Source of the DNA: Gammaproteobacteria bacterium 45_16_T64
GTDB taxonomy: Bacteria > Pseudomonadota > Gammaproteobacteria > Pseudomonadales > Ketobacteraceae
Reading direction: 5' to 3'
Length of the DNA: 64,000 nt
Assembly (NCBI GenBank): GCA_002162955.1
Contig: MABD01000018.1
Location: forward strand, 1 to 64,000
A program made the position numbers and the translations under genes. Below are positions 1 through 64,000 of this stretch, piece by piece. Position 1 is the first letter of the stretch. Each line of letters begins with the position of its first letter. Under the pieces are notes generated by a model that saw nothing but the letters and a program-made list of their open reading frames with translations, did not search any database and had not been told where the DNA came from.

Positions 1-437
1 GTATCCTTGCTGGGACGCATCATTGGTTTTCACCAATACCTTTAACAAATGCTGCTAACCAGGCTGAATCGGGGAATGTGTCAGATATAATTGACACACC
101 TCCTAAGCGGAAGTGAAAGCTTGCTTTATCCTGTTTTTCGACAGATTTAACTTTGGCGAACGCTAGAGTATTTTTTTTGATGGTTTGAGAGGATCTCTTA
201 ACAACTCCTTTTTGGCGTAACTGGCTCCGCCAGCTATACAAATCCTGTAACCTGAGGCTATGCTCCTTCGCGTATTGCTTTAATGTGCCGTCGTATTTCT
301 CTATAGCCTGATGGTGAGCAAGCCAATATTTCTGCTTTTCTGTCAATGTTGGGGCATTCATAGAGTTCTCCTATTGAAAACCCCAATGATGCGACAACTC
401 AATATGCATAGTTAGATGCTGTTTGCCGGACGCTTAC
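1..437 (-). mobile_element. IS66-family insertion sequence, partial (runs off left edge)
   Basis: The reverse complement of the sequence ending at 437 begins GTAAGCGTCCGG, which fits the GTAAGCG terminal inverted repeat known for IS66-family elements. It is followed inward by a tnpA-like gene reading away from the end, as in IS66 (tnpA, tnpB, tnpC order). The rest of the element would lie to the left of base 1. IS66 elements usually duplicate 8 bp of target; the candidate duplication here is the octamer directly outside the end, 438-445 (gatacatc), which cannot be checked because the other end is not in the window. The insertion lies 12 bp in front of the start codon of the gene at 450. Confidence 0.8.
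20..361 (-). CDS. tnpA: IS66 family accessory protein TnpA
   Basis: A 113-residue basic protein of the small helix-turn-helix type encoded by the first gene of IS66 elements. The N-terminal half (about residues 7-60) has the TEKQKYWLAHH start and the YAKEHSLRLQDLYSWRSQL segment typical of TnpA, and the C-terminal part carries the FHFRLGGVSI and FPDSAWLAAFVKGI segments. The protein is required with TnpB for IS66 transposition but its biochemical role is poorly known. It lies about 75 bp inside the terminal repeat at 437 and has a complete frame with ATG start at 361. Downstream tnpB and tnpC fall outside the window, so whether the whole element is intact cannot be judged. Confidence 0.88.
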   Translation of the reverse strand: MNAPTLTEKQKYWLAHHQAIEKYDGTLKQYAKEHSLRLQDLYSWRSQLRQKGVVKRSSQTIKKNTLAFAKVKSVEKQDKASFHFRLGGVSIISDTFPDSAWLAAFVKGIGENQ

Positions 438-449
438 GATACATCTATT

Positions 450-1502
450 ATGAATTTAGAGAAAATCAAAGAGGAAAACCCATCAACAAACATACCTCGA
501 TTTAATGTTTATCGCTTGCTGCTACTATCCTTGTTCACGACTACAATCTTTTCAGGGCTTTGTTTAAGCTATCCTCAAGACGTTTATGTATATACCTTTC
601 TTTTCAGTGGATTTATTTTTTCGATTGTCCTGTCATTAAGTATCTCCACTCGACCCACATGGGGGAAATCAATTTCAGGTGTTTTTTTGTTTGGAGTGGG
701 CATCGTAGCTGCACACTTCGTTGTATTTCCCTTTGACCGATTGTTTGGTCATGACAACATAGAGGTTTTTGTTAGTACTATTGCGTCTGCTGGAAGAGCC
801 GCTGTTACACTGCTCATATTACGATATCTATGGAATGTAAAATATACTGCATCTGAAATTGCTATCATCATTACCCTTGGTGTTTTATTTACCTTTCCCA
901 ATGCCTATTACTGGATTGAAATAGTTGGAGGGCGCTCAGCAGATAGAATTGAGTCATCACTAGGCGTCGTACTTTGGTGGTTCGCAGCATCTCTGGGTTT
1001 AATTATCGCTGACATCCGATTACATTCTGACTATTTCAAAAAAACCAAAATTGCACTTATTTTGAAGGCAACCAATAGAAATATAGCGGTAGTTTCATCT
1101 ATCCTTTCCGGGGCAGTGTTACTAACAGGGTCAGTACTTTTTTACAATCCATTTGAAACCCAATGTGACAAGGCCCAGTATGTGATTAAAGATATGGACA
1201 CTCAATTTGATAGTTATCAGAAAGCAACTGATGAATTACGAGCACAATTTGTAGTGCTTGGTTTTGGATATCAGTTTGGTCTTGCGGTGAACGAAGTATT
1301 ACTTGATAAGGATATCGCAAAAATAGAGAGTCGATATCAAGAGCTGGGGGAGAAAGCAAGTTCATTGGGCGAGGAAAAATCAGCAGAACAGTGCGCGGAA
1401 TTCCTAAGTCTTAAGCAAGAACAAGCCACGATTCAGAAAGAAAAATTTAATTTGATACTTAAAAAACTCGATGACGAAGCCATAGCCTTCATAAAGCGAT
1501 AA
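450..1502 (+). CDS. Polytopic membrane protein of unknown function
   Basis: The frame is open from a TTG at 423, but that codon lies inside the IS66 end. The ATG at 450 (MNLEKIKEEN) is taken as the native start, giving 350 residues. I do not recognise a family. The first ~220 residues contain about seven hydrophobic segments (for example around YRLLLLSLFTTTIFSG, VYTFLFSGFIFSIVLSLSI and IAVVSSILSGAVLLTGSVLFY). The last ~110 residues are hydrophilic and helical with two cysteines, likely a soluble tail. The IS66 element ends 12 bp upstream, so the original promoter and probably the ribosome binding site have been replaced by IS sequence. Expression may now depend on outward transcription from the element or may be lost. 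The coding frame itself is intact. Confidence 0.65.
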   Translation: MNLEKIKEENPSTNIPRFNVYRLLLLSLFTTTIFSGLCLSYPQDVYVYTFLFSGFIFSIVLSLSISTRPTWGKSISGVFLFGVGIVAAHFVVFPFDRLFGHDNIEVFVSTIASAGRAAVTLLILRYLWNVKYTASEIAIIITLGVLFTFPNAYYWIEIVGGRSADRIESSLGVVLWWFAASLGLIIADIRLHSDYFKKTKIALILKATNRNIAVVSSILSGAVLLTGSVLFYNPFETQCDKAQYVIKDMDTQFDSYQKATDELRAQFVVLGFGYQFGLAVNEVLLDKDIAKIESRYQELGEKASSLGEEKSAEQCAEFLSLKQEQATIQKEKFNLILKKLDDEAIAFIKR

Positions 1503-1885
1503 ATATCAGCGGGCAACACAGATCCCGCCATTATTTTTCATCTATTCTTGCTTGGCCATCGCCATAAGCTCAACACCTGCTAACGTACCTAGTGCGAAAT
1601 AGCAGGTCCATCTCTAATTTTAAGGCTAATATCGCTTACTGCTCCAATACATCGACACTTCCCCCTTACAGCTCACTCCCCTCAGCGTCACAGCACTGCA
1701 AAAGCCGACATTACATCTGCGAGCTCTACGGTGGTCGGCACTTAGAACAATGTACGCATAGTCAATGTGATTTTAGGCGTACTATTATATTTCAGCTATT
1801 CTACCCGATTGATTTTTAAACACCCTCCCTATAGGGCGGTATCGTGTGCGCAAACCATTATCTAATGGGTACTAATATGAGTTTG
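1503..1885. other. Gene-free interval with a small inverted repeat
   Basis: No convincing gene is seen. An 8-bp inverted repeat (ACCTGCTA at 1575-1582, TAGCAGGT at 1600-1607) could form a hairpin, without a T-run after it. A second palindrome, CCCTATAGGG, lies near 1828-1837 inside a short GC-rich stretch flanked by ACC and GGT. Either might act as a weak terminator between the two convergent genes that flank the interval. The 75-codon frame at 1592-1819 has no ribosome binding site or protein-like composition. Confidence 0.4.
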
Positions 1886-3451
1886 TTACCTTCCCCAGTC
1901 AAATTGTCTGTTTGGATTTGTATATTGAATCCAGGAACTCCCTGTATCTTTGCTGTAATTTATTTTCCCATCAATATCTATTGCTAATATTGAATTATCG
2001 CCTTCAAATAGATTTGTCATGATTATTGCCCTTTCTAAACTAGATATTTTGGACCAGCTCTCACCTCCATTTGAAGACCTGTACAGCTCTGTCCAGTGAT
2101 TAGTAGAATCATATTTATTTTCAATAGCCAGTCCTAAATTCTCATCCCAAAACATAGGGATTAGTCTTTCATACGGAAGGGTGCTTTTTGTCCAGCTCAC
2201 TCCATTGTCGATACTTTCCCAAATCTCAGGACGAATGGAGTCAACGCATCGACATCTTAATACTCCATCACCCGAAATAGCGATATTTATAATTCTAGCT
2301 CTAGGCGAAACATCCACCACACTATAGTTTTTCATATCTAATCTTACTAACTTGTTCGGCGGCAAAGTAATGTACAGCATTTCTTTATATTCACTCACCT
2401 TAGGTTTGAAGCCAGGCCCCAAACCGCTCGTTTCTGTGAACTCTTGTTTATCTATCAAGTTCCATTTATTTGTCCCTAAGTTTAGAGATATGATGGATAA
2501 TGTTCCTTTACTAGCGATTGATATAAGCACATCTTCACCAATTCCGCTGTTTACTCCCTTTATTATTCCAAACGGAAGATCTTCACCTATTCTCTCCCAA
2601 TCAGCACCTGAGTTTCTAGTTAAGCTTATCTCTCCGTATTCTCCGGCGACAATCCATTCGTCATTCGAAACCTCATAGAATATGTCAGATCGACCTACAA
2701 AATTCGGGCCTATGACTCTGAAATCACTTTCCCTAACCCACAATTGTGCGCGACCAAGTGCGGTACCAATAAAAACACTTCCATCTGCCAACTGCTCCAT
2801 TGAGGTAGGAGACCAATCAGCGACTCTTAACCACTCATATTCCTTATTGCTTATTTCGTCGTCAAATGCGTCCCAATTTAATATTTCATTCTTCAACAAT
2901 CGGTTCAATTCAGGGTGATAGGTATTTACCCAACGTTTTGCAAGGAGATTATCTACATTACTAGTTCTAAAAATATTTCGTCCTCTATTAGCAAAATCCC
3001 CAGAAATAATGCGGCCAAGATAAGTAACCTGATTTTGTTTGATAGTAAACTCATAGTCAGTCAAAAACTTTAGCTCAACATTAAATCGAGGCCCGAAACC
3101 TTCTGCCCCATTGAATTTGTATATTTTATATCTACCAACAGGCAGTGAACCAATATACGTTTTCGAGGATATCGCCCCCAACCAATTCGACCCAATCTTA
3201 TATTTCTTATCACGATTGCTTTCATCTATACCAACGATAGTTGCATAGAAGTATGAGTTGGAATGAAACATAACGACGCCACTGTCTTTTTCAGAGGCGG
3301 AAATAGGCTGAACAAACAGTGAAGTACAGCCATTCAGCGACAATATCAATAAAATAGATAATGAAATCATTCGCCACTTAACGTTTATAGCTGTAACAAG
3401 CTTTCCAAACTTTACTATTTCAGATGAAACCACCTTGGTAAATACTCTCAT
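1886..3451 (-). CDS. Lipoprotein with Asp-box (BNR) beta-propeller repeats
   Basis: A 521-residue protein with a hydrophobic segment ending in the lipobox LSLNGC (Cys42), so probably an outer-membrane or periplasmic lipoprotein. The start at 3451 has a strong GAGGAAA Shine-Dalgarno six bases upstream; the internal Met28 would give a more usual signal peptide length but has a weaker site. The mature part contains at least four Asp-box type motifs of the S-x-D/N-x-G-x-x-W form (TRNSGADWERI, SIDNGVSWTKS, SSNGGESWSKI, SKDTGSSWIQY). These are characteristic of sialidase-like and YCF48-like beta-propellers. There are no visible sialidase catalytic landmarks, so a binding or structural propeller is more likely than an enzyme. 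The gene stands alone. Confidence 0.75.
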   Translation of the reverse strand: MRVFTKVVSSEIVKFGKLVTAINVKWRMISLSILLILSLNGCTSLFVQPISASEKDSGVVMFHSNSYFYATIVGIDESNRDKKYKIGSNWLGAISSKTYIGSLPVGRYKIYKFNGAEGFGPRFNVELKFLTDYEFTIKQNQVTYLGRIISGDFANRGRNIFRTSNVDNLLAKRWVNTYHPELNRLLKNEILNWDAFDDEISNKEYEWLRVADWSPTSMEQLADGSVFIGTALGRAQLWVRESDFRVIGPNFVGRSDIFYEVSNDEWIVAGEYGEISLTRNSGADWERIGEDLPFGIIKGVNSGIGEDVLISIASKGTLSIISLNLGTNKWNLIDKQEFTETSGLGPGFKPKVSEYKEMLYITLPPNKLVRLDMKNYSVVDVSPRARIINIAISGDGVLRCRCVDSIRPEIWESIDNGVSWTKSTLPYERLIPMFWDENLGLAIENKYDSTNHWTELYRSSNGGESWSKISSLERAIIMTNLFEGDNSILAIDIDGKINYSKDTGSSWIQYTNPNRQFDWGR

Positions 3452-3502
3452 ACCATTTTCCTCTATATTTCGTTTCGTTTTTCAGTGGGCTCAAGGCAAA
3501 GC

Positions 3503-3823
3503 TCAAAGTGTCACCGAAATACCTGTCAATTCGTCCATCAAATCAGCAAAGCCTTGTCCGGGTTCATGCTTCTTCTTCAAATCATACTCAGACCATATCC
3601 AACCCTCATGCTGGTCTTCTGGTAAATCCGTAGGTGGGGGAGCTGGAATATCTGTTTGGTAACTCCATCCAGAAAGCAAACCATACACGGCATCCTCGAC
3701 GCTCTCAGCCCAAATAACGTCAAGAACCGTTGTTTCGATACCCCAATATGATCTAGCAGATGGATGTGGTGGTTGCAGTATTGCGACCTCATCAATTTTG
3801 AACTTTGGCTCAGGCTTGCTCAT
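3503..3823 (-). CDS. Small acidic hypothetical protein
   Basis: About 106 residues from the ATG at 3823, which has an AAGGA site nine bases upstream; a GTG at 3829 is too close to that site. The protein is acidic, soluble, and rich in Pro and Trp (PPHPSARSYWGIETTV, SGWSYQTDIPAPPPTDLPED). I do not recognise the family. Its size, composition and position among orphan genes would fit a stand-alone accessory or immunity-type protein, but nothing in the sequence proves that. A 72-codon overlapping frame at 3577-3795 is a shadow. Confidence 0.6.
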   Translation of the reverse strand: MSKPEPKFKIDEVAILQPPHPSARSYWGIETTVLDVIWAESVEDAVYGLLSGWSYQTDIPAPPPTDLPEDQHEGWIWSEYDLKKKHEPGQGFADLMDELTGISVTL

Positions 3824-3868
3824 ATTCACAATTCCTTAATGCTTCTTTTTATTAACCCTTTAGCTTGT

Positions 3869-4354
3869 TCAATTAAGCCTTATTCTAGAAGGAGGATTGT
3901 CAACGATATTTAGAAACTCAATTGTGTATTTAAGAGTTTCATTTGGCAATATTGTTCGATCAGGATCGCTGACAGACACCCCTCTATATCCATAAGCTAA
4001 TGACGCTGGAACAATAAATTCGAATTCGGCCCCTTCTTCCATTATCTGAAGACCCTCAACCCAGCCTTTTATCACAGCGGACAAGGGAATAGTTAGAGGC
4101 TTATTCTTAACGTAGGAGGTATCAAAAACTACTCCATTTAGATGTTGTCCTACGTAATGAACCCGAACCCAAGAATTAGGAGTTGGCTTTCTGCCGCTTC
4201 CTGGTTTAATAATCTTGTACTTAAGGCCGCTTTCAGTTGTAGTATAATCGTTAGCATCAGGATTTTGCTTCTGAACTGAAGACGTCTCACACGCGACTAA
4301 AACTATAAACACGCTCCAAATTATCAACCTGTAAAATCTATTGAATCTTACCAT
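3869..4354 (-). CDS. FKBP-type peptidyl-prolyl cis-trans isomerase, lipoprotein
   Basis: 161 residues. The N-terminus has a signal peptide ending in the lipobox VLVAC (Cys22), so the protein is probably anchored to a periplasmic membrane face. Residues about 40-155 form one FKBP domain. Visible landmarks are TESGLKYKIIKPGSG, VRVHYVGQ, GVVFDTSY (the F-D pair of the active site), VIKGWVEGLQIM and AYGYRG, in the canonical order. The family catalyses proline isomerisation and assists folding of exported proteins. It is shorter than FkpA/Mip because it lacks the N-terminal dimerisation domain. The start ATG has GGAA upstream. It stands alone between an orphan gene and an IS remnant. Confidence 0.9.
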   Translation of the reverse strand: MVRFNRFYRLIIWSVFIVLVACETSSVQKQNPDANDYTTTESGLKYKIIKPGSGRKPTPNSWVRVHYVGQHLNGVVFDTSYVKNKPLTIPLSAVIKGWVEGLQIMEEGAEFEFIVPASLAYGYRGVSVSDPDRTILPNETLKYTIEFLNIVDNPPSRIRLN

Positions 4355-4605
4355 CTTGTTACTTTTCCTTTATCTTTTGCAATCAGGTGGACTCGCAAGT
4401 AAGCCGTATTGCTAAGGGGAATCCAGATAACGAGTTTTTGCTCTCATATAACCTAGTGATCTAGATTCCTATGGAATACAGCAGCCTCTTTGTAAAGCAG
4501 CTCCACTATCATTCATAAGCATCCCTAGGTAATAGTGGGCTTCACCAGTCGTATCCTGTGAGATGATACCTTCATATACTGATATAGCTGTAAGGTCCCT
4601 GTTTC

Positions 4606-5075
4606 CTAGGCGCCACCTAGTTCCTTAGAATTCTGTCTATCATATTCAGCGGGAGACAATCCATTGTTTGTACCACGATTACGTTTAGAGTTGTAGAAAC
4701 ATTCTATGTAATCAAAAATATCTGCCCTAGCGTCATCTCTTGTTCTACAAACCTTCCGCTTCACGCGATCTTTTTTCAATAGCGAGAAGAAGCTCTCTGC
4801 ACCGCATTGTCATGACAATTACCTCGCCTACTCATACAGGCTTCCAAATCCTGCTCTTCCAAAAAGTCTTTCCGATCACATCGTGTGTATTCCACTCCTT
4901 GATCCGAGTGAATGAGTACCTTTCTTCTCGACCTTCTGCCCCAAACTGCCATCAGTAATGCGTCAACCACAAGCTCAGACTTAGGACTGCATTTCATTGA
5001 CCAGCCACGAGATAACAGGTCAATGACAGCAGTGACATAGAGCCACCCCTCGTAAATTCTAAGCTTGTCTATGAA
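4606..5075 (-). pseudogene. IS3-family transposase (OrfB) remnant, frameshifted and 5'-truncated
   Basis: Reading the minus strand from about 5075 gives KLRIYEGWLYVTAVIDLL, then SRGWSMKCSPKSELVVDALL, then HSDQGVEY, then MSRRGNCHDNAV: the DDE integrase core of IS3-family OrfB. Near 4798-4801 one base is missing. The frame breaks after NAV and continues one register over as AESFFSLLKKDRVKRKVC, then IECFYNSKRNRGTNNGLSP, to the stop at 4606-4608. The first part of OrfB, all of OrfA and both clear terminal repeats are absent. This is a dead fragment. It sits in a region of orphan genes, consistent with past insertion and decay. The exact upstream limit is approximate. Confidence 0.85.
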
Positions 5076-5173
5076 GATGCAGCATTACCTATTCTAGAGA
5101 ATGTATCGAAGAGCATTCGTCCCGATAGAAGACGGGTAATAGAAGGAATCATGGACGAGATTCGGTTTAGCCT

Positions 5174-5410
5174 ATGATGAAATATCGAGAAGGACGAATC
5201 GCCTATCGAACCCACTCTTCACCCCTTTACGTTGGACATACCTTCCCAAAAAGACAACAATACCAGGAAACCCAACAGGTCTTTTTGCATCACTCAGCCA
5301 CAAATGCTCTCCTGTTGAAGAAAGATGGAATCTCATTTAAAGACCTATTTATCGCCGCATCAGTATTTGGTGCAATGATTCTATTGGTTTTAATCTTTAA
5401 TCTTAAGTAA
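5174..5410 (+). CDS. Possible small membrane protein
   Basis: A 78-residue frame with a hydrophilic N-terminal half and one predicted membrane segment near the C-terminus (FIAASVFGAMILLVLIFNL). No family is recognised. It begins directly after the IS3 remnant and ends 37 bp before the next gene on the same strand. The start has no strong ribosome binding site; Met2 is an equal alternative. It could be a real tail-anchored protein or part of a decayed gene. Confidence 0.4.
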   Translation: MMKYREGRIAYRTHSSPLYVGHTFPKRQQYQETQQVFLHHSATNALLLKKDGISFKDLFIAASVFGAMILLVLIFNLK

Positions 5411-5447
5411 TAGACGCAGTAGTGAACGCCCAAAAAACAGGTAAATT

Positions 5448-5816
5448 ATGGAAAAGTACGACGCAGTCAACTATCAACATTTACTCATCAAGTCCTACTG
5501 CTACTGGCTCAAGGAACCTGATGCTGACAAAGCGAACAGATTAGTGGAAGTAGCGAAAGCCAGTGGTTATTGTGAGCCAGACCAAACCCTAACAGGTAGT
5601 CGACTTAATAATTGGGTCAGAAATGAGAGGGCGCCTATCTGGGCCTACAAAGCAGCCGCAGAGGCGCTACTAAAAACAGAGTACTTTCCAGAAACAGATA
5701 ACGAGACCGCGGGCCTAGCAATAACATTGTGCGCACTTGCGAAGGATCAAGAAGACCTGCCCGATCACTTACAACAAGTACCGCTACTTTGCAGTTTGTT
5801 GGTGTCCTTTAGATAG
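5448..5816 (+). CDS. Hypothetical protein
   Basis: 122 residues, soluble, with helical predicted character (LIKSYCYWLKEPDADKANRL, RLNNWVRNERAPIWAYKAAA). The segment LTGSRLNNWVRNERAPI has a helix-turn-helix feel (a short helix, then a W- and R-rich helix), but I cannot assign it to a DNA-binding family. The ATG at 5448 has AGG eight bases upstream. It follows the small membrane-protein frame in the same direction and may share its transcript. No signal peptide or membrane segment is seen. Confidence 0.55.
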   Translation: MEKYDAVNYQHLLIKSYCYWLKEPDADKANRLVEVAKASGYCEPDQTLTGSRLNNWVRNERAPIWAYKAAAEALLKTEYFPETDNETAGLAITLCALAKDQEDLPDHLQQVPLLCSLLVSFR

Positions 5817-5884
5817 AAAAGTCGGAGAACAAGCCGCTGATCCCAGCGGCGTTGCCATTTCGATGTTTTCTATTTCAGTGCTTT

Positions 5885-6223
5885 CTATTTCAATGTCTTC
5901 TTCACAAATTTAGGCGTCACCTTAATCGCTCCTACGCCATCGACTTTGCAATCGATATTGTGGTCATTCGAGCTATCTACTAACCGAATATTCTTGATCT
6001 TGGTACCCACTTTCACGACGGAAGACGAGCCTTTCACTTTTAAATCCTTAATCACCGTAACGCTATCGCCGTCCTGTAGAATTGCGCCATTGGCGTCTTT
6101 CACGATCAGGCGGTCTTCATCTTCTTCTGCCTTGATTGGCCACTCATGGGCGCATTCAGGGCAGATATAAGAGGGGCCATCTTCATACGGGTATTCTGAA
6201 TCACATTTTGGGCAATTAGGCAT
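5885..6223 (-). CDS. yjdM: YjdM/PhnA-family zinc-ribbon protein
   Basis: 112 residues from the ATG at 6223; a TTG two codons upstream is less likely. The N-terminus is a zinc ribbon with [11 protein letters not shown] and CPECAHEW (four Cys). The second half has the conserved order [34 protein letters not shown] and [13 protein letters not shown] of the PhnA/YjdM family. The old PhnA name links it to phosphonate use, but E. coli YjdM is not required for that and its role is unknown. It is a single gene here, with no phosphonate genes nearby. Length is normal for the family. Confidence 0.9.
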
Positions 6224-6302
6224 AAACAATCTCTGAAATAAACGTATTTTAGTGGGCCTATATTACTATGTTATCTCAGGCTTATCTCGAATTTCCTGGT
6301 TA

Positions 6303-7598
6303 TTAAGCGCTACTCTCCACCATCCCTACTTTCAATTTTACCTGCTTCAATGTGTCTAAGTAGGTTTCTACATCAACATAATTCGCATTGCGTTTGGTCT
6401 TGAGATAATTATGGCTACCTTTGAGGTTGGGGTTATGGCTCTTTTTCAGTGAGCCTAATTGACCATTATCATTAACAACATCCTCCACAATAAGTTCAGC
6501 CATCGCCGTATAGTTATCATAAGCGGCCGATGCAAACTCAATAAACCCTAAAACTGCAAGGTTCTTATGCTTTCGAGAAAAGATATTGAGATATAGATCC
6601 GGACGCCCACCTTTAAAATCGACAATATTATCATCAAGAAACGGAATGCTATGCTGATATCCGGTTGCTGTTAACACAAGATCAATCTTCTCACGTGAAC
6701 CGTCAACAAAAACAACCTCATCGCCATCTAGCTTTTGAACATCCGTTTTTGCGATACAATCTCCGTGTCCCAAGTAATGCAGAATCTGAGTATTCAAGAT
6801 CGGATGCGTCTGAAATATCTTGTGATCTGGTTTCGGTAAACCATAGCGTGTCATATCGCCGTTGATTAATCCCAACATCCAGCCAAATATTTTTTGCTGC
6901 ATAAAGAACGGTAAATTGGGGCTTTCTTTGCTAAAGACGTCAGAGGGTTTTCCCATGATATGCTTAGGCATAAAGTGATAACCCCGACGTACACTCAAAA
7001 ACGCTTGCTCTGCAGAAAACGAGGCGTCGCAGGCAATATCTACGCCTGAGTTTCCGGCGCCGACAACCAACACGCGTTTTCCATGAAGCTCTTCTGGTGA
7101 ACGGTAGGTTACTGAATGCCGTACCTCACCATTAAAATCACCTTCCCAGGTCACTTCATTTGGCTCCCATGTCACTCCATTGGCACACACCAAATATCGA
7201 CTAAGCACGATGTCACCGTTAGATAACTCAACTTCCCATTCTCCGGCGCCGTTCTGCTCTGCATGTTTTATCGCAGTATTAAACTGGATATGTTCACGCA
7301 GCTGATACGTATCCGCAAAACTACGAATATACGCGTGCAACTGTTTATGGCTTGGGTAATCAGGGTAATCTTCAGGCATGGGGAAGCCCGGAAACCCCGA
7401 TAACGTACGCGATGAAATAAAGTGCGCCGATTCATACATGGGTGAATTTGGCGCATTGATATCCCATATACCTCCAACATCTGCGTTACGCTCGAACACT
7501 TTAAAATTAACATTGGCTTGTGAAAATTGCTTTGCCAAAATCAACCCTGATGGCCCAGCACCGACAACAACGACATCTAAGATAGGTTGATTATTCAT
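6303..7598 (-). CDS. Flavin-containing monooxygenase (FMO-like)
   Basis: 431 residues from the ATG at 7598. A frame start at 7613 is rejected because GGAGG lies just upstream of the 7598 ATG. FAD-binding GAGPSG is at residues 13-18. The class B monooxygenase fingerprint F-x-G-x3-H-x3-Y is at 155-165 (FNGEVRHSVTY), and the NADPH-binding GAGNSG at 180-185. The Tyr at the end of the fingerprint points to N/S-oxidising FMOs rather than classical Baeyer-Villiger enzymes, which have Trp. The start overlaps the stop of the upstream SDR gene by 8 bp, so the two are translationally coupled. The substrate is unknown; the SDR partner and TetR control suggest oxidation of a lipophilic alcohol or ketone. 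Confidence 0.9.
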   Translation of the reverse strand: MNNQPILDVVVVGAGPSGLILAKQFSQANVNFKVFERNADVGGIWDINAPNSPMYESAHFISSRTLSGFPGFPMPEDYPDYPSHKQLHAYIRSFADTYQLREHIQFNTAIKHAEQNGAGEWEVELSNGDIVLSRYLVCANGVTWEPNEVTWEGDFNGEVRHSVTYRSPEELHGKRVLVVGAGNSGVDIACDASFSAEQAFLSVRRGYHFMPKHIMGKPSDVFSKESPNLPFFMQQKIFGWMLGLINGDMTRYGLPKPDHKIFQTHPILNTQILHYLGHGDCIAKTDVQKLDGDEVVFVDGSREKIDLVLTATGYQHSIPFLDDNIVDFKGGRPDLYLNIFSRKHKNLAVLGFIEFASAAYDNYTAMAELIVEDVVNDNGQLGSLKKSHNPNLKGSHNYLKTKRNANYVDVETYLDTLKQVKLKVGMVESSA

Positions 7599-8421
7599 GA
7601 ATTGAACCTCCATTGATTTTATGGGTATTTAGGTATTTATTTAACCCACGTTTACCTATCCACTCTAATGCTGGGTACATATAGCTCACGGTCCACGGAA
7701 AGAAAGAGATAAGCCGTGCGCTCAAGCTCTCGGTGTAAGGCACATACACTTCAAGGCTTTTCGTTTTCATCGCACGTATTACGGCATCACCCACGTCGGT
7801 AACGGGTTGAGGCGTCCCCACAAAATTGAGCGGGCTACCGCCGTGCTGCGCTTCATAACGCAACATTTGTGTATCAACTCCACTTGGATAAATCCCCGAA
7901 ACCTTAACGCCTTTTACTTTCAGTTCATCACGTATTGCCGACAGGAAACCTCTCAACCCAAACTTAGACGCCGAGTAGGTAGCACTGCCTTTCAGGGCGA
8001 CAATACCTCCCATGGAAACCGTTGAGACAATGTGGCCTGAACCATGGGCTGCCATGTTATTCGCGCATGCTTTTATTAAATGAATGGCACTCCTTAGGTT
8101 AAGCTCGAGCTGCAAGTCAATGTCACTCTCATCCAATTCAAGCATGTCACCCACACACACGACGCCTGCGTTAATAAATGCAAGGTCGATATGTCCATAC
8201 TCATCTGTTATTTGGGTTTGTAAAAGACTCAGCGCATTTCTATCCGTTAGATCCACTGGCATAGCCGTTGAGTTTCTAAGGCGCTGGCTCAGCTTATCAA
8301 GCTGCTCTTGGTCGATGTCTATTAGAATGAGCTTGTAGCCCATATCGTCCAATCGACGGGCAACCTCTGAGCCAATATCCCCAGCCGCACCTGTGATTAA
8401 CGCTGTCTTCCTATTCATCAT
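7591..8421 (-). CDS. Short-chain dehydrogenase/reductase (SDR)
   Basis: 276 residues, classical SDR. The nucleotide-binding TGAAGDIG motif starts at residue 10, NAG is near 85, and catalytic Ser136, Tyr149 and Lys153 (YSASK) are in place. An acidic residue after the second strand (IDID) suggests NAD(H) rather than NADP(H). The last codons overlap the FMO gene start, whose ribosome binding site lies inside this gene. Transcription would begin in the 185-bp divergent region shared with the TetR gene at 8609. A likely role is oxidation of an alcohol to a ketone or aldehyde in the same short pathway as the FMO; this is inference. Confidence 0.9.
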   Translation of the reverse strand: MMNRKTALITGAAGDIGSEVARRLDDMGYKLILIDIDQEQLDKLSQRLRNSTAMPVDLTDRNALSLLQTQITDEYGHIDLAFINAGVVCVGDMLELDESDIDLQLELNLRSAIHLIKACANNMAAHGSGHIVSTVSMGGIVALKGSATYSASKFGLRGFLSAIRDELKVKGVKVSGIYPSGVDTQMLRYEAQHGGSPLNFVGTPQPVTDVGDAVIRAMKTKSLEVYVPYTESLSARLISFFPWTVSYMYPALEWIGKRGLNKYLNTHKINGGSIHE

Positions 8422-8487
8422 TCTGTTTCACCTCACCTTTAATAATCGCAGTGAATTCAACCAGTTAAGCCGATTCAACAAGACAGG

Positions 8488-8544
8488 AAACAATACCTGA
8501 TCAATGATCATGTTTGAAATATGATCATTGATCAGGTATTGTTT
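8488..8544. promoter_or_regulatory. 24-bp perfect inverted repeat, likely TetR operator
   Basis: Two perfect 24-bp arms (8488-8511 and 8521-8544) are separated by 9 bp. Each arm contains its own small palindrome, TGATCA-A/T-TGATCA, so the site may hold two dimer-binding operators. It lies in the divergent promoter region between the SDR-FMO operon and the TetR gene, the normal place for a TetR-family operator. The arms could also form a stable hairpin, but there is no T-run in either direction. Confidence 0.75.
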
Positions 8545-8608
8545 GTCAAGTCATCGATGAGGTTTTAAAAGCCTGGTGACATATCCGATAAATCCAGGAC
8601 AGCAATTT

Positions 8609-9223
8609 ATGCCGCAAGAGCGAAGAATTCCCACCCAAAAGCGCAGCAGAGAAAAATACGACTTAATTCTTGCGACCGCCAAGGAACTCATCGGGGAACG
8701 AGGAAACGACTCTGTTAGTATGCGAGAAATAGCGAAGCAGGCAGGGTTAGCGATCAGCTCCATTTACCAATACTTTCCTGATAAAAATGCCATCCTTGAA
8801 GCCATCATGCAGAATTACTTTGATAAAATCCGGGAATTGATCTCCCGGTTTCTCAGCGATTGCAAAACGATTGAAGATTTTCAGAACGGATTGAGCGTCG
8901 GCATGGATATGTTTTATTTGCTCTTCAAACAGGAGCCTGCACTAGCAACATTATGGGCTGGCATACAAGCTAACACGGAACTGAAAGAGCTTGATGCAGA
9001 AGATAGCCGCATCAATTCAACACTCATTACTGAAGCCTTCGTTTCAATATTTCCAAACATCCACGAAGAAGATATTTATGGTGCAATATTATTACTTCTT
9101 CACACCGCAGGGATGACCGTTAGGCTTGCGCTTGCCACACCAGATAAAGACGGTGATAAGTTAATTGAGGAGTTCAAGACACTGGCCACGCTACGGTTGA
9201 ATAGTTTACACATTCAGACATAG
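8609..9223 (+). CDS. TetR-family transcriptional regulator
   Basis: 204 residues from the ATG at 8609, which has AGGA ten bases upstream; a GTG at 8576 is possible but unsupported. The N-terminal helix-turn-helix is clear: REKYDLILATAKELI, then SVSMREIAKQAGLAISSIYQYF. The ligand-binding half is unassigned. It is divergent from the SDR-FMO operon, with a large inverted repeat between them, so it probably represses both that operon and itself. The inducer is presumably the substrate of the pathway. Confidence 0.92.
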   Translation: MPQERRIPTQKRSREKYDLILATAKELIGERGNDSVSMREIAKQAGLAISSIYQYFPDKNAILEAIMQNYFDKIRELISRFLSDCKTIEDFQNGLSVGMDMFYLLFKQEPALATLWAGIQANTELKELDAEDSRINSTLITEAFVSIFPNIHEEDIYGAILLLLHTAGMTVRLALATPDKDGDKLIEEFKTLATLRLNSLHIQT

Positions 9224-9341
9224 TGGAACACAATCAACAGAGCGATCTAGAGCCAACTGAAATATCCTCCTTTTAATAGATATCTGAACGCGCGGTTATG
9301 TTATATATTGATCTCCATAATAATAACAAAGGGATATGTAT

Positions 9342-9485
9342 ATGAAACAGCTACTCGCCTCCGCCACTATTGTACTGTTAGCGCTTTCACTTTCCGGCTG
9401 CAATGACAGCGTTGTCATTAACTGCGACTACCACGCGTTCGGCCAGAATGAGCCTGGTTGCGGAATTTTGATTTGGTTAAAATAA
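9342..9485 (+). CDS. Small lipoprotein, 47 residues
   Basis: The frame runs from ATG at 9342 to TAA at 9483-9485 and has a GGGAT ribosome binding site 7 bp upstream. The product starts MKQLLASATIVLLALSL and has the lipobox SLSGC (Cys20), giving a mature peptide of only 28 residues with two more Cys (28 and 40). The layout resembles entericidin-like or other tiny envelope lipoproteins, but I do not recognise the sequence. It lies between the TetR gene and the convergent frmA gene, with a GC-rich hairpin right after it. Confidence 0.75.
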   Translation: MKQLLASATIVLLALSLSGCNDSVVINCDYHAFGQNEPGCGILIWLK

Positions 9486-9498
9486 GACCGCATTGCTT

Positions 9499-9519
9499 TG
9501 GGGCGCTTACTGCGCCCCA
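9499..9519. terminator. GC-rich hairpin between convergent genes
   Basis: GGGGCGC at 9500-9506 and GCGCCCC at 9512-9518 form a 7-bp stem with a 5-base loop, extended by one T-A pair. It is placed between the small lipoprotein gene and the end of frmA, so it could stop transcription from both sides. The T-run is poor on both strands. Confidence 0.45.
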
Positions 9520-9522
9520 TAT

Positions 9523-10689
<1,167 letters not shown>

Positions 10690-10803
10690 TTATCTTATGA
10701 GTAGGCTTACAGGAAGGTGGAACCACCTTGCACAAGCAGATACCTTTATTATCACTAATTTCCATACGGATGATAATAGGGTACATTTACAATTCACTAT
10801 TAC

Positions 10804-10859
10804 CATGTAGTAACAATCAGATCATAATGTAGCAACAATGTAGTAACAATGCAGTAACA
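10804..10859. repeat. Four phased 11-bp direct repeats in a divergent promoter
   Basis: The unit ATGTAGYAACA occurs at 10804-10814, then after a 12-bp gap in three tandem copies at 10827-10837, 10838-10848 and 10849-10859 (the last with ATGCAG). The spacing of about one helical turn puts all copies on one face of the DNA. They sit between frmA and the divergent LysR gene, whose GTG start is 20 bp further on. They are probably a regulator binding array; LysR proteins often bind such regions. Confidence 0.7.
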
Positions 10860-10879
10860 ATATGAATTAGGGGCTTACT

Positions 10880-11755
10880 GTGCAGGAATGGCAAGGCATC
10901 AACGAATTTGTCAGCGTCGTCGAGAAAGGCAGCTTCACCCAAGCAGCTAAGCACCTTGGGGTTTCCACCGCTCACATCAGCCGAAGCGTTAACGCTCTTG
11001 AGCAGCGTCTAGCGGTTAAATTGCTGAACCGTTCAACACGCCAAGTGAGCAACACCCCTAGCGGACTCTTGTATTATCAACAATGTCGACAGCTTCTGGA
11101 TGGCCTTGCCGATGCAAACCGCAGTATCAGCCAGCTCAATAAAATACCCCGCGGTCTTGTCAAAATCACCGCTCCCATCTATTACGGCGAACGCGTTGTG
11201 GTGCCAGTCATTAATCAGATAATGCAGCAATACCCTGACATTGAGGTCGACGTGCAACTTAGCGATCACACTCTTGATTTGATATCCGGAGGGTTTGACC
11301 TAGCCATTAGGCTCGGTAGCTTGCCTGATTCATCACTAATGGCCCGAGGCATTGGTTCGCGACATTACCATGTTGTCGCTTCTACAGAATATGTTTCGCG
11401 TTATGGCCTACCACAATCCATTGATGAACTACGGGACCACAACTGCCTCAGAGGCATTAGCGACCACTGGCGATTTAGCGTCAACAATCAGCTAAAAGAA
11501 TACCGTGTCTTCGGTAATTGGCGGTGTAACAGTGGTGCCGCAGTCCTTCAGGCCGCGATGGATGGCTTAGGCATCGCACAACTGCCTGATTACTATGTTG
11601 ATCTACCGGTTTCAGAAGGTAAGCTAATAAGAGTGCTTGAAAATCACGCCCCTGCCAACGAAGGTATTTGGGCGGTCTATCCACCCAATCGCCACTTATC
11701 GACAAAGCTTAGGGTGATCATCGACTTTTTAGCCGCTGAACTTAGCGATATATGA
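10880..11755 (+). CDS. LysR-family transcriptional regulator
   Basis: 291 residues from a GTG start with AGGGG upstream. The N-terminal winged helix (FVSVVEKGSFTQAAKHLG, STAHISRSVNALEQRLAVKL) is followed by a periplasmic-binding-protein-like effector domain from about residue 90. It belongs to the broad CrgA/DsdC-like group often called LysR substrate-binding regulators of oxidoreductases. Divergent orientation to frmA suggests that it controls that gene, perhaps in response to an aldehyde or electrophile. Phased repeats just upstream are candidate binding sites. Confidence 0.92.
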   Translation: MQEWQGINEFVSVVEKGSFTQAAKHLGVSTAHISRSVNALEQRLAVKLLNRSTRQVSNTPSGLLYYQQCRQLLDGLADANRSISQLNKIPRGLVKITAPIYYGERVVVPVINQIMQQYPDIEVDVQLSDHTLDLISGGFDLAIRLGSLPDSSLMARGIGSRHYHVVASTEYVSRYGLPQSIDELRDHNCLRGISDHWRFSVNNQLKEYRVFGNWRCNSGAAVLQAAMDGLGIAQLPDYYVDLPVSEGKLIRVLENHAPANEGIWAVYPPNRHLSTKLRVIIDFLAAELSDI

Positions 11756-11778
11756 AACAACGTATGCATTGAAAATAT

Positions 11779-12357
11779 ATGATGAACAATCTAGGTGACA
11801 TCGTAAAATCTTTTGGGGCGGCTTCGAATGCAGACATTTCTGAAATCGCCAAAATTGCTCAATATAAAAAATATGAAAAGAATGAATACCTCTTTACACC
11901 CAACGAAATATGTCGCCATATATTCTTTATGACGAAGGGCCTCGTTCGCTGCTTTTATCTATACGATGACAAAGAAGTCAACTTAAGGCTGCTCTGCGAA
12001 AACAGCGCAGTGATTGCCTACTCCAGCTATATTCAGCAAGTTAAGACAGAAGAATTTGTTCAAACCATTGAGCCTTCGGAAGGTTACTTATTCTCTCGAG
12101 ACCAGCTGGAACACCTCAGTAAAACCATTCCCGCCGTCAATCAACTCAAATTACTCACAGCGGAGCGCCACTATTTATCAATGGAGAGGCGTCTGCTTAC
12201 GATACAATACAAAACCGCTGATGAACGTCTACGCTATTTTATGAGCGAAATGGAGCCTGGTATCGTCAATCGCACACCCGCCATTCATATTGCCTCATAT
12301 TTGGGTATGCCACCTGAATCACTAAGCAGAGCCAAACGAAAGCTTAACAAATGTTAA
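11779..12357 (+). CDS. Crp/Fnr-family transcriptional regulator
   Basis: 192 residues. Residues about 20-110 form a cyclic-nucleotide-binding-like beta barrel (YLFTPNEICRHIFFMTKGLVRC). The C-terminus holds a helix-turn-helix (IHIASYLGMPPESLSRAKRKL), as in the small Crp-like regulators of Bacteroidetes and some Gammaproteobacteria. The cAMP-contacting residues of Crp are not evident, and no N-terminal Fnr cysteine set is present, so the signal is unknown. It starts 23 bp after the LysR gene and is followed 81 bp later by a GST-like gene it may control. Confidence 0.85.
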   Translation: MMNNLGDIVKSFGAASNADISEIAKIAQYKKYEKNEYLFTPNEICRHIFFMTKGLVRCFYLYDDKEVNLRLLCENSAVIAYSSYIQQVKTEEFVQTIEPSEGYLFSRDQLEHLSKTIPAVNQLKLLTAERHYLSMERRLLTIQYKTADERLRYFMSEMEPGIVNRTPAIHIASYLGMPPESLSRAKRKLNKC

Positions 12358-12438
12358 GGTGCTATCAAGCGCTCCATCGTACTATCCTAGTATTGATCTA
12401 ATACAGATCTGCTACAGACATAACATAGGAACCGTAAG

Positions 12439-13263
12439 ATGGTAACGCCGACAAAGACTCCGCTAAAATTTGTATTCTTTCCACCTTCCCCCTGGTCCGA
12501 GAGAGCTCGCTGGGCGCTAGATCATAGCGGCGTAACATACGATACGATTATATTTACCCCCCTCATCTCCAATGCCTATGTGAGATGGCTATCCCGTAAT
12601 ATCAGCCAAAAACTTACAATCCCTGTGGCGATTGATAATAACCAGCAGAAGACTATCCTACGAGACTCCTTTGAAATCGCGGAACATAGTAACAACATTC
12701 GATTATCCGATAGAGAAAACATCTTCCCAAAAGAACATCTAGAGGAAATCATCCAGTGGCATAAGTTAAGCGAACAATTGCTCGACATTCTTAGAGTACG
12801 AGCCAATCCAAGAATGAAAAACAGTAAAGCGCTACAATTAAATAACTTGCCACCGATTATTCCAGATAGCATCAAACCTTTATTTTTACCCATGTCACGC
12901 TATGCATTAGATTACTTTGAAAAGAAATACCCCCTTCCTCCAGGTGACCATCAAAAAACATTAATCGATGGCCTGGAAAAAATTCGCGAAGCAATCTCAA
13001 ATTCGACAAACGGTTATCTTCTCGATCAATTTAGTTTTGCCGATATCACAATTGCCGTCGTCTTTCAGGCAATCAAGCCTGGGGAAAACACGTTTGTTCC
13101 CATTGAAGATGCAACACGGGAGTGCTGGAAAGACCCTGAACTTAGTCAACGCTATAAGGATCTTCTCCAGTGGCGTGATTCAATCTACGAAAAACACCGC
13201 ACTACCGCTGAGCCATTAACGGTTTCAAAGGCACCTTCAACAGCTCACCTACACAATAATTAA
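12439..13263 (+). CDS. Glutathione S-transferase-like protein
   Basis: 274 residues. The N-terminal thioredoxin-like domain begins LKFVFFPPSPWSERARWAL, with a Ser in the position used by many bacterial GSTs. The C-terminal helical domain ends with the typical FSFADITIAVVFQAI and a short tail. Two irregular insertions (about residues 40-60 and 110-150) make it longer than the usual 200-220 residues. A role in glutathione conjugation or reduction of lipophilic electrophiles is inferred. It follows the Crp/Fnr-like regulator in the same direction and converges on another GST-like gene. Confidence 0.8.
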   Translation: MVTPTKTPLKFVFFPPSPWSERARWALDHSGVTYDTIIFTPLISNAYVRWLSRNISQKLTIPVAIDNNQQKTILRDSFEIAEHSNNIRLSDRENIFPKEHLEEIIQWHKLSEQLLDILRVRANPRMKNSKALQLNNLPPIIPDSIKPLFLPMSRYALDYFEKKYPLPPGDHQKTLIDGLEKIREAISNSTNGYLLDQFSFADITIAVVFQAIKPGENTFVPIEDATRECWKDPELSQRYKDLLQWRDSIYEKHRTTAEPLTVSKAPSTAHLHNN

Positions 13264-13299
13264 TTTGAAATGTAGCCAGCGCCCCCAAGCAAAAACAAC

Positions 13300-14070
13300 T
13301 TAACCATAGGTCTTATTAAGATAATTAATAATATCCCATGACTCAAACATCTCTTCGCCGGTGTTTGAGTCGATCAAATAAGGAACCTGTACCTTGCCCG
13401 ATTTATCATTCATCGCGGCTCTTTTTGATCCTGCTAATGGAACATAGGGTTTAGTCGTCATTCGAAACTCAGGTGGCCCCATGTCTGACATTTGCTGCTT
13501 GCCTAGATTACGCAATATGTAGGGAACACCTAACTCCGTTAACCTCTCCCTCACAGGGCGAGAAAACGGGCTGGATTCAAAGCTAAAGAGTTCCAACGGC
13601 TGTGCTGGCTTTTTTACACCTGAGTAGGCAATACCATTATTCAGACGAGAAGCTGAGGTTAGCATTGAGCTAAACAGTGCAACATAGTGCCCCGCTTTAC
13701 CACGCTGATGTCCATTGCCATACTGTTCAAACAAGTAATTTACAATATCGTAGCTTTCGTAAAGTTGACGACCGGTGTTCTCATCCACCAAATAAGGCAT
13801 TTGTACCTTACCACCTAAGGCCTTAAGTTCTGCTCGAACCTTATCATCCCCTTTCGCCACCGGAATGATCTCAGCGTCTAGATCCAACTCGGTTAACGCC
13901 TCTCGAGCTAGACGGCAAAAGGGACAACCTTCCATATCGTAGAGTTTTAACAGCTTGCCATCGGCCTTACGGCCAATATTCTCTTTGATTACAGAAGTTC
14001 CTCGCCACAAACTCAGTGTTGACGTGATTGATGAAGGTACTCCTCGAACAAAATCTCTAGCTGTCAGCAT
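13300..14070 (-). CDS. Protein with two tandem GST N-terminal (glutaredoxin-like) domains
   Basis: 256 residues from the ATG at 14070, which has GGAG six bases upstream; an ATG at 14082 lacks such a site. The first thioredoxin-fold unit carries a full CPFC redox motif (Cys49, Cys52) and PYLVDENTG. The second unit repeats the plan but has SPFS in place of CPFC (Ser167, Ser170), followed by PYLIDSNTG. Both units end with the same YDIVNYL/WDIINYL helix. There is no all-helical GST C-terminal domain. The protein may be a membrane-side glutathione-dependent oxidoreductase, with one redox-active half and one degenerate half. Similar fused GST-N proteins occur in cyanobacteria and plants. Confidence 0.82.
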   Translation of the reverse strand: MLTARDFVRGVPSSITSTLSLWRGTSVIKENIGRKADGKLLKLYDMEGCPFCRLAREALTELDLDAEIIPVAKGDDKVRAELKALGGKVQMPYLVDENTGRQLYESYDIVNYLFEQYGNGHQRGKAGHYVALFSSMLTSASRLNNGIAYSGVKKPAQPLELFSFESSPFSRPVRERLTELGVPYILRNLGKQQMSDMGPPEFRMTTKPYVPLAGSKRAAMNDKSGKVQVPYLIDSNTGEEMFESWDIINYLNKTYG

Positions 14071-14212
14071 ACAGTGCTCCATGTCGACCGAATTCTCGGG
14101 CTGATGTTTGGGTTATGAATTGGGATATTGTTGATCGTATAGCTAGCCAAAATAACACGAGATATCACTGGCGTCACTGGAGACATTTTTCCTGCAAACG
14201 TCTCCACAATTT

Positions 14213-15049
14213 CTAATTCTGCTCAACTGACTCAAGCTCTTTTTCACGGTCACTGCCCAGCATGGCCTCGTTAAATAATGGGATATTAGGTAGCACCATG
14301 TTAAACCCCCTTTGAGTATCTAGCGTCACTTGGCCGCTTATCATCTGTAGGTTCAATACGTGACCTCCACGCTTACGGTCGTCGGTAATAAAATGAAAAT
14401 GGTAACCTGGTACATTTAGCCCAGTCATATAATCGGGCATACGAAAGCCAATCATAGTGCCTTTGACATCATTCAACTCAAACTTAACCTGCTCTTCTGC
14501 CATTAACTCCGCCAACGGTCGATAAGGGCGTGTTTGCTTAGGCTCACTGCGTAGCGTTAGCTGTGTAAATGAGCCATCAATGCGAATTACCTGTATGGCG
14601 TTGTGGGCATCGATGAGGGTATCCAGGTGTTTTGTTAATACATCAACGCTCGATGTTTCTTTAAGAACAGACTCCACCTCAGCGTTAAGAAAGGCTACCA
14701 CTGCAAAGGGCGTTTTTTCACCAGGTGCTAATTTATACGCTAGACCATCTGACTTTATTGAGTAAAAAACTCCGTCCAATACGATCATTTCACCATCGAT
14801 ACCATTGATCGTGCCTATGCCAGTATTACCGTGCTCTGCTAAGCTCTCGAGCGTTAAATCTCCGTCATAAACTCCCGCCAATAATGCATTAATGGCTGAG
14901 TATTGGAATACGGTGTCTATTTTTCGATCCTGACCCGCTTTTAGCGGCAGCACGACGGTAACCAAACAGATACAGATTATTCGCCGCCATTGGCCCCGAG
15001 TAAGCCCATGGACCTGTCTACATAGTTGCATCTGTCTAAATAGCCGCAT
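14213..15049 (-). CDS. budA: Alpha-acetolactate decarboxylase, apparently exported
   Basis: 278 residues, EC 4.1.1.5 family, which converts (S)-2-acetolactate to (R)-acetoin. The zinc ligands are visible as His217, His219 (GYHFHF) and His230 (GGH), with the same 2 and 11 spacing as in the Brevibacillus enzyme. Other family landmarks are FQYSAINALLAGVYDG, HGNTGIGT and LDGVFY. A basic N-terminus followed by a hydrophobic stretch (IICICLVTVVLPL) suggests a signal peptide or anchor, unusual for the intracellular Bacillus/Klebsiella type but known for secreted ALDC enzymes. No acetolactate synthase or butanediol dehydrogenase gene is adjacent, so its pathway partner is elsewhere. Confidence 0.9.
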   Translation of the reverse strand: MRLFRQMQLCRQVHGLTRGQWRRIICICLVTVVLPLKAGQDRKIDTVFQYSAINALLAGVYDGDLTLESLAEHGNTGIGTINGIDGEMIVLDGVFYSIKSDGLAYKLAPGEKTPFAVVAFLNAEVESVLKETSSVDVLTKHLDTLIDAHNAIQVIRIDGSFTQLTLRSEPKQTRPYRPLAELMAEEQVKFELNDVKGTMIGFRMPDYMTGLNVPGYHFHFITDDRKRGGHVLNLQMISGQVTLDTQRGFNMVLPNIPLFNEAMLGSDREKELESVEQN

Positions 15050-15095
15050 TATATATTCCTTGCTAAGATTTCAAGTAAAGAACGACAATATATCA

Positions 15096-15944
15096 CTAAC
15101 CTAATTCAAAAGTGGTAATACCAAACACTTTCTCATTGGCTATATCCGGCAGGCCTTTTTGGTACATTCTTGCTGTCGCAAAAACAATATTCATCCCTGC
15201 ATCCTCTGCAAGCGTTACCGCATCGACATTTATTTCTGGAACATCGAGAAAAACAGGCTCCCCTTTAATACCCACCTGTGCTGCGTTTAATAATTGCTCA
15301 GCCACTTCTATGTTATCGGCAAATAATGGACCAATTTTGTGCCCTTCGTTACAACGCCGCCTCACCAGGTAACCCTGCACCATACCATCAACACAATACA
15401 CTAATGACACCCCACCAACTTGCTCAAGCCAACCCGCTAAGAAATTGTCTCGAGGCGCTGGAAAGCACTGACGATCATATTCAATAAGCTGTGAGATATT
15501 CTCCCTAGCAACGGACTGGATGGCGTCTACAGTTGAAGGTTTATAGCATGCCGTAAATTGATAACGGCGATTCTCATAGTACGGAACATAACCAATGCGT
15601 TGATAGATATTGACGTTTTCCAACACACCGTCGATGCCGACATTACGATCACCACAATAGGCTAGACGATGCTCCGTCAGTGCTAAACCGTGGCCTTTTC
15701 CACGATAACCTGGTGCCACAATATACAACCCACAAAACGCGAAGTGCTCGTCATACACCACGGCACTACCAACAGCGACTATTTTGCCAGCAACTTCACC
15801 AACAAAAAAACCACTTGGGTCCGCCTGATAGAATAACGCCGCATCATAGCAGCCAGGATTCCAGCCTTCTCGCCCAGCCCAACTTATCGCCAACCCCATT
15901 TCTTCTGCATTCATTGTTCGTATAGAGAGCGTTGTACCTGTCAC
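15096..15944 (-). CDS. GNAT-family N-acetyltransferase with second C-terminal GNAT-like domain
   Basis: 282 residues from the GTG at 15944, chosen because GAGG lies six bases upstream; an earlier frame start at 15986 adds residues not like the family. The N-terminal GNAT domain shows ISWAGREGWNPG, GFFVGEVAGKIVA and the acetyl-CoA loop YRGKGHGLAL. It then has NVNIYQRIGY, as in the YitH/HolE-like acetyltransferase group, followed by a second, smaller acetyltransferase-like domain. The substrate is unknown. The gene lies upstream of the acetolactate decarboxylase gene on the same strand, with 46 bp between them. Confidence 0.85.
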   Translation of the reverse strand: MTGTTLSIRTMNAEEMGLAISWAGREGWNPGCYDAALFYQADPSGFFVGEVAGKIVAVGSAVVYDEHFAFCGLYIVAPGYRGKGHGLALTEHRLAYCGDRNVGIDGVLENVNIYQRIGYVPYYENRRYQFTACYKPSTVDAIQSVARENISQLIEYDRQCFPAPRDNFLAGWLEQVGGVSLVYCVDGMVQGYLVRRRCNEGHKIGPLFADNIEVAEQLLNAAQVGIKGEPVFLDVPEINVDAVTLAEDAGMNIVFATARMYQKGLPDIANEKVFGITTFELG

Positions 15945-16167
15945 TATTAACCTCACGACCCGCCAAAACGGAAACACCATTGACATAAAAAGGAATTGTC
16001 AGGTGTTGAGCTTGTCGTAATACTGTATAGAAATCAAACCTGAAGATTTTAATTTGTGCGTGCCAACTCAAAGGTTATATCGATAATACGAGGGGGAACG
16101 CGTGTTGGTTAAAAACAGAACTCCTTTTCCATCAACACGCTTCCATGTCCTCTATTCTGGAGACAAA

Positions 16168-16596
16168 CTAACGATTACCTTCAATGCGAGAAAAAACCTT
16201 GCTCGAATTTGTTTCCCAGGCCTTTTTGAAACCGTATTCCAAAACACTACCCATCAGAGGGATCTTAGATTCAAATTGAACCTTATAGTCCACCAAGGTG
16301 CCCTCTTCGACTTCACTAAAGCGTACTTGACCAAGATGGTTCTTTAGGGGGCTACCCCGAGAAACTCTATAATCGATCACTTCGTTCTCTTTGTAGGCAA
16401 CGACACTCTCATCAAAATCTACGGGCCAAAATCCAAACCGCCGAGTGGAACCAACGCCATTAACCGCGTCTGAACCAGACTTAAATAATCTCGATTTTGC
16501 ACCAAATAACGCACCAAATTGCTCATGATCTGCGAATACGTCAAACACATCGGTGATCGGCGCTTTTACAACAAATGATGTTTCAAATTTTTGCAT
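16168..16596 (-). CDS. SRPBCC-family (polyketide cyclase/dehydrase-like) protein
   Basis: 142 residues with the START/Bet v1-like pattern: FVVKAPITDVFDVFADHEQF at the start, GVGSTRRF, a central EVIDYRVSRGSPLKN and a final amphipathic helix. Such proteins bind hydrophobic ligands or act as cyclases or coenzyme Q-binding factors. It is the last gene of the acyl-CoA synthetase-containing set, 21 bp after the synthetase gene on the same strand, so its ligand may be an acyl or lipid intermediate. Confidence 0.85.
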   Translation of the reverse strand: MQKFETSFVVKAPITDVFDVFADHEQFGALFGAKSRLFKSGSDAVNGVGSTRRFGFWPVDFDESVVAYKENEVIDYRVSRGSPLKNHLGQVRFSEVEEGTLVDYKVQFESKIPLMGSVLEYGFKKAWETNSSKVFSRIEGNR

Positions 16597-16617
16597 GACT
16601 CTTCCCTTTCTATACGT

Positions 16618-18303
16618 TTATTGATGAATAACGGTCTCTTTGGTATCGAACCATTGCTGCGCCATATCGTCATAAGCACTTTCAACAACCGCTCGTTTGA
16701 TTTTTAGCGTGGGTGTTAGGAATCCATTTTCAATGGACCAGTCGTCCCGTACAAAGACAATAAATGCCAATTTTTCATGCGCAGCAAGGGTCTGGTTGAG
16801 GTCGGTGAAGAAACATGCCGCACACTTATCGAACGTGCCTTTCTTTGTGGTATCACTTACCTGAGCGACACCTTCTTCACTAAGTACAATCACAGCAAAT
16901 GGTTGAGGAAACCCAGAGCCCATCACACACACGGACTCATTTCCAGGAATCGCACTCAACTGCTGCTCAATCGGTACCGGAGCAACGTATTTTCCTTTAC
17001 TTGTCTTAAAAATATCCTTCACACGGCCGGTGATTTTTAACCGATCGAGTTCATCTATTTCCCCACAATCGCCTGTCTTGAAAAATCCATCTTCGGTCAT
17101 TTCAGATTGCATTTTTTCTGGGGCTTTAAAATACCCCATCATCTGGCCAGGGCTTTTAACCTCTAACTCGCCGCTGGGCGCTATTCGAGCCTCAACGCCT
17201 TTAGCAGGACTACCAACATAGCCGACCCGAACCTGGCCCGGTCTACTGACATGAGAGGTAGCGAAATTTTCAGACATGCCGTAACAATCCAATAGTTCCA
17301 ACCCCAACGAACGGTACCAACTCACGACACTCTCAGGAATAGGCGCGGACCCCGTAATGCCGATACGTGCTGCCTGTAAACCTAACTGTGTCAAGATACC
17401 TCGACGCAAAACATCGGATTCAGGCTTATCCTCTTCCAACAACGTACGCTGTGCTGGCGTTAATTTTTGATCAACGGTGGCATAGAACTTTAGCCATAAA
17501 CGAGGCACTGAGAAGAAAACTGTCGGCTGCGCTCGCTGCAAATCCGGAACAAACGTTTCCTGACTATCGGAAAAATACACCCTAAAACCGTAATACAATG
17601 ACGCCGTTTCAATGATCGCGCGTTCGGCTGCATGAGCCAAAGGCAAGTACGATAACATGCGATCATCTTGTGACATGTTCATTATGTCCAAAAAGCCATC
17701 ACATACCGCAAACATACTACGACAACTATGCATCACACCTTTAGGTTTACCCGTACTACCAGAAGTATAGATAATGGTGGCCAGGTCTTCTGAACTAGGG
17801 GCGGCAGGCGACTCTATGGGTTGATGAGCAGATACGATCGCCTCCCAAGGTTCAGCGATCGTATCTATTGGCGACAACGGTAATGTGACCCTCGGTAAGT
17901 CAACAGGTAGCGCCTGCTGATACCCATACCAGGCATCATCATCGATATCTAACTTGCCAACAAATAGTAAACGGGACTCACTGTGATCAAGAATATAGTT
18001 AGCGCTATCGCTATCCAAAGATGGATATAATGGCACCGATACATGTCCCGCCAGCATAATGGCCAAGTCCGCCATTATCCAATGAGCACTGTTTTTTCCC
18101 AATATCGCAATTTGACTATTTGGCGGGAAATCACGCGACTGAAGATACGCAGCCATGCGTTTTACTTGGCTGGCGACCGCCTTCCAGGTAAAACTATCTA
18201 CCTCTCCGTTAGGCAACGGTTGTACCAAATATACGTCATCTGGCCGCTCTTTTTCCCATTTTAATAATTGCCCAATTAACGTCATTGCTTGTGTATCACT
18301 CAT
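16618..18303 (-). CDS. Long-chain acyl-CoA synthetase (AMP-binding, FAA1-like)
   Basis: 561 residues. The adenylate-forming signature is TIIYTSGSTGKPKGVMHS near residue 180, followed by the YLPLAHAAER segment, YGMSENFA and the hinge TGRVKDIFKTSKGKY. It activates a fatty or other carboxylic acid to its CoA thioester with ATP. The N-terminus (WKAVASQVKRMAAYL) matches the FAA1/FadD15-like bacterial group. It is preceded by the PF10118 gene and followed by the SRPBCC gene on the same strand. In the mymA-like reading of this locus it takes the place of FadD13. Confidence 0.92.
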   Translation of the reverse strand: MSDTQAMTLIGQLLKWEKERPDDVYLVQPLPNGEVDSFTWKAVASQVKRMAAYLQSRDFPPNSQIAILGKNSAHWIMADLAIMLAGHVSVPLYPSLDSDSANYILDHSESRLLFVGKLDIDDDAWYGYQQALPVDLPRVTLPLSPIDTIAEPWEAIVSAHQPIESPAAPSSEDLATIIYTSGSTGKPKGVMHSCRSMFAVCDGFLDIMNMSQDDRMLSYLPLAHAAERAIIETASLYYGFRVYFSDSQETFVPDLQRAQPTVFFSVPRLWLKFYATVDQKLTPAQRTLLEEDKPESDVLRRGILTQLGLQAARIGITGSAPIPESVVSWYRSLGLELLDCYGMSENFATSHVSRPGQVRVGYVGSPAKGVEARIAPSGELEVKSPGQMMGYFKAPEKMQSEMTEDGFFKTGDCGEIDELDRLKITGRVKDIFKTSKGKYVAPVPIEQQLSAIPGNESVCVMGSGFPQPFAVIVLSEEGVAQVSDTTKKGTFDKCAACFFTDLNQTLAAHEKLAFIVFVRDDWSIENGFLTPTLKIKRAVVESAYDDMAQQWFDTKETVIHQ

Positions 18304-18347
18304 CCATCTACGCCTTATTTTTAATAGTATTTTTCATGTCGCGCGGT

Positions 18348-19259
18348 TTAGGCAGCTTCTTTATCTTTTTCTTTCGTCTTATCTTTTCCAACATTTATCT
18401 TATCTAATTCTGATCGCCACTTTTTGATGAGGTGACTATTGTCATCGTCCCAAGGGTGAAAATTCGGTGCAAAATACTCCAATAGAAAAGGAAACGACTT
18501 AATTAGATACCCTGACTCTTTTCCAACACCAAACATCCACCAAAGTCCTTTTGCGGTATCACGAACCGTCATGTTTTTTCTGTCAGACCACATCGACTTC
18601 GCCATTCCGTAAGTCGTCAGATAACCAAGCAAAGCACTGGCCAATGCAAAACCATAAATACGACTCAAGTATTCCCCATCGGTAGCATCAAACAAATCGT
18701 AAGTTACAGCTTTATGTTCAATTTCTTCAATCGCATGCCAGACAAAAAGGGGGCGAATTGTTGGATGTACATTTTCAACGACCTCTGGATTGCTCAACAC
18801 CAAATCACCAAAATATGCGGTAAAATGCTCTGCTGCTGCGGTGAGAGCCATCTGATCTTTTTTCCTCATTTTCTTGAAGAATGGCAAGATACGATCAATC
18901 ATATTTTCCACATCCTCTACAGGAAAACCTCGTGATTGCATAAAGTCGTTAATCACCTTATGTTCTCGTGAGTGATGCGCTTCTTGACCAATAAAACCAC
19001 CGCAATCTTTGTAAAGATCTTTATTGTCTTTTACTTGATCCCGAAACATTCGCACAGTGTCGATCATATATTGTTCGCCACCAGGAAAGGTTGCAGAGAA
19101 CGAAGAGAAGAACTGCGTTAAAAAGGGACTGTCGTAAAACCAGTAGTCTGGCGTACTCTCATCAGCAGATATATTCAGTGCTTTCGGGATGATCTTTACG
19201 GATGCCGGACGTAATTTTTTTGCGGCCCAATTTAAGGTTTTCGATGCAGACGTATTCAT
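18348..19259 (-). CDS. PF10118 metal-dependent hydrolase family protein
   Basis: 303 residues. The protein is mostly helical with Glu/His pairs that suggest a ferritin-like di-metal site: GGFIGQEAHHSREHKVIN, AEHFTAYFG and HAIEEIEHKAVTYDL. This matches the family annotated as predicted metal-dependent hydrolase. The actual reaction is not established, and a di-iron oxygenase-type activity is just as plausible from the motif pattern. Two hydrophobic segments around residues 200-225 suggest membrane association. The C-terminus is a short Lys-rich tail. It lies between the SDR and acyl-CoA synthetase genes in the same operon-like run. Confidence 0.85.
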   Translation of the reverse strand: MNTSASKTLNWAAKKLRPASVKIIPKALNISADESTPDYWFYDSPFLTQFFSSFSATFPGGEQYMIDTVRMFRDQVKDNKDLYKDCGGFIGQEAHHSREHKVINDFMQSRGFPVEDVENMIDRILPFFKKMRKKDQMALTAAAEHFTAYFGDLVLSNPEVVENVHPTIRPLFVWHAIEEIEHKAVTYDLFDATDGEYLSRIYGFALASALLGYLTTYGMAKSMWSDRKNMTVRDTAKGLWWMFGVGKESGYLIKSFPFLLEYFAPNFHPWDDDNSHLIKKWRSELDKINVGKDKTKEKDKEAA

Positions 19260-19326
19260 AGTTTTTACCTGTATTTATATAAGAGTCGATTCAATCGTTT
19301 TTTGTTAGATGGTTGGCAATTCACAC

Positions 19327-20223
19327 TTACTCAGCGCCCTCCTTAGGCACAAGCAATGCAACGCCTAAATTCGCATCCTGCAACGATCCTTTTTTCGCTT
19401 CTTCATATGAAATTGACAGTCCCTGTTTTATCTTTGTACTTCGCGACATACGCCATTCAAGTAATGGTTGTGCGACACCTCTAAGCATGAGGGCCGCGGC
19501 TATCCAACCAGGTGCCCAGATTCGGTTAGAACGTCGTCGAATACCTCGTTCAATCACATCTATCGCATCCGATAACGGCGCTGGGTTTTGAACAAACTCA
19601 GGTATTACCTGCATGACTTTTGCTAGTGCCGGGTGCATATGCCCACCCGCAACAAGATCTGTGTCGATCGCACCAAAGTAAGCACAACCAACACCAACAC
19701 CTTCACTTCTTAACTCAATACGTAGGCTATCGGTTAGCGCTTCCACTGCCGCTTTTGATGCCGCGTAAGCTCCCATCAACGGGCCATGGGTCAAAGCCGC
19801 CATAGACGCCACCGTTAGTACATAACCTTTACTTTGCTTAATGTGGGGTAACGCCGCGTGTAAGGTATGCCAGACGCCATATAGATTGACATCTAGCGTT
19901 CGCTCTATCGCATCGGAAGGCACCTCTGATAAAGGTGACACGTGATAGATACCGGCGTTGGCAATCACCACATCAAGACCACCAAACGCTGCAACGGTTT
20001 TTTCTACGGCGGCGTTGATGGCATCTTTATCACTGACATCCGCTTCAAAAGATAACGCCCTATCACCCAATGTATTGGCGATAGCATCCAATTTATCGAC
20101 TTCCAACCCAACCAAGGAAACTGATGCACCTTTGCTATGTAATCGTGTAGCGATTGCCTCACCAATACCTCGTGCAGCACCAGTAATTAGTACGCGTTTA
20201 CCGACAAGATCCCATGTTTTCAT
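19327..20223 (-). CDS. Short-chain dehydrogenase/reductase (SDR)
   Basis: 298 residues. TGAARGIG starts at residue 14, NAG is near 90, and the catalytic Ser140, Tyr153 and Lys157 (YAASK) are present. The C-terminal extension (about residues 240-298) with a hydrophobic stretch (IWAPGWIAAALML) is common in membrane-associated SDRs that act on lipids. The start lies 1 bp after the stop of the BVMO gene, so the two are very likely coupled. A role in interconverting a secondary alcohol and ketone ahead of the monooxygenase is the simplest inference. Confidence 0.92.
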   Translation of the reverse strand: MKTWDLVGKRVLITGAARGIGEAIATRLHSKGASVSLVGLEVDKLDAIANTLGDRALSFEADVSDKDAINAAVEKTVAAFGGLDVVIANAGIYHVSPLSEVPSDAIERTLDVNLYGVWHTLHAALPHIKQSKGYVLTVASMAALTHGPLMGAYAASKAAVEALTDSLRIELRSEGVGVGCAYFGAIDTDLVAGGHMHPALAKVMQVIPEFVQNPAPLSDAIDVIERGIRRRSNRIWAPGWIAAALMLRGVAQPLLEWRMSRSTKIKQGLSISYEEAKKGSLQDANLGVALLVPKEGAE

Positions 20224-20224
20224 T

Positions 20225-21724
20225 TTACTCTCCCACTACTGCATCATGTTTAATATGGAACTTGTTCACTTCAAACTTTCGAGTCTTCCATCGATAGACA
20301 AAGCTCCAGTTCGGCCATAAACCTGCATTACCACCGTTTGCATGTTGGTAATAACTCTTACAGCCGCCGTTGACCCAAGAGGTACGTGCTGCCCGCTCAC
20401 CAACCTCATGGGTAAAGGCATTCATCACATCTTCACGTACATCAACCTTCTTCATCGCTTTCTTACGCATGGTCCGAACGGCTTTGGTAATATAATCAGC
20501 CTGCATTTCTAGGGTAAAAATGGCTGATTGGTTACCCGCGGCAGAGAATGGCCCGAGCATCATGAATAAGTTAGGGAACCCAGCGAATGACGTTCCTAGA
20601 TAGGATTTGGGACTATCTTCCAGTAATGTCGCAAGTGATTGGCCTTGATCACCCATTAGCTTTTCTGCGATTTGATGCGGTACTCGGAAGCCTGTCGCAT
20701 AAATAATCACATCAACGTCATGCTCCTTACCTGTTGTATCGACAACGCTATGTTCACGTATCTCTTGAATTCCGTCTGTCACCAAGTCCACATTGCCTTG
20801 TTGTAACGCGGGAAAGTACTTACTGCTAAAGACTGGACGCTTACAACCAAACCGATAGTCTGGTGTCAGTTTTTTACGCAGCACTGGATCTGTTATCTGT
20901 TGATTCAGGTGATATCGCGTGACCGCCTCAAAAGCGGTTAGGAAACGTGAATCAACAAATTGCGGCAACCCTACCAACCCTTCGTAAGCGGCATACCACG
21001 TAGACCGAATGCTGCGTTGAAAAAAAGGAATAAAACGTGACGCGGCTTTTTGTACTGCAGAAGTTGCAAAATCTATTCGTGGTAGCACATGGCTTGGCGT
21101 TCGCTGAAACACAGACAATGACTCAACGTCCGGTTGAATCTCTGGTATCAACTGAATTGAGGTTGCCCCGGTGCCGATGATGGCAACTTTTTTCCCCGCA
21201 AGGTCATATTTATCATCCCAATTGAAGGTATGAAAAGAGTGACCTTTAAAGGACTCAGCACCTGCAAACGTTGGCACAACCGGTTCACCAAAAGGGCCTG
21301 TCGCCGTTGTTAGTACATCACAGGTGAATTCACCTTGGTTGGTGGTGATATGCCAAACATCGCTCTTCGTATCCCAGCGGGCTTTTTGCAGCTCAGTGTC
21401 GAACCGAATATAAGAATACAGATCAAAATCACTAGCCACGCTCTTCATATACTCAAAGATCTCTGGCTGAGTACCATGAATCCGAGACCAATTAGGATTA
21501 GGCGCAAATGATAACGAGTAGAGGTTCGACGCGACATCACACGCACAGCCTGGGTAGGTATTGTCGCGCCAGGTACCGCCAACTTCAGACGCTCTCTCAA
21601 GCAACGTAAAATCGTCAATACCTGCCTTCTGCAATTTCACTGCAAGGGCCAATCCGCCAAACCCAGTACCAATAATCACAATCGGCAAATGCTTGATGCT
21701 ATTGGTTTTTTTATTCTTAGACAT
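20225..21724 (-). CDS. Type I Baeyer-Villiger monooxygenase (MymA/EthA-like)
   Basis: 499 residues from ATG 21724, with GAGG upstream. FAD-binding GTGFGG is at residues 19-24, the second Rossmann motif GTGATS at 184-189. Between them the exact BVMO fingerprint F-x-G-x3-H-x3-W is seen at 159-169 (FKGHSFHTFNW). It inserts oxygen next to a ketone to make an ester or lactone, with NADPH. Length and the GTWRDNTYPG segment fit the EthA/MymA group. Its neighbours are an SDR, a PF10118 protein, an acyl-CoA synthetase and an AraC regulator. Together these resemble the M. tuberculosis mymA locus. Confidence 0.93.
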   Translation of the reverse strand: MSKNKKTNSIKHLPIVIIGTGFGGLALAVKLQKAGIDDFTLLERASEVGGTWRDNTYPGCACDVASNLYSLSFAPNPNWSRIHGTQPEIFEYMKSVASDFDLYSYIRFDTELQKARWDTKSDVWHITTNQGEFTCDVLTTATGPFGEPVVPTFAGAESFKGHSFHTFNWDDKYDLAGKKVAIIGTGATSIQLIPEIQPDVESLSVFQRTPSHVLPRIDFATSAVQKAASRFIPFFQRSIRSTWYAAYEGLVGLPQFVDSRFLTAFEAVTRYHLNQQITDPVLRKKLTPDYRFGCKRPVFSSKYFPALQQGNVDLVTDGIQEIREHSVVDTTGKEHDVDVIIYATGFRVPHQIAEKLMGDQGQSLATLLEDSPKSYLGTSFAGFPNLFMMLGPFSAAGNQSAIFTLEMQADYITKAVRTMRKKAMKKVDVREDVMNAFTHEVGERAARTSWVNGGCKSYYQHANGGNAGLWPNWSFVYRWKTRKFEVNKFHIKHDAVVGE

Positions 21725-21810
21725 ACTCAACCACCTCTAATCAAAAGCGAATTCAGCACCAGTTATGGGCCTGAATGTCCTGAAGAGATTTAAGAGTAAA
21801 TGAGATAAGG

Positions 21811-21836
21811 TGACGGGGTGAACTTAACTGCCGTCA
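21811..21836. promoter_or_regulatory. Inverted repeat upstream of BVMO operon
   Basis: TGACGG at 21811-21816 and CCGTCA at 21831-21836 are separated by 14 bp, in the 177-bp interval between the AraC gene and the BVMO gene. The half-site spacing suits a two-turn regulator such as an AraC-type protein. A related sequence, TTGGCGTCAG, lies at about 23014 upstream of the AraC gene itself. Confidence 0.4.
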
Positions 21837-21901
21837 TATCTGTATGAGTTGCCGCCAAGTAACGATATTTAACAAAGCAGCAAACAATATCTACTAACGG
21901 C

Positions 21902-22879
21902 CTACTGACGCCATTTCGCGGGGGTAACGCCTGTCCAACGCTGAAACGCTGCTGAAAAGCTACTGCGCTGTTCGTACCCGAGGTTAAACGCTATTTGCTC
22001 CACTGAAAATTTGGTCGTTTCCAATAAGCGAATAGCCTCATCCCTTCGGACCTCTTGCTTTAACGCTTTGAAGTGCGTTTGCTCTTCTGCGAGTTTACGT
22101 TGCAATGTTCGCTCGCTCACATTTAAGACTTTAGAGACCTCCTCCACGGATACATCTTCCGGCAATGTCGACAACACAATCGACTTAATTGACAAGGACA
22201 CGGTCTCCATAGATTGAAGATGCTCTGAGGCCTGCTCCTTAATTCTGGCATGATACTTGGGCGAGGCAGACAACACAGGCATATCTAGAAACCCTGCATC
22301 TCCCCAGAGTGCATCATAGTCTTGGTTAAATAACACTTCGCATTGAAAGTACTCTCGATATTTTTCAGCATATGAAGGCTCTGGCTGACGAAACCAAACC
22401 TTATGGATCCCAACCTTCTTCCCGGTGAGTCGCTCCCCCCACACAGGCAATGCCCCTAGAACAATTTCAGCATAGATTTTTTTTGCGGGCGTTCTGCTAT
22501 ACCTTCCGTATTGAATGCAAAGCGTTTGTTTGTTTGCTTCAACCTCAAACCCCATTTGCGGGTGTAATAACGGCAGGTATCGCTGAAAGAGGTCAATAGC
22601 TTCCGCAACTGTTTTACAGCTGGCGATTAAGGGGCCAAATAGTTCCAACTGCTGAAAGTTAGTACGTTGAGCAAACTCCATCGCCATCCAAGGCTGCTGG
22701 CTTTCCTCCAAAAACCATTCAACTGCGACCTCTAATTCATTAAAGGACATATTCTCATGGTCTTGATTCGGTAGCACCTGATGAAGCTCATCGATACTTA
22801 AACCATTATCTAACGCAAGACCTTCGAGTAATCTCAATAGAAACATTGGAGCTTGAGAGAACCCACCATTATTAGCCAC
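21902..22879 (-). CDS. AraC-family regulator (VirS/OruR-like)
   Basis: 325 residues from a GTG at 22879 that has GGAG nine bases upstream; the frame is open from a TTG at 22894. The N-terminal two thirds match the Arabinose_bd/AraC_binding_2 type domain (LFGPLIASCKTVAEAIDLFQRYLPLL). The C-terminal 90 residues hold two helix-turn-helix motifs (VEEVSKVLNVSERTLQRKL, and VEQIAFNLGYEQRSSFSAAF, ending TPAKWR). Regulators of this subgroup (OruR, VirS) typically control nearby lipid or amino acid catabolism genes. It lies directly upstream of the BVMO-SDR genes on the same strand. Confidence 0.92.
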   Translation of the reverse strand: MANNGGFSQAPMFLLRLLEGLALDNGLSIDELHQVLPNQDHENMSFNELEVAVEWFLEESQQPWMAMEFAQRTNFQQLELFGPLIASCKTVAEAIDLFQRYLPLLHPQMGFEVEANKQTLCIQYGRYSRTPAKKIYAEIVLGALPVWGERLTGKKVGIHKVWFRQPEPSYAEKYREYFQCEVLFNQDYDALWGDAGFLDMPVLSASPKYHARIKEQASEHLQSMETVSLSIKSIVLSTLPEDVSVEEVSKVLNVSERTLQRKLAEEQTHFKALKQEVRRDEAIRLLETTKFSVEQIAFNLGYEQRSSFSAAFQRWTGVTPAKWRQ

Positions 22880-23077
22880 TTTCTTCTGCTCCAATGCTAT
22901 TACAACTAGTGTCGAAATTACTCGAATGAGTGATATCTCATAGTATATCCGATGATATTAAAGGTTAAAGGATATGGCAAAATAGAAATAACCTAGTTGC
23001 CGACAAAAAAGTATGACTTGGCGTCAGCCTAAGAGATTTTTGTATCTGAACGGTAACCATCACTATGACATCTCGAT

Positions 23078-23935
23078 CTAGCTTGCAATCTTGATTCGCT
23101 CTAGCACTTTCTCCCCATACACTTCATTTAAAGATAGCTCCTTCAAATGTCTATATCCAATATAACAACCACATCTATTATTAGGACATAAATAGGTTGA
23201 CCTCAATATAGAATGCAACTCTTGCTCGTATATGTTTCCTAGCAGCTTCCCTACAAAGTGGCACGGCTTTGCATTACCCTCACCATCAACAGAGATAGCG
23301 GTACTCCCCGCGCGGCATTCTTTACCCAAGCTTGGGTGATATTGATTATTTAGATCAAATAGCGGGTCTACCTTGCGATAATATTCTATATCACCTTTAG
23401 TATAATGAAGAGGGTCATCTTTATACGCGTTAACCCAAAGATAAGTATCTGAGTTAAGTGCTCCTTTCAGTTGAGCTGCAATGGCTTGATTTTCATTCTT
23501 GCCCACAATGCCTACACTATACGCCACACCCAGTACATCTAGCTCCGACGTTTTTGATACGAATTTTTCGATCGTAGTTTCTGTAGGATGAAACGTTGTC
23601 CATAGCGCAACACTTTTTGCTTCGGCTTCCGCCAGCCATGTCACCGGGCAACTCAAATTGGTCTGAATCACCACTTTGGATACATGTGGCATATGCGACA
23701 AACGCACCATTGCCGCCCGATACCACTTACGAACCAAGGCCTCTCCCCAAGGGGTAATTAGGATTTGCATGTTGTCAACATCTTGCCTTTCACCGACCCA
23801 GTTCACAAAGCGCTCTAGAGCGTCTTTATCGATAGCTCTGGCACCAGCATCGTCGTGCTGTTTAGCAAAAGGGCAGTAACCACAGGCGTAATCACAGCTT
23901 GCCAACGGTCCTCGGTAAGTTATATCAATATTCAT
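23078..23935 (-). CDS. STM4011-family radical SAM protein with SPASM-like C-terminus
   Basis: 285 residues. The CX3CX2C radical SAM motif is C14-C18-C21 (CDYACGYC). The C-terminus holds five more Cys: 207, 225, 250, 255 and 257. The segment C207-RAG, then ISVDGEG, then PC225-HFVG and LLGN, closely resembles the SPASM domain that carries auxiliary Fe-S clusters in peptide-modifying enzymes such as PqqE and MftC. This gene matches the family named after Salmonella STM4011. Its start overlaps the stop of the STM4012 gene by 4 bp (ATGA). It is the last gene of the six-gene operon. The substrate is unknown; a peptide or protein is the best guess. Confidence 0.9.
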   Translation of the reverse strand: MNIDITYRGPLASCDYACGYCPFAKQHDDAGARAIDKDALERFVNWVGERQDVDNMQILITPWGEALVRKWYRAAMVRLSHMPHVSKVVIQTNLSCPVTWLAEAEAKSVALWTTFHPTETTIEKFVSKTSELDVLGVAYSVGIVGKNENQAIAAQLKGALNSDTYLWVNAYKDDPLHYTKGDIEYYRKVDPLFDLNNQYHPSLGKECRAGSTAISVDGEGNAKPCHFVGKLLGNIYEQELHSILRSTYLCPNNRCGCYIGYRHLKELSLNEVYGEKVLERIKIAS

Positions 23936-25275
23936 TTTAACTGATACTCTCGCATACGTTCTTTAACCGTATCTGACGCCAACCAAGGTCCAATGCTATC
24001 CGCCCGCTCAAGCCCTGCCGCCGTCAAGATAATCAGCGCCCCAGTTTTCACCGCGAGTCCCGCATCAACTAGCGTATTAAGTTGAACAAAATCCGTTGTA
24101 CTATCTGACCCAAATCGATTTGTATAAGCTGCGGTGCTCAAACCATCAACCGCTAATAGAGACTGCATTACAAAACGCCGCTTTTGCTCACTTTCACAAA
24201 GATTCACACCATAATGGGCCTTGGAAAAACTATCCTGTGGTTGGTCAATATAGTGCTCAATAATATCTTTGACACCATGGCGACCGACGGCATACTCCGA
24301 TGAATAATGCACCGTTTGTGTGTAAGAACGCGCTCCGGCCCCAAGCCCGAGCATACCGTCTTCCTGACAAGAGTACGTTGGTACTTCTCGCTCGGCGGCA
24401 TCATTGCGCCGAAACATTCGCATAGAAACTTGCTGGTAACCCTCTGCCAATAAAAAATCCCTGCCGACACGGTATAGCGCCAACATATCGGTATCAGACA
24501 GGTCCGTAGGGATACGCCTCTTGTCCGCCACTTTTCCCAATCCCGTTTTCTCGCGCACATAGAGTGGATACAGATATAGTTCCTCTGGGTTACAAAGCAA
24601 TGCTTGTTGCAAAGAATACAACCAAGACTCAACCGTTTGCCCCGCTATTCCATATATAAGATCAAGGTTCAAATCTGCGCGACTGTTGGCTCGAATTATT
24701 TCGATCGCGTCAAATACTTGAGTATGACTTTGCCGACGTGCCAACATTTGGGTTTCATCATGAGTAAAGGATTGTACTCCCATGCTAATGCGCGACACAC
24801 GCCTTTCTTCGAGCAAGCGAATTTTTTCAGCATCGATTGTATCCGGCGATGTTTCGATGCCAATCGGCATGTTGTTTTCCATACCACGGAAAGATGTCAG
24901 GTCGAATAAACGAGCCAACTGGGATGTTGTCAGATATGTTGGCGTACCTCCACCAATTGCGTATCGAGCAAATTGTGCGTGTCCGACTATAGGCTCAAGT
25001 GCTTGAATCTGTCTTTCCAACGCATCCAGATACAAGTCCGGCAATTCACCAGTAGGTCGCACCAACGTAAACAAATTGCAAAAACCACATCGCATTTCAC
25101 AAAACGGAATATGCACATAGAGAAATAGTGAATCCAGCTTCTCACGCTGCCATACACTTTTCAGCGAGACCGGTTCCTGAAGTGTCCTGTAGGATGTTTT
25201 GTGCGGGTAGGAATAGGAATACGCTTGATAAACCGGCCCGCCCAATATTTCCGTCAAAGTTTGCATGCTAGTCAT
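23932..25275 (-). CDS. STM4012-family radical SAM protein (HemW/HemN-like)
   Basis: 447 residues. The radical SAM Cys are C59-C63-C66 (HIPFCEMRCGFCN). The oxygen-independent coproporphyrinogen oxidase-like fold is indicated by AIGGGTPTYL, RISMGVQSF, NLDLIYGIAGQT and LGLGAGARSYT. The fourth Cys next to the motif seen in HemN is absent, so true HemN activity is unlikely; HemW-like methyltransferase or heme-handling relatives are closer. The start overlaps the end of the STM4013 gene by 8 bp, and the stop overlaps the STM4011 gene. This coupling with another radical SAM gene supports a two-step modification of one substrate. Confidence 0.9.
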   Translation of the reverse strand: MTSMQTLTEILGGPVYQAYSYSYPHKTSYRTLQEPVSLKSVWQREKLDSLFLYVHIPFCEMRCGFCNLFTLVRPTGELPDLYLDALERQIQALEPIVGHAQFARYAIGGGTPTYLTTSQLARLFDLTSFRGMENNMPIGIETSPDTIDAEKIRLLEERRVSRISMGVQSFTHDETQMLARRQSHTQVFDAIEIIRANSRADLNLDLIYGIAGQTVESWLYSLQQALLCNPEELYLYPLYVREKTGLGKVADKRRIPTDLSDTDMLALYRVGRDFLLAEGYQQVSMRMFRRNDAAEREVPTYSCQEDGMLGLGAGARSYTQTVHYSSEYAVGRHGVKDIIEHYIDQPQDSFSKAHYGVNLCESEQKRRFVMQSLLAVDGLSTAAYTNRFGSDSTTDFVQLNTLVDAGLAVKTGALIILTAAGLERADSIGPWLASDTVKERMREYQLK

Positions 25276-26086
25276 GTAAAATGGCCTCTTGAATAAACTC
25301 TACATAGGGCACTGTCCATACACAATCATGTGCGAGTCTGTGACCGGTATAACCATTTTCACCGTACGTAGTACCATGATCAGAACTCACAAAAAACAAT
25401 GTATTACGGCGTGTTCTGAAGGCCTCAAATAGGGGCTGGAGTTGGCTATCAACGTAGCGAAGTGCTGCTGCATGTGAATCTATATCGTCAGCACCCCCCT
25501 CCCCGATTGAATCTGTGTCATAAAAGTAGTTAGGTTGGTGTATTGCCGAAATATTGATAAACAAAAAAACACGCTGATCCGTCTTCAACCTACCAAGACT
25601 CACAAGTGCTTGCTGAATTTGGTGCTCAGTGGATGCTTCACAAGTAACCCCCATCTTTTCAGTCCAATGGCTTTCTTCAAATAAATCTGGGAGCACATTT
25701 CCGAGTGGAGTTTGTTTGTTGAAAAACCCCACCCCTCCAATACAAACAGTGTGATAACCCTCATTTGCCAACCCTTCAACGATAGTCGCCGCTTGGAAGC
25801 ATTTCGTATTTGGTGATATTGATGTGCTACCGGCAAATTCCACCGCCAATGGTCGTGGTGCCGCTGGGTTATCGATCGGCGTCGGAAAAAAACCGCTGAA
25901 GAATGCCTGGTGGGAAGCGTAAGTAAAGCTACCAGGGGAATGTCGTTGTTCCCATTGAGAAAAATATCGTCCAAGTACAGGTAACCGACCCGCCTTCCGC
26001 TCCTGGAAAGCAACATCATACCGCAAGGTATCAAGTGTCAAAAATACAATATCATAGTCCCCCACGATTCCATTCATGTTAAGCAT
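25268..26086 (-). CDS. STM4013-family alkaline-phosphatase-fold hydrolase
   Basis: 272 residues. The N-terminal VFLTLDTLRYDV (Asp19, Thr20) and the C-terminal DHG (236-238) with His249 and His253 fit the metal-binding core of the alkaline phosphatase/sulfatase superfamily. The Asp-Thr arrangement leaves Thr20 as a candidate nucleophile. There is no CxPxR motif needed for sulfatase formylglycine formation, so a phosphatase, phosphodiesterase or phosphotransferase is more likely. No signal peptide is present, unlike most relatives, which implies a cytoplasmic substrate. It overlaps the HAD gene by 13 bp and the STM4012 gene by 8 bp. Confidence 0.88.
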   Translation of the reverse strand: MLNMNGIVGDYDIVFLTLDTLRYDVAFQERKAGRLPVLGRYFSQWEQRHSPGSFTYASHQAFFSGFFPTPIDNPAAPRPLAVEFAGSTSISPNTKCFQAATIVEGLANEGYHTVCIGGVGFFNKQTPLGNVLPDLFEESHWTEKMGVTCEASTEHQIQQALVSLGRLKTDQRVFLFINISAIHQPNYFYDTDSIGEGGADDIDSHAAALRYVDSQLQPLFEAFRTRRNTLFFVSSDHGTTYGENGYTGHRLAHDCVWTVPYVEFIQEAILHD

Positions 26087-26736
26087 CTTAGTATGGCCTT
26101 CTCTACGTCTTTTATGTGGTTTATCTGATGGTGATAAGTTCCGATACCTCTATTTTCAGGTATACCAACTTCGACATTTTTATCTAACCAAATGCTACAT
26201 AACCCTATTTTTTTCGCTGGTTCAATATCTCTCACTGGATCATCACCCACCATAATACAATCGCAAGCGCTAACATCATATCTCTCTAACACGTGCTCAA
26301 AAATAGCAATATCAGGCTTACTGATGCCTAGCTCTCCCGATATAAAAATATCGCTAAATAGATGCTCGATCCCCGCATTGACCAACTTTCTGCGTTGCAT
26401 CGAGCTAGAACCATTACTCAATAGACACAATGTGTAATCACGCGATAAGCGAGCAAGCATTGCATTCACGCTATGGTTTTTGACCACATGAGCCGGCAAG
26501 CACTGAAAGCATCGCCATACTTCATCACTGCTTAGCCCCAACATCGGGTATTTACGCGAAAGATATTCACACAATTCAGCCCTGTCATTTCTGCCAGAAT
26601 CATCCTGAATTTTTACGTTCTCGATATCGACGATCTGAAAGTCACACCCTTGCTGTTGAAACATGCCTTTCAAGCAAAGTAAAAACGCAGCATCTCGATC
26701 TATAAGAGTATTATCTAAGTCAAAAATTATTAGCAT
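26074..26736 (-). CDS. HAD-family hydrolase inside the STM4011-4015 operon
   Basis: 220 residues. HAD motif I is FDLDNT (Asp6, Asp8), motif II LLSNGSS, the conserved Lys lies in GISKPD, and motif IV is GDDPVRDIEPA. A helical cap between motifs I and II fits the phosphoglycolate phosphatase/epoxide-hydrolase-like subgroup. The start overlaps the STM4014 gene by 7 bp and its end overlaps the STM4013 gene by 13 bp, so it is fully integrated in the operon. To my memory the named Salmonella set (STM4011-4015) does not include a HAD gene, so this may be a lineage-specific addition. Confidence 0.88.
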   Translation of the reverse strand: MLIIFDLDNTLIDRDAAFLLCLKGMFQQQGCDFQIVDIENVKIQDDSGRNDRAELCEYLSRKYPMLGLSSDEVWRCFQCLPAHVVKNHSVNAMLARLSRDYTLCLLSNGSSSMQRRKLVNAGIEHLFSDIFISGELGISKPDIAIFEHVLERYDVSACDCIMVGDDPVRDIEPAKKIGLCSIWLDKNVEVGIPENRGIGTYHHQINHIKDVEKAILRCLT

Positions 26737-27893
26737 GGTAAAAAATCGACTTGAGTTTCATAAGTATCTTTCGATTGATAATGAATACCAGGCAACAAAT
26801 CTCCAAACGCATTAAGCTCGATAATATGAGCACGGGAACGAGACGATGACAATATTATATCCGCACCAAAACACCCTGCACCAGAAGACAAAGAAGCGAC
26901 ATTTTCTGCACAATCATAGGCATTCTTAAGCATAAACGCCCCCGATTTATGGTGCAGAATATCACCACGCTGATTGCCTAGATGTAGATTAGTCATCGGG
27001 GTATTACTACAACGAGTAACATGGTGTGTGGCTTTGCCATTAATCACAACCACACGCAAATCGAAATTCTGTCCTTTTAACTGAGGTTTGGGTAGCCATT
27101 GCTCTATGTAAGCACCTTCTTCAAGAACCGTTGAATACAGTGCGGCAATATCCTTTTCTTTATGATAGGTCCTCACTTTTAAAGAGTTGTAACATTGCAC
27201 CACGCCATCAGTTTTCGATAATTCCAAAGAGGTTCTCGCGACACATTTACTGCCATCAGGTTTTACCCTCAGAGCAATAACACCCGTTGCAGAAGAGCCA
27301 TACTTCGGCTTAATGAACACACTGCATTGCTTAGTCATCCTGAGCTGATCAAGTAATGTTGTGACGTCCTCTGCCACAGGAATTAGCTTAGGTGTCGCGA
27401 CACCTCTTTGCGCTAGAAACTGCTGACAGCGATATTTGTCCAACATATTCAAGATTGCTGTGGGTTGATTTACATAACGAACAATACGTCCACTGGCCCT
27501 TGCCCAACAACTCAAGGCACAATCTATTTCCTTCAGCAAGAAACGATACCCAAAATACCATTCCTTTAGATATTTGAACCTACCCTTGTCATAGCGTAGT
27601 TTTTTTGCTGATTCAAGGTCAAGCCTCTTACTACCTTCTCTTGCCCCAAGAATAATTAGCGCTTTGGTAACCTCAAAACTTTCCCCAGGAGACTCTATCT
27701 TGAGATGTATATACTGATTTTTGATCGACTCCAGCTTTTTTACCAAGTATTCAACAGGGTTGCTTGCGCCCAATATATCAGCATAGCTAATCACAACGGG
27801 GAGTTTCCCCCGCTGCTTACGCAGAGCCTCGGTAAAGAAACGCTGGCGACGATTTTCTGGATTACAAATAAGAACCCAAGTAACAGACTGCAT
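26730..27893 (-). CDS. STM4014-family ATP-grasp protein
   Basis: 387 residues. The N-terminal part is specific to the family. From about residue 150, ATP-grasp features appear: QFLAQRGVATPKLI, VFIKPKYGSSATGVIAL (ATP-binding loop), FDLRVVVINGKATHHV, and the acidic metal site region GADIILSS with IIELNAFGDL. The pattern is closest to RimK/YheC-type ligases, which form amide or peptide bonds through an acyl phosphate. It lies 9 bp after the LRR gene and overlaps the HAD gene. In a peptide-modification model it would ligate or cyclise; the true substrate is unknown. Confidence 0.88.
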   Translation of the reverse strand: MQSVTWVLICNPENRRQRFFTEALRKQRGKLPVVISYADILGASNPVEYLVKKLESIKNQYIHLKIESPGESFEVTKALIILGAREGSKRLDLESAKKLRYDKGRFKYLKEWYFGYRFLLKEIDCALSCWARASGRIVRYVNQPTAILNMLDKYRCQQFLAQRGVATPKLIPVAEDVTTLLDQLRMTKQCSVFIKPKYGSSATGVIALRVKPDGSKCVARTSLELSKTDGVVQCYNSLKVRTYHKEKDIAALYSTVLEEGAYIEQWLPKPQLKGQNFDLRVVVINGKATHHVTRCSNTPMTNLHLGNQRGDILHHKSGAFMLKNAYDCAENVASLSSGAGCFGADIILSSSRSRAHIIELNAFGDLLPGIHYQSKDTYETQVDFLPC

Positions 27894-27902
27894 CGATGTT
27901 AA

Positions 27903-28826
27903 CTACTCGGAGACTTCAATATACCGTTCACCGTCATCATATTGTTCTTGACCGCTTAGATCTAGAGGAATAGCAAGAGCAGATAATTTCCCCATCATGT
28001 CATCGCTAAAATAATGGTGCGCCAAATTTAGCTTACTGAGATGGCGAAATTTATCAGCACTCGCAAGAATGGCCTCAGCGCCTTTATCAGAAATATTTCC
28101 CATCGATAAATCTAAGGTCTTGAGCTGACTCAAAAGTGAGCTAGTTGCAAGAAGTCCTGCTATTTCATCCGCTATTTCACTATTCTTTAACCCTAGAAAT
28201 TTTAAGGACGGTCGGCGTTCGACATTTAACAACGGCGCGATATCATCAACACTTCCATCCCAACCGTAATTCTCATCGCCAAGCCATAACTCCAGGTGCT
28301 CTAAAGAGGGCAAGTTTGCATTGGCAACGTGCTGAATAACATCAGTGCCTAGACCGCCAGTTTCAACAATAAGCGTTTTTAGGTTTTCGTGTTGGAACTC
28401 ACCCAAGCTAAGCCCTTCCATACCTCGTATTTGAACGTGTTCTAACTGAGGGTACGCAGGCCAAAAAGCACTGTAATCTCCTTGCTGAATCCAGGAAATT
28501 TCATTCTCTTCGTAGGTCATTTCTGCGAAAAACACCGCTTTTAGACTTGTAAATACACCCTTCTGTTGAACGAGCAAATCAATAAGTGGCTGAATACCTG
28601 TCTCAAACGCCTCCTCCCAAGCCCCAATGATCAATGCAGAAATATCTTTTGCCTTGGGATCAGCAGCGACAGCTTCCAATATTGAAAGTATCGTCTTTCC
28701 TTCATCGGCAGCCTCCCAATCAACTTCAATACGTAATGCCAACGATTCGTTCTTGATACCCGAGGAAGTATCAAATTGCTCCAATTCAAGCCCAAAAAAA
28801 GATTCTATATGGGAACCGATAGTCAT
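27903..28826 (-). CDS. STM4015-family leucine-rich-repeat protein
   Basis: 307 residues, no signal peptide, acidic. The second half holds several LRR-like units, for example LEHLELWLGDENYGW, LKFLGLKNSEIADEIAGLL, LKTLDLSMGNISDKGAEAIL and LSKLNLAHHYFSDDMM. The first 130 residues are a family-specific domain. It is the first gene of the six-gene operon, with a GGAGATAAAGG ribosome binding site. An LRR protein inside a cytoplasmic enzyme cluster could be a scaffold, a substrate-recognition partner, or the modified substrate itself. None of these can be decided from sequence alone. Confidence 0.88.
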   Translation of the reverse strand: MTIGSHIESFFGLELEQFDTSSGIKNESLALRIEVDWEAADEGKTILSILEAVAADPKAKDISALIIGAWEEAFETGIQPLIDLLVQQKGVFTSLKAVFFAEMTYEENEISWIQQGDYSAFWPAYPQLEHVQIRGMEGLSLGEFQHENLKTLIVETGGLGTDVIQHVANANLPSLEHLELWLGDENYGWDGSVDDIAPLLNVERRPSLKFLGLKNSEIADEIAGLLATSSLLSQLKTLDLSMGNISDKGAEAILASADKFRHLSKLNLAHHYFSDDMMGKLSALAIPLDLSGQEQYDDGERYIEVSE

Positions 28827-28893
28827 ACCTTTATCTCCATGTATGTTTTTTGATCAAAAATATGCCAGCCAGTGACGTCCTGTTTAGGGCTGT

Positions 28894-28899
28894 ATTATA
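28894..28899 (-). promoter_or_regulatory. Consensus -10 box for the STM4015-STM4011 operon
   Basis: On the minus strand a perfect TATAAT is found 67 bp upstream of the STM4015 start. The matching -35 is weak at the usual 17-bp spacing. The predicted leader is about 60 bases and contains no obvious small precursor-peptide frame. Confidence 0.4.
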
Positions 28900-29011
28900 T
28901 TGTGAATCGTCGAAATAGGTATAGACAAAATTGGGCTGAATTTGGAGGACTACCCGCTAGTCAACAATACTGACGACTCAGGGCTATGTCCCGCGTAAAT
29001 AAAGATTTGGC

Positions 29012-29037
29012 GGGCGATAAACGCCGGGCTATCGCCC
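29012..29037 (-). terminator. Hairpin after the fatty acyl-CoA reductase gene
   Basis: GGGCGATA (29012-29019) and TATCGCCC (29030-29037) form an 8-bp perfect stem, about 30 bp downstream of the reductase stop on the minus strand. The T-run is weak, so efficiency is uncertain. It would separate the reductase transcript from the STM4015 operon. Confidence 0.4.
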
Positions 29038-29067
29038 AACATTTAAAGCCCCCACCCTGCCACTTTG

Positions 29068-31152
29068 TTAGGACACGTTTTTCAGATCCGATGGACTTTT
29101 CTTATTCATGCTTTTTTTCACTGTGGCTCCCGCTTTTTTCGGCGGCGCTTCATACACAACTTGATAGCTAGTATTCACAATACTCTCGGACGTTTTCGGC
29201 AACACATAATACATGCCCAAAGCAGCCACACCCAACAATCCTATTTTGCGCTTGTTTCGCGTGATAATCATATCGAGCATCCATTCGACCGCCGTCTCTG
29301 GCGACATCACAGGCATGTAATCATATATCTTTGTCGGTGCGATCATTGGTGTACGCACCAATGGGTAGTTAATGGTTGAGACGCTCACACCGGTATGGGC
29401 GAGTTCATTGGCAGCAACCCAACTCCACCCTTCAAGAGCCCATTTTGATCCAAGGTAAGCAGAGAAACGTGCCGGGGCTGCTTGAACCCCAACAGTAGAA
29501 ACGTTGATGACATGCCCATCACCTCGCTCCAACATACCGGGCAACAGGTTCATTGCCATACGTACTGAGCCAAAATAATTCACTTGCATAGTGCGCTCAT
29601 AATCATGAAATCGATCAAAACTAAACTTGATCGAGCGGCGAATTGAACGACCTGCATTATTGATCAAAACATCGACTCCGCCATGATCTTTTAGCACTTG
29701 CTGACAGACTCGATCACAATCTTCGCCATCGGATAAGTCCGCCGGGTAAGCAAAGGCTTTACCACCTTGTAGCTGAATGCTGTTAGCAAGATCGTCTAGC
29801 TTATCTTGGGAGCGTGCCACCAATAACACGGTGGCACCCGCCACCGCGAGACGGCTGGCCACATCAGCGCCAATGCCGGAGCTTGCACCGGTAAGCAAAA
29901 CCACTTTACCATTTACACGCTGCTGTAAGCTCTTTTCCTTTCCAACAACACTTTTCACATTCCAACGCCAATGGTCACGGGCGCGCTGCACGAAAGGTAA
30001 TATCTTCGGTTTACGAAACAGCACCTTATTGCCCGCATCTTCCGCTAATGCTGTCTTCTTTTTTTTCTGGGGCGATAGGTGACTACGCCAATATCGCCAA
30101 AGCGCTGGCATATACTCTTCCAACTTTGGTGGAGAAATCCCACTACCTTCTAACACTCGCATAGTTTCACTGCGATCATAGGTTGTTGGATAAGTGACAT
30201 AACCCAGTGCACCCGGGGCGATGTTCAGTCGTTGTAAGATTGCACGCATCCAGCGCTGTTTCGCCAATACGGGTATTGCGCTGTCCGGTAAATGATTCAA
30301 TACACTATTCGGCACTTCCCACTTAAAAGAGGGCAGCGCATTGGATTGTGCTGACACCAAGTTAATTAATGTGCCTAACGCATAATGATCGGTGTCTGTT
30401 AGGTGGAAACACTGACCGTCGAGATCCGGTAAGTGAGCAATATGATCCATCGCTTGCGCCACATAATCGACCGGCACAATGTTAAATTGCCCCCCTTCAA
30501 TACCTGCCAGCGGTAACCAACCCGGCAATACCCGCCCCAGCACTTCTAACAATTGAAAGATATAATAGGGCCCGTCGATTTTATCCATCTCCCCTGTTTT
30601 GGAGTGACCCACCACCATTGAAGGTCGGTAAATACGATAGGGCACCTCTGCTTCTTCCCGAATACAGCGCTCTGCTAAATGCTTAGTAATAAAGTAGGGA
30701 TCTCGTAGCCCCTCAGCCTCTTCAAACATGGACTCATCAAACAGCCCAGGGTACAGGCCTGCCACCGCAATAGAACTCACGTGGTGAAAGCAGCCCACTT
30801 CAAGTGCCTTTGCAGCCTGCAACGCGTGGCGCGTACCTTCAACATTGGCTTTTTGCTGTGGTTCAGCCGCCGCAGATAAATCGTAAATTGCGGCCAAGTG
30901 AAACACATGGTCAATCTGCCCCTTGAGTCGAAATAGGTCTGTTTCTGCTATCGCGAGCTGGGGTTGGGTTAAATCTCCCGATACCACAGACAATTGCTCA
31001 TAGTCTGCACCAAGCTGCTCACGAATCGCATCAAGCTTGTGCTCTGACCCTGGCCTAACGACTGCGTAGATCCTAGCCTCTGGACGCTTCAACAGCTCTT
31101 CCACTAAAAAACGACCAATAAAGCCGGTTGCACCTGTGATCAAATAGTTCAT
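29068..31152 (-). CDS. Fatty acyl-CoA reductase, two-domain (Acr1/Maqu_2507-like)
   Basis: 694 residues from the ATG at 31152, with GAGGG upstream; an ATG at 31167 lies next to the operator-like site and lacks a ribosome binding site. Residues about 1-360 are an extended SDR (NAD-binding_4): MNYLITGATGFIG at the start, YFITKHLAE as the YxxxK site. From about residue 400 a complete classical SDR follows (LTGASSGIG, NNAGRS, YLGSKWALE). The order and length match the Marinobacter Maqu_2507-type enzymes and mycobacterial relatives, which reduce acyl-CoA to fatty aldehyde and on to fatty alcohol with NADPH. Such enzymes feed wax ester synthesis; no wax synthase gene is visible in the window. Confidence 0.9.
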   Translation of the reverse strand: MNYLITGATGFIGRFLVEELLKRPEARIYAVVRPGSEHKLDAIREQLGADYEQLSVVSGDLTQPQLAIAETDLFRLKGQIDHVFHLAAIYDLSAAAEPQQKANVEGTRHALQAAKALEVGCFHHVSSIAVAGLYPGLFDESMFEEAEGLRDPYFITKHLAERCIREEAEVPYRIYRPSMVVGHSKTGEMDKIDGPYYIFQLLEVLGRVLPGWLPLAGIEGGQFNIVPVDYVAQAMDHIAHLPDLDGQCFHLTDTDHYALGTLINLVSAQSNALPSFKWEVPNSVLNHLPDSAIPVLAKQRWMRAILQRLNIAPGALGYVTYPTTYDRSETMRVLEGSGISPPKLEEYMPALWRYWRSHLSPQKKKKTALAEDAGNKVLFRKPKILPFVQRARDHWRWNVKSVVGKEKSLQQRVNGKVVLLTGASSGIGADVASRLAVAGATVLLVARSQDKLDDLANSIQLQGGKAFAYPADLSDGEDCDRVCQQVLKDHGGVDVLINNAGRSIRRSIKFSFDRFHDYERTMQVNYFGSVRMAMNLLPGMLERGDGHVINVSTVGVQAAPARFSAYLGSKWALEGWSWVAANELAHTGVSVSTINYPLVRTPMIAPTKIYDYMPVMSPETAVEWMLDMIITRNKRKIGLLGVAALGMYYVLPKTSESIVNTSYQVVYEAPPKKAGATVKKSMNKKSPSDLKNVS

Positions 31153-31170
31153 CTTCCCAACCCTCATTAA

Positions 31171-31184
31171 CTAACAGTTGTTAG
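31171..31184. promoter_or_regulatory. Operator-like palindrome before the acyl-CoA reductase gene
   Basis: CTAACAGTTGTTAG is a near-perfect 14-bp palindrome located 18 bp upstream of the reductase start codon. Its reverse complement, CTAACAACTGTTAG, matches the site at 31262 in 12 of 14 positions. This suggests one regulator binding both divergent promoters. Confidence 0.6.
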
Positions 31185-31261
31185 CTAAACTAAAGAATTA
31201 CGCCCCCTAAGTCAACCGCGGGCTAGATGTATATTTGTTGTGCAAGGTAAAAAAACGTAAA

Positions 31262-31275
31262 CTAACAACTGTTTC
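31262..31275. promoter_or_regulatory. Operator-like site before the TetR gene
   Basis: CTAACAACTGTTTC lies 29 bp before the TetR start and matches the reverse complement of the palindrome at 31171-31184 (12 of 14). Position and pairing fit autoregulation by the TetR protein. Confidence 0.55.
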
Positions 31276-31304
31276 CCAACAAAACCAAGCAGTAAAGCAA
31301 CCCC

Positions 31305-31973
31305 ATGAAACAAGCGAACACCAGCAACGCCGTTAAAAACACCAAAAAACGTACGGACCGCAAGGAAGCTACCCGCCACCGCATCCTAATGGCCGCCTTA
31401 CAATTAGTGGACGAAGGCCGAACACCAGGGGAACTGGGTTTACGAGAAGTCGCACGCGCAGCCGGGATGGCCGCCCCTTCCATTTACAATCATTTCGCCA
31501 ATATGGACGAGCTTGGATTAGCCCTGGTAGATGAATGCTTGTCCCGTCTTCGCAGTACGGCACGCACGGCACGCAATCACATGGCCAATGCCGATTTAGA
31601 GAAAGCGTTACAGGTGCTGTTAAAGCAGTTTTTACAGGGAATTAACGAGTACGAATCGGCGCTACGGTTACTGATCATGCAGTGGTTTAATCCCAACGCG
31701 GAGTACCGTCGCACGATTCACCGCGAGTTATCTATTATGCGCCAGGATCTCGCGGAGAATATGCAACAAGCAGCCAGTGAAAAAGGATTCGGTCGAGAAG
31801 AGTTTGCAGTGGAATCCGATGCAATATTCTCGCTGCTTATCACCTTCATCCTGAATGCAATTGATATGGAGAAGAGCAAGCGAGAAGCGCGCTTGAAAAT
31901 CATCGAAAAACAGGTGCTGATGATTGTCTTTGGCAGTCGATTTTTGAATGCTAACAACAAAAATACAACGTGA
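31305..31973 (+). CDS. TetR-family regulator, FabR-like
   Basis: 222 residues. The N-terminal helix-turn-helix is clear (ATRHRILMAALQLVDEG, then LGLREVARAAGMAAPSIYNHF). The general layout and the C-terminal IEKQVLMIVFGS resemble FabR, the acyl-CoA/acyl-ACP-sensing repressor of unsaturated fatty acid synthesis. It is divergent from the fatty acyl-CoA reductase gene and a pair of matching operator-like sites lies between them. A sensible model is repression of the reductase relieved or strengthened by a long-chain acyl thioester; the ligand is inference. Confidence 0.9.
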   Translation: MKQANTSNAVKNTKKRTDRKEATRHRILMAALQLVDEGRTPGELGLREVARAAGMAAPSIYNHFANMDELGLALVDECLSRLRSTARTARNHMANADLEKALQVLLKQFLQGINEYESALRLLIMQWFNPNAEYRRTIHRELSIMRQDLAENMQQAASEKGFGREEFAVESDAIFSLLITFILNAIDMEKSKREARLKIIEKQVLMIVFGSRFLNANNKNTT

Positions 31974-32133
31974 CGTTCTAATTACAAAATGCATTTTCTC
32001 AAGCAAAGCGACTGCGACGAGGTTTGCATATACTATTCAAGGTACTTGCCAAACCCGCTGAGCGGGGTTAGATTGTGGTTAAAAAAGGAAGCTAAGAATG
32101 TCTTAGCAAGATAATAATAAAAGGGAGCTCATC

Positions 32134-33036
32134 ATGAAAAACCTCTATTCTTTCACGCTAATATTATTCCCCCTGCTTTTATTACTCACCGCCTGCGGTA
32201 GCAGTGCCCCAGAGATCCAACTCGATAGTTCGCGTTATTCCATTCGATCTGGCGAAAGTGTTACCCTCACATGGAGTGCCGCAAGCGACGACAAAAACAT
32301 CAGTGAGCACCAGGTAAGTCTCAACATACAAGAAGGCCTGACCCTTGCAGGTTCTGTCGACGTGTCACCACTGGAATCTACAGTCTACACCCTTACCGAT
32401 GTGCGCTCTTTGATTGATGGAGAAGAGACCACAATCACTAAAAAAATCACCGTACACGTTGATCTATTACTCGCGGATTGGACCGCTGATAACTATGCTT
32501 TTGAAAGCTGTGTAAAGGCCGACAATCTAGACACGCAGTATGCACTAGACGTACGGCGAGTTGATTGCACACATATATCCGACCTTGAGGGTATTCAGTA
32601 TTTAGCTAACGTTGAATCAGTCTCTATCCGACAAGGTCTACTGTCTGACATATCCGCCATCGATACGCTTACGCAAATAAATACCTTCAATTTATTCAGC
32701 GTACCCGTTAGCGACCTTTCGGCCCTTTCTTCACTTCAGGATATTGCAATTCTTACCATCGTCGACACTTCAGTGACTGATGTAACTCCACTATCCTCAC
32801 TGAAAAACCTCTGGCTAGTTTGGCTAAGCAACAACCGCATAACCAAAGGTCTCCATGAATTACAAAACGTTATCCCCGGCATCCATGAAAGAGCTGGTTG
32901 GATTGATTTACGAGAAGGCATCTATTATCTCGGCGAAGACAAGACGATTGAATGCGACTATCTAAATGAATTTCATGGTTTGGTTGACGAGTTTGACTAT
33001 CGTATTTGGTGGCCAACCTACTGCGATACGCTCTAG
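32134..33036 (+). CDS. Lipoprotein with leucine-rich repeats
   Basis: 300 residues. The signal peptide ends in the lipobox LLTAC (Cys21). Residues about 28-110 look like an Ig-like beta domain (SIRSGESVTLTWSA, LESTVYTLTDV). The second half has internalin-type short LRR units (LEGIQYLANVESVSI, ISAIDTLTQINTFNL, LSALSSLQDIAILTI, VTPLSSLKNLWLVWL). The C-terminus holds Cys and Trp. GGGAG precedes the ATG. It is probably an envelope-exposed binding protein. No relation to the cytoplasmic LRR protein at 27903 beyond the repeat type is claimed. Confidence 0.85.
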   Translation: MKNLYSFTLILFPLLLLLTACGSSAPEIQLDSSRYSIRSGESVTLTWSAASDDKNISEHQVSLNIQEGLTLAGSVDVSPLESTVYTLTDVRSLIDGEETTITKKITVHVDLLLADWTADNYAFESCVKADNLDTQYALDVRRVDCTHISDLEGIQYLANVESVSIRQGLLSDISAIDTLTQINTFNLFSVPVSDLSALSSLQDIAILTIVDTSVTDVTPLSSLKNLWLVWLSNNRITKGLHELQNVIPGIHERAGWIDLREGIYYLGEDKTIECDYLNEFHGLVDEFDYRIWWPTYCDTL

Positions 33037-33111
33037 CTAACCCCATTACAAGAAACCATATCTGGACTATGCTGAACAAGGAGTAGCCAACCGAAAGCTC
33101 ACGGAAAACCA

Positions 33112-34263
33112 ATGAACGTAGATGGATTCACCTTATTTGTTATCTTTATGCTTATCTCGTGGACAGGTGTTTTTTGTGTTGGTTTTCTCTGGGCATCCAA
33201 TAGGGACATACGTGGCATAAGCCATTGGTTTTACTCACAAGTTCTCTATGGAGTTGCCACAGTACTGCTCGTCTTTCATATCACGCGTAATGAAGGGTTA
33301 CAGCTGTTTATCACAAATACGGCCTTCTTCTGTGCACTACTTCTATTTTTTCATGGTCACATCGAATTTCTTCGCTTAAAACACCCTAAGCCCCTCTACG
33401 CTTTCGCAATTGTCGGACATTTGGTGTTTTTTTCCTATTTTAGCGTTGTTGATTCCAATGCCAATGCTCGCATAGCAACAATGTCCTTCATCACCGTCAT
33501 CTTAACTGGCTATATATCAGGAAAGTACTGGATGCTATGGAGACAAAAATATCAAGCCAACCACCTTTTTGCGACCACTGCTCTCACTTTATCAATGCTG
33601 GTGAATCTTGCCCGAATGCTATCAAGTGGCGGCCACGGAACCCTAGGCATATTTGAAGTTTTTGCGCACAGCCCTGCACTGTATGTATGTCTGTTCTGGA
33701 CTCAGTTAATTCAAATATTCGTGTTCTTTGCATTAATCAATTCAATTCATCTCAACAACCTTAAGCACCTTGCCAACCACGATGCCCTCACAAACACCTA
33801 CAATCGCAGAAGCTTTATGGAAACGGGAGACAAGCTATTCTCTCGATTCAAAATGAATGATCAACCCATGGCACTGATGATGGTTGATGTCGATTGGTTT
33901 AAGTCAATCAATGACAAACATGGCCACCCCGCCGGGGATGAAGCCTTGCGCTCCCTTGTCTCAACAATAAGAGAAGAATTGCGACCGAGGGATATGTTAG
34001 GACGCTACGGCGGTGAGGAATTCTGTATTCTATTGGAGGATACCAATCGTGATGTAGCCACAAAGGTCGCGGAAAGAATAAGACTTGCGGTAGAAGAGAA
34101 GAGTATCAATATTGGTAAGATCACAATAAATATGTCCGTAAGCATTGGCATTGCCACGCTGGAAAGAGGCATGCAAGAATTTAGCGATATGCTGAGCTAC
34201 TCAGACAAGGCCCTCTACTCCGCAAAACAAGCGGGTAGAAATAGAGTTGTCCACTCGACCTAA
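33112..34263 (+). CDS. Diguanylate cyclase with membrane sensor domain
   Basis: 383 residues. The first ~220 residues have about six or seven membrane segments without a recognisable extracellular domain. The GGDEF domain follows, with active site GGEEF at 300-304 and the product-binding I-site RPRD at 291-294, five residues before it, so feedback inhibition by c-di-GMP is expected. NHDALTNTYNRRSF and DVDWFKSINDKHGHPAGD are typical. There is no EAL domain. It makes cyclic di-GMP, presumably to shift toward surface growth. The Wzz-like gene that converges on it would suit control of exopolysaccharide, but no direct link is shown. Confidence 0.93.
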   Translation: MNVDGFTLFVIFMLISWTGVFCVGFLWASNRDIRGISHWFYSQVLYGVATVLLVFHITRNEGLQLFITNTAFFCALLLFFHGHIEFLRLKHPKPLYAFAIVGHLVFFSYFSVVDSNANARIATMSFITVILTGYISGKYWMLWRQKYQANHLFATTALTLSMLVNLARMLSSGGHGTLGIFEVFAHSPALYVCLFWTQLIQIFVFFALINSIHLNNLKHLANHDALTNTYNRRSFMETGDKLFSRFKMNDQPMALMMVDVDWFKSINDKHGHPAGDEALRSLVSTIREELRPRDMLGRYGGEEFCILLEDTNRDVATKVAERIRLAVEEKSINIGKITINMSVSIGIATLERGMQEFSDMLSYSDKALYSAKQAGRNRVVHST

Positions 34264-34415
34264 ACGCACTCACATTCTCATAACCAACGTTGATGGTTAT
34301 CTCGTCAAAATGAGTCGCCTAGCACTTACCTCCATGGTTTTAGCCAATTCAAACAACACCAGCCTGGAGGCACATATCCATCGGGCCGGCAATGCCGGAA
34401 AGAAAGCAGTGCTCC

Positions 34416-34439
34416 GAAGCAAGTATTATTACTTGCTTC
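34416..34439. terminator. 10-bp stem hairpin between convergent genes
   Basis: GAAGCAAGTA (34416-34425) and TACTTGCTTC (34430-34439) form a perfect 10-bp stem with a 4-base loop. A second small hairpin (CCGGC-AAT-GCCGG, 34386-34398) lies upstream. The position between the diguanylate cyclase and the convergent Wzz gene suggests a two-way terminator, although T-runs are short. Confidence 0.5.
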
Positions 34440-34481
34440 TTAATGATATCCATTTCATGAGGTTAATGTAACAAGCTTGAA

Positions 34482-35708
34482 TTAGCGGGCACTGCCCGCA
34501 ATGCTCTCCGCTCTTGCCTCGTCCTTTCCATCCTTATGTTCCAACTCTTGTTCTTTTAGCATGGATCCAATTATTGTTGATTTTGTACTTTCATCAGATT
34601 GCACCTTGTGCATTTTCTGCTTCTGTATACTAATAAACTCAGCCATAAATGCAGCTAAAATACCCAACATCCCCCCCAGCAACCCACCCAAAATAACAAT
34701 CAATGCTCGCTTAGGCTTCAATCTGTTTAATGGTGCTATTGCAGGGCTGTCAACACGAATCGCGTGGATAGTTTCTACATTCAACGTAATTAACGCTAAA
34801 CGAGCGACCTTCTCCTGTAGCCCTCCTAGAGAAGCAATAAAGGCATCATCGTTCGTTCGTATTTCCAAAGCATGGATTTCAGCCTCTAGTGCTCGAGAAC
34901 CTCGATAATATTGTGGACCAGAAGACATCTCAACGAGAATACCTTGAGTAACAGGCTGCCCATTCGACCTTGAATCAAGGGGGTTCACTATATTGAGGGA
35001 CTTTGCAATTGCTAACGCTTCTTTTAAATGAGCAATCCGGCGCAACCTCTTATCTTTCTCTGTATTTCGTTTTGCCTCCATATCATTCTTTATCGAAGTG
35101 AGTTGGTTAGTTCGGGCATTTTCAAAATTCACCTTTGCTTGAGACAATGTCTCTGCTTCAACAAAAGCCACGTACTTATTCACCAAATCTGCCGCCCCTT
35201 CAGCCGACTTCCACTCAAGACTGACTGATAACAGGTCGCTATTTTTCTTATCCGGATAAACATCAAGAAGCACTATAAACGCTTGAAATAAGGCATCTTT
35301 TTCTGACTCAGTTTTAATAGAAAAATCTTTCTCTTCACTGAAAAAAAACCCTAAATTCTCCTGCTCAAAAAACGCTTTTTGCACTCGAAGTGAATTCGCA
35401 TTCCGGGCAAAATCACTGTAGATCCCGCCAGGACTAATGGCGGCACCAGATATCTGACTAAATGACTGAGTGTCCTTTTGAAACGGCGGTAACAAATGCG
35501 ATGTTGCTTTGTATACTGGGCTTGAGGTGAACGCGACACCCAATGCTACAGCCACACAAGCGACAAGTACCCCAAGGATTATTTTCCACCTCCTTAGCAG
35601 GATAAAAAACAGTTCACTTAGGTTGATTTCATCATTTTCGGCATGCATAAGTAACTGGTACCCTTCCTGAGTCGAATGCTCAAAGCGATGTCTATTATCT
35701 GTGTTCAC
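34482..35708 (-). CDS. Wzz/FepE-type chain-length determinant protein
   Basis: 408 residues from a GTG start with GGTGGG upstream. The N-terminal part (INLSELFFILLRRWKIILGVLVACVAVALGVAFTS region) is the classical Wzz domain with the first membrane helix, and a second helix with Gly-rich stretch (LIVILGGLLGGMLGILAAF) lies near residue 345. Between them is a long, largely helical periplasmic domain. A charged cytoplasmic tail ends the protein. Wzz proteins set the length of O-antigen or other surface polysaccharides. No Wzx, Wzy or glycosyltransferase genes are near, so the polymer partner lies elsewhere. Confidence 0.9.
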   Translation of the reverse strand: MNTDNRHRFEHSTQEGYQLLMHAENDEINLSELFFILLRRWKIILGVLVACVAVALGVAFTSSPVYKATSHLLPPFQKDTQSFSQISGAAISPGGIYSDFARNANSLRVQKAFFEQENLGFFFSEEKDFSIKTESEKDALFQAFIVLLDVYPDKKNSDLLSVSLEWKSAEGAADLVNKYVAFVEAETLSQAKVNFENARTNQLTSIKNDMEAKRNTEKDKRLRRIAHLKEALAIAKSLNIVNPLDSRSNGQPVTQGILVEMSSGPQYYRGSRALEAEIHALEIRTNDDAFIASLGGLQEKVARLALITLNVETIHAIRVDSPAIAPLNRLKPKRALIVILGGLLGGMLGILAAFMAEFISIQKQKMHKVQSDESTKSTIIGSMLKEQELEHKDGKDEARAESIAGSAR

Positions 35709-36034
35709 GATGGTCCCACCTTAAGCTTTACCGAACAAATATTGCGCTGAATGCCAATCTATCGAGTTAGTTTGCCATAATAGCAATGATCTTTCATAAA
35801 ATCAGGCGTATGGACTAATATATCTCCATTACCACCAATGACGGCAGCAGGGTGTGTGTGTTTTTACCCACCAACCGACCGGAACCCTGGCTCCACTTTA
35901 GACCTTAGAGCCCTTCAACCCCAAAGCGTAACCAATTATTGCACCATAATGGCAACCCACTAAGGACATGCCATAATGATTTCACTCCAAGGCAGTAGCG
36001 CGAGTTCAATAATAATCCACAAGGAAAACAAGCT
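35709..36034. promoter_or_regulatory. Divergent promoter interval with repeated TTGC-GCAA palindromes
   Basis: The 326-bp interval between the Wzz and aldehyde dehydrogenase genes has no gene. Two related palindromes are seen: TTGCCATAATAGCAA at 35772-35786 and TTGCACCATAATGGCAA at 35939-35955, plus a partial GCCATAAT copy near 35970. The shared CCATAAT/GCAA core suggests one regulator with two or three sites. A GT-rich stretch lies near 35850. Confidence 0.5.
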
Positions 36035-37552
36035 ATGACCTATGCTAATCCAGGCACAGAGGGTGCTGTCATTTCATTCAAAGAAAAGTATGGAAACTTC
36101 ATCGGGGGAGAATTTGTCCCTCCCATAAATGGCACTTACTTCACCAACACCACCCCCATTACAGGCAACGCCTTCTGTGAAATCCCCCGCTCAGACGCGG
36201 CCGATATAGAACTCGCACTAGATGCAGCACATGGTGCAAAGCATGCTTGGGGAAGCACATCCGCTACCGAGCGCTCTAATCTCCTGTTAAAAATAGCCGA
36301 TCTTATTGAAGCCAACCTAGAAAAATTAGCCGTAGCGGAAACCTGGGATAACGGCAAAGCGGTTCGCGAGACACTTGCCGCCGACATCCCCCTTGCCGCC
36401 GATCACTTTCGTTATTTTGCGGGGTGCTTAAGGGCCCAAGAAGGTAGCGTAGGACAAATAGATAACGACACCGTCTCCTACCATTTTCACGAACCGTTAG
36501 GGGTTGTCGGACAGATCATTCCCTGGAACTTCCCTATCCTAATGGCGGCTTGGAAACTAGCACCTGCACTTGCGGCAGGAAACTGCGTAGTTCTAAAGCC
36601 AGCAGAACAAACACCCGCATCCATTTTGGTATTAATGGAAATATTGTCAGAATTGATTCCCCCAGGAGTCGTAAATATAGTCAACGGATTCGGCGATGAA
36701 GCGGGCGCAGCATTAGCCGCCAGCCCCCGTATCGCAAAAATCGCATTTACCGGGTCTACTCCTATTGGTGCCGAGATCCTAAAAAATGCGGCCTCTAACA
36801 TTATTCCGTCAACCGTAGAGCTGGGTGGCAAGTCTCCGAACATCTATTTCGAAGACGTTATGCAATTTGAAGATGATTATCTTAGTAAATGTGTAGAAGG
36901 TACTGTTCTTGCTTTTTTCAACCAAGGTGAAGTCTGCACTTGCCCTTCTCGCGTGTTAATTCAAGAATCTATTTACCCTGAATTCATTCAAATGATCATC
37001 GAGCGTAGCGAGAAGATACAACGGGGCAACCCCCTTGACCTCAATACCATGGTTGGCGCGCAGGCCTCCAAAGAGCAATTTGATAAAATTCTTGGATACA
37101 TTGAGATTGGTCGAGAAGAAGGCGTCGAATTCCTACTGGGAGGAAAAGCTGAGAGTGTTGCTGGCTTCGACAACGGTTATTATATCCAACCTACGCTAAT
37201 GAAAGGCAACAACGATATGCGGGTGTTCCAAGAAGAAATATTTGGGCCTGTAGCGGGCGTAACAACCTTTAAGACTGAAAAAGAAGCTTTAGCCATCGCC
37301 AATGACACACAATTTGGATTGGGTGCAGGCGTGTGGACCCGTGATATAAACAGAGCCTATCGAATGGGGCGCGGCATTCAAGCAGGCAGAGTATGGACTA
37401 ATTGTTACCATGCCTACCCAGCCCACGCTGCCTTTGGTGGGTATAAAAAATCAGGGATTGGCAGGGAGACACACAAAGTCGCATTAGAGCATTATCAACA
37501 AACAAAAAATATGTTAGTTAGCTATTCAACCAACCCATTAGGCTTCTTCTAA
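36035..37552 (+). CDS. NAD-dependent aldehyde dehydrogenase (AcoD/ExaC-like)
   Basis: 505 residues. The catalytic Cys301 is in [11 protein letters not shown] and the general base Glu262 in VELGGK. The NAD-binding FTGSTPIG is near 238-245. The GEVCTCPSR signature is the one seen in AcoD/ExaC-type acetaldehyde dehydrogenases, so short-chain aldehydes such as acetaldehyde are the likely substrates, oxidised to acids. Start ATG has GGA upstream. The gene is alone, with a strong terminator 10 bp after it and repeated palindromes before it. Confidence 0.93.
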
Positions 37553-37562
37553 CTGAGTCATA

Positions 37563-37600
37563 AAAAAGGCCCTACCGGTATTCACAGATAGGGCCTTTTT
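37563..37600. terminator. Rho-independent terminator
   Basis: A 12-bp stem (AAAAAGGCCCTA at 37563-37574 with TAGGGCCTTTTT at 37589-37600) and a 14-base loop sit right after the aldehyde dehydrogenase gene. The A- and T-runs make it bidirectional, serving also the convergent gene at 37627. Confidence 0.9.
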
Positions 37601-37626
37601 CATTCAATGCACTGTTCGCAAAGATA

Positions 37627-38022
37627 TCACCTATCGAAGGTCTTTAGGGAGCTGAGAAACATGCCGATCCCACCAACCATTAACGTCAATATCACCAACA
37701 AATCGAAAGAGGTCATATTATCTAGACGAAATTTAACGCTCGATATCACCCCAAACGCCAGCATTATCAACGACGCAGCAGCCAAACCCCAGCCAATAAA
37801 ATTTTTGGAGTTATAGAAAATAATACCGATACCGAAGATAAAAGGCACAAGTACCATACCGCCAGTCAAACTCATCCCGCCCACACGCATAAAACTTGTC
37901 GAAAAACCGAATGCATAGGTCACATGAATTGCATTTAGAAACATATAGCTGCCTGCCACCATCATGGTCAGCCCCATTAAGAAACGGCCAATTCCGCCGT
38001 TAGTACCACCTGCGCCCCGCAT
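37627..38022 (-). CDS. Small membrane protein of unknown function
   Basis: 131 residues with four hydrophobic segments (FLMGLTMMVAGSYMFLNAI, GMSLTGGMVLVPFIFGIGIIF, FIGWGLAAASLIMLAFGVI, LLVILTLMVGGIGMFLSSL). The N-terminus is Gly-rich. No family name is recalled with certainty; short four-helix proteins of this type occur near SDR and lipid genes in related bacteria. It lies 96 bp downstream of an SDR gene on the same strand and may share its transcript. Confidence 0.75.
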   Translation of the reverse strand: MRGAGGTNGGIGRFLMGLTMMVAGSYMFLNAIHVTYAFGFSTSFMRVGGMSLTGGMVLVPFIFGIGIIFYNSKNFIGWGLAAASLIMLAFGVISSVKFRLDNMTSFDLLVILTLMVGGIGMFLSSLKTFDR

Positions 38023-38118
38023 ACTACTCGCTCCCTAAGATCATTTATGATGTAAAACAGCGATTCTACAACGCAAGCTCTGTTGGAACAAATATCTTAG
38101 GCTTCAGCTATACCTCAC

Positions 38119-38934
38119 TTATTGATACCGTCGCTTAAAACCCCACGAAAACAGGCGATGCATGGCAACAGGCATAAGACGCTTCGCCACTTCAACAATT
38201 CGAGCATCTACCCCTATAATCACACGCTGGCGTTTGCCAGCAGCAGCTGCAACAATTTTTTCCGCTGCCAACTCAGGTTTCATCGCAAACTGCTTAATTC
38301 GGTCAAACATTTTCTTGGAGGCTTCAGGGTTATCCGAATGCTCAACCGCATAATCAAATAGATTTGTATTGATAGCTCCAGGATGAACGCTTAGCACATG
38401 TATATTCTTGACCTTACATTCAGCGTAAAGCGATTCACTGAGCGCTTTTACTGCCGCTTTTGTCGCGCAATAAGAGGTCTGATTCGGCATCCCCAAGAAC
38501 CCGGCAAGACTCGATGTGTTAATGATATACGCTTCAGGCTGCTTCTCTAAGTAGGGCATAAAGAACTTGCAGCCATAAATAACCCCCCAGAGATTGATAC
38601 CGACAACCTTCTCCCAGTCCTCAAGACTATGGCCATTGAAGGTCTTTTCGATAGTAATACCCGCATTATTAAACAGAATATCTATCCGACCGTGTTGCTT
38701 CTCTACCTGCTTAGGCAGCATTTCCATCTGAGCTTTATCCGTCACATCAACGGTATGTAAGGAGTAACACCCATTAAGCTGGGACAGCAATTGTTGTGTC
38801 TCCTGCAACCGTTCAGGGTTCACATCAACCAGCGCAATATTGCAGCCCAAACCAGCGATATGTAACGCTATGGCTTGCCCTATACCACTACCTGCCCCCG
38901 TAATAACGGCGACTTTATTGTTCCAAACATGCAT
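38119..38934 (-). CDS. Short-chain dehydrogenase/reductase (SDR)
   Basis: 271 residues. TGAGSGIG is at residues 12-19, NNAG near 90, and Tyr155/Lys159 (YCATK) with Ser141 form the active site. An Asp after the second strand (LVDVN) suggests NAD(H). The C-terminus has a basic amphipathic end (MHRLFSWGFKRRYQ), which may touch the membrane. The gene is divergent from the Old Yellow Enzyme-like gene across a 128-bp region with overlapping inverted repeats, so both are likely controlled together. Confidence 0.92.
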   Translation of the reverse strand: MHVWNNKVAVITGAGSGIGQAIALHIAGLGCNIALVDVNPERLQETQQLLSQLNGCYSLHTVDVTDKAQMEMLPKQVEKQHGRIDILFNNAGITIEKTFNGHSLEDWEKVVGINLWGVIYGCKFFMPYLEKQPEAYIINTSSLAGFLGMPNQTSYCATKAAVKALSESLYAECKVKNIHVLSVHPGAINTNLFDYAVEHSDNPEASKKMFDRIKQFAMKPELAAEKIVAAAAGKRQRVIIGVDARIVEVAKRLMPVAMHRLFSWGFKRRYQ

Positions 38935-39000
38935 GATTATTCTCCCTATCTAGCCAACGATCAAACTCTATAAGCACCTGCATTAGCAGCAGTTAAAATT

Positions 39001-39048
39001 TATGTAGCCTGACTACATATGTTGTGCAATGATATTACATAACATATG
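39001..39048. promoter_or_regulatory. Overlapping inverted repeats in divergent SDR-OYE promoter
   Basis: Two overlapping inverted repeats are seen: TATGTAG (39001-39007) with CTACATA (39013-39019), and CATATGTT (39016-39023) with AACATATG (39041-39048). They lie between the SDR and Old Yellow Enzyme genes. No regulator gene is adjacent, so the protein that binds is unknown. TetR- or MarR-type operators often look like this. Confidence 0.55.
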
Positions 39049-39062
39049 AAGAGGCGAGATAA

Positions 39063-40265
39063 ATGACACCCGATTTAGCAAAATGCTTTGAACCGACCAC
39101 CCTAAATGGATTAACACTAAAAAACCGATTTATCAAAGCCGGCACTTTCGAAGGCATGACGGCCAACGGCATACCCTCTGATGCTCTCTCCCGCTTCCAC
39201 CAGACCATTGCAGAGGGAGGCAGCGCCATGACAACGATTGGCTACTGCGCGACAGAAGCCGACGGACGACTCAATGAGAATATGCTCTACATGCACGAAG
39301 GCATACGTGAATCATTAACAAGTATGATCGATGATCTACACCAATTAGGCACAAAGGTTTCGGGACAAATGGGCCATGGTGGTGGTTTTTCAAAAAATAG
39401 AGACCTACGTCGAAAGCGACCTCTCGGCCCCAACTTTGGGTTAAATTCACTGGGCATCCCGCAGGGTATGTTCTTCTGCGATGGTATGAGCATCGCGGAT
39501 ATTAAACACTTTACTCAGCAATATCATGATGCCGCCAAGTTTATGAAGTCCGTTGGATTTGATGCTCTCGAGATTCACTTTGGTCACGGTTATGGCCTAT
39601 GCCAATTCATCAGCCCAAAAACCAATAAGCGCAAAGACCAATACGGTGGTTCCCTTGAAAACCGTATGCGCTTACCTTTGGAAGTACTCGCCGCCGTCAG
39701 ATCAGCTGTCGGGGATAGCTTTCCCATCATTGGTAAAATCAGCCTCACCGAAGGTGTTCGCGGCGGTCTACATTATGACGACGCGATAAAAATAGGCGTC
39801 ATGCTCGATAAGGCAGGTATCGACGGTATTGTTACCAGTGGTGGCACCAGCACCATGAACCCGATGATAATGTTTCGAGGGGGAAATATTCTACAACCTA
39901 TGCTCAAAGCTGAAAGCAGCATGCTCATGAAAGCAATGCTCACCCTCGTCGGGCCTCGATTATTTAAAGATTACCCCTACCATGAATTGTACTTTCTTGA
40001 ACACGCCAAGCGACTAAGAGATGCTGTTTCTTGTAATATGATTTATGTCGGGGGAGCCAGTACCAACAAGAGCTTTGAGCTACTCATGAAAGAAGGTTTC
40101 GACTTTATTCAGTTGGGACGAACGCTACTGAGCGACCCTGCGCTACCGCTAAAGGCGCAGAAAGACAGTGGATATAAGAGTAGCTGCATTCATTGCAACG
40201 AATGTGTCGCTACTATAGAGCACCCTTCCGGGATCCACTGCCCTCGTTTCTTTCCTGCAGCCTAA
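39063..40265 (+). CDS. NADH:flavin oxidoreductase, Old Yellow Enzyme family
   Basis: 400 residues, an FMN-containing TIM barrel. Typical segments are LTLKNRFIKAGTFEGMT, GTKVSGQMGHGG, FDALEIHFGHGYGLCQFISP, YGGSLENRMRLPLE and, near the end, FDFIQLGRTLLSDPAL. Cys at IHCNECVATI in the C-terminus resembles the iron-sulfur site of the 2,4-dienoyl-CoA reductase group, but the protein lacks the second flavodoxin-like half of that enzyme. It would reduce an activated C=C bond. The end overlaps pdxH tail-to-tail by 4 bp. AAGAGG precedes the ATG. Confidence 0.9.
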   Translation: MTPDLAKCFEPTTLNGLTLKNRFIKAGTFEGMTANGIPSDALSRFHQTIAEGGSAMTTIGYCATEADGRLNENMLYMHEGIRESLTSMIDDLHQLGTKVSGQMGHGGGFSKNRDLRRKRPLGPNFGLNSLGIPQGMFFCDGMSIADIKHFTQQYHDAAKFMKSVGFDALEIHFGHGYGLCQFISPKTNKRKDQYGGSLENRMRLPLEVLAAVRSAVGDSFPIIGKISLTEGVRGGLHYDDAIKIGVMLDKAGIDGIVTSGGTSTMNPMIMFRGGNILQPMLKAESSMLMKAMLTLVGPRLFKDYPYHELYFLEHAKRLRDAVSCNMIYVGGASTNKSFELLMKEGFDFIQLGRTLLSDPALPLKAQKDSGYKSSCIHCNECVATIEHPSGIHCPRFFPAA

Positions 40266-40843
40266 GGCTGTAGAATCGACATATGCCACTGATCGCCATC
40301 GGCTTGATAGAGATGGCGCTCATGTAGGCGATGATCTTTACCTTGCCAGAACTCTACCTCATGAGCCTCAATGCGATAGCCTCCCCAATTGTCAGGGCAA
40401 GGAACCTGCTCACCGTATTGTTCTGCACCTTTATCAAACTGCGCCTGTAACGCTTCAAAAGAATCAATTGGCTGACTTTGGTCAGACACGGCTGCCGCTA
40501 CCTGACTTAGCAAGGGGCGATAAGCAAAGTAGTCCACAGACTCCTCACGTGAGGTCTTTTTCACAACACCAACAATACGTATTTGGCGCTGTACTTCAGA
40601 CCACCAAAACGTAGCGGCCACTTTAGCATTATGAGAAATTTCATCTCCCTTACGACTATCATAATTGGTAAAAAACGTAAAACCAGCTTCATCAAAAGAC
40701 TTAAGCAATACAATCCGATTCGATGGTTGTCCATTGGCATCCACGGTCGCGACACTCATTCCGTTGTGATACGTCGGGTCTTTCTCTTTTGCCTGCGCCA
40801 ACCATTGTGAAAATTGCTGTAGTATTTCTGAAGATAAAATCAC
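40262..40843 (-). CDS. pdxH: Pyridoxamine 5'-phosphate oxidase
   Basis: 193 residues. It oxidises pyridoxamine or pyridoxine phosphate to pyridoxal 5'-phosphate using FMN and oxygen. Family landmarks are present: NRIVLLKSFDEAGFTFFTNY, SRKGDEI, NWGGYRIEAHEVEFWQG, HRLHERHLYQ and the terminal MSILQP. It is a little shorter than E. coli PdxH (218) because the N-terminal arm is reduced. The 3' end overlaps that of the convergent Old Yellow Enzyme gene by 4 bp. Confidence 0.95.
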   Translation of the reverse strand: MILSSEILQQFSQWLAQAKEKDPTYHNGMSVATVDANGQPSNRIVLLKSFDEAGFTFFTNYDSRKGDEISHNAKVAATFWWSEVQRQIRIVGVVKKTSREESVDYFAYRPLLSQVAAAVSDQSQPIDSFEALQAQFDKGAEQYGEQVPCPDNWGGYRIEAHEVEFWQGKDHRLHERHLYQADGDQWHMSILQP

Positions 40844-41064
40844 CTAACTGTCCTTCCTGTTACTCATGCTATAAAACTCAATTCTACCGCCAGTACCGAT
40901 AAAACACTAGAAACCAGGCACCTCCTTTCAACGGGCTGCCATAATTCATCATTTTTCATCAGTAACACACCACACTTGTTCCCGCTCACTGCCCGATTCC
41001 TTTTGTTAAATAAACATGTACCAAGACATACACCACTACATACAAAGAAATGAAGGAAGATACT

Positions 41065-41790
41065 ATGAACATCAAGCACCCATTATCAGTATTAACACTT
41101 ACTCTCACTCCCTTTTTTATGGCAACAGGTTGTTCTAGTACCGGAGGCCAGAAAACAATGGAAGCTGACTATCAATCCCATGCGCAGTATGAAGCAAAAG
41201 CCACAAGTACAATGGAACCGAGACCAACGGATTGGCAACAAACGGTCGCTGAGCTGTCAACGACTGAACTCGACGATGCAGAGCCCATTACAGACGCAGA
41301 GTTACTCACCACCGCCAACGTCAGTGAGGAAGAAGATAATAATCAGGTAATCACTCTTGCTGATGACCTTGGTTTGATGGAAGAGGCATTAGCCGAGGTC
41401 AATAACACGCTATCGGCAGACACAACGGCCATCAATCCACGCCCCGCCAAGCTTACGTTTCGCTTTGGTTTCGATAAATCTCTACTTTCAGCAGAAGAGA
41501 AAGCCATTATTTCCGGTCACGGAGAATACTTAGCCAACCATCCGTTACAGGGCATAGTGATCCATGGTCATTCTGATGCACAGGGCGACCCGGCCTACAA
41601 TAAGTTTCTAGCGGAAAAGCGCGCGCAGCACGTTGCCACACTACTCAAAGAATCCGGCGCTCAGGACTCTCAGATTGAAATATTATCATGGAGCAGCGAC
41701 GCACCCGCAGACATAGCCACCAACTACAAAGCGAATAGACGAGTAGAGCTAAGCTATGGTGATGACTTCTATGCACAAAAGTCAGAGTAA
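41065..41790 (+). CDS. OmpA-family lipoprotein
   Basis: 241 residues from ATG 41065, with GGAAG upstream; an ATG at 41050 is possible. A signal peptide ends in the lipobox ATGC (Cys23). The middle (about 25-130) is acidic and low-complexity. The C-terminal OmpA domain has LTFRFGFDKSLLSAEE, VIHGHSDAQGDPAYNKFLAE, KRAQHVATLLKESG and NRRVEL, the peptidoglycan-binding pattern. It would tether the outer membrane to the cell wall. A large hairpin follows it. Confidence 0.9.
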   Translation: MNIKHPLSVLTLTLTPFFMATGCSSTGGQKTMEADYQSHAQYEAKATSTMEPRPTDWQQTVAELSTTELDDAEPITDAELLTTANVSEEEDNNQVITLADDLGLMEEALAEVNNTLSADTTAINPRPAKLTFRFGFDKSLLSAEEKAIISGHGEYLANHPLQGIVIHGHSDAQGDPAYNKFLAEKRAQHVATLLKESGAQDSQIEILSWSSDAPADIATNYKANRRVELSYGDDFYAQKSE

Positions 41791-41827
41791 CCAATATCAT
41801 AAATGTTGCTAAAAAGGGCACCTTTAC

Positions 41828-41868
41828 GTTGATAGGCGATACCGACCGCGTCGTTATCGCCTATCAAC
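41828..41868. other. Large nearly perfect hairpin between OmpA-lipoprotein and MoxR genes
   Basis: A perfect 14-bp stem (41828-41841 with 41855-41868) continues, after one C-T mismatch, into a 4-bp inner stem (CGAC/GTCG) with a CGC loop. The whole 41-base unit folds with one mismatch. No T-run follows, so a classical terminator is unlikely. A short CCAC-TCG-GTGG hairpin followed by TTCTTTTT lies near 41888 and may serve that role. The large hairpin may act in mRNA stability or be a small repetitive element. Confidence 0.65.
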
Positions 41869-41970
41869 AGGTCCGATTGTGACATTCCACTCGGTGGTTC
41901 TTTTTGTTCGATAACACAATATGCTACTGTCATAGCTAATACGTTGTCGACGCCATATAAGAATCACCCT

Positions 41971-42915
41971 ATGTCCCAAGCTTCAATCATTGAAAACTTA
42001 ACACCTGAATCCATCCAAAGCGGTTTTGCCTCCCTTGGCTATATTTGTGATGAATCCATCGCTATGGCGATTTATCTCGCCGTTAAGCTCAACAAACCCA
42101 TTTTAGTGGAGGGTCCACCTGGCGTAGGTAAAACAGAGTTAGCGAAAGCCACTGCATCCTTGGTAGACCAGTCCCTGATTCGACTTCAATGTTATGAAGG
42201 CTTAGACGAGTCCAAAGCGCTCTACGAGTGGAAATATGGTAAGCAACTGCTCTATACCCAAGTACTAAAAGATAAGCTAGGAGACTTACTCAAAGGTGCC
42301 CACGGTCTATCAGAATCGGTGGAGCGTTTACATGAGTTTGGTGACATCTTCTATTCAGAAGACTTCTTAGAGCCCCGCCCTCTCCTGCAGGCACTCAAGG
42401 AGCCCAACGGAACCGTGCTTCTGATTGATGAAATAGATAAATCAGACCATGAGTTCGAATCCTTTCTATTAGAAATGCTGTCCGACTATCAAATATCGGT
42501 ACCTGAAATTGGTACAATTAAAGCCAACTCCACTCCTATCGTATTCTTAACCAGCAATAATACCCGGGAGCTCAGCGACGCCCTCAAGCGCCGATGCTTA
42601 CATTTATATATTCCATTTCCGGATATCAAACTGGAAAGAAAAATCATTCAATCCAGGGTTCCAGAAGCCCCTGCCGATTTGCGAGAGCAACTGGTCAACT
42701 TTGTTCACACGCTACGAGATATGGATTTAAAAAAACACCCTGCCATTAGCGAAACTATCGATTGGGCAAGAGCATTAGTTCTGCTCCATGCAAATTCTCT
42801 CGATGCAGCCCTTGTCAAGAACACCTTAAACCTTCTGTTAAAGCACGAAGAAGACATCAGCCAGGTCAAACAAGAGCTAACGGCAGTATTAAACAAAAAC
42901 AAAGCGAAGCGCTAA
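41971..42915 (+). CDS. MoxR-family AAA+ ATPase
   Basis: 314 residues from ATG 41971; the frame is open from a TTG at 41944. Walker A is GPPGVGKT at 48-55 and Walker B LLIDEID near 147, with sensor FLTSNNTRELSDALKRRC. MoxR ATPases act as chaperones that activate or assemble metal- or cofactor-containing enzymes and envelope complexes, usually with a VWA partner. That partner is the next gene, 11 bp on. The enzyme the pair acts on is not evident nearby. Confidence 0.93.
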   Translation: MSQASIIENLTPESIQSGFASLGYICDESIAMAIYLAVKLNKPILVEGPPGVGKTELAKATASLVDQSLIRLQCYEGLDESKALYEWKYGKQLLYTQVLKDKLGDLLKGAHGLSESVERLHEFGDIFYSEDFLEPRPLLQALKEPNGTVLLIDEIDKSDHEFESFLLEMLSDYQISVPEIGTIKANSTPIVFLTSNNTRELSDALKRRCLHLYIPFPDIKLERKIIQSRVPEAPADLREQLVNFVHTLRDMDLKKHPAISETIDWARALVLLHANSLDAALVKNTLNLLLKHEEDISQVKQELTAVLNKNKAKR

Positions 42916-42926
42916 CCAGAGTAACT

Positions 42927-44363
42927 ATGGACAATACCTTTGTAGAATTTATTCATGCACTTCGAGGCGCAGATGTTCGAGTATCAACGGCAGAAGCCCT
43001 CGATGCAATGCAGGTACTACAATTGGTGGGCTACCATAACCGCTCTGCGTTAAAGCTAGCGCTTGGACAAGCGCTAGCTAAAAGTGAAGAAGAGAAGCAT
43101 TCCTTCAATGCATGTTTTGACCACTATTTTCAATTTACATCGATGGACTCACTCAAAGAGCACACAGAAACCGCACTAAAAGAAATGGAGTCCCAACAAT
43201 CAGAACAAACCCCATCATTGATTAGCAATATCCTAAGCGGTGACATGCTTGCAGCAATGTCTCAAATTACTAACCCGCAACCCTCCTCACCACTGGAGGC
43301 AGCACAAAGTGAAACGCCACTGGGCCAGCTATTACTCAGCGGTGATCAAGCTGCCGCCGCCATGGCGATAGCCAGTGCGGGGCAATCCACCAATGCCAGT
43401 CAGATTCAAGTGATGACGCAAAAAGGCTTGTATGGTCGCCGTATGATGATGGCAATGGGCCTAGAAGCAATGGAAGAGGAAATTTGGCAGGCTGAGCTCT
43501 CCGGCAATATCAACCATCAGCTACTCGCTCAGCAGTTACGATCAGCTCGGGACGTACTGCGATCAGAAGTAAAGGATTACATTGAACGTCAATTTGTATT
43601 ACAAGCAAAAGCCAAAGGTAAACAGCTTCGCCAAGAAACCATGATGAGCGTTAGACTGGAACACCTTCGAGAATTTAAAGATACCCAGGTACTCGTGCGC
43701 AAACTCGCAAAACGCCTCGCGAAGAAACATGCCCAACGAAAAAAAGTGCATAATCGTGGTCAGCTAGATGTCCGCTCCACACTACGCTTAAGCATTCCAC
43801 ACGGGGGTATCATGTTTAACCCGCAATGGAGATCCAAGCGCACCAATCGTCCTAAAGTATTCGTCATTTGCGATGTGAGCGGTTCGGTCAGTCAGGTTGC
43901 ACGCTTTCTATTAATGTTCTTATACAGCTTGGCTGATGTTCTACCCAAAGTCCGAGCCTTCGCTTTTTCCTCTCAACTGGGCGAAGTCACTGAGCTATTC
44001 CAACAGCTTGAGCTGGATGACGCTATCGATGAAACCCTTGATCGGTATGGGAACGGCTCCACCAATTACGGCCAAGCTTTTCTTGATTTTAATGATCACT
44101 GCCTTAGGGACGTGGACAGCAAGACTACTGTGATTATTCTGGGGGATGCACGCAATAATTATGGCGATGCAGAAATAGAGTCTTTACGAGAAATAAAACA
44201 ACGCTGCCACCAGCTTATCTGGCTAAACCCAGAACAACGCAGCCGTTGGGGCAGCGGCGACTCAGAAATGAAAAGGTACCACGCCCACTGCACACTCGCA
44301 GAAGTGTGCAACTCCCTTAGCCACCTGGAGCGGGCAATTGATAAACTGTTAATTCGTCAATGA
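42927..44363 (+). CDS. VWA domain protein, CoxE-like (MoxR partner)
   Basis: 478 residues from ATG 42927; an open extension back to 42762 overlaps the MoxR gene in another frame and is a shadow. The first ~280 residues are mostly helical and charged. Around residue 315 is the MIDAS metal site D-x-S-x-S (FVICDVSGSVSQ), with the later TNYGQAF and ILGDARNNY segments of the CoxE-like VWA group. CoxE works with a MoxR-type ATPase (CoxD) in maturing CO dehydrogenase, but no such enzyme is encoded in the window. The 3' end overlaps the convergent DUF2799 gene by 7 bp. Confidence 0.9.
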   Translation: MDNTFVEFIHALRGADVRVSTAEALDAMQVLQLVGYHNRSALKLALGQALAKSEEEKHSFNACFDHYFQFTSMDSLKEHTETALKEMESQQSEQTPSLISNILSGDMLAAMSQITNPQPSSPLEAAQSETPLGQLLLSGDQAAAAMAIASAGQSTNASQIQVMTQKGLYGRRMMMAMGLEAMEEEIWQAELSGNINHQLLAQQLRSARDVLRSEVKDYIERQFVLQAKAKGKQLRQETMMSVRLEHLREFKDTQVLVRKLAKRLAKKHAQRKKVHNRGQLDVRSTLRLSIPHGGIMFNPQWRSKRTNRPKVFVICDVSGSVSQVARFLLMFLYSLADVLPKVRAFAFSSQLGEVTELFQQLELDDAIDETLDRYGNGSTNYGQAFLDFNDHCLRDVDSKTTVIILGDARNNYGDAEIESLREIKQRCHQLIWLNPEQRSRWGSGDSEMKRYHAHCTLAEVCNSLSHLERAIDKLLIRQ

Positions 44364-45001
44364 TGAGGGTTATTCAGCGTGTGTAGTTGACGGGTAAAAC
44401 TCAGCTTCTCGTCCAGCAACTGATCCAGCTCACGATTACCCTCTTGTTGTGACAACTCAAGCGATCGTAATTCATCAAGCAAAGCCCTTCTCTCCGTAAC
44501 ACTCACTCCTGTCGCAACCAACGACTCCTCGACGGCGTGCAGGTGCTCTTCTACGTCAAACAACTCAACCTGTTTTTGCTCAACCTGCTTGGCCAACTGC
44601 CTCACGCGGGCAGCGAGATTATGGATTTCCATGCCTTTTTGATGACCAAACAGGAACGGTGGAGCCAAATCGGCCGGGCACACACCATTGTATTCTCTAC
44701 CTCGCTTGCCGACGAGAAGCCCATTCGCTTCTGTGCAATAGCTAAGAACACCGCGCTGATGCCCTCTTTCATAAGCATCCATACGTGGGGCAATACCATA
44801 TTCAGCACAAGCCTTTCTGTGCTCACCAATACGTTGAAGCAAGAAGCCCTGTGTACCATCCTCAAAGCCTATCAATTGCCAATCCGCTGACTGACACTCT
44901 TCCTTCGACAGAGTCGAGCAGCCACTCACCCACATTAGTAAAGAGGTCAAAATCAGCGCTAACGTAATTCTTCTATCCACGGTATGTAATTTAACGTTCA
45001 T
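44357..45001 (-). CDS. DUF2799 lipoprotein
   Basis: 214 residues. A signal peptide ends in the lipobox VSGC (Cys28). Next come the DUF2799 landmarks: WQLIGFEDGTQG, HRKACAEYGIAP, DAYERGHQRGVLSYC and GREYNGVCP. From about residue 130 to the end the protein is a long coiled coil (VRQLAKQVEQKQVELFDVEE and following). The role of DUF2799 is not known. It is convergent with, and overlaps by 7 bp, the VWA gene. Confidence 0.9.
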   Translation of the reverse strand: MNVKLHTVDRRITLALILTSLLMWVSGCSTLSKEECQSADWQLIGFEDGTQGFLLQRIGEHRKACAEYGIAPRMDAYERGHQRGVLSYCTEANGLLVGKRGREYNGVCPADLAPPFLFGHQKGMEIHNLAARVRQLAKQVEQKQVELFDVEEHLHAVEESLVATGVSVTERRALLDELRSLELSQQEGNRELDQLLDEKLSFTRQLHTLNNPHH

Positions 45002-45089
45002 TTTTACTCCGAATTCTTAGATTCCTTTGGCCAAAACACCCTGACTCCACCTATAATAACTAGGATAGCCCGTCCCTACTGCAAAGGCC

Positions 45090-47837
45090 ATGGCGGTATT
45101 CTTACTAAAACAGCACAAAAACCAATTTGTTAACGGAATGAACAAAAATCGGTTGAATGACGATAGTCACAGGATTACATTGACGACTATGCTAACCAAA
45201 ATTTTTATGCGTCTTTATCACGTCTCGCGTGAACCCCATATTTTTATCACCAAATTCGGTTTGTTCTCGCTAATGCTGGTGGCACCTATTGTCGTCATGC
45301 TCGGGCAAATGCTATTTGATAGCCAAGAGCAGCAGGATGCTCTCACCCAGAAACAAAAAAACCTCCGGGTTATTGTGGGGTTGCTAAATACCCAAGCGAA
45401 TACGGAATCCCTTCGCGACCTAAGTTTATTAGCAACCTATGGAAGAGATAGGAGCGCCAAAGAAGAGTTTGCTCAGCAAGTCATATCCTTGGCAAATGAA
45501 ATCGATACCATCAAGGTACGCAGCGAGAGCTTGAACGACAATTTTTTGGTGAGCCTCAATCTGGACCAATTATCCAAGGAACTCAGCAAGGTTAATCTCA
45601 GCGCTGGCTTGGAGATGGGAGCAGATCAGCTAACCTATAATCGCTTTCATGAGTTTGTCGCTAACATTCACCAGCTACAATCTCGACTGGCTGACCAGTC
45701 TGCGATGTTCACAGATAAAGACACCCTATCCCTACAACTTGTGTACCTGGTTATTGAGGAATTCAACCGATACTCGCAGCTTGCAGGTCAAGCACGCGCT
45801 TATGGGAGCTATTACTTAGACCGAGGGTTCGTTACCTCTGCAGGGTCAATAACACTGGAAAACACCTACGATAAACTGTCCTTACTGTCAGATCAGATCA
45901 ACGAAAGAGTCAGTGATCTTAAAAACCAATTCCCAGAGCTTGCCGATAACACACTGCTCACCATGAATGCGTTCTCTAGCATTCAAGACATTGCAGATAA
46001 TCTAGATGCTACTGTCATTCAAAGCCCTGATCTTGAAGCTTCTTGGCGACAGTACTTTTCCAGCACTTCAGAATCGTTCGACACAACGCTACAAACCAGA
46101 CTGAACATTCTACGCTTCGTCGCTCATCGTTATGAGGGACGTAAGGCAGAAATTGAGACTCGACAGTGGATGTATGTCGGAGGATTCTTAGTACTCACTC
46201 TCATTTTGACACTGATGTATCTAATGGATCAAAAAGAAGCTCAAGAGAAAATCAAATCCCGTAAAGAGAAAGAAACCATAGAAGCCACAGCTCAGGCAAA
46301 AAGTGAATTCTTGGCCAATATGAGCCATGAAATCCGTACCCCGATTAACGGGGTATTAGGTATGGCCGACTTACTTGGTGACACCTCTTTAGACCAGGAT
46401 CAATTACGTTATTTATCTGCGATTCAAATTTCCGGGCAATCGCTGTTATCGATAATCAACGATATTTTGGATTTTTCCAAAATTGAGTCCGGTAAGCTTG
46501 AAATAGAGCGAGTCGTATCAGACATACCACAACTCATTGATCAGTGCCTCGCTATCTTTCAACAGCCTGCACTACAAAAGTCCCTCGACTTATTAATCGA
46601 TATTGCTCCAGACGTTCCTATTCATGCACTGATAGACCCAACACGTATTCGACAAATAATACTCAATTTCTTGAGCAATGCGTTGAAGTTTACCGAGAGC
46701 GGCACCATTAAACTGAGTGTCACTAAAGAATACAGCAGTAGCCGTCAATATCTTCGATTCGCCATTAAGGACAGCGGCATAGGCATTACCGAGCAGCAGA
46801 AGTCTCACCTATTTAAAGCGTTTGAGCAGGCTGACGCATCGATCACACGGAAATACGGGGGCACAGGATTAGGTCTTGCGATATCAAAACAATTGACACT
46901 ACTAATGCAGGGTGACATTGGCGTAGATAGCGTTGAAGACAAGGGCTCCACATTCTGGTTTACCGTAGCGATTGAAAAAAGTGAATCACTTCCATTTTCA
47001 GAATGGGTTGCGCCATCCATACCACGTGGGGAAATCGCAATTGCATTATCCGATAAAGAATACCAACAGGAGATTGCCAACTTATTAACAACCTGGGGCT
47101 TCTCTGTATGTATTCTCGAAACGAGACAGCAACTCCAAAAATGGTGGCACTCGGCTCAGGAGAATACTGCAATCGTCGACGCACATTCCTATTCCTGGCT
47201 ACCAGATGATGCCAGTTCTCGAGCCATCAAGAGCCGGCTTATTGCCTACCATCAACCGATCCCAGGACACAAAAAAGCATTCAGTCATGTGCATCATTTT
47301 TTACATACTCCCCTGTCCATTCTCCAGCTTAGGTCCACCCTGGCCAGCCTATTAGATGCCTCTTCCCAAGCAGGTGACGGAAAAAATAGCCAGGAGGTAC
47401 AATTTAGTGGTCAACATATACTGGTTGCGGAAGACAACACCATCAATCAAATGGTAATATCCGGCTTGCTCAAGAAGCTTAACTTAACTGTTACCCTTGC
47501 CAACAACGGCCAACAGGCGTTTGATTACTACCAAAACCCAGAATCTGCCATTGATCTGATATTGATGGATTGGGAAATGCCAGAAGTTGACGGGGTCACC
47601 GCCAGTCGAATGATTCGCAAGTGGGAGACTGAGCAAACGCTTGAGCAAACCCCAATCATTGCACTAACCGCACATGCGCTCGCCGGTTACGAAGAACAAG
47701 TTTACCAGGCGGGTATGCAATTGATGCTGACCAAGCCAATCAACAAAGATGTGTTAATCAAAGCACTGACAACTCACTTAACCAATAGCGAGTCAACACC
47801 CAAACACGATGAAAAGGCCTGCCAAATACGCTCCTGA
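45090..47837 (+). CDS. Hybrid sensor histidine kinase / response regulator
   Basis: 915 residues (a later start such as 45138 is possible). Two membrane helices (about 55-76 and 362-382) enclose a ~285-residue periplasmic, helical sensor region with no recognised domain. After a short coiled linker come HisKA with the phospho-His ([16 protein letters not shown], His near 413), and HATPase with [15 protein letters not shown] and [14 protein letters not shown] degenerate receiver-like segment follows (about 645-755), then a full receiver with [11 protein letters not shown] (phospho-Asp near 826) and LTKPINKD. The gene's 3' end overlaps the DUF1329 gene by 29 bp. Confidence 0.92.
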
Positions 47838-49206
47838 GCAACCCATTAAACACTCAATCTTTACCCGAGGGGGGCTGCTCTACGCTTGGTTAATCTGCTG
47901 CTTACTCACAAGTCAGCCCTCACTCGCAAAAGTTGACGCAAAAGAGGCCCTGAGGTTAAAACAAGATCTAACCCCATTGGGTGCTGAACGTTACAGCAAT
48001 AAGTCCAATACCATTCCTCGCTGGAAGGCCGACAAGATGACCTGGAAGGCCCATACCCAATGGACTCAGGACATACAGAAAGAAGAACCGCAATACCACA
48101 TAACCCACAAGAATTACGATAAATACAAGCATCTACTCAGTAATGGTCAGATCAAGATGTTAAGAACGTATCCCGATACGTTCGAGCTACCAGTATACCC
48201 CTCCCATAGAACAGCAAAGATTCCTAACTGGCTCTATGAGAATGCCTTTAAGAATGCCCTAGAAGCTGAATCCATCAATAATGGAGAGGAAATTGCCAAT
48301 ACATGGCCGGGGTTACCTTTCCCGATTCCAAACTCTGCAAAAGAAATCATGTGGAATCATCAATTACGTTGGAAGGGTATTTCATTCACACTAAAAACAC
48401 TTGAGACCACCATCAATCGACGGGGCGATTATCGTATTATCGAAAATACCCTCGATGTCTACTCCATCTTTCATGACCCAAATCGAACCAAGACCATTGA
48501 TGATTGGCGGTATATTTTTTACTTATCCTATATTACATCCCCTTCAAAACTCGCTGGTGGTGCTTACCTTACACACGAATCGATTATACCTCTGAGTAAG
48601 CCTAGGCAATCTTGGATGTATATTGCAGGCCAGCGACGGTTGAGACGGTCACCCGTTATGGGATATGACGCACCAACGTTTACCTCTGATGGTCTACGAA
48701 TGATGGACGAAATCGATATGTACAATGGTGCCATGGATCGATATGACTGGCAGTTGATTGGCAAACAAGAAAAAATTATCCCCTACAATAACGATAAGCT
48801 TCAGGGGGCATTGAACGATAGCAAAGCCCTCCTAACACCCCACCACTTAAACCCAGAATTCACTCGATTTGAAAAGCACCGCGTATGGGTAGTTGAAGCC
48901 ACTCTAAAGCCGAACAAAAAGCACCTATATTACAAACGACGCTTCTATATCGATGAAGATACTTGGAGTATTGCCATGATCGACATCTATCGATCTGACA
49001 ATGATTTGTGGCGCACCAGCTTTCGCTATTCCGTGTTCTACGACCAAATGCCCGGTATCCTTAGCGCTGCTGATGCAAACCATGACCTGGATGAGAAGAT
49101 GTACTACATCCAAGGTATTCGGTTAGAGGACGCATCGTTTTCGACAACCCCCCCGCCCGTTAGCTATTTTATGCCAGGGAATATCCGCCAACGTCTAATC
49201 CGCTAA
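47809..49206 (+). CDS. DUF1329 outer-membrane-associated protein
   Basis: 465 residues. A basic N-terminus and the hydrophobic LLYAWLICCLLTSQPSLA give a signal peptide. Typical DUF1329 features follow: DLTPLGAERYSN, FELPVYPSHRTAKIPNWLYEN, GGLPFP-like WPGLPFPIPNSAKEIMWNH, YDRYDWQLIGKQEKIIPYNN-type segments (here split), and YYKRRFYIDEDTWSIAMIDIY near the end. The fold is thought to resemble LolB/LppX-like lipid-binding proteins. The gene begins inside the histidine kinase gene, 29 bp before its stop, and ends before a strong terminator. The pair is probably cotranscribed. Confidence 0.92.
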   Translation: MKRPAKYAPEQPIKHSIFTRGGLLYAWLICCLLTSQPSLAKVDAKEALRLKQDLTPLGAERYSNKSNTIPRWKADKMTWKAHTQWTQDIQKEEPQYHITHKNYDKYKHLLSNGQIKMLRTYPDTFELPVYPSHRTAKIPNWLYENAFKNALEAESINNGEEIANTWPGLPFPIPNSAKEIMWNHQLRWKGISFTLKTLETTINRRGDYRIIENTLDVYSIFHDPNRTKTIDDWRYIFYLSYITSPSKLAGGAYLTHESIIPLSKPRQSWMYIAGQRRLRRSPVMGYDAPTFTSDGLRMMDEIDMYNGAMDRYDWQLIGKQEKIIPYNNDKLQGALNDSKALLTPHHLNPEFTRFEKHRVWVVEATLKPNKKHLYYKRRFYIDEDTWSIAMIDIYRSDNDLWRTSFRYSVFYDQMPGILSAADANHDLDEKMYYIQGIRLEDASFSTTPPPVSYFMPGNIRQRLIR

Positions 49207-49234
49207 GTTCTCAGGGCGAGTTCCTTACCGGCAC

Positions 49235-49268
49235 AAAAAAGCCGAACATTTTCATGTTCGGCTTTTTT
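49235..49268. terminator. Rho-independent terminator
   Basis: A 15-bp stem: AAAAAAGCCGAACAT at 49235-49249 with ATGTTCGGCTTTTTT at 49254-49268, loop of 4. It follows the DUF1329 gene and, with A- and T-runs on both sides, also serves the convergent superoxide reductase gene. Confidence 0.93.
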
Positions 49269-49302
49269 AGTACTACCTAAACGAATTAACGATATACGTT
49301 AA

Positions 49303-49689
49303 TTACGCTACGGCAACACTTACTGCATCGCTTTCCCACACGCCGTGCTTAGTGCAGTAAGACTGCGCTACAAGCTGGGCGTTTTTCTCTAGGACAACGT
49401 TAAAAGTAACAGTAGCGTTACCTTTTTTGCCTTGGCCGCCAAGAGCACCCGCAAGCAACGTTGCTTCAGCAAGCTTAGTGTCTTTGTTGTACAGCGCAAC
49501 ACCAGAAATATGGTGATCCATATCGTCTGGGTGAGAATACTCGTTACCAACCTTAACGGTTACGGTAAATACTTCACCCGCAGTAGCATTGCTTTCGCAA
49601 TGAACAAAGGGAGAGTGACGGTCGATATAATCTTTTTTAGCTTCGCGATCAATTTCGCTGATGTCTTCGTACTTATTAATTTTTGGCAT
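49303..49689 (-). CDS. Class II superoxide reductase (neelaredoxin)
   Basis: 128 residues. It reduces superoxide to hydrogen peroxide at a mononuclear iron centre. The iron ligands fit His25 (RHSPF), His53 (EYSHP), His59 (DHHI), Cys112 and His115 (SYCTKHGVW), with the same 6- and 3-residue spacings as the Pyrococcus enzyme. There is no desulforedoxin domain, so it is the one-iron class. The Glu-Lys pair before the first His in most members is Asp23-Arg24 here. This enzyme is commonest in anaerobes and archaea, which makes it unusual in an apparently aerobic lineage. It stands alone, with its own terminator. Confidence 0.9.
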   Translation of the reverse strand: MPKINKYEDISEIDREAKKDYIDRHSPFVHCESNATAGEVFTVTVKVGNEYSHPDDMDHHISGVALYNKDTKLAEATLLAGALGGQGKKGNATVTFNVVLEKNAQLVAQSYCTKHGVWESDAVSVAVA

Positions 49690-49718
49690 TGTGTTGTCTC
49701 CTACTACAATCTACTCAA

Positions 49719-49728
49719 TCTCGCGAGA
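49719..49728. promoter_or_regulatory. Perfect palindrome upstream of superoxide reductase
   Basis: TCTCGCGAGA is a perfect 10-bp palindrome 30 bp upstream of the superoxide reductase start. It may be an operator; no adjacent regulator is divergent to the gene except the TetR gene further on. Confidence 0.35.
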
Positions 49729-49846
49729 GATCCTACTAAAGCTCTTCTCGAACTGCAACGTAAACCCCCATCGAAGTGTAAATTCCTTCAGTAGGCTTAT
49801 GATGCACAAGGACTTTACGTAAAGAACCCTAACAAAGTAAATAAGC

Positions 49847-50431
49847 CTACCAAGATCTTACGTTTGAAAGCATGAATGTCGTATTGGCAAGCAACCGTTC
49901 AGGAGATACCTGTTTTTGCATCACAATTAATGCCTGCACCTGCATGATGAGAAATTCCGTTCCCTCCTGAATATCGAGGGAGTCGGTGAATTCAGCCTTA
50001 CGCTTACCTTCTTCCAGCGCCAACCGAAAAGCATTATGCATTTGATGAAATAGCGCCACTACATAGGGGCGGACCTCAGGGTTATTGACCGCCGCTTCCT
50101 GGATCGCATTTTGTAGAAAGCACCCCGCTTTTATCCGCAAACCCGCGAGCCGTTGTGACAGATTCTCAAAATATTTCTCTATTTGACACATCCCGCTATC
50201 CCCTACCATCAGCGGTATCAGCAAAGGCGTAAATACATGCTCCCCATAATGCTGTAATGCCTTGAAAAACAACGCTTCTTTATCACCAAACGTATTATAA
50301 ATACTGAACCGGTTTACCTCCATGGTACTCACTAAATCCTGCATAGATGTACCGTCATAACCCTTTTCCCAGAACAACATCATCGCAATGGTGAGCTTCT
50401 CTTCAGGGTTAAACGCTTTTGTTCTGGCCAT
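49847..50431 (-). CDS. TetR-family transcriptional regulator
   Basis: 194 residues. The start MARTKAFNPEEKLTIAMMLF and the helix-turn-helix TSMQDLVSTMEVNRFSIYNTFGDK are typical of the AcrR/YcdC-like electrophile- or dye-sensing TetR group. It is divergent from a pair of GST genes across 155 bp containing inverted repeats. It probably represses them and is released by the electrophilic substrate; this is inference from arrangement. Confidence 0.92.
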   Translation of the reverse strand: MARTKAFNPEEKLTIAMMLFWEKGYDGTSMQDLVSTMEVNRFSIYNTFGDKEALFFKALQHYGEHVFTPLLIPLMVGDSGMCQIEKYFENLSQRLAGLRIKAGCFLQNAIQEAAVNNPEVRPYVVALFHQMHNAFRLALEEGKRKAEFTDSLDIQEGTEFLIMQVQALIVMQKQVSPERLLANTTFMLSNVRSW

Positions 50432-50535
50432 GTTGATCTATTCACATAGTAAGGGGCTGATAAGGCTGGCAACTCTACCACAGGTATTCAATTGTAATGC
50501 ATCAGTCTACCATGAAAATTAATATTTGACCGTTC

Positions 50536-50572
50536 GTTCTGTTGTCAATACTATATCAGAACACTCATTCTG
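50536..50572. promoter_or_regulatory. Inverted repeats in TetR-GST divergent promoter
   Basis: GTTCTG (50536-50541) is matched by CAGAAC (50557-50562), and CAGAA is matched again by TTCTG (50568-50572). The three related half-sites in a row lie right before the GST start, next to a GACCGTTCGTTC stretch typical of TetR-type operators. Confidence 0.5.
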
Positions 50573-50586
50573 AAAAGGAAGACTTC

Positions 50587-51195
50587 ATGAAGCTCTACGA
50601 TACAACCTTGGCCCCCAATGCTCGCCGAGTCCGTATGTTCCTAGCCGAGAAAAACATGCAGGTTGAGAGCATCGAAATTAATCTATTAAAGGGCGACAAC
50701 CTCACTGAAGAATTCCGTCGCCGGAACCCATTTGCCAAGGTGCCAGTACTCGAACTCGATACAGGTGAGATTCTGTCTGAGTCCGTTGCCATCTGTCGCT
50801 ACTTAGAAGAGATACAACCAGAGCCCGCACTACTTGGAACCACTGCGCTTGAAAAAGCCCAAATCGAAATGTGGCAACGGCGCGCCGAGTTTAGTTTCTT
50901 AATGCCAACCGGCATGGCATTTCAACATTGCACTGGCTTCTTTAAAGACCGTATGACCCCTAACAAAGAATGGGGCGAGGAATGTAAAAAATCTGCATTC
51001 GGTTTCTTAAAGCTACTCAATCAACACCTGTCAGACTTTACCTATCTCGCCGGAGACAATTTTAGTATTGCCGACATCACGATGCTCACCACATTAGATT
51101 TTGGTCGTACCGTGGACATTCGTTTAAATGAGAAGCATGAACATATCCAACGCTGGTACGACCTAGTATCCCAGCGCCCTAGCGCCAAAGCCTGA
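50587..51195 (+). CDS. Glutathione S-transferase
   Basis: 202 residues from ATG 50587, with AAGGAAG upstream; an upstream GTG/TTG-type extension to 50542 is rejected because it covers the operator region. The N-terminal thioredoxin fold has [33 protein letters not shown] and the Ser in [11 protein letters not shown]. The C-terminal helical half has [14 protein letters not shown]. It conjugates or reduces electrophiles with glutathione. It is the first gene of a two-GST operon under the divergent TetR gene. Confidence 0.93.
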
Positions 51196-51227
51196 TTACA
51201 AAAGACCGTTTAGTAAGGACAAATCAT

Positions 51228-51896
51228 ATGATAGAGCTGTATACCGCACCCACACCTAATGGATGGAAAGCGTCCATCGCCCTTGAAGAGATGTTTCTGG
51301 AATATAAAACCATTTCCGTAAACATTATGGCTGGCGATCAGAAGACACCAGAGTTCTTAGCGATTAATCCCAACGGTCGAATTCCCGCTATTGTTGATAC
51401 CGACAATGATAACTTTGCGATATTTGAGTCCGGCGCCATCATGATTTACCTGGCCGAAAAGAGCGGTATGTTCCTTCCCTCTGATATCAAAAAGCGTTCT
51501 CTAGTGCTGCAATGGCTAATGTTTCAAATGGGCGGTATTGGTCCAATGATGGGTCAAGCTAATGTATTTTTCCGTTATTTCCCTGAAAAGATTCCTGCGG
51601 CGATTGAACGTTATCAAACGGAATCGAAGCGACTTTTTACCGTGCTAAATAATCAACTCAGCGATAACGAATACCTTGCGGGGGATTACAGCATTGCCGA
51701 TATGGCGAACTGGTCATGGGTAAAAACCCACGCCTGGTCTGGTGTAGAAATTGATGATCTACCCCATGTAAAACGCTGGTTGGATCAAATCAATGAGCGG
51801 CCCGCCGTACAGAAAGGCGTACTGGTGCCTGGCAGTATTGATGCTGAGACCTTAGTCAAAGGTGCGCAAAAGATTGTCACTGGTATCAAAAAATAG
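51228..51896 (+). CDS. Glutathione S-transferase, YfcG/Ure2p-like
   Basis: 222 residues. [37 protein letters not shown] and [15 protein letters not shown] match the Nu-class YfcG/YghU and Ure2p-like GSTs, which have disulfide-bond reductase activity with glutathione. The helical half includes [17 protein letters not shown]. It begins 32 bp after the first GST gene and ends before a strong terminator, so the two GSTs form a dicistron. Confidence 0.93.
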
Positions 51897-51926
51897 TGAT
51901 GCAGTAACCTACAGTGTAGATGTCAT

Positions 51927-51959
51927 AAAAAAGCCCTGAGGAATATTCAGGGCTTTTTT
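51927..51959. terminator. Rho-independent terminator
   Basis: A 13-bp stem, AAAAAAGCCCTGA (51927-51939) with TCAGGGCTTTTTT (51947-51959), follows the second GST gene. It is bidirectional and also serves the convergent hydrolase gene at 52028. Confidence 0.93.
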
Positions 51960-52027
51960 ATGTTAACGCAACAATCAACGGCGCTATACCAATAGTGCTA
52001 TATCAATAGCAATTAATCCATGCCGTA

Positions 52028-53695
52028 TTAATTAGCGACCATCATCTCGCCTCTTTCCGTCGCCACCTGAATAGGTAACGAGACTTCACCCGATAATGTC
52101 GCAGTTGAAAACCAACCCTCAGGATTAAACCAGTACTGAGCAGAGTAACCCTGCAACACAAGGCCAATGGTATCCCCTACCTCCAACAAACTCGACACTG
52201 CGGGCATATCAATGTCATAGGTGCCATCACCCGGTAGAGGCGTGTATTGTTCACTCAACACATGAATATAAGAATCACCGGCTCTTTTCACACCGATTGC
52301 CGCAAATAACACACCATCCTTTTCTTCCACAGTGGTGGTCAAGTGTAACGTCGCTTTTGGTACCCCCACGACATAGCCTGCATCTTCTACGACTTTTAAC
52401 GGTAGAAACCCAGGTCTAAAGGTACCACCTTCTAATTCCTGCTGCTCTATCGGCGCGGTATAAGTCGAGAAGTTAAAGAACTCCACTACTTTATCCACCG
52501 GCTCCATCAGCATCTCGAACCAACCCGTTTGGATTAAGCTAACCGTTGTTTCATCAAAGGCGAGCACTTCCCCGCCGACAGGAACATCTTGAACCACGAC
52601 ACCGGCATCATCCGAAAACGTTAAACACACACCAGGTATAGCATCTTGCGGCGTGATACCGCGTAACTTTTCATCCCACCATTGCACTACCATTTCAACA
52701 GTGTCAAAACGCTTTTCACCGCAGACAATGGTTGGCTGGGTATTAAAGAAAGGCATACCAGACCACGCCTGGGTAGGCCACGGTAAAATATGACCATCTT
52801 GAATGGCGATCAAGCGCGCATCATTACCGCCCTTAAGTCCACATTGACGATTTTTTTCTGCCTGATTTATGGAAAATACCGTATCCCTAAAACCCTGTAA
52901 CAACAACATATCCGCCTGCGGGTATTGACCTCTTTCACAGTAATAACGTGGACTATGAGCAACCAGGTCTTCTTTAGCGGCCGGGTTCATTTGCCCATTC
53001 ACCAGATCAAAATACTCATCATCGAAAATTTTTCCAAAATCGAAACCGCTATTAACGCCACCAAACCCCACCAGTATCGCACCCCAATAGGTTTTTACGT
53101 GATCGTTAGGTGCCAACGATTCGGCCAAATCATACCAGGTCGCAATCGGCACGATGGCATCGATACGAGCATCTTGAATACTCGCCATCAATTGCGCGCC
53201 ACCACCGTAACTTTCACCAATCATACCAATGGCAATGTCACCTTTTTTATCTTTTGCAATACGCGGAAGGCTACGCTGCACCCAATCAATCACAGTGCTC
53301 ACATCTTTCACTTCATAATCCGGATCCATCAACCGCACCTCACCATCGCTACCACCAAACCCACGTTGGTCATACGAAATAACCCAATAACCACTTCTCC
53401 AAGCAGCAAGGCTCGCTTCTCCCGTCAGAATCATTTGACCATACACGCTCATCGGGCGCGGCATACGAAACGCACCAAAACCATGGGTCGATACTATGAT
53501 TGGGGCAGATTCTCCAGCGGCGAGCTTAGGCTGATACACGGTTGCCGTAATCATCAAGCCATCATGGGTAGGTATTTCAACTTGAAAATAGTTTTCTTCC
53601 AAAGGCGCTTCACGGTTTGGAAATTGAGTTTTGATATCCACGACAGAACACGCAGACACGAACAGACAAATCACGAGAATAAAAACACTTCTCAT
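52028..53695 (-). CDS. CocE/NonD-family alpha/beta hydrolase, lipoprotein
   Basis: 555 residues. A signal peptide ends in the lipobox VSAC (Cys16). An X-Pro dipeptidyl-peptidase-type (S15/CocE) hydrolase domain follows: APIIVSTHGFGAF, the strand SYDQRGFGGSDGEVRLMDPD and the nucleophile Ser162 in GMIGESYGGG. A second, beta-rich C-terminal domain ends the protein, as in cocaine esterase. Substrates of exported members vary (esters, acyl amides, dipeptides). It is a single gene with a long 5' region. Confidence 0.9.
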   Translation of the reverse strand: MRSVFILVICLFVSACSVVDIKTQFPNREAPLEENYFQVEIPTHDGLMITATVYQPKLAAGESAPIIVSTHGFGAFRMPRPMSVYGQMILTGEASLAAWRSGYWVISYDQRGFGGSDGEVRLMDPDYEVKDVSTVIDWVQRSLPRIAKDKKGDIAIGMIGESYGGGAQLMASIQDARIDAIVPIATWYDLAESLAPNDHVKTYWGAILVGFGGVNSGFDFGKIFDDEYFDLVNGQMNPAAKEDLVAHSPRYYCERGQYPQADMLLLQGFRDTVFSINQAEKNRQCGLKGGNDARLIAIQDGHILPWPTQAWSGMPFFNTQPTIVCGEKRFDTVEMVVQWWDEKLRGITPQDAIPGVCLTFSDDAGVVVQDVPVGGEVLAFDETTVSLIQTGWFEMLMEPVDKVVEFFNFSTYTAPIEQQELEGGTFRPGFLPLKVVEDAGYVVGVPKATLHLTTTVEEKDGVLFAAIGVKRAGDSYIHVLSEQYTPLPGDGTYDIDMPAVSSLLEVGDTIGLVLQGYSAQYWFNPEGWFSTATLSGEVSLPIQVATERGEMMVAN

Positions 53696-53901
53696 CGTTT
53701 TTCCCCATTATTATTATCGGGCTTGGTACAACCAGCCTCTGTTTATATTGCCTATATAGGCTTTCTCGGTTCTTTTCGCCGTCCTTGCGACACAGAGACC
53801 GAATAGTCAGAGAGGCATCTTATAGCGTAATTAAAACAAGTGATAGGTTAAAAAAGTACTACTACAAGTCGTTGAGGCCAATTACAATGACAAATGTTTG
53901 A

Positions 53902-55053
<1,152 letters not shown>

Positions 55054-55076
55054 GCAAAAAATAGAAAGGACTCTAC

Positions 55077-55523
55077 ATGCAACATTCATTGACGTACCAG
55101 GATAGTGCTATCCGCGCTATCCTGGAGAATTCCCATACCATCGCGCTGGTTGGCGCGAGCAACAAAAAACATCGCGCCAGCTATCGGGTAATGAAATTCC
55201 TACAGAGTAAAGAGTATCGGGTCATCCCCGTTAACCCTAAGTTGACGGGCTCTTTATTGCTAGGTGAAACCGTATACGGCGAACTAAAGGACATTCCTTT
55301 TGCCGTTGATATGGTGGACATCTTTCGCAACTCCTTCGCCGCTGGGCAGACTACCGATGAGGCTATCGCCCTCTCACCCAGTGTTATTTGGATGCAATTG
55401 GATGTAGTCAATGCCGCCGCCGCAGACAACGCACAGGCCCGTGGCATACAAGTCATTATGGATCGCTGCCCCAAAATCGAATATGCGCGTCTAGGAGTAC
55501 AACATACGCCGGTGTTGGTATAA
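55077..55523 (+). CDS. CoA-binding domain protein (YccU-like)
   Basis: 148 residues. A Rossmann-like CoA_binding_2 fold is shown by TIALVGASNKKHRASYRVMKFL, EYRVIPVNPKL, ETVYGELKDIP and the terminal IQVIMDRCPKIEY. E. coli YccU and yeast-type homologues are of the same size. The exact role of this family is not settled; related domains occur in succinyl-CoA and acetyl-CoA ligases. It follows frmA in the same direction and probably shares its transcript. Confidence 0.92.
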   Translation: MQHSLTYQDSAIRAILENSHTIALVGASNKKHRASYRVMKFLQSKEYRVIPVNPKLTGSLLLGETVYGELKDIPFAVDMVDIFRNSFAAGQTTDEAIALSPSVIWMQLDVVNAAAADNAQARGIQVIMDRCPKIEYARLGVQHTPVLV

Positions 55524-55647
55524 GCCGGTCCCTCCACCCAACAACCATCCTCCCGATACGACTTAGTCCATTCAGGCAGTGATTTTCCTGAAGAAATGGT
55601 TATAATTCGCGCAAATATTCCCCCATCGTTTCCTTCACTGTAGGTAT

Positions 55648-56154
55648 TTGCCGTTGAACTTAGTATTTCGGTGTTTGCGCGCCATTCTCTTAGTCCGTTT
55701 CGCCGCACGTAAAGACAACCTCGACACCTTTACCAATCACTACCGCGTAGGGTTACATGACTTAGGCTGGCGTGATCATTTACCTAATTACCGCTATTTG
55801 AGTTTTATGGAAATTGGTGCTTTCGCGTTTTTTCATGGAACACGCCTAGCGACCAGCGGGCTTTTTGATACCCGCCTGATTGCGGCACAAGAAGTGATTT
55901 ACCTGCGGCCTGTTCGCCCCTTCCAAAAAATCAAACACACCACGCGTCTTATTGGCTGGGATCAAAAATACCTGTTCTTTCAGCACGAGTTTTTTGTGGG
56001 TGAAAAACTTGCAGCGATAGGTTTAGTAAAAGAAATATGTTTGAACAAAGGGAAGCAAGTAACGCCCAAAGAACTACTAGATAAAGATGTGACGCTGTCT
56101 CCTGTGATAGACAGCTGGTTGCAAAATCATGAAGCAATACGGCAGTCTTTTTGA
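55648..56154 (+). CDS. Thioesterase-like hotdog-fold protein
   Basis: 168 residues from a TTG start with AGG just upstream; no ATG precedes the conserved part. The hotdog domain shows HYRVGLHDLGWRDHLPNYRYL, followed by FMEIGAF, which fits the THEM6/4HBT-like acyl-CoA thioesterase group (Asp and the central helix). The N-terminal MPLNLVFRCLRAILLVRF may be a short membrane anchor, as in THEM6 relatives. Hydrolysis of an acyl-CoA is the likely reaction. Confidence 0.82.
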   Translation: MPLNLVFRCLRAILLVRFAARKDNLDTFTNHYRVGLHDLGWRDHLPNYRYLSFMEIGAFAFFHGTRLATSGLFDTRLIAAQEVIYLRPVRPFQKIKHTTRLIGWDQKYLFFQHEFFVGEKLAAIGLVKEICLNKGKQVTPKELLDKDVTLSPVIDSWLQNHEAIRQSF

Positions 56155-56207
56155 GGCTCTAAAATTACACTAGGCAGCCAGATTCTAACGAAAGCTGCCA
56201 TGTAACA

Positions 56208-56474
56208 TTAGGATGTGCCACTTGCTTGGGGCTGAGCTGTACCGCTTGCTTCGGGCTGAGTTGTGCCACTTGCTTGGGGCTGAACGGTTTGTTCTTTGCT
56301 CACTGTTGGTTTTGGCGCCGCCATACTTTGTTGACCGCTAACACCTGTGCGGATCTGCTGAACTTCTCCACCTGACTCGAGGAAAGCTCTGGTTTTTTCT
56401 TCAATGGATAGGGAGGTTTCAGACCCTGCAGGTTGCTTCTTTTTTGACACGACTGTCTTTGGTTTAATTGCCAT
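56208..56474 (-). CDS. Small basic protein with C-terminal QPxASGT repeats (SutA-like motif)
   Basis: 88 residues from ATG 56474; the longer frame to 56516 lacks a ribosome binding site. The N-terminus is Lys-rich (MAIKPKTVVSKKKQ), then comes FLESGGEVQQI followed by RTGVSG. This resembles the short FLxxGGxVQxI motif that I recall near the C-terminus of SutA, an RNA-polymerase-binding regulator in Pseudomonas. The tail has three QP(Q/E)ASGT units coded by an imperfect 24-bp tandem repeat that could vary in number. The SutA link is a motif resemblance only. Confidence 0.65.
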   Translation of the reverse strand: MAIKPKTVVSKKKQPAGSETSLSIEEKTRAFLESGGEVQQIRTGVSGQQSMAAPKPTVSKEQTVQPQASGTTQPEASGTAQPQASGTS

Positions 56475-56642
56475 TTTGGGTCTCTTATGGTTAAGCGGAG
56501 CAACAGCATAGCACAAATTAGGATATTTTTTTGGACTACTTTGCCCTGCAACACACCGACAACGCGCCTAAACCGCTTCTGTACGATCTACGTTGTACTT
56601 AATGGGGTAGTCGGCTAGTGTCACAGTGGACAAAAAACAAGG

Positions 56643-57080
56643 TTATGCCCCGTTCGCGATAAATTTCAGGCGCAATACCTGTCGCCCAAGATGCTCATTA
56701 AAACTACCTTCTAATACCTTGAATCCATATCGTGAGTAAAACTTACGCCCAATGGAGTTTTCTTCAGCCACGACTACTTCAAGATCCCCATGCAGGTCTT
56801 GAGCTTTATCCATTAGCGCTTTCCCCACCCCCTTCCCGTGAAGCCTTGGTTGAAGAAAGATTGCTCCAACCTCATTGCCCATTAATGCAATAAAACCTTT
56901 AACGTTGCCATCAACCACCGCCACCCATGTATCGGTATTCGGTAGATAAACTTCAGCGATATTTGTGCGCTCTTGGTCTATGAATTCATCTGTCATAAAC
57001 GGATGTGCTAATCGAGTAGCAGCTTCCCACGAGGCAAGAACCTCCTCTAAATCAGAATTTTTATATTGCCTTATTTCCAC
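56643..57080 (-). CDS. GNAT-family N-acetyltransferase (YjaB-like)
   Basis: 145 residues. It begins MEIRQYKNSDLEEVLASWEAA and has the acetyl-CoA loop LQPRLHGKGVGKALM and the AEENSIGRKFYSRYGFKVL end of a typical GNAT. FMTDEFIDQERTNIAEVYLP matches the YjaB-type group. Substrate unknown. It stands alone, 95 bp downstream of an AraC gene on the same strand. Confidence 0.92.
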   Translation of the reverse strand: MEIRQYKNSDLEEVLASWEAATRLAHPFMTDEFIDQERTNIAEVYLPNTDTWVAVVDGNVKGFIALMGNEVGAIFLQPRLHGKGVGKALMDKAQDLHGDLEVVVAEENSIGRKFYSRYGFKVLEGSFNEHLGRQVLRLKFIANGA

Positions 57081-57175
57081 AGAGTTGTTTCCTTTTGCTG
57101 ATTATTTACGCTAAAGAAACACATAGTAGCGGTATCCGCTTATTCTCGATTGAATAAAAACGACAGTATCTAACG

Positions 57176-57991
57176 TTATTCAAAATCTCCATAGGCATCG
57201 ATAGCCAAGTCACGATACTTCGCATATCTTCCAGGCGTACTTCCGATGGCCCCTTTTAGATACCGAACTAAATGTGATTGATCACTAAAGCCAAACTGTA
57301 ACGCTATATCAGCCCACTCCAATTCACTGCTATCCAGACGGTGAACATGATCTAACAACCGCTCTAAGCGTAGCATTGCATCATATTGTTTTAGGGTAAA
57401 CCCCGTCACGCGAACAAAACTGCGCTCAATGGTACGTTGAGAAAACCCAAGCTCAATACCAAGATCAGATAAAGGAGTGCCTAGAAATATAGGTATGACC
57501 TTGCGCACTAGATCACTATGTTTGTCCTCGTAGGGGTTACGTAAGAAGGGTTCCAGCAGACCATCAAAATGATCACGATGCTCCTCCGGTGATCTAGACA
57601 TGTCAGTTACTATTTGTTCAGAATCAAAAGAAAGAACCGCCTTACTGTCAATGATCTTATCAATAGCTAATTCTGAATGTGGTGACCTTAATGAATATAA
57701 TGTGCCAACATGGAATTTAATGCCCACAACAAGGAACGGCTGGGAGTGATCCATCACAAGAGTTTTACTGTGAGGGTAAATGAAATGACAACCGACCCCT
57801 TGAGCCTTAAAAGACTCTGATTGGTATTGATAAGACTGGGCGGAGTCAGCAAGTATTATATGACCAGCAGGATCAGGGTTGAGTTTCGGGTAGTCAGGGC
57901 CAATATCATCTTCAGTTTTTTCTAAAAACCAATAGCAGTCTATGAATCTTGCCACTGTTGGATCTTGAGGTGCTATTTTCCAGTTTCTCAT
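57176..57991 (-). CDS. AraC-family regulator
   Basis: 271 residues. An N-terminal sensor of the DUF6597 type (FIDCYWFLEKTEDD, LNPDPAGHIILADS) is followed by an AraC DNA-binding domain with LSDLGIELGFSQRTIERSF and WADIALQFGFSDQSHLVRYL. It starts 9 bp after the end of the Lrp/AsnC gene and is probably cotranscribed with it. Target unknown; the GNAT gene downstream is one candidate. Confidence 0.92.
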   Translation of the reverse strand: MRNWKIAPQDPTVARFIDCYWFLEKTEDDIGPDYPKLNPDPAGHIILADSAQSYQYQSESFKAQGVGCHFIYPHSKTLVMDHSQPFLVVGIKFHVGTLYSLRSPHSELAIDKIIDSKAVLSFDSEQIVTDMSRSPEEHRDHFDGLLEPFLRNPYEDKHSDLVRKVIPIFLGTPLSDLGIELGFSQRTIERSFVRVTGFTLKQYDAMLRLERLLDHVHRLDSSELEWADIALQFGFSDQSHLVRYLKGAIGSTPGRYAKYRDLAIDAYGDFE

Positions 57992-58000
57992 AGTTAACCG

Positions 58001-58471
58001 TCACAAATGATCCAAAGGTAACGCGCCGTTATCAACGACTTTTCTTAACACAAAACTGGAATGCACTCCGGTCACGCCTTCAATCCGAGTCAAACGTCCT
58101 AATAAAAATTCCTGATAATAATCCATGTCCGGCACCACTACTTTTAATAAGTAATCTGACGACTGGCCCGTAATGAGGGAACACTCCAACACTTCGGAAT
58201 AACCACTGACTTCCGCCTCAAACCGCTCGAAGCGATCTGGTGTATGCCTGTCCATACTAATAAATAAGATGGCCGTCAATTTTAGCTCCAGCTTTTCTGG
58301 ATTCAACAAGGTGACATGACGATCGATATAACCCGCGTCCTCTAATTGCTTTACTCGTCGGGAACAAGGCGATGGTGACAGCCCGACTAGATCGGCCAAT
58401 TCCAAATTGCTGACCCGGCCGTTTGCCTGCATCACCGCTAATATACGTTTATCCGTCTTATCCAATTTCAT
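58001..58471 (-). CDS. Lrp/AsnC-family regulator
   Basis: 156 residues from ATG 58471, chosen because GGAGA lies eight bases upstream; the frame is open to 58498. The helix-turn-helix is DKRILAVMQANGRVSNLELADLVGLSPSPCSRRVKQLEDAG (given here as a region, residues about 5-45), and the C-terminal RAM domain has LECSLITGQSSDYLLKVVV. Such regulators respond to amino acids and often control adjacent transport or degradation genes. Here the partner is an AraC gene. Confidence 0.93.
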   Translation of the reverse strand: MKLDKTDKRILAVMQANGRVSNLELADLVGLSPSPCSRRVKQLEDAGYIDRHVTLLNPEKLELKLTAILFISMDRHTPDRFERFEAEVSGYSEVLECSLITGQSSDYLLKVVVPDMDYYQEFLLGRLTRIEGVTGVHSSFVLRKVVDNGALPLDHL

Positions 58472-58777
58472 ACTTTCATCTCCATATTGGCGAAACAATG
58501 GTCAGCAGTAGCTAAACCCCATTGACTCTACAGCTTATTTGGCACAATAACCTACTTTAGGCGGCCAGCTAGCAATATAAGCAAGGCTTTCCCTATCAAA
58601 ACCAGCATACCTCCCCTTTCGCCTACAGTGCAATAGCCTCCCCATGCCTACCGAAGGGCATTATTCAAAGAAGCTTGTGCAAAAAACACTCTGAACCCCA
58701 TCAAAACGATAGAGAATCAACTCTAATGGACTAGAGCCATTCTCGCTGTCCGTGTCGTAAACTGCCTGTAAAAATGC
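58472..58777. other. Divergent regulatory interval
   Basis: This 306-bp stretch lies between the divergent Lrp and AraC genes. No gene is seen. A small inverted repeat (AATGG at 58725-58729 with CCATT at 58737-58741) and a nearby CTCTA/TAGAG pair are the only visible symmetry. It presumably holds both promoters. Confidence 0.35.
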
Positions 58778-59836
58778 ATGGAAAAAGGTAGAACAAATGT
58801 GAATACAATCAGCGAATGTCATAAAGAAATATTGGAATCTATGCGCTTCCCCAATAGCTATTCATTGATGAACCATCTCAATGATGATGCGCGAGTAGAC
58901 ACGCTACTTAAACAGGTTGGAGTGACTAAAGCAGACCTGTTAGTAGCCAATGGAACGATTTCTGGACTGCCCTTTAAACTGCTACTGGACTTAAATATCA
59001 GCGCCCATGATTCCCCCATACCCTACAGCCTAAACATCGCACAAGAATTTAATCTGGCCACCCACGGCATGTTAGGGCTGGCCATTGCCTCGGCCAAAAA
59101 CCTAGAAGAGGCCCTGGGGCTAGCAACACAATTTACGCCGCTGGTTAACCCCGCTATGCAGCCATCACTACACCAAAAAGATGGATCAGCTTTTTTAAGC
59201 ATGACATGCAATAAAGCCTTTGGGTCTGCTGCAGGGGTGTTGCTTGAAACCTCCATGATGGTGCTCAATCAATTTCTCTTACAAACAAGAGAACGTGTTA
59301 GGCCGGAGTATATAGAGTTTGATCATGCCACACCGTTTACCAAGCATTATTACGAAGCCTATTTTCAATGCCCCGTGTATTTCGAACGTGAAAACACTCA
59401 GATGGTGATTCAGGACGCGGCATTGGAAAGCCCAATGCGTTTCTATGATAAATCCACCGCCAACATTCTGCACGACCACCTTGACGAGCAACTTGATCGT
59501 TTTAAATACTCCCAAAACCCTTGGACCGTCGAAGTACGTAACTATTTGTCAGTACACCTAAAAGATCCATCGCTAACCTCCAAGGTGGCGGTGGCTGATT
59601 TCCTTAAGATCACACCCCGAACGCTCACCCGCAAGTTAAGCCAAGAAAACACGACCTTTCTATTACTGTTAGATGAGCTAAAACTCTTGGCTGCAAAAAA
59701 TGCGTTGGCACAAACCAATACCCCCATATCAAAGATTGCATATGAGATAGGATTTAACGATCCGCAGACTTTTTCCCGCGCCTTTAAGCGCTGGACAGGG
59801 ATCAGCGCGCGGGAGTACCGACAGAAAACAGAATAA
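58778..59836 (+). CDS. AraC-family regulator (OruR/VirS-like)
   Basis: 352 residues; a GTG at 58799 is an alternative start with AAGG upstream. The N-terminal ~230 residues are of the AraC_binding_2 type (LGLAIASAKNLEEALGLATQ), and the C-terminus has TSKVAVADFLKITPRTLTRKL and ISKIAYEIGFNDPQTFSRAF, ending GISAREYRQ. The same subgroup as the regulator at 21902. No catabolic genes adjoin it directly; the following gene is a lipoprotein. Confidence 0.92.
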   Translation: MEKGRTNVNTISECHKEILESMRFPNSYSLMNHLNDDARVDTLLKQVGVTKADLLVANGTISGLPFKLLLDLNISAHDSPIPYSLNIAQEFNLATHGMLGLAIASAKNLEEALGLATQFTPLVNPAMQPSLHQKDGSAFLSMTCNKAFGSAAGVLLETSMMVLNQFLLQTRERVRPEYIEFDHATPFTKHYYEAYFQCPVYFERENTQMVIQDAALESPMRFYDKSTANILHDHLDEQLDRFKYSQNPWTVEVRNYLSVHLKDPSLTSKVAVADFLKITPRTLTRKLSQENTTFLLLLDELKLLAAKNALAQTNTPISKIAYEIGFNDPQTFSRAFKRWTGISAREYRQKTE

Positions 59837-59982
59837 CCCTTCTCTCTATCTCGGATCGCTTTCATCAACGTCCTAAATCATCACCTTTTCGTCTCAAATT
59901 ACCTAATGCGTCTCACGGGTTGCCGTTAAGATTTTTGAGTCATTTGTATACATTTCGGATTGATATTGAGAGGGAAGATATA

Positions 59983-60990
59983 ATGAGAACAATAAGCCAA
60001 AAATATAGCCGCTTTATTAGGCCTTTACGCAAGATATCACTCATCACCACGATGGTTGCTTCCGTTAGTCTATTACCTGGGTGTGCATCAGAAGATGCTG
60101 AAGCGCCAGCATTGCTGAGCGAAGGCGAAAGTTCGCAGGGTCGAGTCGATTTTTTTGAGGCACTAAGACATGGCAGTTATGACGATGTGGATGACATTAT
60201 CATAACCCTAACAGAAGAATCCTCTGCCGGTGATCCGCGCAGCCAAGCGGTATTGGGTTTTGCCCACTCGTGGAAATTAGCAGAATATCGCCGCGACCCC
60301 ACCGATCCGAATATCACCCAACACGCACAGTTAGCGATCGATGCTTTTCACGGTGCAATAAAAGAAATCCCTGATGATGCACGACTACTCGGCTTTCGAG
60401 GCAGCTTCAGACAGGCTCAAGGCAAAATAGATGATAACTCCCTGCTCACCGCATTGGGGTGGTTTGATGAAGTAAACGCCGCTAAGCGTTGGCCTGCATG
60501 GGGGCTCTTCACCAAAGCCTATGGGCTTATCACGTTTGAACCAGAGGAGTCTCTCTACAAACAAGGAATCGACTTTATGTGGGAAAACCTGGATGTATGC
60601 GCGGGTGTCCCAGTAGATAAAGACTCATTCAATCTTCAGGATTATCCGCAATTAGGACAACCTTATTCGGACCCTCGGTTAGATCGCGCGTGTAACAATA
60701 CCGCCGTGGCACCTTATAACTTAGAGGGGTTTTTCTTATATTTCGGTGATATGTACGCAAAGGCATCGAACCTTGAAAAGGCCTCAGTGATGTATAACGC
60801 AGCGTTAGAGCTCGACCCCGGCAGTTGGCCTTATGCAGATGTGGCGAATACTCGCTTGGAGCGCCTAGAGGAACTACCTACGCTGTTTAATCTCGAAAGA
60901 GCCAGTAGCGAGTTAGTATCAGCCGATGACATCAACCTTTTCCAAGGGCCTATTAGCTGCGTATCCTGCCATCAAATGGCAGATCACTAA
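59983..60990 (+). CDS. TPR-like lipoprotein ending in a CXXCH motif
   Basis: 335 residues from ATG 59983, which has GGAAG upstream; the earlier frame start at 59920 precedes the ribosome binding site. A signal peptide ends in the lipobox LLPGC (Cys34). The mature part is helical and TPR-like (QAVLGFAHSWKLAEYRRDP, ASNLEKASVMYNAALELDP). The last 12 residues include CVSCH (326-330), the covalent haem c attachment motif. The position is odd for a cytochrome, and no distal ligand region is recognisable. I do not know the family. Confidence 0.8.
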   Translation: MRTISQKYSRFIRPLRKISLITTMVASVSLLPGCASEDAEAPALLSEGESSQGRVDFFEALRHGSYDDVDDIIITLTEESSAGDPRSQAVLGFAHSWKLAEYRRDPTDPNITQHAQLAIDAFHGAIKEIPDDARLLGFRGSFRQAQGKIDDNSLLTALGWFDEVNAAKRWPAWGLFTKAYGLITFEPEESLYKQGIDFMWENLDVCAGVPVDKDSFNLQDYPQLGQPYSDPRLDRACNNTAVAPYNLEGFFLYFGDMYAKASNLEKASVMYNAALELDPGSWPYADVANTRLERLEELPTLFNLERASSELVSADDINLFQGPISCVSCHQMADH

Positions 60991-61336
60991 AGCAGGGGCT
61001 TGATGGATGGTCTTGGATGGGGGCAGCCTCTCTTCTTTTAAGATGGCTGCCCCTCTGTCCACCAAAATAACAAACAGTTAAGCTATATTTCACCAACTTA
61101 CCACCTAAATACGCAATATATACAAACAAAACCATCAAAATAGCGGTATATTCGCAACCACTCACCTCAACCTTTCTCCTATACTGTATTCACAGGTTAA
61201 GCAACGAGAACAACCTACCCGGTTACCTGCAGACGCCCACAAGGCGAGCCTCAATTGCTTTGCTCTACCCGAGCAACCTACTGATCCACAAGATCCAGAA
61301 TCTGTAAATAATTACGTTAACGATTAAGGACTTATC
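60991..61336. other. Upstream region of leuA
   Basis: This 346-bp interval has a terminator-like hairpin after the lipoprotein gene, then about 280 bp without a recognisable gene. The final part leads directly into the short leader frame at 61337. The leuA promoter is expected here, but no strong consensus was identified by eye. Confidence 0.4.
61020..61053 (+). terminator. Terminator-like hairpin after TPR lipoprotein gene
   Basis: GGGGCAGCC (61020-61028) pairs with GGCTGCCCC (61045-61053), 9 bp, with inner TCTT/AAGA pairing that extends the stem. The following CTCTGTCC has only scattered T residues, so efficiency is uncertain. Confidence 0.5.
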
Positions 61337-61366
61337 ATGAGAATGCTCACACGACGACTTATATAG
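61337..61366 (+). CDS. Possible leuA leader peptide (9 residues)
   Basis: The frame ATG at 61337 to TAG at 61364-61366 codes for MRMLTRRLI and has AGGA seven bases before it, a better ribosome binding site than leuA itself has. It contains two Leu codons and a terminal Ile codon. The stop codon touches the hairpin at 61367. The arrangement is that of an attenuation leader for branched-chain amino acid synthesis, but it is poor in Leu codons compared with the enteric leu leader. Confidence 0.5.
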   Translation: MRMLTRRLI

Positions 61367-61389
61367 CCACCGGTTTCACCGGTGGTTTT
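61367..61389 (+). terminator. Candidate attenuator hairpin before leuA
   Basis: CCACCGGT (61367-61374) and ACCGGTGG (61378-61385) form an 8-bp stem with a TTC loop, followed by TTTT. It starts immediately at the leader stop codon and lies 59 bp before leuA. Its closeness to the leader frame suggests translation-coupled termination. Confidence 0.65.
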
Positions 61390-61447
61390 GCATATTGCTA
61401 TCAGCACCCCCGTTACCCCCTATCCTCTTTATAGAAAGAATCGCACC

Positions 61448-63109
61448 ATGAGCTTTGATCATAATAAATACCGCCCGTACCACCCTATTAATAAAACTGA
61501 CCGTCAGTGGCCCAACAACCAGATTACCCAAACACCCAAATGGTGTGCCGTGGACCTTCGGGATGGCAATCAAGCCCTAATGGAACCCATGAACGTTGCA
61601 CAGAAAGTGGCGCTATTTAAATTATTGGTCAAGTGTGGTTTTAAGGAAATCGAAGTCGGCTTTCCTGCCGCTAGCCAACCCGATTTCGACTTTGTACGAA
61701 AAATCATTGAAGAAGATATGGTGCCTGACGATGTCAGTATCCAAGCGCTAACACAGGCCCGCGAGCCGTTAATTGAGAGAACTTACGAGGCTTTAGCCGG
61801 TGCCAAAACTGCAGTGGTCCACGTTTATAACTCCACATCGCCCGTACAACGTAACCAGGTCTTTGGCCTAGACAAAGCAGGCATTAAAGCCATCGCGGTT
61901 GAAGGTGCGACGTTGGTCAAAACTATCTCGGCGCGCTACCCAGCCACCCACTGGAACTTCGAGTATTCCCCTGAGAGCTTTAGTGCAACCGAGCCCGAAT
62001 TTGCCTTAGAGGTCTGCAATGCGGTACTTGATGTGTGGCAACCCAACGCATCTCAACGAGCAATAATCAATTTGCCTGCCACTGTGGAATGTACATCGCC
62101 AAATGTATATGCGGACCAGGTGGAATACATTCATGAGAAGATTAATTTTCGAGAATTTATTGATATTAGCGTCCATACCCATAACGATCGAGGCTGCGCG
62201 GTTGCCGCGGCCGAACTTGCAGTGATGGCCGGTGCCGACAGAGTTGAGGGGACGTTGCTAGGTAACGGCGAACGCACCGGTAATATGGATATCGTCACCA
62301 TGGCGATGAACCTATATACACAAGGCGTCGACCCGGAGTTAACTCTGGAGAATATGGACGAGATCATCCGCACAGTAAAAGAGTGCACGCAATTACCGGT
62401 ACACCCACGCCACCCGTGGGCTGGAGAGCTTGTATTTACTGCATTTTCTGGCAGCCACCAAGATGCCATTAACAAGTGCTTGCAGCAGCGTACAGACGAT
62501 ACCCCGTGGGACGTCGCGTACTTGCCCATTGACCCCCTAGACCTTGGCCGAAGTTACCAAGAGATTATTCGAGTCAACAGTCAATCTGGGAAAGGGGGGG
62601 CGGCCTTTGTATTACAAAATGAATATGGGCTACATATGCCTCGCTGGATGCAACTAGCCTTCAGCCCCATTGTACAAAAAGCTACCGAGAATCATCAAGG
62701 CGCATTAGATAGCCAAACTATCTATGACCTTTTCTTCGACAGCTTTACTCCCATTGCGCCGTGGCAACTAGAACATTACGGTTGGGGTGACCAAGACGGG
62801 TTGAACGCCACCATTCTTGCAGAAGGTACAGCACACACTTTACAAGGCAAAAGCGATGGCCCACTGCATGCGTTTGTATCACAGATGAGCGCGATAACCG
62901 GTGACTCTATTGAGATCCAAGATTATGAGGAACACGCCATTCGCAAAGATAACCCCCAAGCAGGCAGCGATGCTCATGCGGCAACCTACGTAAGCCTAAA
63001 AGTGAACGGGCAAAACGCATTCGGCGCGGCAACGGCAACAGACACCTTAGGCGCAGCATTACATGCCTGTGTGGCAGCCATCAATATGGCTGCTAGGAAC
63101 AACCTTTAA
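61448..63109 (+). CDS. leuA: 2-isopropylmalate synthase
   Basis: 553 residues from ATG 61448. The frame is open from 61382, but that codon lies in the attenuator hairpin. The enzyme condenses acetyl-CoA with 2-oxoisovalerate, the first step of leucine synthesis. Start DHNKYRPYHPINKTDRQW and the catalytic VDLRDGNQAL (36-45) define the longer, actinobacterial/pseudomonad-type LeuA, with metal-binding VHTHNDRG and a C-terminal regulatory domain (from about 430) that binds leucine. It follows a candidate leader and attenuator. Confidence 0.95.
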   Translation: MSFDHNKYRPYHPINKTDRQWPNNQITQTPKWCAVDLRDGNQALMEPMNVAQKVALFKLLVKCGFKEIEVGFPAASQPDFDFVRKIIEEDMVPDDVSIQALTQAREPLIERTYEALAGAKTAVVHVYNSTSPVQRNQVFGLDKAGIKAIAVEGATLVKTISARYPATHWNFEYSPESFSATEPEFALEVCNAVLDVWQPNASQRAIINLPATVECTSPNVYADQVEYIHEKINFREFIDISVHTHNDRGCAVAAAELAVMAGADRVEGTLLGNGERTGNMDIVTMAMNLYTQGVDPELTLENMDEIIRTVKECTQLPVHPRHPWAGELVFTAFSGSHQDAINKCLQQRTDDTPWDVAYLPIDPLDLGRSYQEIIRVNSQSGKGGAAFVLQNEYGLHMPRWMQLAFSPIVQKATENHQGALDSQTIYDLFFDSFTPIAPWQLEHYGWGDQDGLNATILAEGTAHTLQGKSDGPLHAFVSQMSAITGDSIEIQDYEEHAIRKDNPQAGSDAHAATYVSLKVNGQNAFGAATATDTLGAALHACVAAINMAARNNL

Positions 63110-63179
63110 CCCCTAAATTCCATACCTAAGTGTTAGCATAGGCCTATCATTCCCATAGATCTCCTTCTTGGATAGGCTT

Positions 63180-63500
63180 ATGCACCCCAACAACCTACTT
63201 TCTGACCTCCCTCTTAACCTCACCGCAGAAGTATTCGAAACCTTAGCCAAGGGCACGAACATCCACATCGAGCGGATTGTATCCCTGGGCCATTCAACGA
63301 CTCCTGGCGAGTGGTATGATCAAGCAGATAACGAGTGGGTAATTTTGCTCCAGGGTGCAGCCCGCATTGGCTTTGATGATGGCTCAACAGCTGCGTTACA
63401 ACCGGGTGACTATCTCAATATCCCTGCCCACCAAAAGCACCGAGTTGAATGGACTGAAGCAGAAAACCCAACGATATGGCTTGCGATACACTATCATTAA
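63180..63500 (+). CDS. Cupin-domain protein
   Basis: 106 residues from ATG 63180, with GGAT upstream; a TTG at 63168 is less likely. The single cupin domain shows PGEWYDQADNEWVILLQGAARIGF and LQPGDYLNIPAHQKHRVEW, with Glu/His residues for a metal site (the first-motif His is replaced by Asp/Glu). Small cupins of this type are of unknown role, sometimes annotated as phosphoribosylaminoimidazole carboxylase-like or mannose-isomerase-like. It follows leuA by 70 bp and may be cotranscribed. Confidence 0.9.
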   Translation: MHPNNLLSDLPLNLTAEVFETLAKGTNIHIERIVSLGHSTTPGEWYDQADNEWVILLQGAARIGFDDGSTAALQPGDYLNIPAHQKHRVEWTEAENPTIWLAIHYH

Positions 63501-63729
63501 GCCGCTGTTTTATAGAACTTTTGTTACTTTGATAGTGATTATGGTTAACAAACAGCCAAACATACCAATAAACAGGCTACTATGAGTTATCAATAGGGTT
63601 TAACCTTGGATAATTGTCTTACAAATCATTACATTTGAAGACAGCAATTCATGGACGAAAACTCGTATTAGTGGAACACTAGCGACCCTGTACAATCCGC
63701 AATATTAGGTAAGCGCTGCGCGCTGGAGC

Positions 63730-64000
63730 ATGATGAGCAATTTTGACAATATTCGTCCCTATAGAGATCACGAAATACGTGATGTCATCGACAAGCTATT
63801 AAGCGAGCCGAATCTTGTACACACCATGCTTCATTACAAATTCCCCTCTCTTTGGGGCTGGACTGAAAAGCCAATTTCTCTATTTGTACGGTGGTTGATC
63901 CAGCGTGAACTAAAAGATGTTGATACCGTCAAGGATTTCCAATTATTAATTGCGAAATATCTCGAGGCAAACATTAAGAAGACAACTTCTGGCTTTAGCC
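63730..64000 (+). CDS. PlsC-like acyltransferase family protein, N-terminal part (cut by window end)
   Basis: The frame opens at ATG 63730 (or 63733), with GGAG just upstream, and runs 90 codons to the window edge without a stop. The product begins MMSNFDNIRPYRDHEIRDVI and later has YLEANIKKTTSGFS, which resembles the N-terminus of a gammaproteobacterial 1-acylglycerol-3-phosphate acyltransferase-like family I recall, where a glycerolipid acyltransferase domain follows. The diagnostic HxxxxD motif would lie beyond the edge, so the call is tentative. Confidence 0.6.
   Translation, partial: MMSNFDNIRPYRDHEIRDVIDKLLSEPNLVHTMLHYKFPSLWGWTEKPISLFVRWLIQRELKDVDTVKDFQLLIAKYLEANIKKTTSGFS

Follow-up and report, generated by a model that had tools for sequence, protein, structure and literature searches.

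The six-gene operon described here, from Gammaproteobacteria bacterium 45_16_T64, is probably a post-translational modification cassette whose substrate would be the product of its own first gene, the leucine-rich-repeat (LRR) protein STM4015, at the C-terminal glutamate; the probability assigned to this reading is roughly 0.55. What is new is that the LRR protein itself looks like the substrate. The families involved are named and widespread, and the system spans Salmonella to cyanobacteria. Neither a product nor a published function for STM4011-STM4015 was found in the literature searched, in agreement with the first-pass annotation of this DNA, which had described the function as not established. 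With the last residue of STM4015 as the likely site, an open family becomes the test of one peptide mass. If the reading is true, a protein with an interaction domain would combine ATP-grasp tagging of its C-terminal glutamate with maturation by radical SAM enzymes. The operon, the conservation of the tail, the active-site residues, the predicted STM4014 fold and the co-occurrence of the genes are computed results.

Operon structure

The window (the whole stretch of DNA analysed, 64,000 nucleotides) contains six minus-strand genes in the order STM4015-STM4014-HAD-STM4013-STM4012-STM4011, running from 28826 to 23078:

28894..28899, minus strand: TATAAT hexamer upstream of STM4015, read from the sequence; no -35 box detected
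27903..28826, minus strand: STM4015-family LRR protein, 307 aa (NCBIfam NF038076); proposed substrate/carrier
27906..27962, minus strand: STM4015 C-terminal tail, consisting of an acidic linker and RYIEVSE; Glu307 codon at 27908-27906
26730..27893, minus strand: STM4014-family ATP-grasp protein, 387 aa (NF038074); proposed ligase on Glu307
26074..26736, minus strand: HAD-IA phosphatase, accessory member (HAD_2, 78 bits)
25268..26086, minus strand: STM4013-family alkaline-phosphatase-superfamily hydrolase (NF038075; Sulfatase, 49 bits)
23932..25275, minus strand: STM4012-family HemN-like radical SAM enzyme (NF006067)
23078..23935, minus strand: STM4011-family radical SAM enzyme with SPASM-like C-terminus (NF038073; SPASM, 21.6 bits)

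From STM4015 to STM4011, a 9-bp gap is followed by overlaps of 7, 13, 8 and 4 bp; these values and the six re-derived ORF positions are the same as in the first-pass annotation. Its enzyme and LRR family names are likewise matched by Pfam/NCBIfam for the six proteins. All five STM proteins score above the curated NCBIfam cut-offs (STM4015, 318 bits vs 275; STM4014, 328 vs 175; STM4013, 374 vs 250; STM4012, 566 vs 380; STM4011, 367 vs 200) and are encoded in a single operon, which places them in the STM4011-STM4015 system. Of 36 matches for the HAD protein, 25 were listed; in these it is above cut-off for general HAD models only (HAD-IA v1, HAD-IA v3 and HAD-IIIA). The TATAAT proposed as a -10 box is present, but an operon promoter is unsupported; this is because the promoter scan paired no -35 with TATAAT at 28899-28894 on the minus strand, and promoter-like sites in the region (10) are not in excess of shuffles (mean 13.0, sd 3.7).

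Distribution of the gene set

At least 570 stretches in one genome collection encode an STM4013 relative, and the best 80 loci were kept. All five STM families occur together in 64 of these best 80, across many phyla, and in 45 of the 50 loci longer than 20 kb. This neighbourhood check bears out the earlier view that the genes are one conserved system. The six-gene unit stands only for the five STM genes, which form the core; the HAD gene is an accessory member, as a HAD-IA-type gene is found in only 19/80 loci. Salmonella carries a different HAD type, Cof-type HAD-IIB, behind STM4011. A DUF6745 protein and a protein of about 100 aa recur as a pair (both in 28/80 loci) and were kept as a lead.

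The source genome is alone among 398 genomes of its phylum in having an STM4015 above cut-off, and alone among 57 relatives in having STM4013. A near match to the Salmonella operon is absent from the E. coli genomes searched. The evidence for horizontal transfer is this patchy distribution and not base composition; judging transfer by the latter was set aside, the GC content of the operon (about 0.45) being that of its surroundings.

STM4015 and its C-terminal glutamate

Glutamate is the last residue in 117 of 120 STM4015 homologues from 90 loci (118/121 with the source-genome copy). Single-copy complete operons have an STM4015 ending in glutamate in 52/52 cases, and every locus with any STM4015 has at least one copy that does (81/81); the three proteins without it are extra paralogues. 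Across the 121 members, the tail consensus is RYxAVxE (in full R-Y-[VCI]-[AS]-V-x-E), at the end of an acidic stretch; the source-genome protein has a net charge of -32. Both the length and the sequence of the linker preceding the motif differ between members, whereas the final residue is constant. The final residues of the remaining five operon proteins are scattered. The LRR protein had been described as scaffold or substrate; because its C-terminal glutamate is nearly invariant, substrate is now favoured and scaffold less so. A constant last residue is not peculiar to STM4015 at these loci, as Asp is the final residue of the roughly 100-aa neighbour (34/34) and Thr that of DUF6745 (33/35).

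The tail is also retained in STM4015 copies distant from the operon (Yinghuangia, Calothrix), and one pentapeptide-repeat protein (L063) adjoining STM4015 genes bears the same tail. The solved relative, PDB 2ra8 (E 1.9e-100), is Bacteroides fragilis Q64V53, annotated only as 'uncharacterized'; its tail ends in Glu at residue 354. The 2ra8 chain has 362 residues, eight beyond this glutamate, and its C-terminus is therefore probably tagged.

The idea that the tail is a tag shared by many kinds of protein was rejected. In those matches that were read from pattern searches of 14 genomes, long motif-bearing ORFs are STM4015 proteins; the exceptions are L063 and two chance-like ORFs (104-aa L118 and 503-aa L122) with no acidic stretch before the motif. 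In 20 stretches with the motif, 17 matches lie in ORFs of at most 78 aa and three are STM4015 paralogues. When 292 genomes from the Nostoc phylum were searched with a stricter pattern, two matches appeared (L166, L167). Neither lies within a long ORF, and at L166 TGG stands where a stop codon would be needed.

Within one actinomycete family, 150 genomes were compared for the presence of STM4014 and STM4015 above cut-offs. Both occur in 73, STM4015 only in six and neither in 71; every genome with STM4014 also has STM4015 (73/73). Terminal glutamate is found in 116 of the 118 copies read from the 73 genomes vs 4/6 in genomes without STM4014 and STM4011 (Fisher p 0.011, uncorrected for kinship). 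The strict tail motif shows a non-significant difference (96/118 vs 3/6 orphans, p 0.096).

The orphan comparison covers six genomes, which is a small sample.

The enzymes

STM4014 belongs to the ATP-grasp proteins according to Pfam (ATPgrasp_YheCD and RimK domain above cut-off), its invariant or near-invariant catalytic residues and Foldseek. ATP-grasp enzymes bind nucleotide and Mg through Lys, Lys, Glu, Asp and Glu-x-Asn; the residues conserved in STM4014 homologue alignments are K153, K195, E264, D278, R280, D345, E359 and N361. The AlphaFold2 (AF2) model (pLDDT 94.1) has as its first Foldseek match 3vpb, ArgX with LysW/Glu/ADP, at moderate TM-scores (0.53/0.70). PsnB with its precursor (rank 2), LysX/ArgX with LysW-gamma-AAA and RimK also match; all of these are ligases that act on Glu of a protein or peptide. 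As TM-scores are moderate and PPIP5K kinases and Ddl ligases match likewise, the fold cannot fix the substrate. Electrostatic pairing of the carrier-protein kind is weak, because STM4014 homologues are barely basic (median charge +2; source-genome STM4014, +18).

When STM4015 and STM4014 are modelled by AF2 as a single joined chain, the pTM is 0.59 and the mean pLDDT of tail residues 311-320 is 87. Such a value would be consistent with a docked tail, and it may be asked whether it is a structural or docking element, with the enzymes acting on a small molecule and STM4015 merely binding enzymes or product. The whole motif is kept in three of the six orphans without STM4014 and STM4011, and constant final residues in two neighbour families are also consistent with docking. 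However, the linker varies where the final residue does not, the pentapeptide-repeat protein has the same tail, and terminal glutamate is absent in two of the six genomes without STM4014; a docking role is therefore considered improbable.

Invariant residues in homologue alignments are C59, C63 and C66 in STM4012, whose PDB relatives are HemN (1olt) and the methyltransferase NocN (9p2u), and D19, T55, D213, D236, H237 and H249 in STM4013. STM4011 has invariant cysteines at C14, C18 and C21 and at C207, C225, C250, C255 and C257. No peptidase family is among the Pfam/NCBIfam matches of the six operon proteins.

Proposed modification

In the favoured modification of STM4015, STM4014 would use ATP to convert the C-terminal glutamate to an acyl phosphate (at the gamma- or alpha-carboxylate) and couple an amine-bearing group to it. 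The attached group may then be altered by HemN-like STM4012 and SPASM-like STM4011, with phospho-transfer or hydrolysis steps by STM4013, joined by the HAD protein in operons that have it. The conserved RYxAV and the acidic linker would serve as the recognition handle. We infer the glutamate modification, STM4014 as its agent and all that concerns the attached group.

Retention of the group on the LRR protein is favoured over a released product; this is explained by the lack of a recognisable encoded peptidase and by the frequent presence of several STM4015 paralogues for a single enzyme set. Up to five STM4015 copies occur within one locus, in a genome with eight STM4015 matches. A true carrier, on whose C-terminal glutamate a small molecule is built and then released in the manner of LysW in lysine/arginine synthesis, would have the acidic STM4015, the glutamate, a partner with a predicted ArgX/LysX-like fold and enzymes for several successive steps. 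It is nonetheless unlikely, given the absent peptidase and given that a metabolite pathway would not need several paralogues per enzyme set. An ABC-transporter ATPase family does occur in 10/90 loci, a median of 2.7 kb away, but appears general.

A wider and tentative proposal is that STM4015 proteins could be a class of LRR proteins with a covalent, radical-SAM-made prosthetic group on the C-terminal glutamate. The acidic RYxAVxE tail would then be a portable element by which one cassette might place the same group on several paralogues, including those encoded elsewhere (in trans), with the LRR setting the binding partner.

The earlier observation that no precursor peptide is visible was extended to 90 loci. 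ORFs of at least about 40 aa not overlapping known genes were clustered, and no precursor-peptide family was recognised in the 40 largest neighbour clusters, which are mostly near-identical Janthinobacterium DNA. Lineage-spanning clusters are HTH-regulator-like (12 loci), ABC-transporter ATPase-like (10 loci) or mixed (two further clusters of 8 loci). A separate precursor is unnecessary for the proposed modification, since STM4015 would itself carry the modified residue.

PQQ and mycofactocin are the comparison for chemistry on Tyr. Such chemistry on the tail Tyr was set aside as the main reading: 10 of the 52 single-copy complete operons have a residue other than Tyr at position -6, whereas Glu is present in all 52. 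In five of these ten tails, position -6 is Ser, Met or Asn and a Tyr precedes it by two residues; the other five have Phe at -6 and no Tyr within the 16 residues examined. A known anti-phage defence system was also set aside; PADLOC gave one weak match (STM4012, 26.9 bits to a candidate model) and none for the seven other proteins scanned.

Comparison with known systems

The Pup ligase is glutamine-synthetase-like. Pup is joined to other proteins through its C-terminal Glu (PMC3511204). A Pup-like use of STM4015, in which the LRR domain chooses the target, would agree with the terminal glutamate, the variable acidic linker and the several LRR paralogues per enzyme set. It is very unlikely: STM4014 is an ATP-grasp protein, two radical SAM enzymes and a hydrolase would be left without a task, and the variability of STM4015 is not clearly above that of the ligase (mean column identity: STM4015, 38% in 12 sequences; STM4014, 39% in 39; STM4013, 58% in 8). 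No PafA/Dop-type ligase is among the Pfam/NCBIfam matches listed for the six proteins.

PsnB, a graspetide ligase, modifies a peptide at its acidic side chains and shares the ATP-grasp fold with STM4014. No short precursor peptide of the graspetide kind was recognised in the 40 largest neighbour clusters of the present loci. Graspetide-like ring closure was rejected, the STM4015 tail having no conserved nucleophile (Ser, Thr or Lys) for a ring.

RimK is an ATP-grasp enzyme that acts at the C-terminal Glu of ribosomal protein S6, and its product stays on the protein; enzyme type and proposed site are shared with the present system. However, S6 is not an LRR protein and is not known to have radical SAM partners. 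STM4014 passes the Pfam RimK domain model (24.0 vs 21) but falls below the NCBIfam RimK family cut-off (31.5 bits vs 143.4).

The LysW type is a small protein with a zinc-binding N-terminal domain, and an isopeptide bond to the gamma-carboxylate of its terminal Glu is a further mark of the type. STM4015 shares with LysW/ArgW an acidic C-terminal extension ending in Glu, and STM4014 has a predicted fold similar to LysX/ArgX. Unlike LysW/ArgW, STM4015 is a 307-aa LRR protein, its partners are radical SAM enzymes and hydrolases, and a release peptidase was not recognised. Activation of amino-group carrier proteins takes place on the C-terminal Glu, at its gamma-carboxylate (PMC9303977). The same paper describes pearlin pathways, in which a residue is added at a carrier C-terminus and altered there, once by a radical SAM enzyme; the loading enzyme (peptide aminoacyl-tRNA ligase) described there is of another family, and the cluster includes a protease (PMC9303977). 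The STM4011-STM4015 system would resemble an amino-group carrier protein or RimK/S6 in its mode of action but belongs to neither family.

Operon organization and distribution

The six genes lie on the minus strand from 28826 to 23078 in the order STM4015-STM4014-HAD-STM4013-STM4012-STM4011, as the first-pass annotation had placed them; at the junctions, a gap of 9 bp is followed by overlaps of 7, 13, 8 and 4 bp. The identities given to STM4011-STM4015 also hold, all five proteins scoring well over the curated NCBIfam cut-offs, and Pfam and NCBIfam place the sixth protein among general HAD phosphatases. The proposed promoter is not supported: a TATAAT hexamer can be read some 70 bp before the first gene, but the promoter scan pairs it with no -35 box and counts no more promoter-like sites in the region than expected. 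The GC content of the operon gives no sign of foreign origin. A sigma54-binding place is tabulated at STM4013 (PMC3844500).

Of 398 genomes of the same phylum, the window's own is the single one with STM4015 over the family cut-off, and it is likewise alone among 57 relatives in having STM4013 over its cut-off. In a plasmid collection, the annotated set is found in Methylobacterium, Paenibacillus, Deinococcus, Salmonella and Streptomyces; Bacteroides has a partial set only. In one Bacteroides finegoldii record (L032:8814-10757), a long STM4011 is separated from STM4015/STM4014 by mere short ORF fragments of STM4013 and STM4012. Salmonella Infantis pCFSAN003307 (L030), labelled a plasmid, bears glnA, glnL and typA plus the STM4011-STM4015 region, genes that look chromosomal.

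When an STM4013 alignment was run against genome contigs, at least 570 matching stretches were confirmed; the best 80 retained are those nearest to the window's STM4013, a sample biased to close relatives. All five STM families occur together in 64 of these best 80 loci (45/50 among loci >20 kb), a strong conservation of the neighbourhood, and the same-strand order 4015-4014-4013-4012-4011 is seen in 57. STM4014 is present in 70 of the best 80, STM4015 in 71 (22 loci have at least two copies), STM4012 in 72 and STM4011 in 71; the optional neighbours are a window-type HAD (19), DUF6745 (29) and a protein of ~100 aa (28). On these counts, the five families form a single system that has optional members and is scattered across many phyla.

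The STM4015 tail

The data are read most economically with STM4015, the leucine-rich-repeat protein, as the substrate of the cassette. Its terminal Glu (Glu307) is invariant in the first alignment (12/12). Among homologues from 90 loci, L026-L115 (ORFs >100 bits with a stop codon; n=120), 117 end in Glu; the other ends (G, Y, D) belong to extra paralogues at L039, L055 and L103. Counted from the C-terminus with the window included (n=121), Glu occupies -1 in 118, Val -3 in 102, Tyr -6 in 104 and Arg -7 in 107. This motif follows an acidic stretch of variable length and sequence (Asp and Glu make up 35% of positions -26 to -8 on average); net charge of the protein is -32 in the window (median -28, n=120). 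Complete operons with a single STM4015 have the terminal Glu in 52/52 cases; position -6 in the same 52 is Tyr (42), Phe (5), Ser (3), Met (1) or Asn (1). Every locus having any STM4015 (81/81) has at least one Glu-ending copy.

As a control, the last residues of STM4014, HAD, STM4013, STM4012 and STM4011 are scattered. Fixed ends are also found in neighbours (Asp in 34/34 of the ~100-aa proteins, Thr in 33/35 DUF6745 proteins); therefore, a fixed last residue alone is no proof. What distinguishes STM4015 is that its terminal Glu comes after a variable acidic linker.

A loose tail pattern fits 4 of 7066 other ORFs of at least 60 aa in the 90 loci. One of the four, a pentapeptide-repeat protein (L063:5476-5988, minus strand) adjoining two STM4015 genes, has a complete STM4015-type acidic tail ending HRYELVGE. 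Pattern searches were also run on the DNA of 10 + 4 operon-bearing genomes; matches from the 10-genome search were read at 30 loci plus 20 fetched stretches, partly overlapping places. Long ORFs among the matches read are all STM4015, except for the protein at L063 and two others that probably fit by chance; operon-distant copies with the tail occur in Yinghuangia and Calothrix. A stricter pattern gave two matches in 292 genomes of Nostoc's phylum, with no long ORF at either. At the cyanobacterial loci L041, L043 and L046, some of the proteins encoded between STM4015 genes start with a DAVLGG..PPP..GVVLGG-like stretch, which is also seen at the N-terminus of cyanobacterial STM4015 proteins. 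STM4015 of serovar Typhi is tabulated under branch-specific positive selection (q 0.069; PMC2784778).

Co-occurrence with STM4014

Of 150 genomes from the family to which Yinghuangia soli belongs, 73 have STM4014 and 79 have STM4015 over cut-off; all 73 genomes with STM4014 also have STM4015. The six genomes with STM4015 only lack STM4011 (0/6); STM4013 is over cut-off in two and a fragment in one. Tails were read in all 79. With STM4014 present, 116/118 copies end in Glu, the two exceptions being weak matches (103 and 215 bits), and each of the 73 genomes has a Glu-ending copy. Without STM4014, the terminal Glu is found in 4/6 copies; one loss is a Glu-to-Asp change with the Tyr lost too, the other a truncation, and a third copy keeps Glu with Tyr changed to His. 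Fisher p is 0.011 for terminal Glu and 0.096 for the strict motif, for related copies in a small sample.

Ten genomes whose locus missed partners were also searched. Three (L083, L105, L108) have a solitary STM4013, with STM4014 and STM4015 absent from the genome; the other seven have both, STM4014 being partial and under cut-off in the L112 genome and STM4015 under cut-off in three. At L083 and L105, the solitary STM4013 adjoins an opposite-strand class I/II aminotransferase.

Other enzymes and neighbours

STM4012 is HemN-like, with HemN and the radical SAM methyltransferase NocN as PDB relatives. STM4011 has a CxxxCxxC motif plus five further invariant Cys; a sequence search of the PDB up to E 0.1 gave no relative.

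STM4013, of the alkaline-phosphatase superfamily, has an invariant Thr where sulfatases have Cys or Ser; this residue argues for phospho- rather than sulfo-chemistry. Counting against a phospho- role, STM4013 at two Myxococcota loci (L074:602-3066, L095:1371-3826) shares 4 bp with a gene for a bifunctional ATP sulfurylase/APS kinase, which may point to a substrate linked with activated sulfate or adenylyl chemistry.

DUF6745 (PF20530) and the His-rich ~100-aa protein form a pair beside the operon at L026, L028, L029, L033-L035 and 29 of the best 80 contig loci, in Actinomycetota, Deinococcus, Chloroflexota, Planctomycetes, Verrucomicrobia and Methylobacterium. One of two scanned DUF6745 proteins has a leucine-rich-repeat part; two scanned ~100-aa proteins have no Pfam or NCBIfam match.

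Proposed mechanism and related systems

With STM4015 as substrate, STM4014 would ligate a group onto its terminal Glu; elaboration of the attached group would fall to the radical SAM enzymes and hydrolases. No peptidase is recognisable among the six operon proteins by Pfam or NCBIfam, and several STM4015 paralogues may accompany one enzyme set; for these reasons, it is favoured that the group remains on STM4015. No functional study of STM4011-STM4015 loci, DUF6745 or PDB entry 2ra8 (a solved STM4015-family protein), or of a combination of ATP-grasp, radical SAM and leucine-rich repeat, was found in the open literature.

The ATP-grasp residues K153, K195, E264, D278, R280, D345, E359 and N361 of STM4014 are invariant or nearly so. 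By sequence, the PDB yields no relative up to E 0.01. AF2 models the protein with confidence (mean pLDDT 94.1, pTM 0.92). Foldseek ranks first 3vpb, ArgX with LysW, Glu and ADP (E 1.8e-11, TM 0.53/0.70), followed by PsnB, LysX/ArgX with LysW-gamma-AAA, and RimK; PPIP5K and Ddl are close behind.

In amino-group carrier proteins, it is the gamma-carboxylate of a C-terminal Glu that is activated, and their enzymes use charge contacts (PMC9303977). In the window, STM4015 is strongly acidic and STM4014 has a charge of +18, but the median charge among 79 STM4014 homologues is +2.
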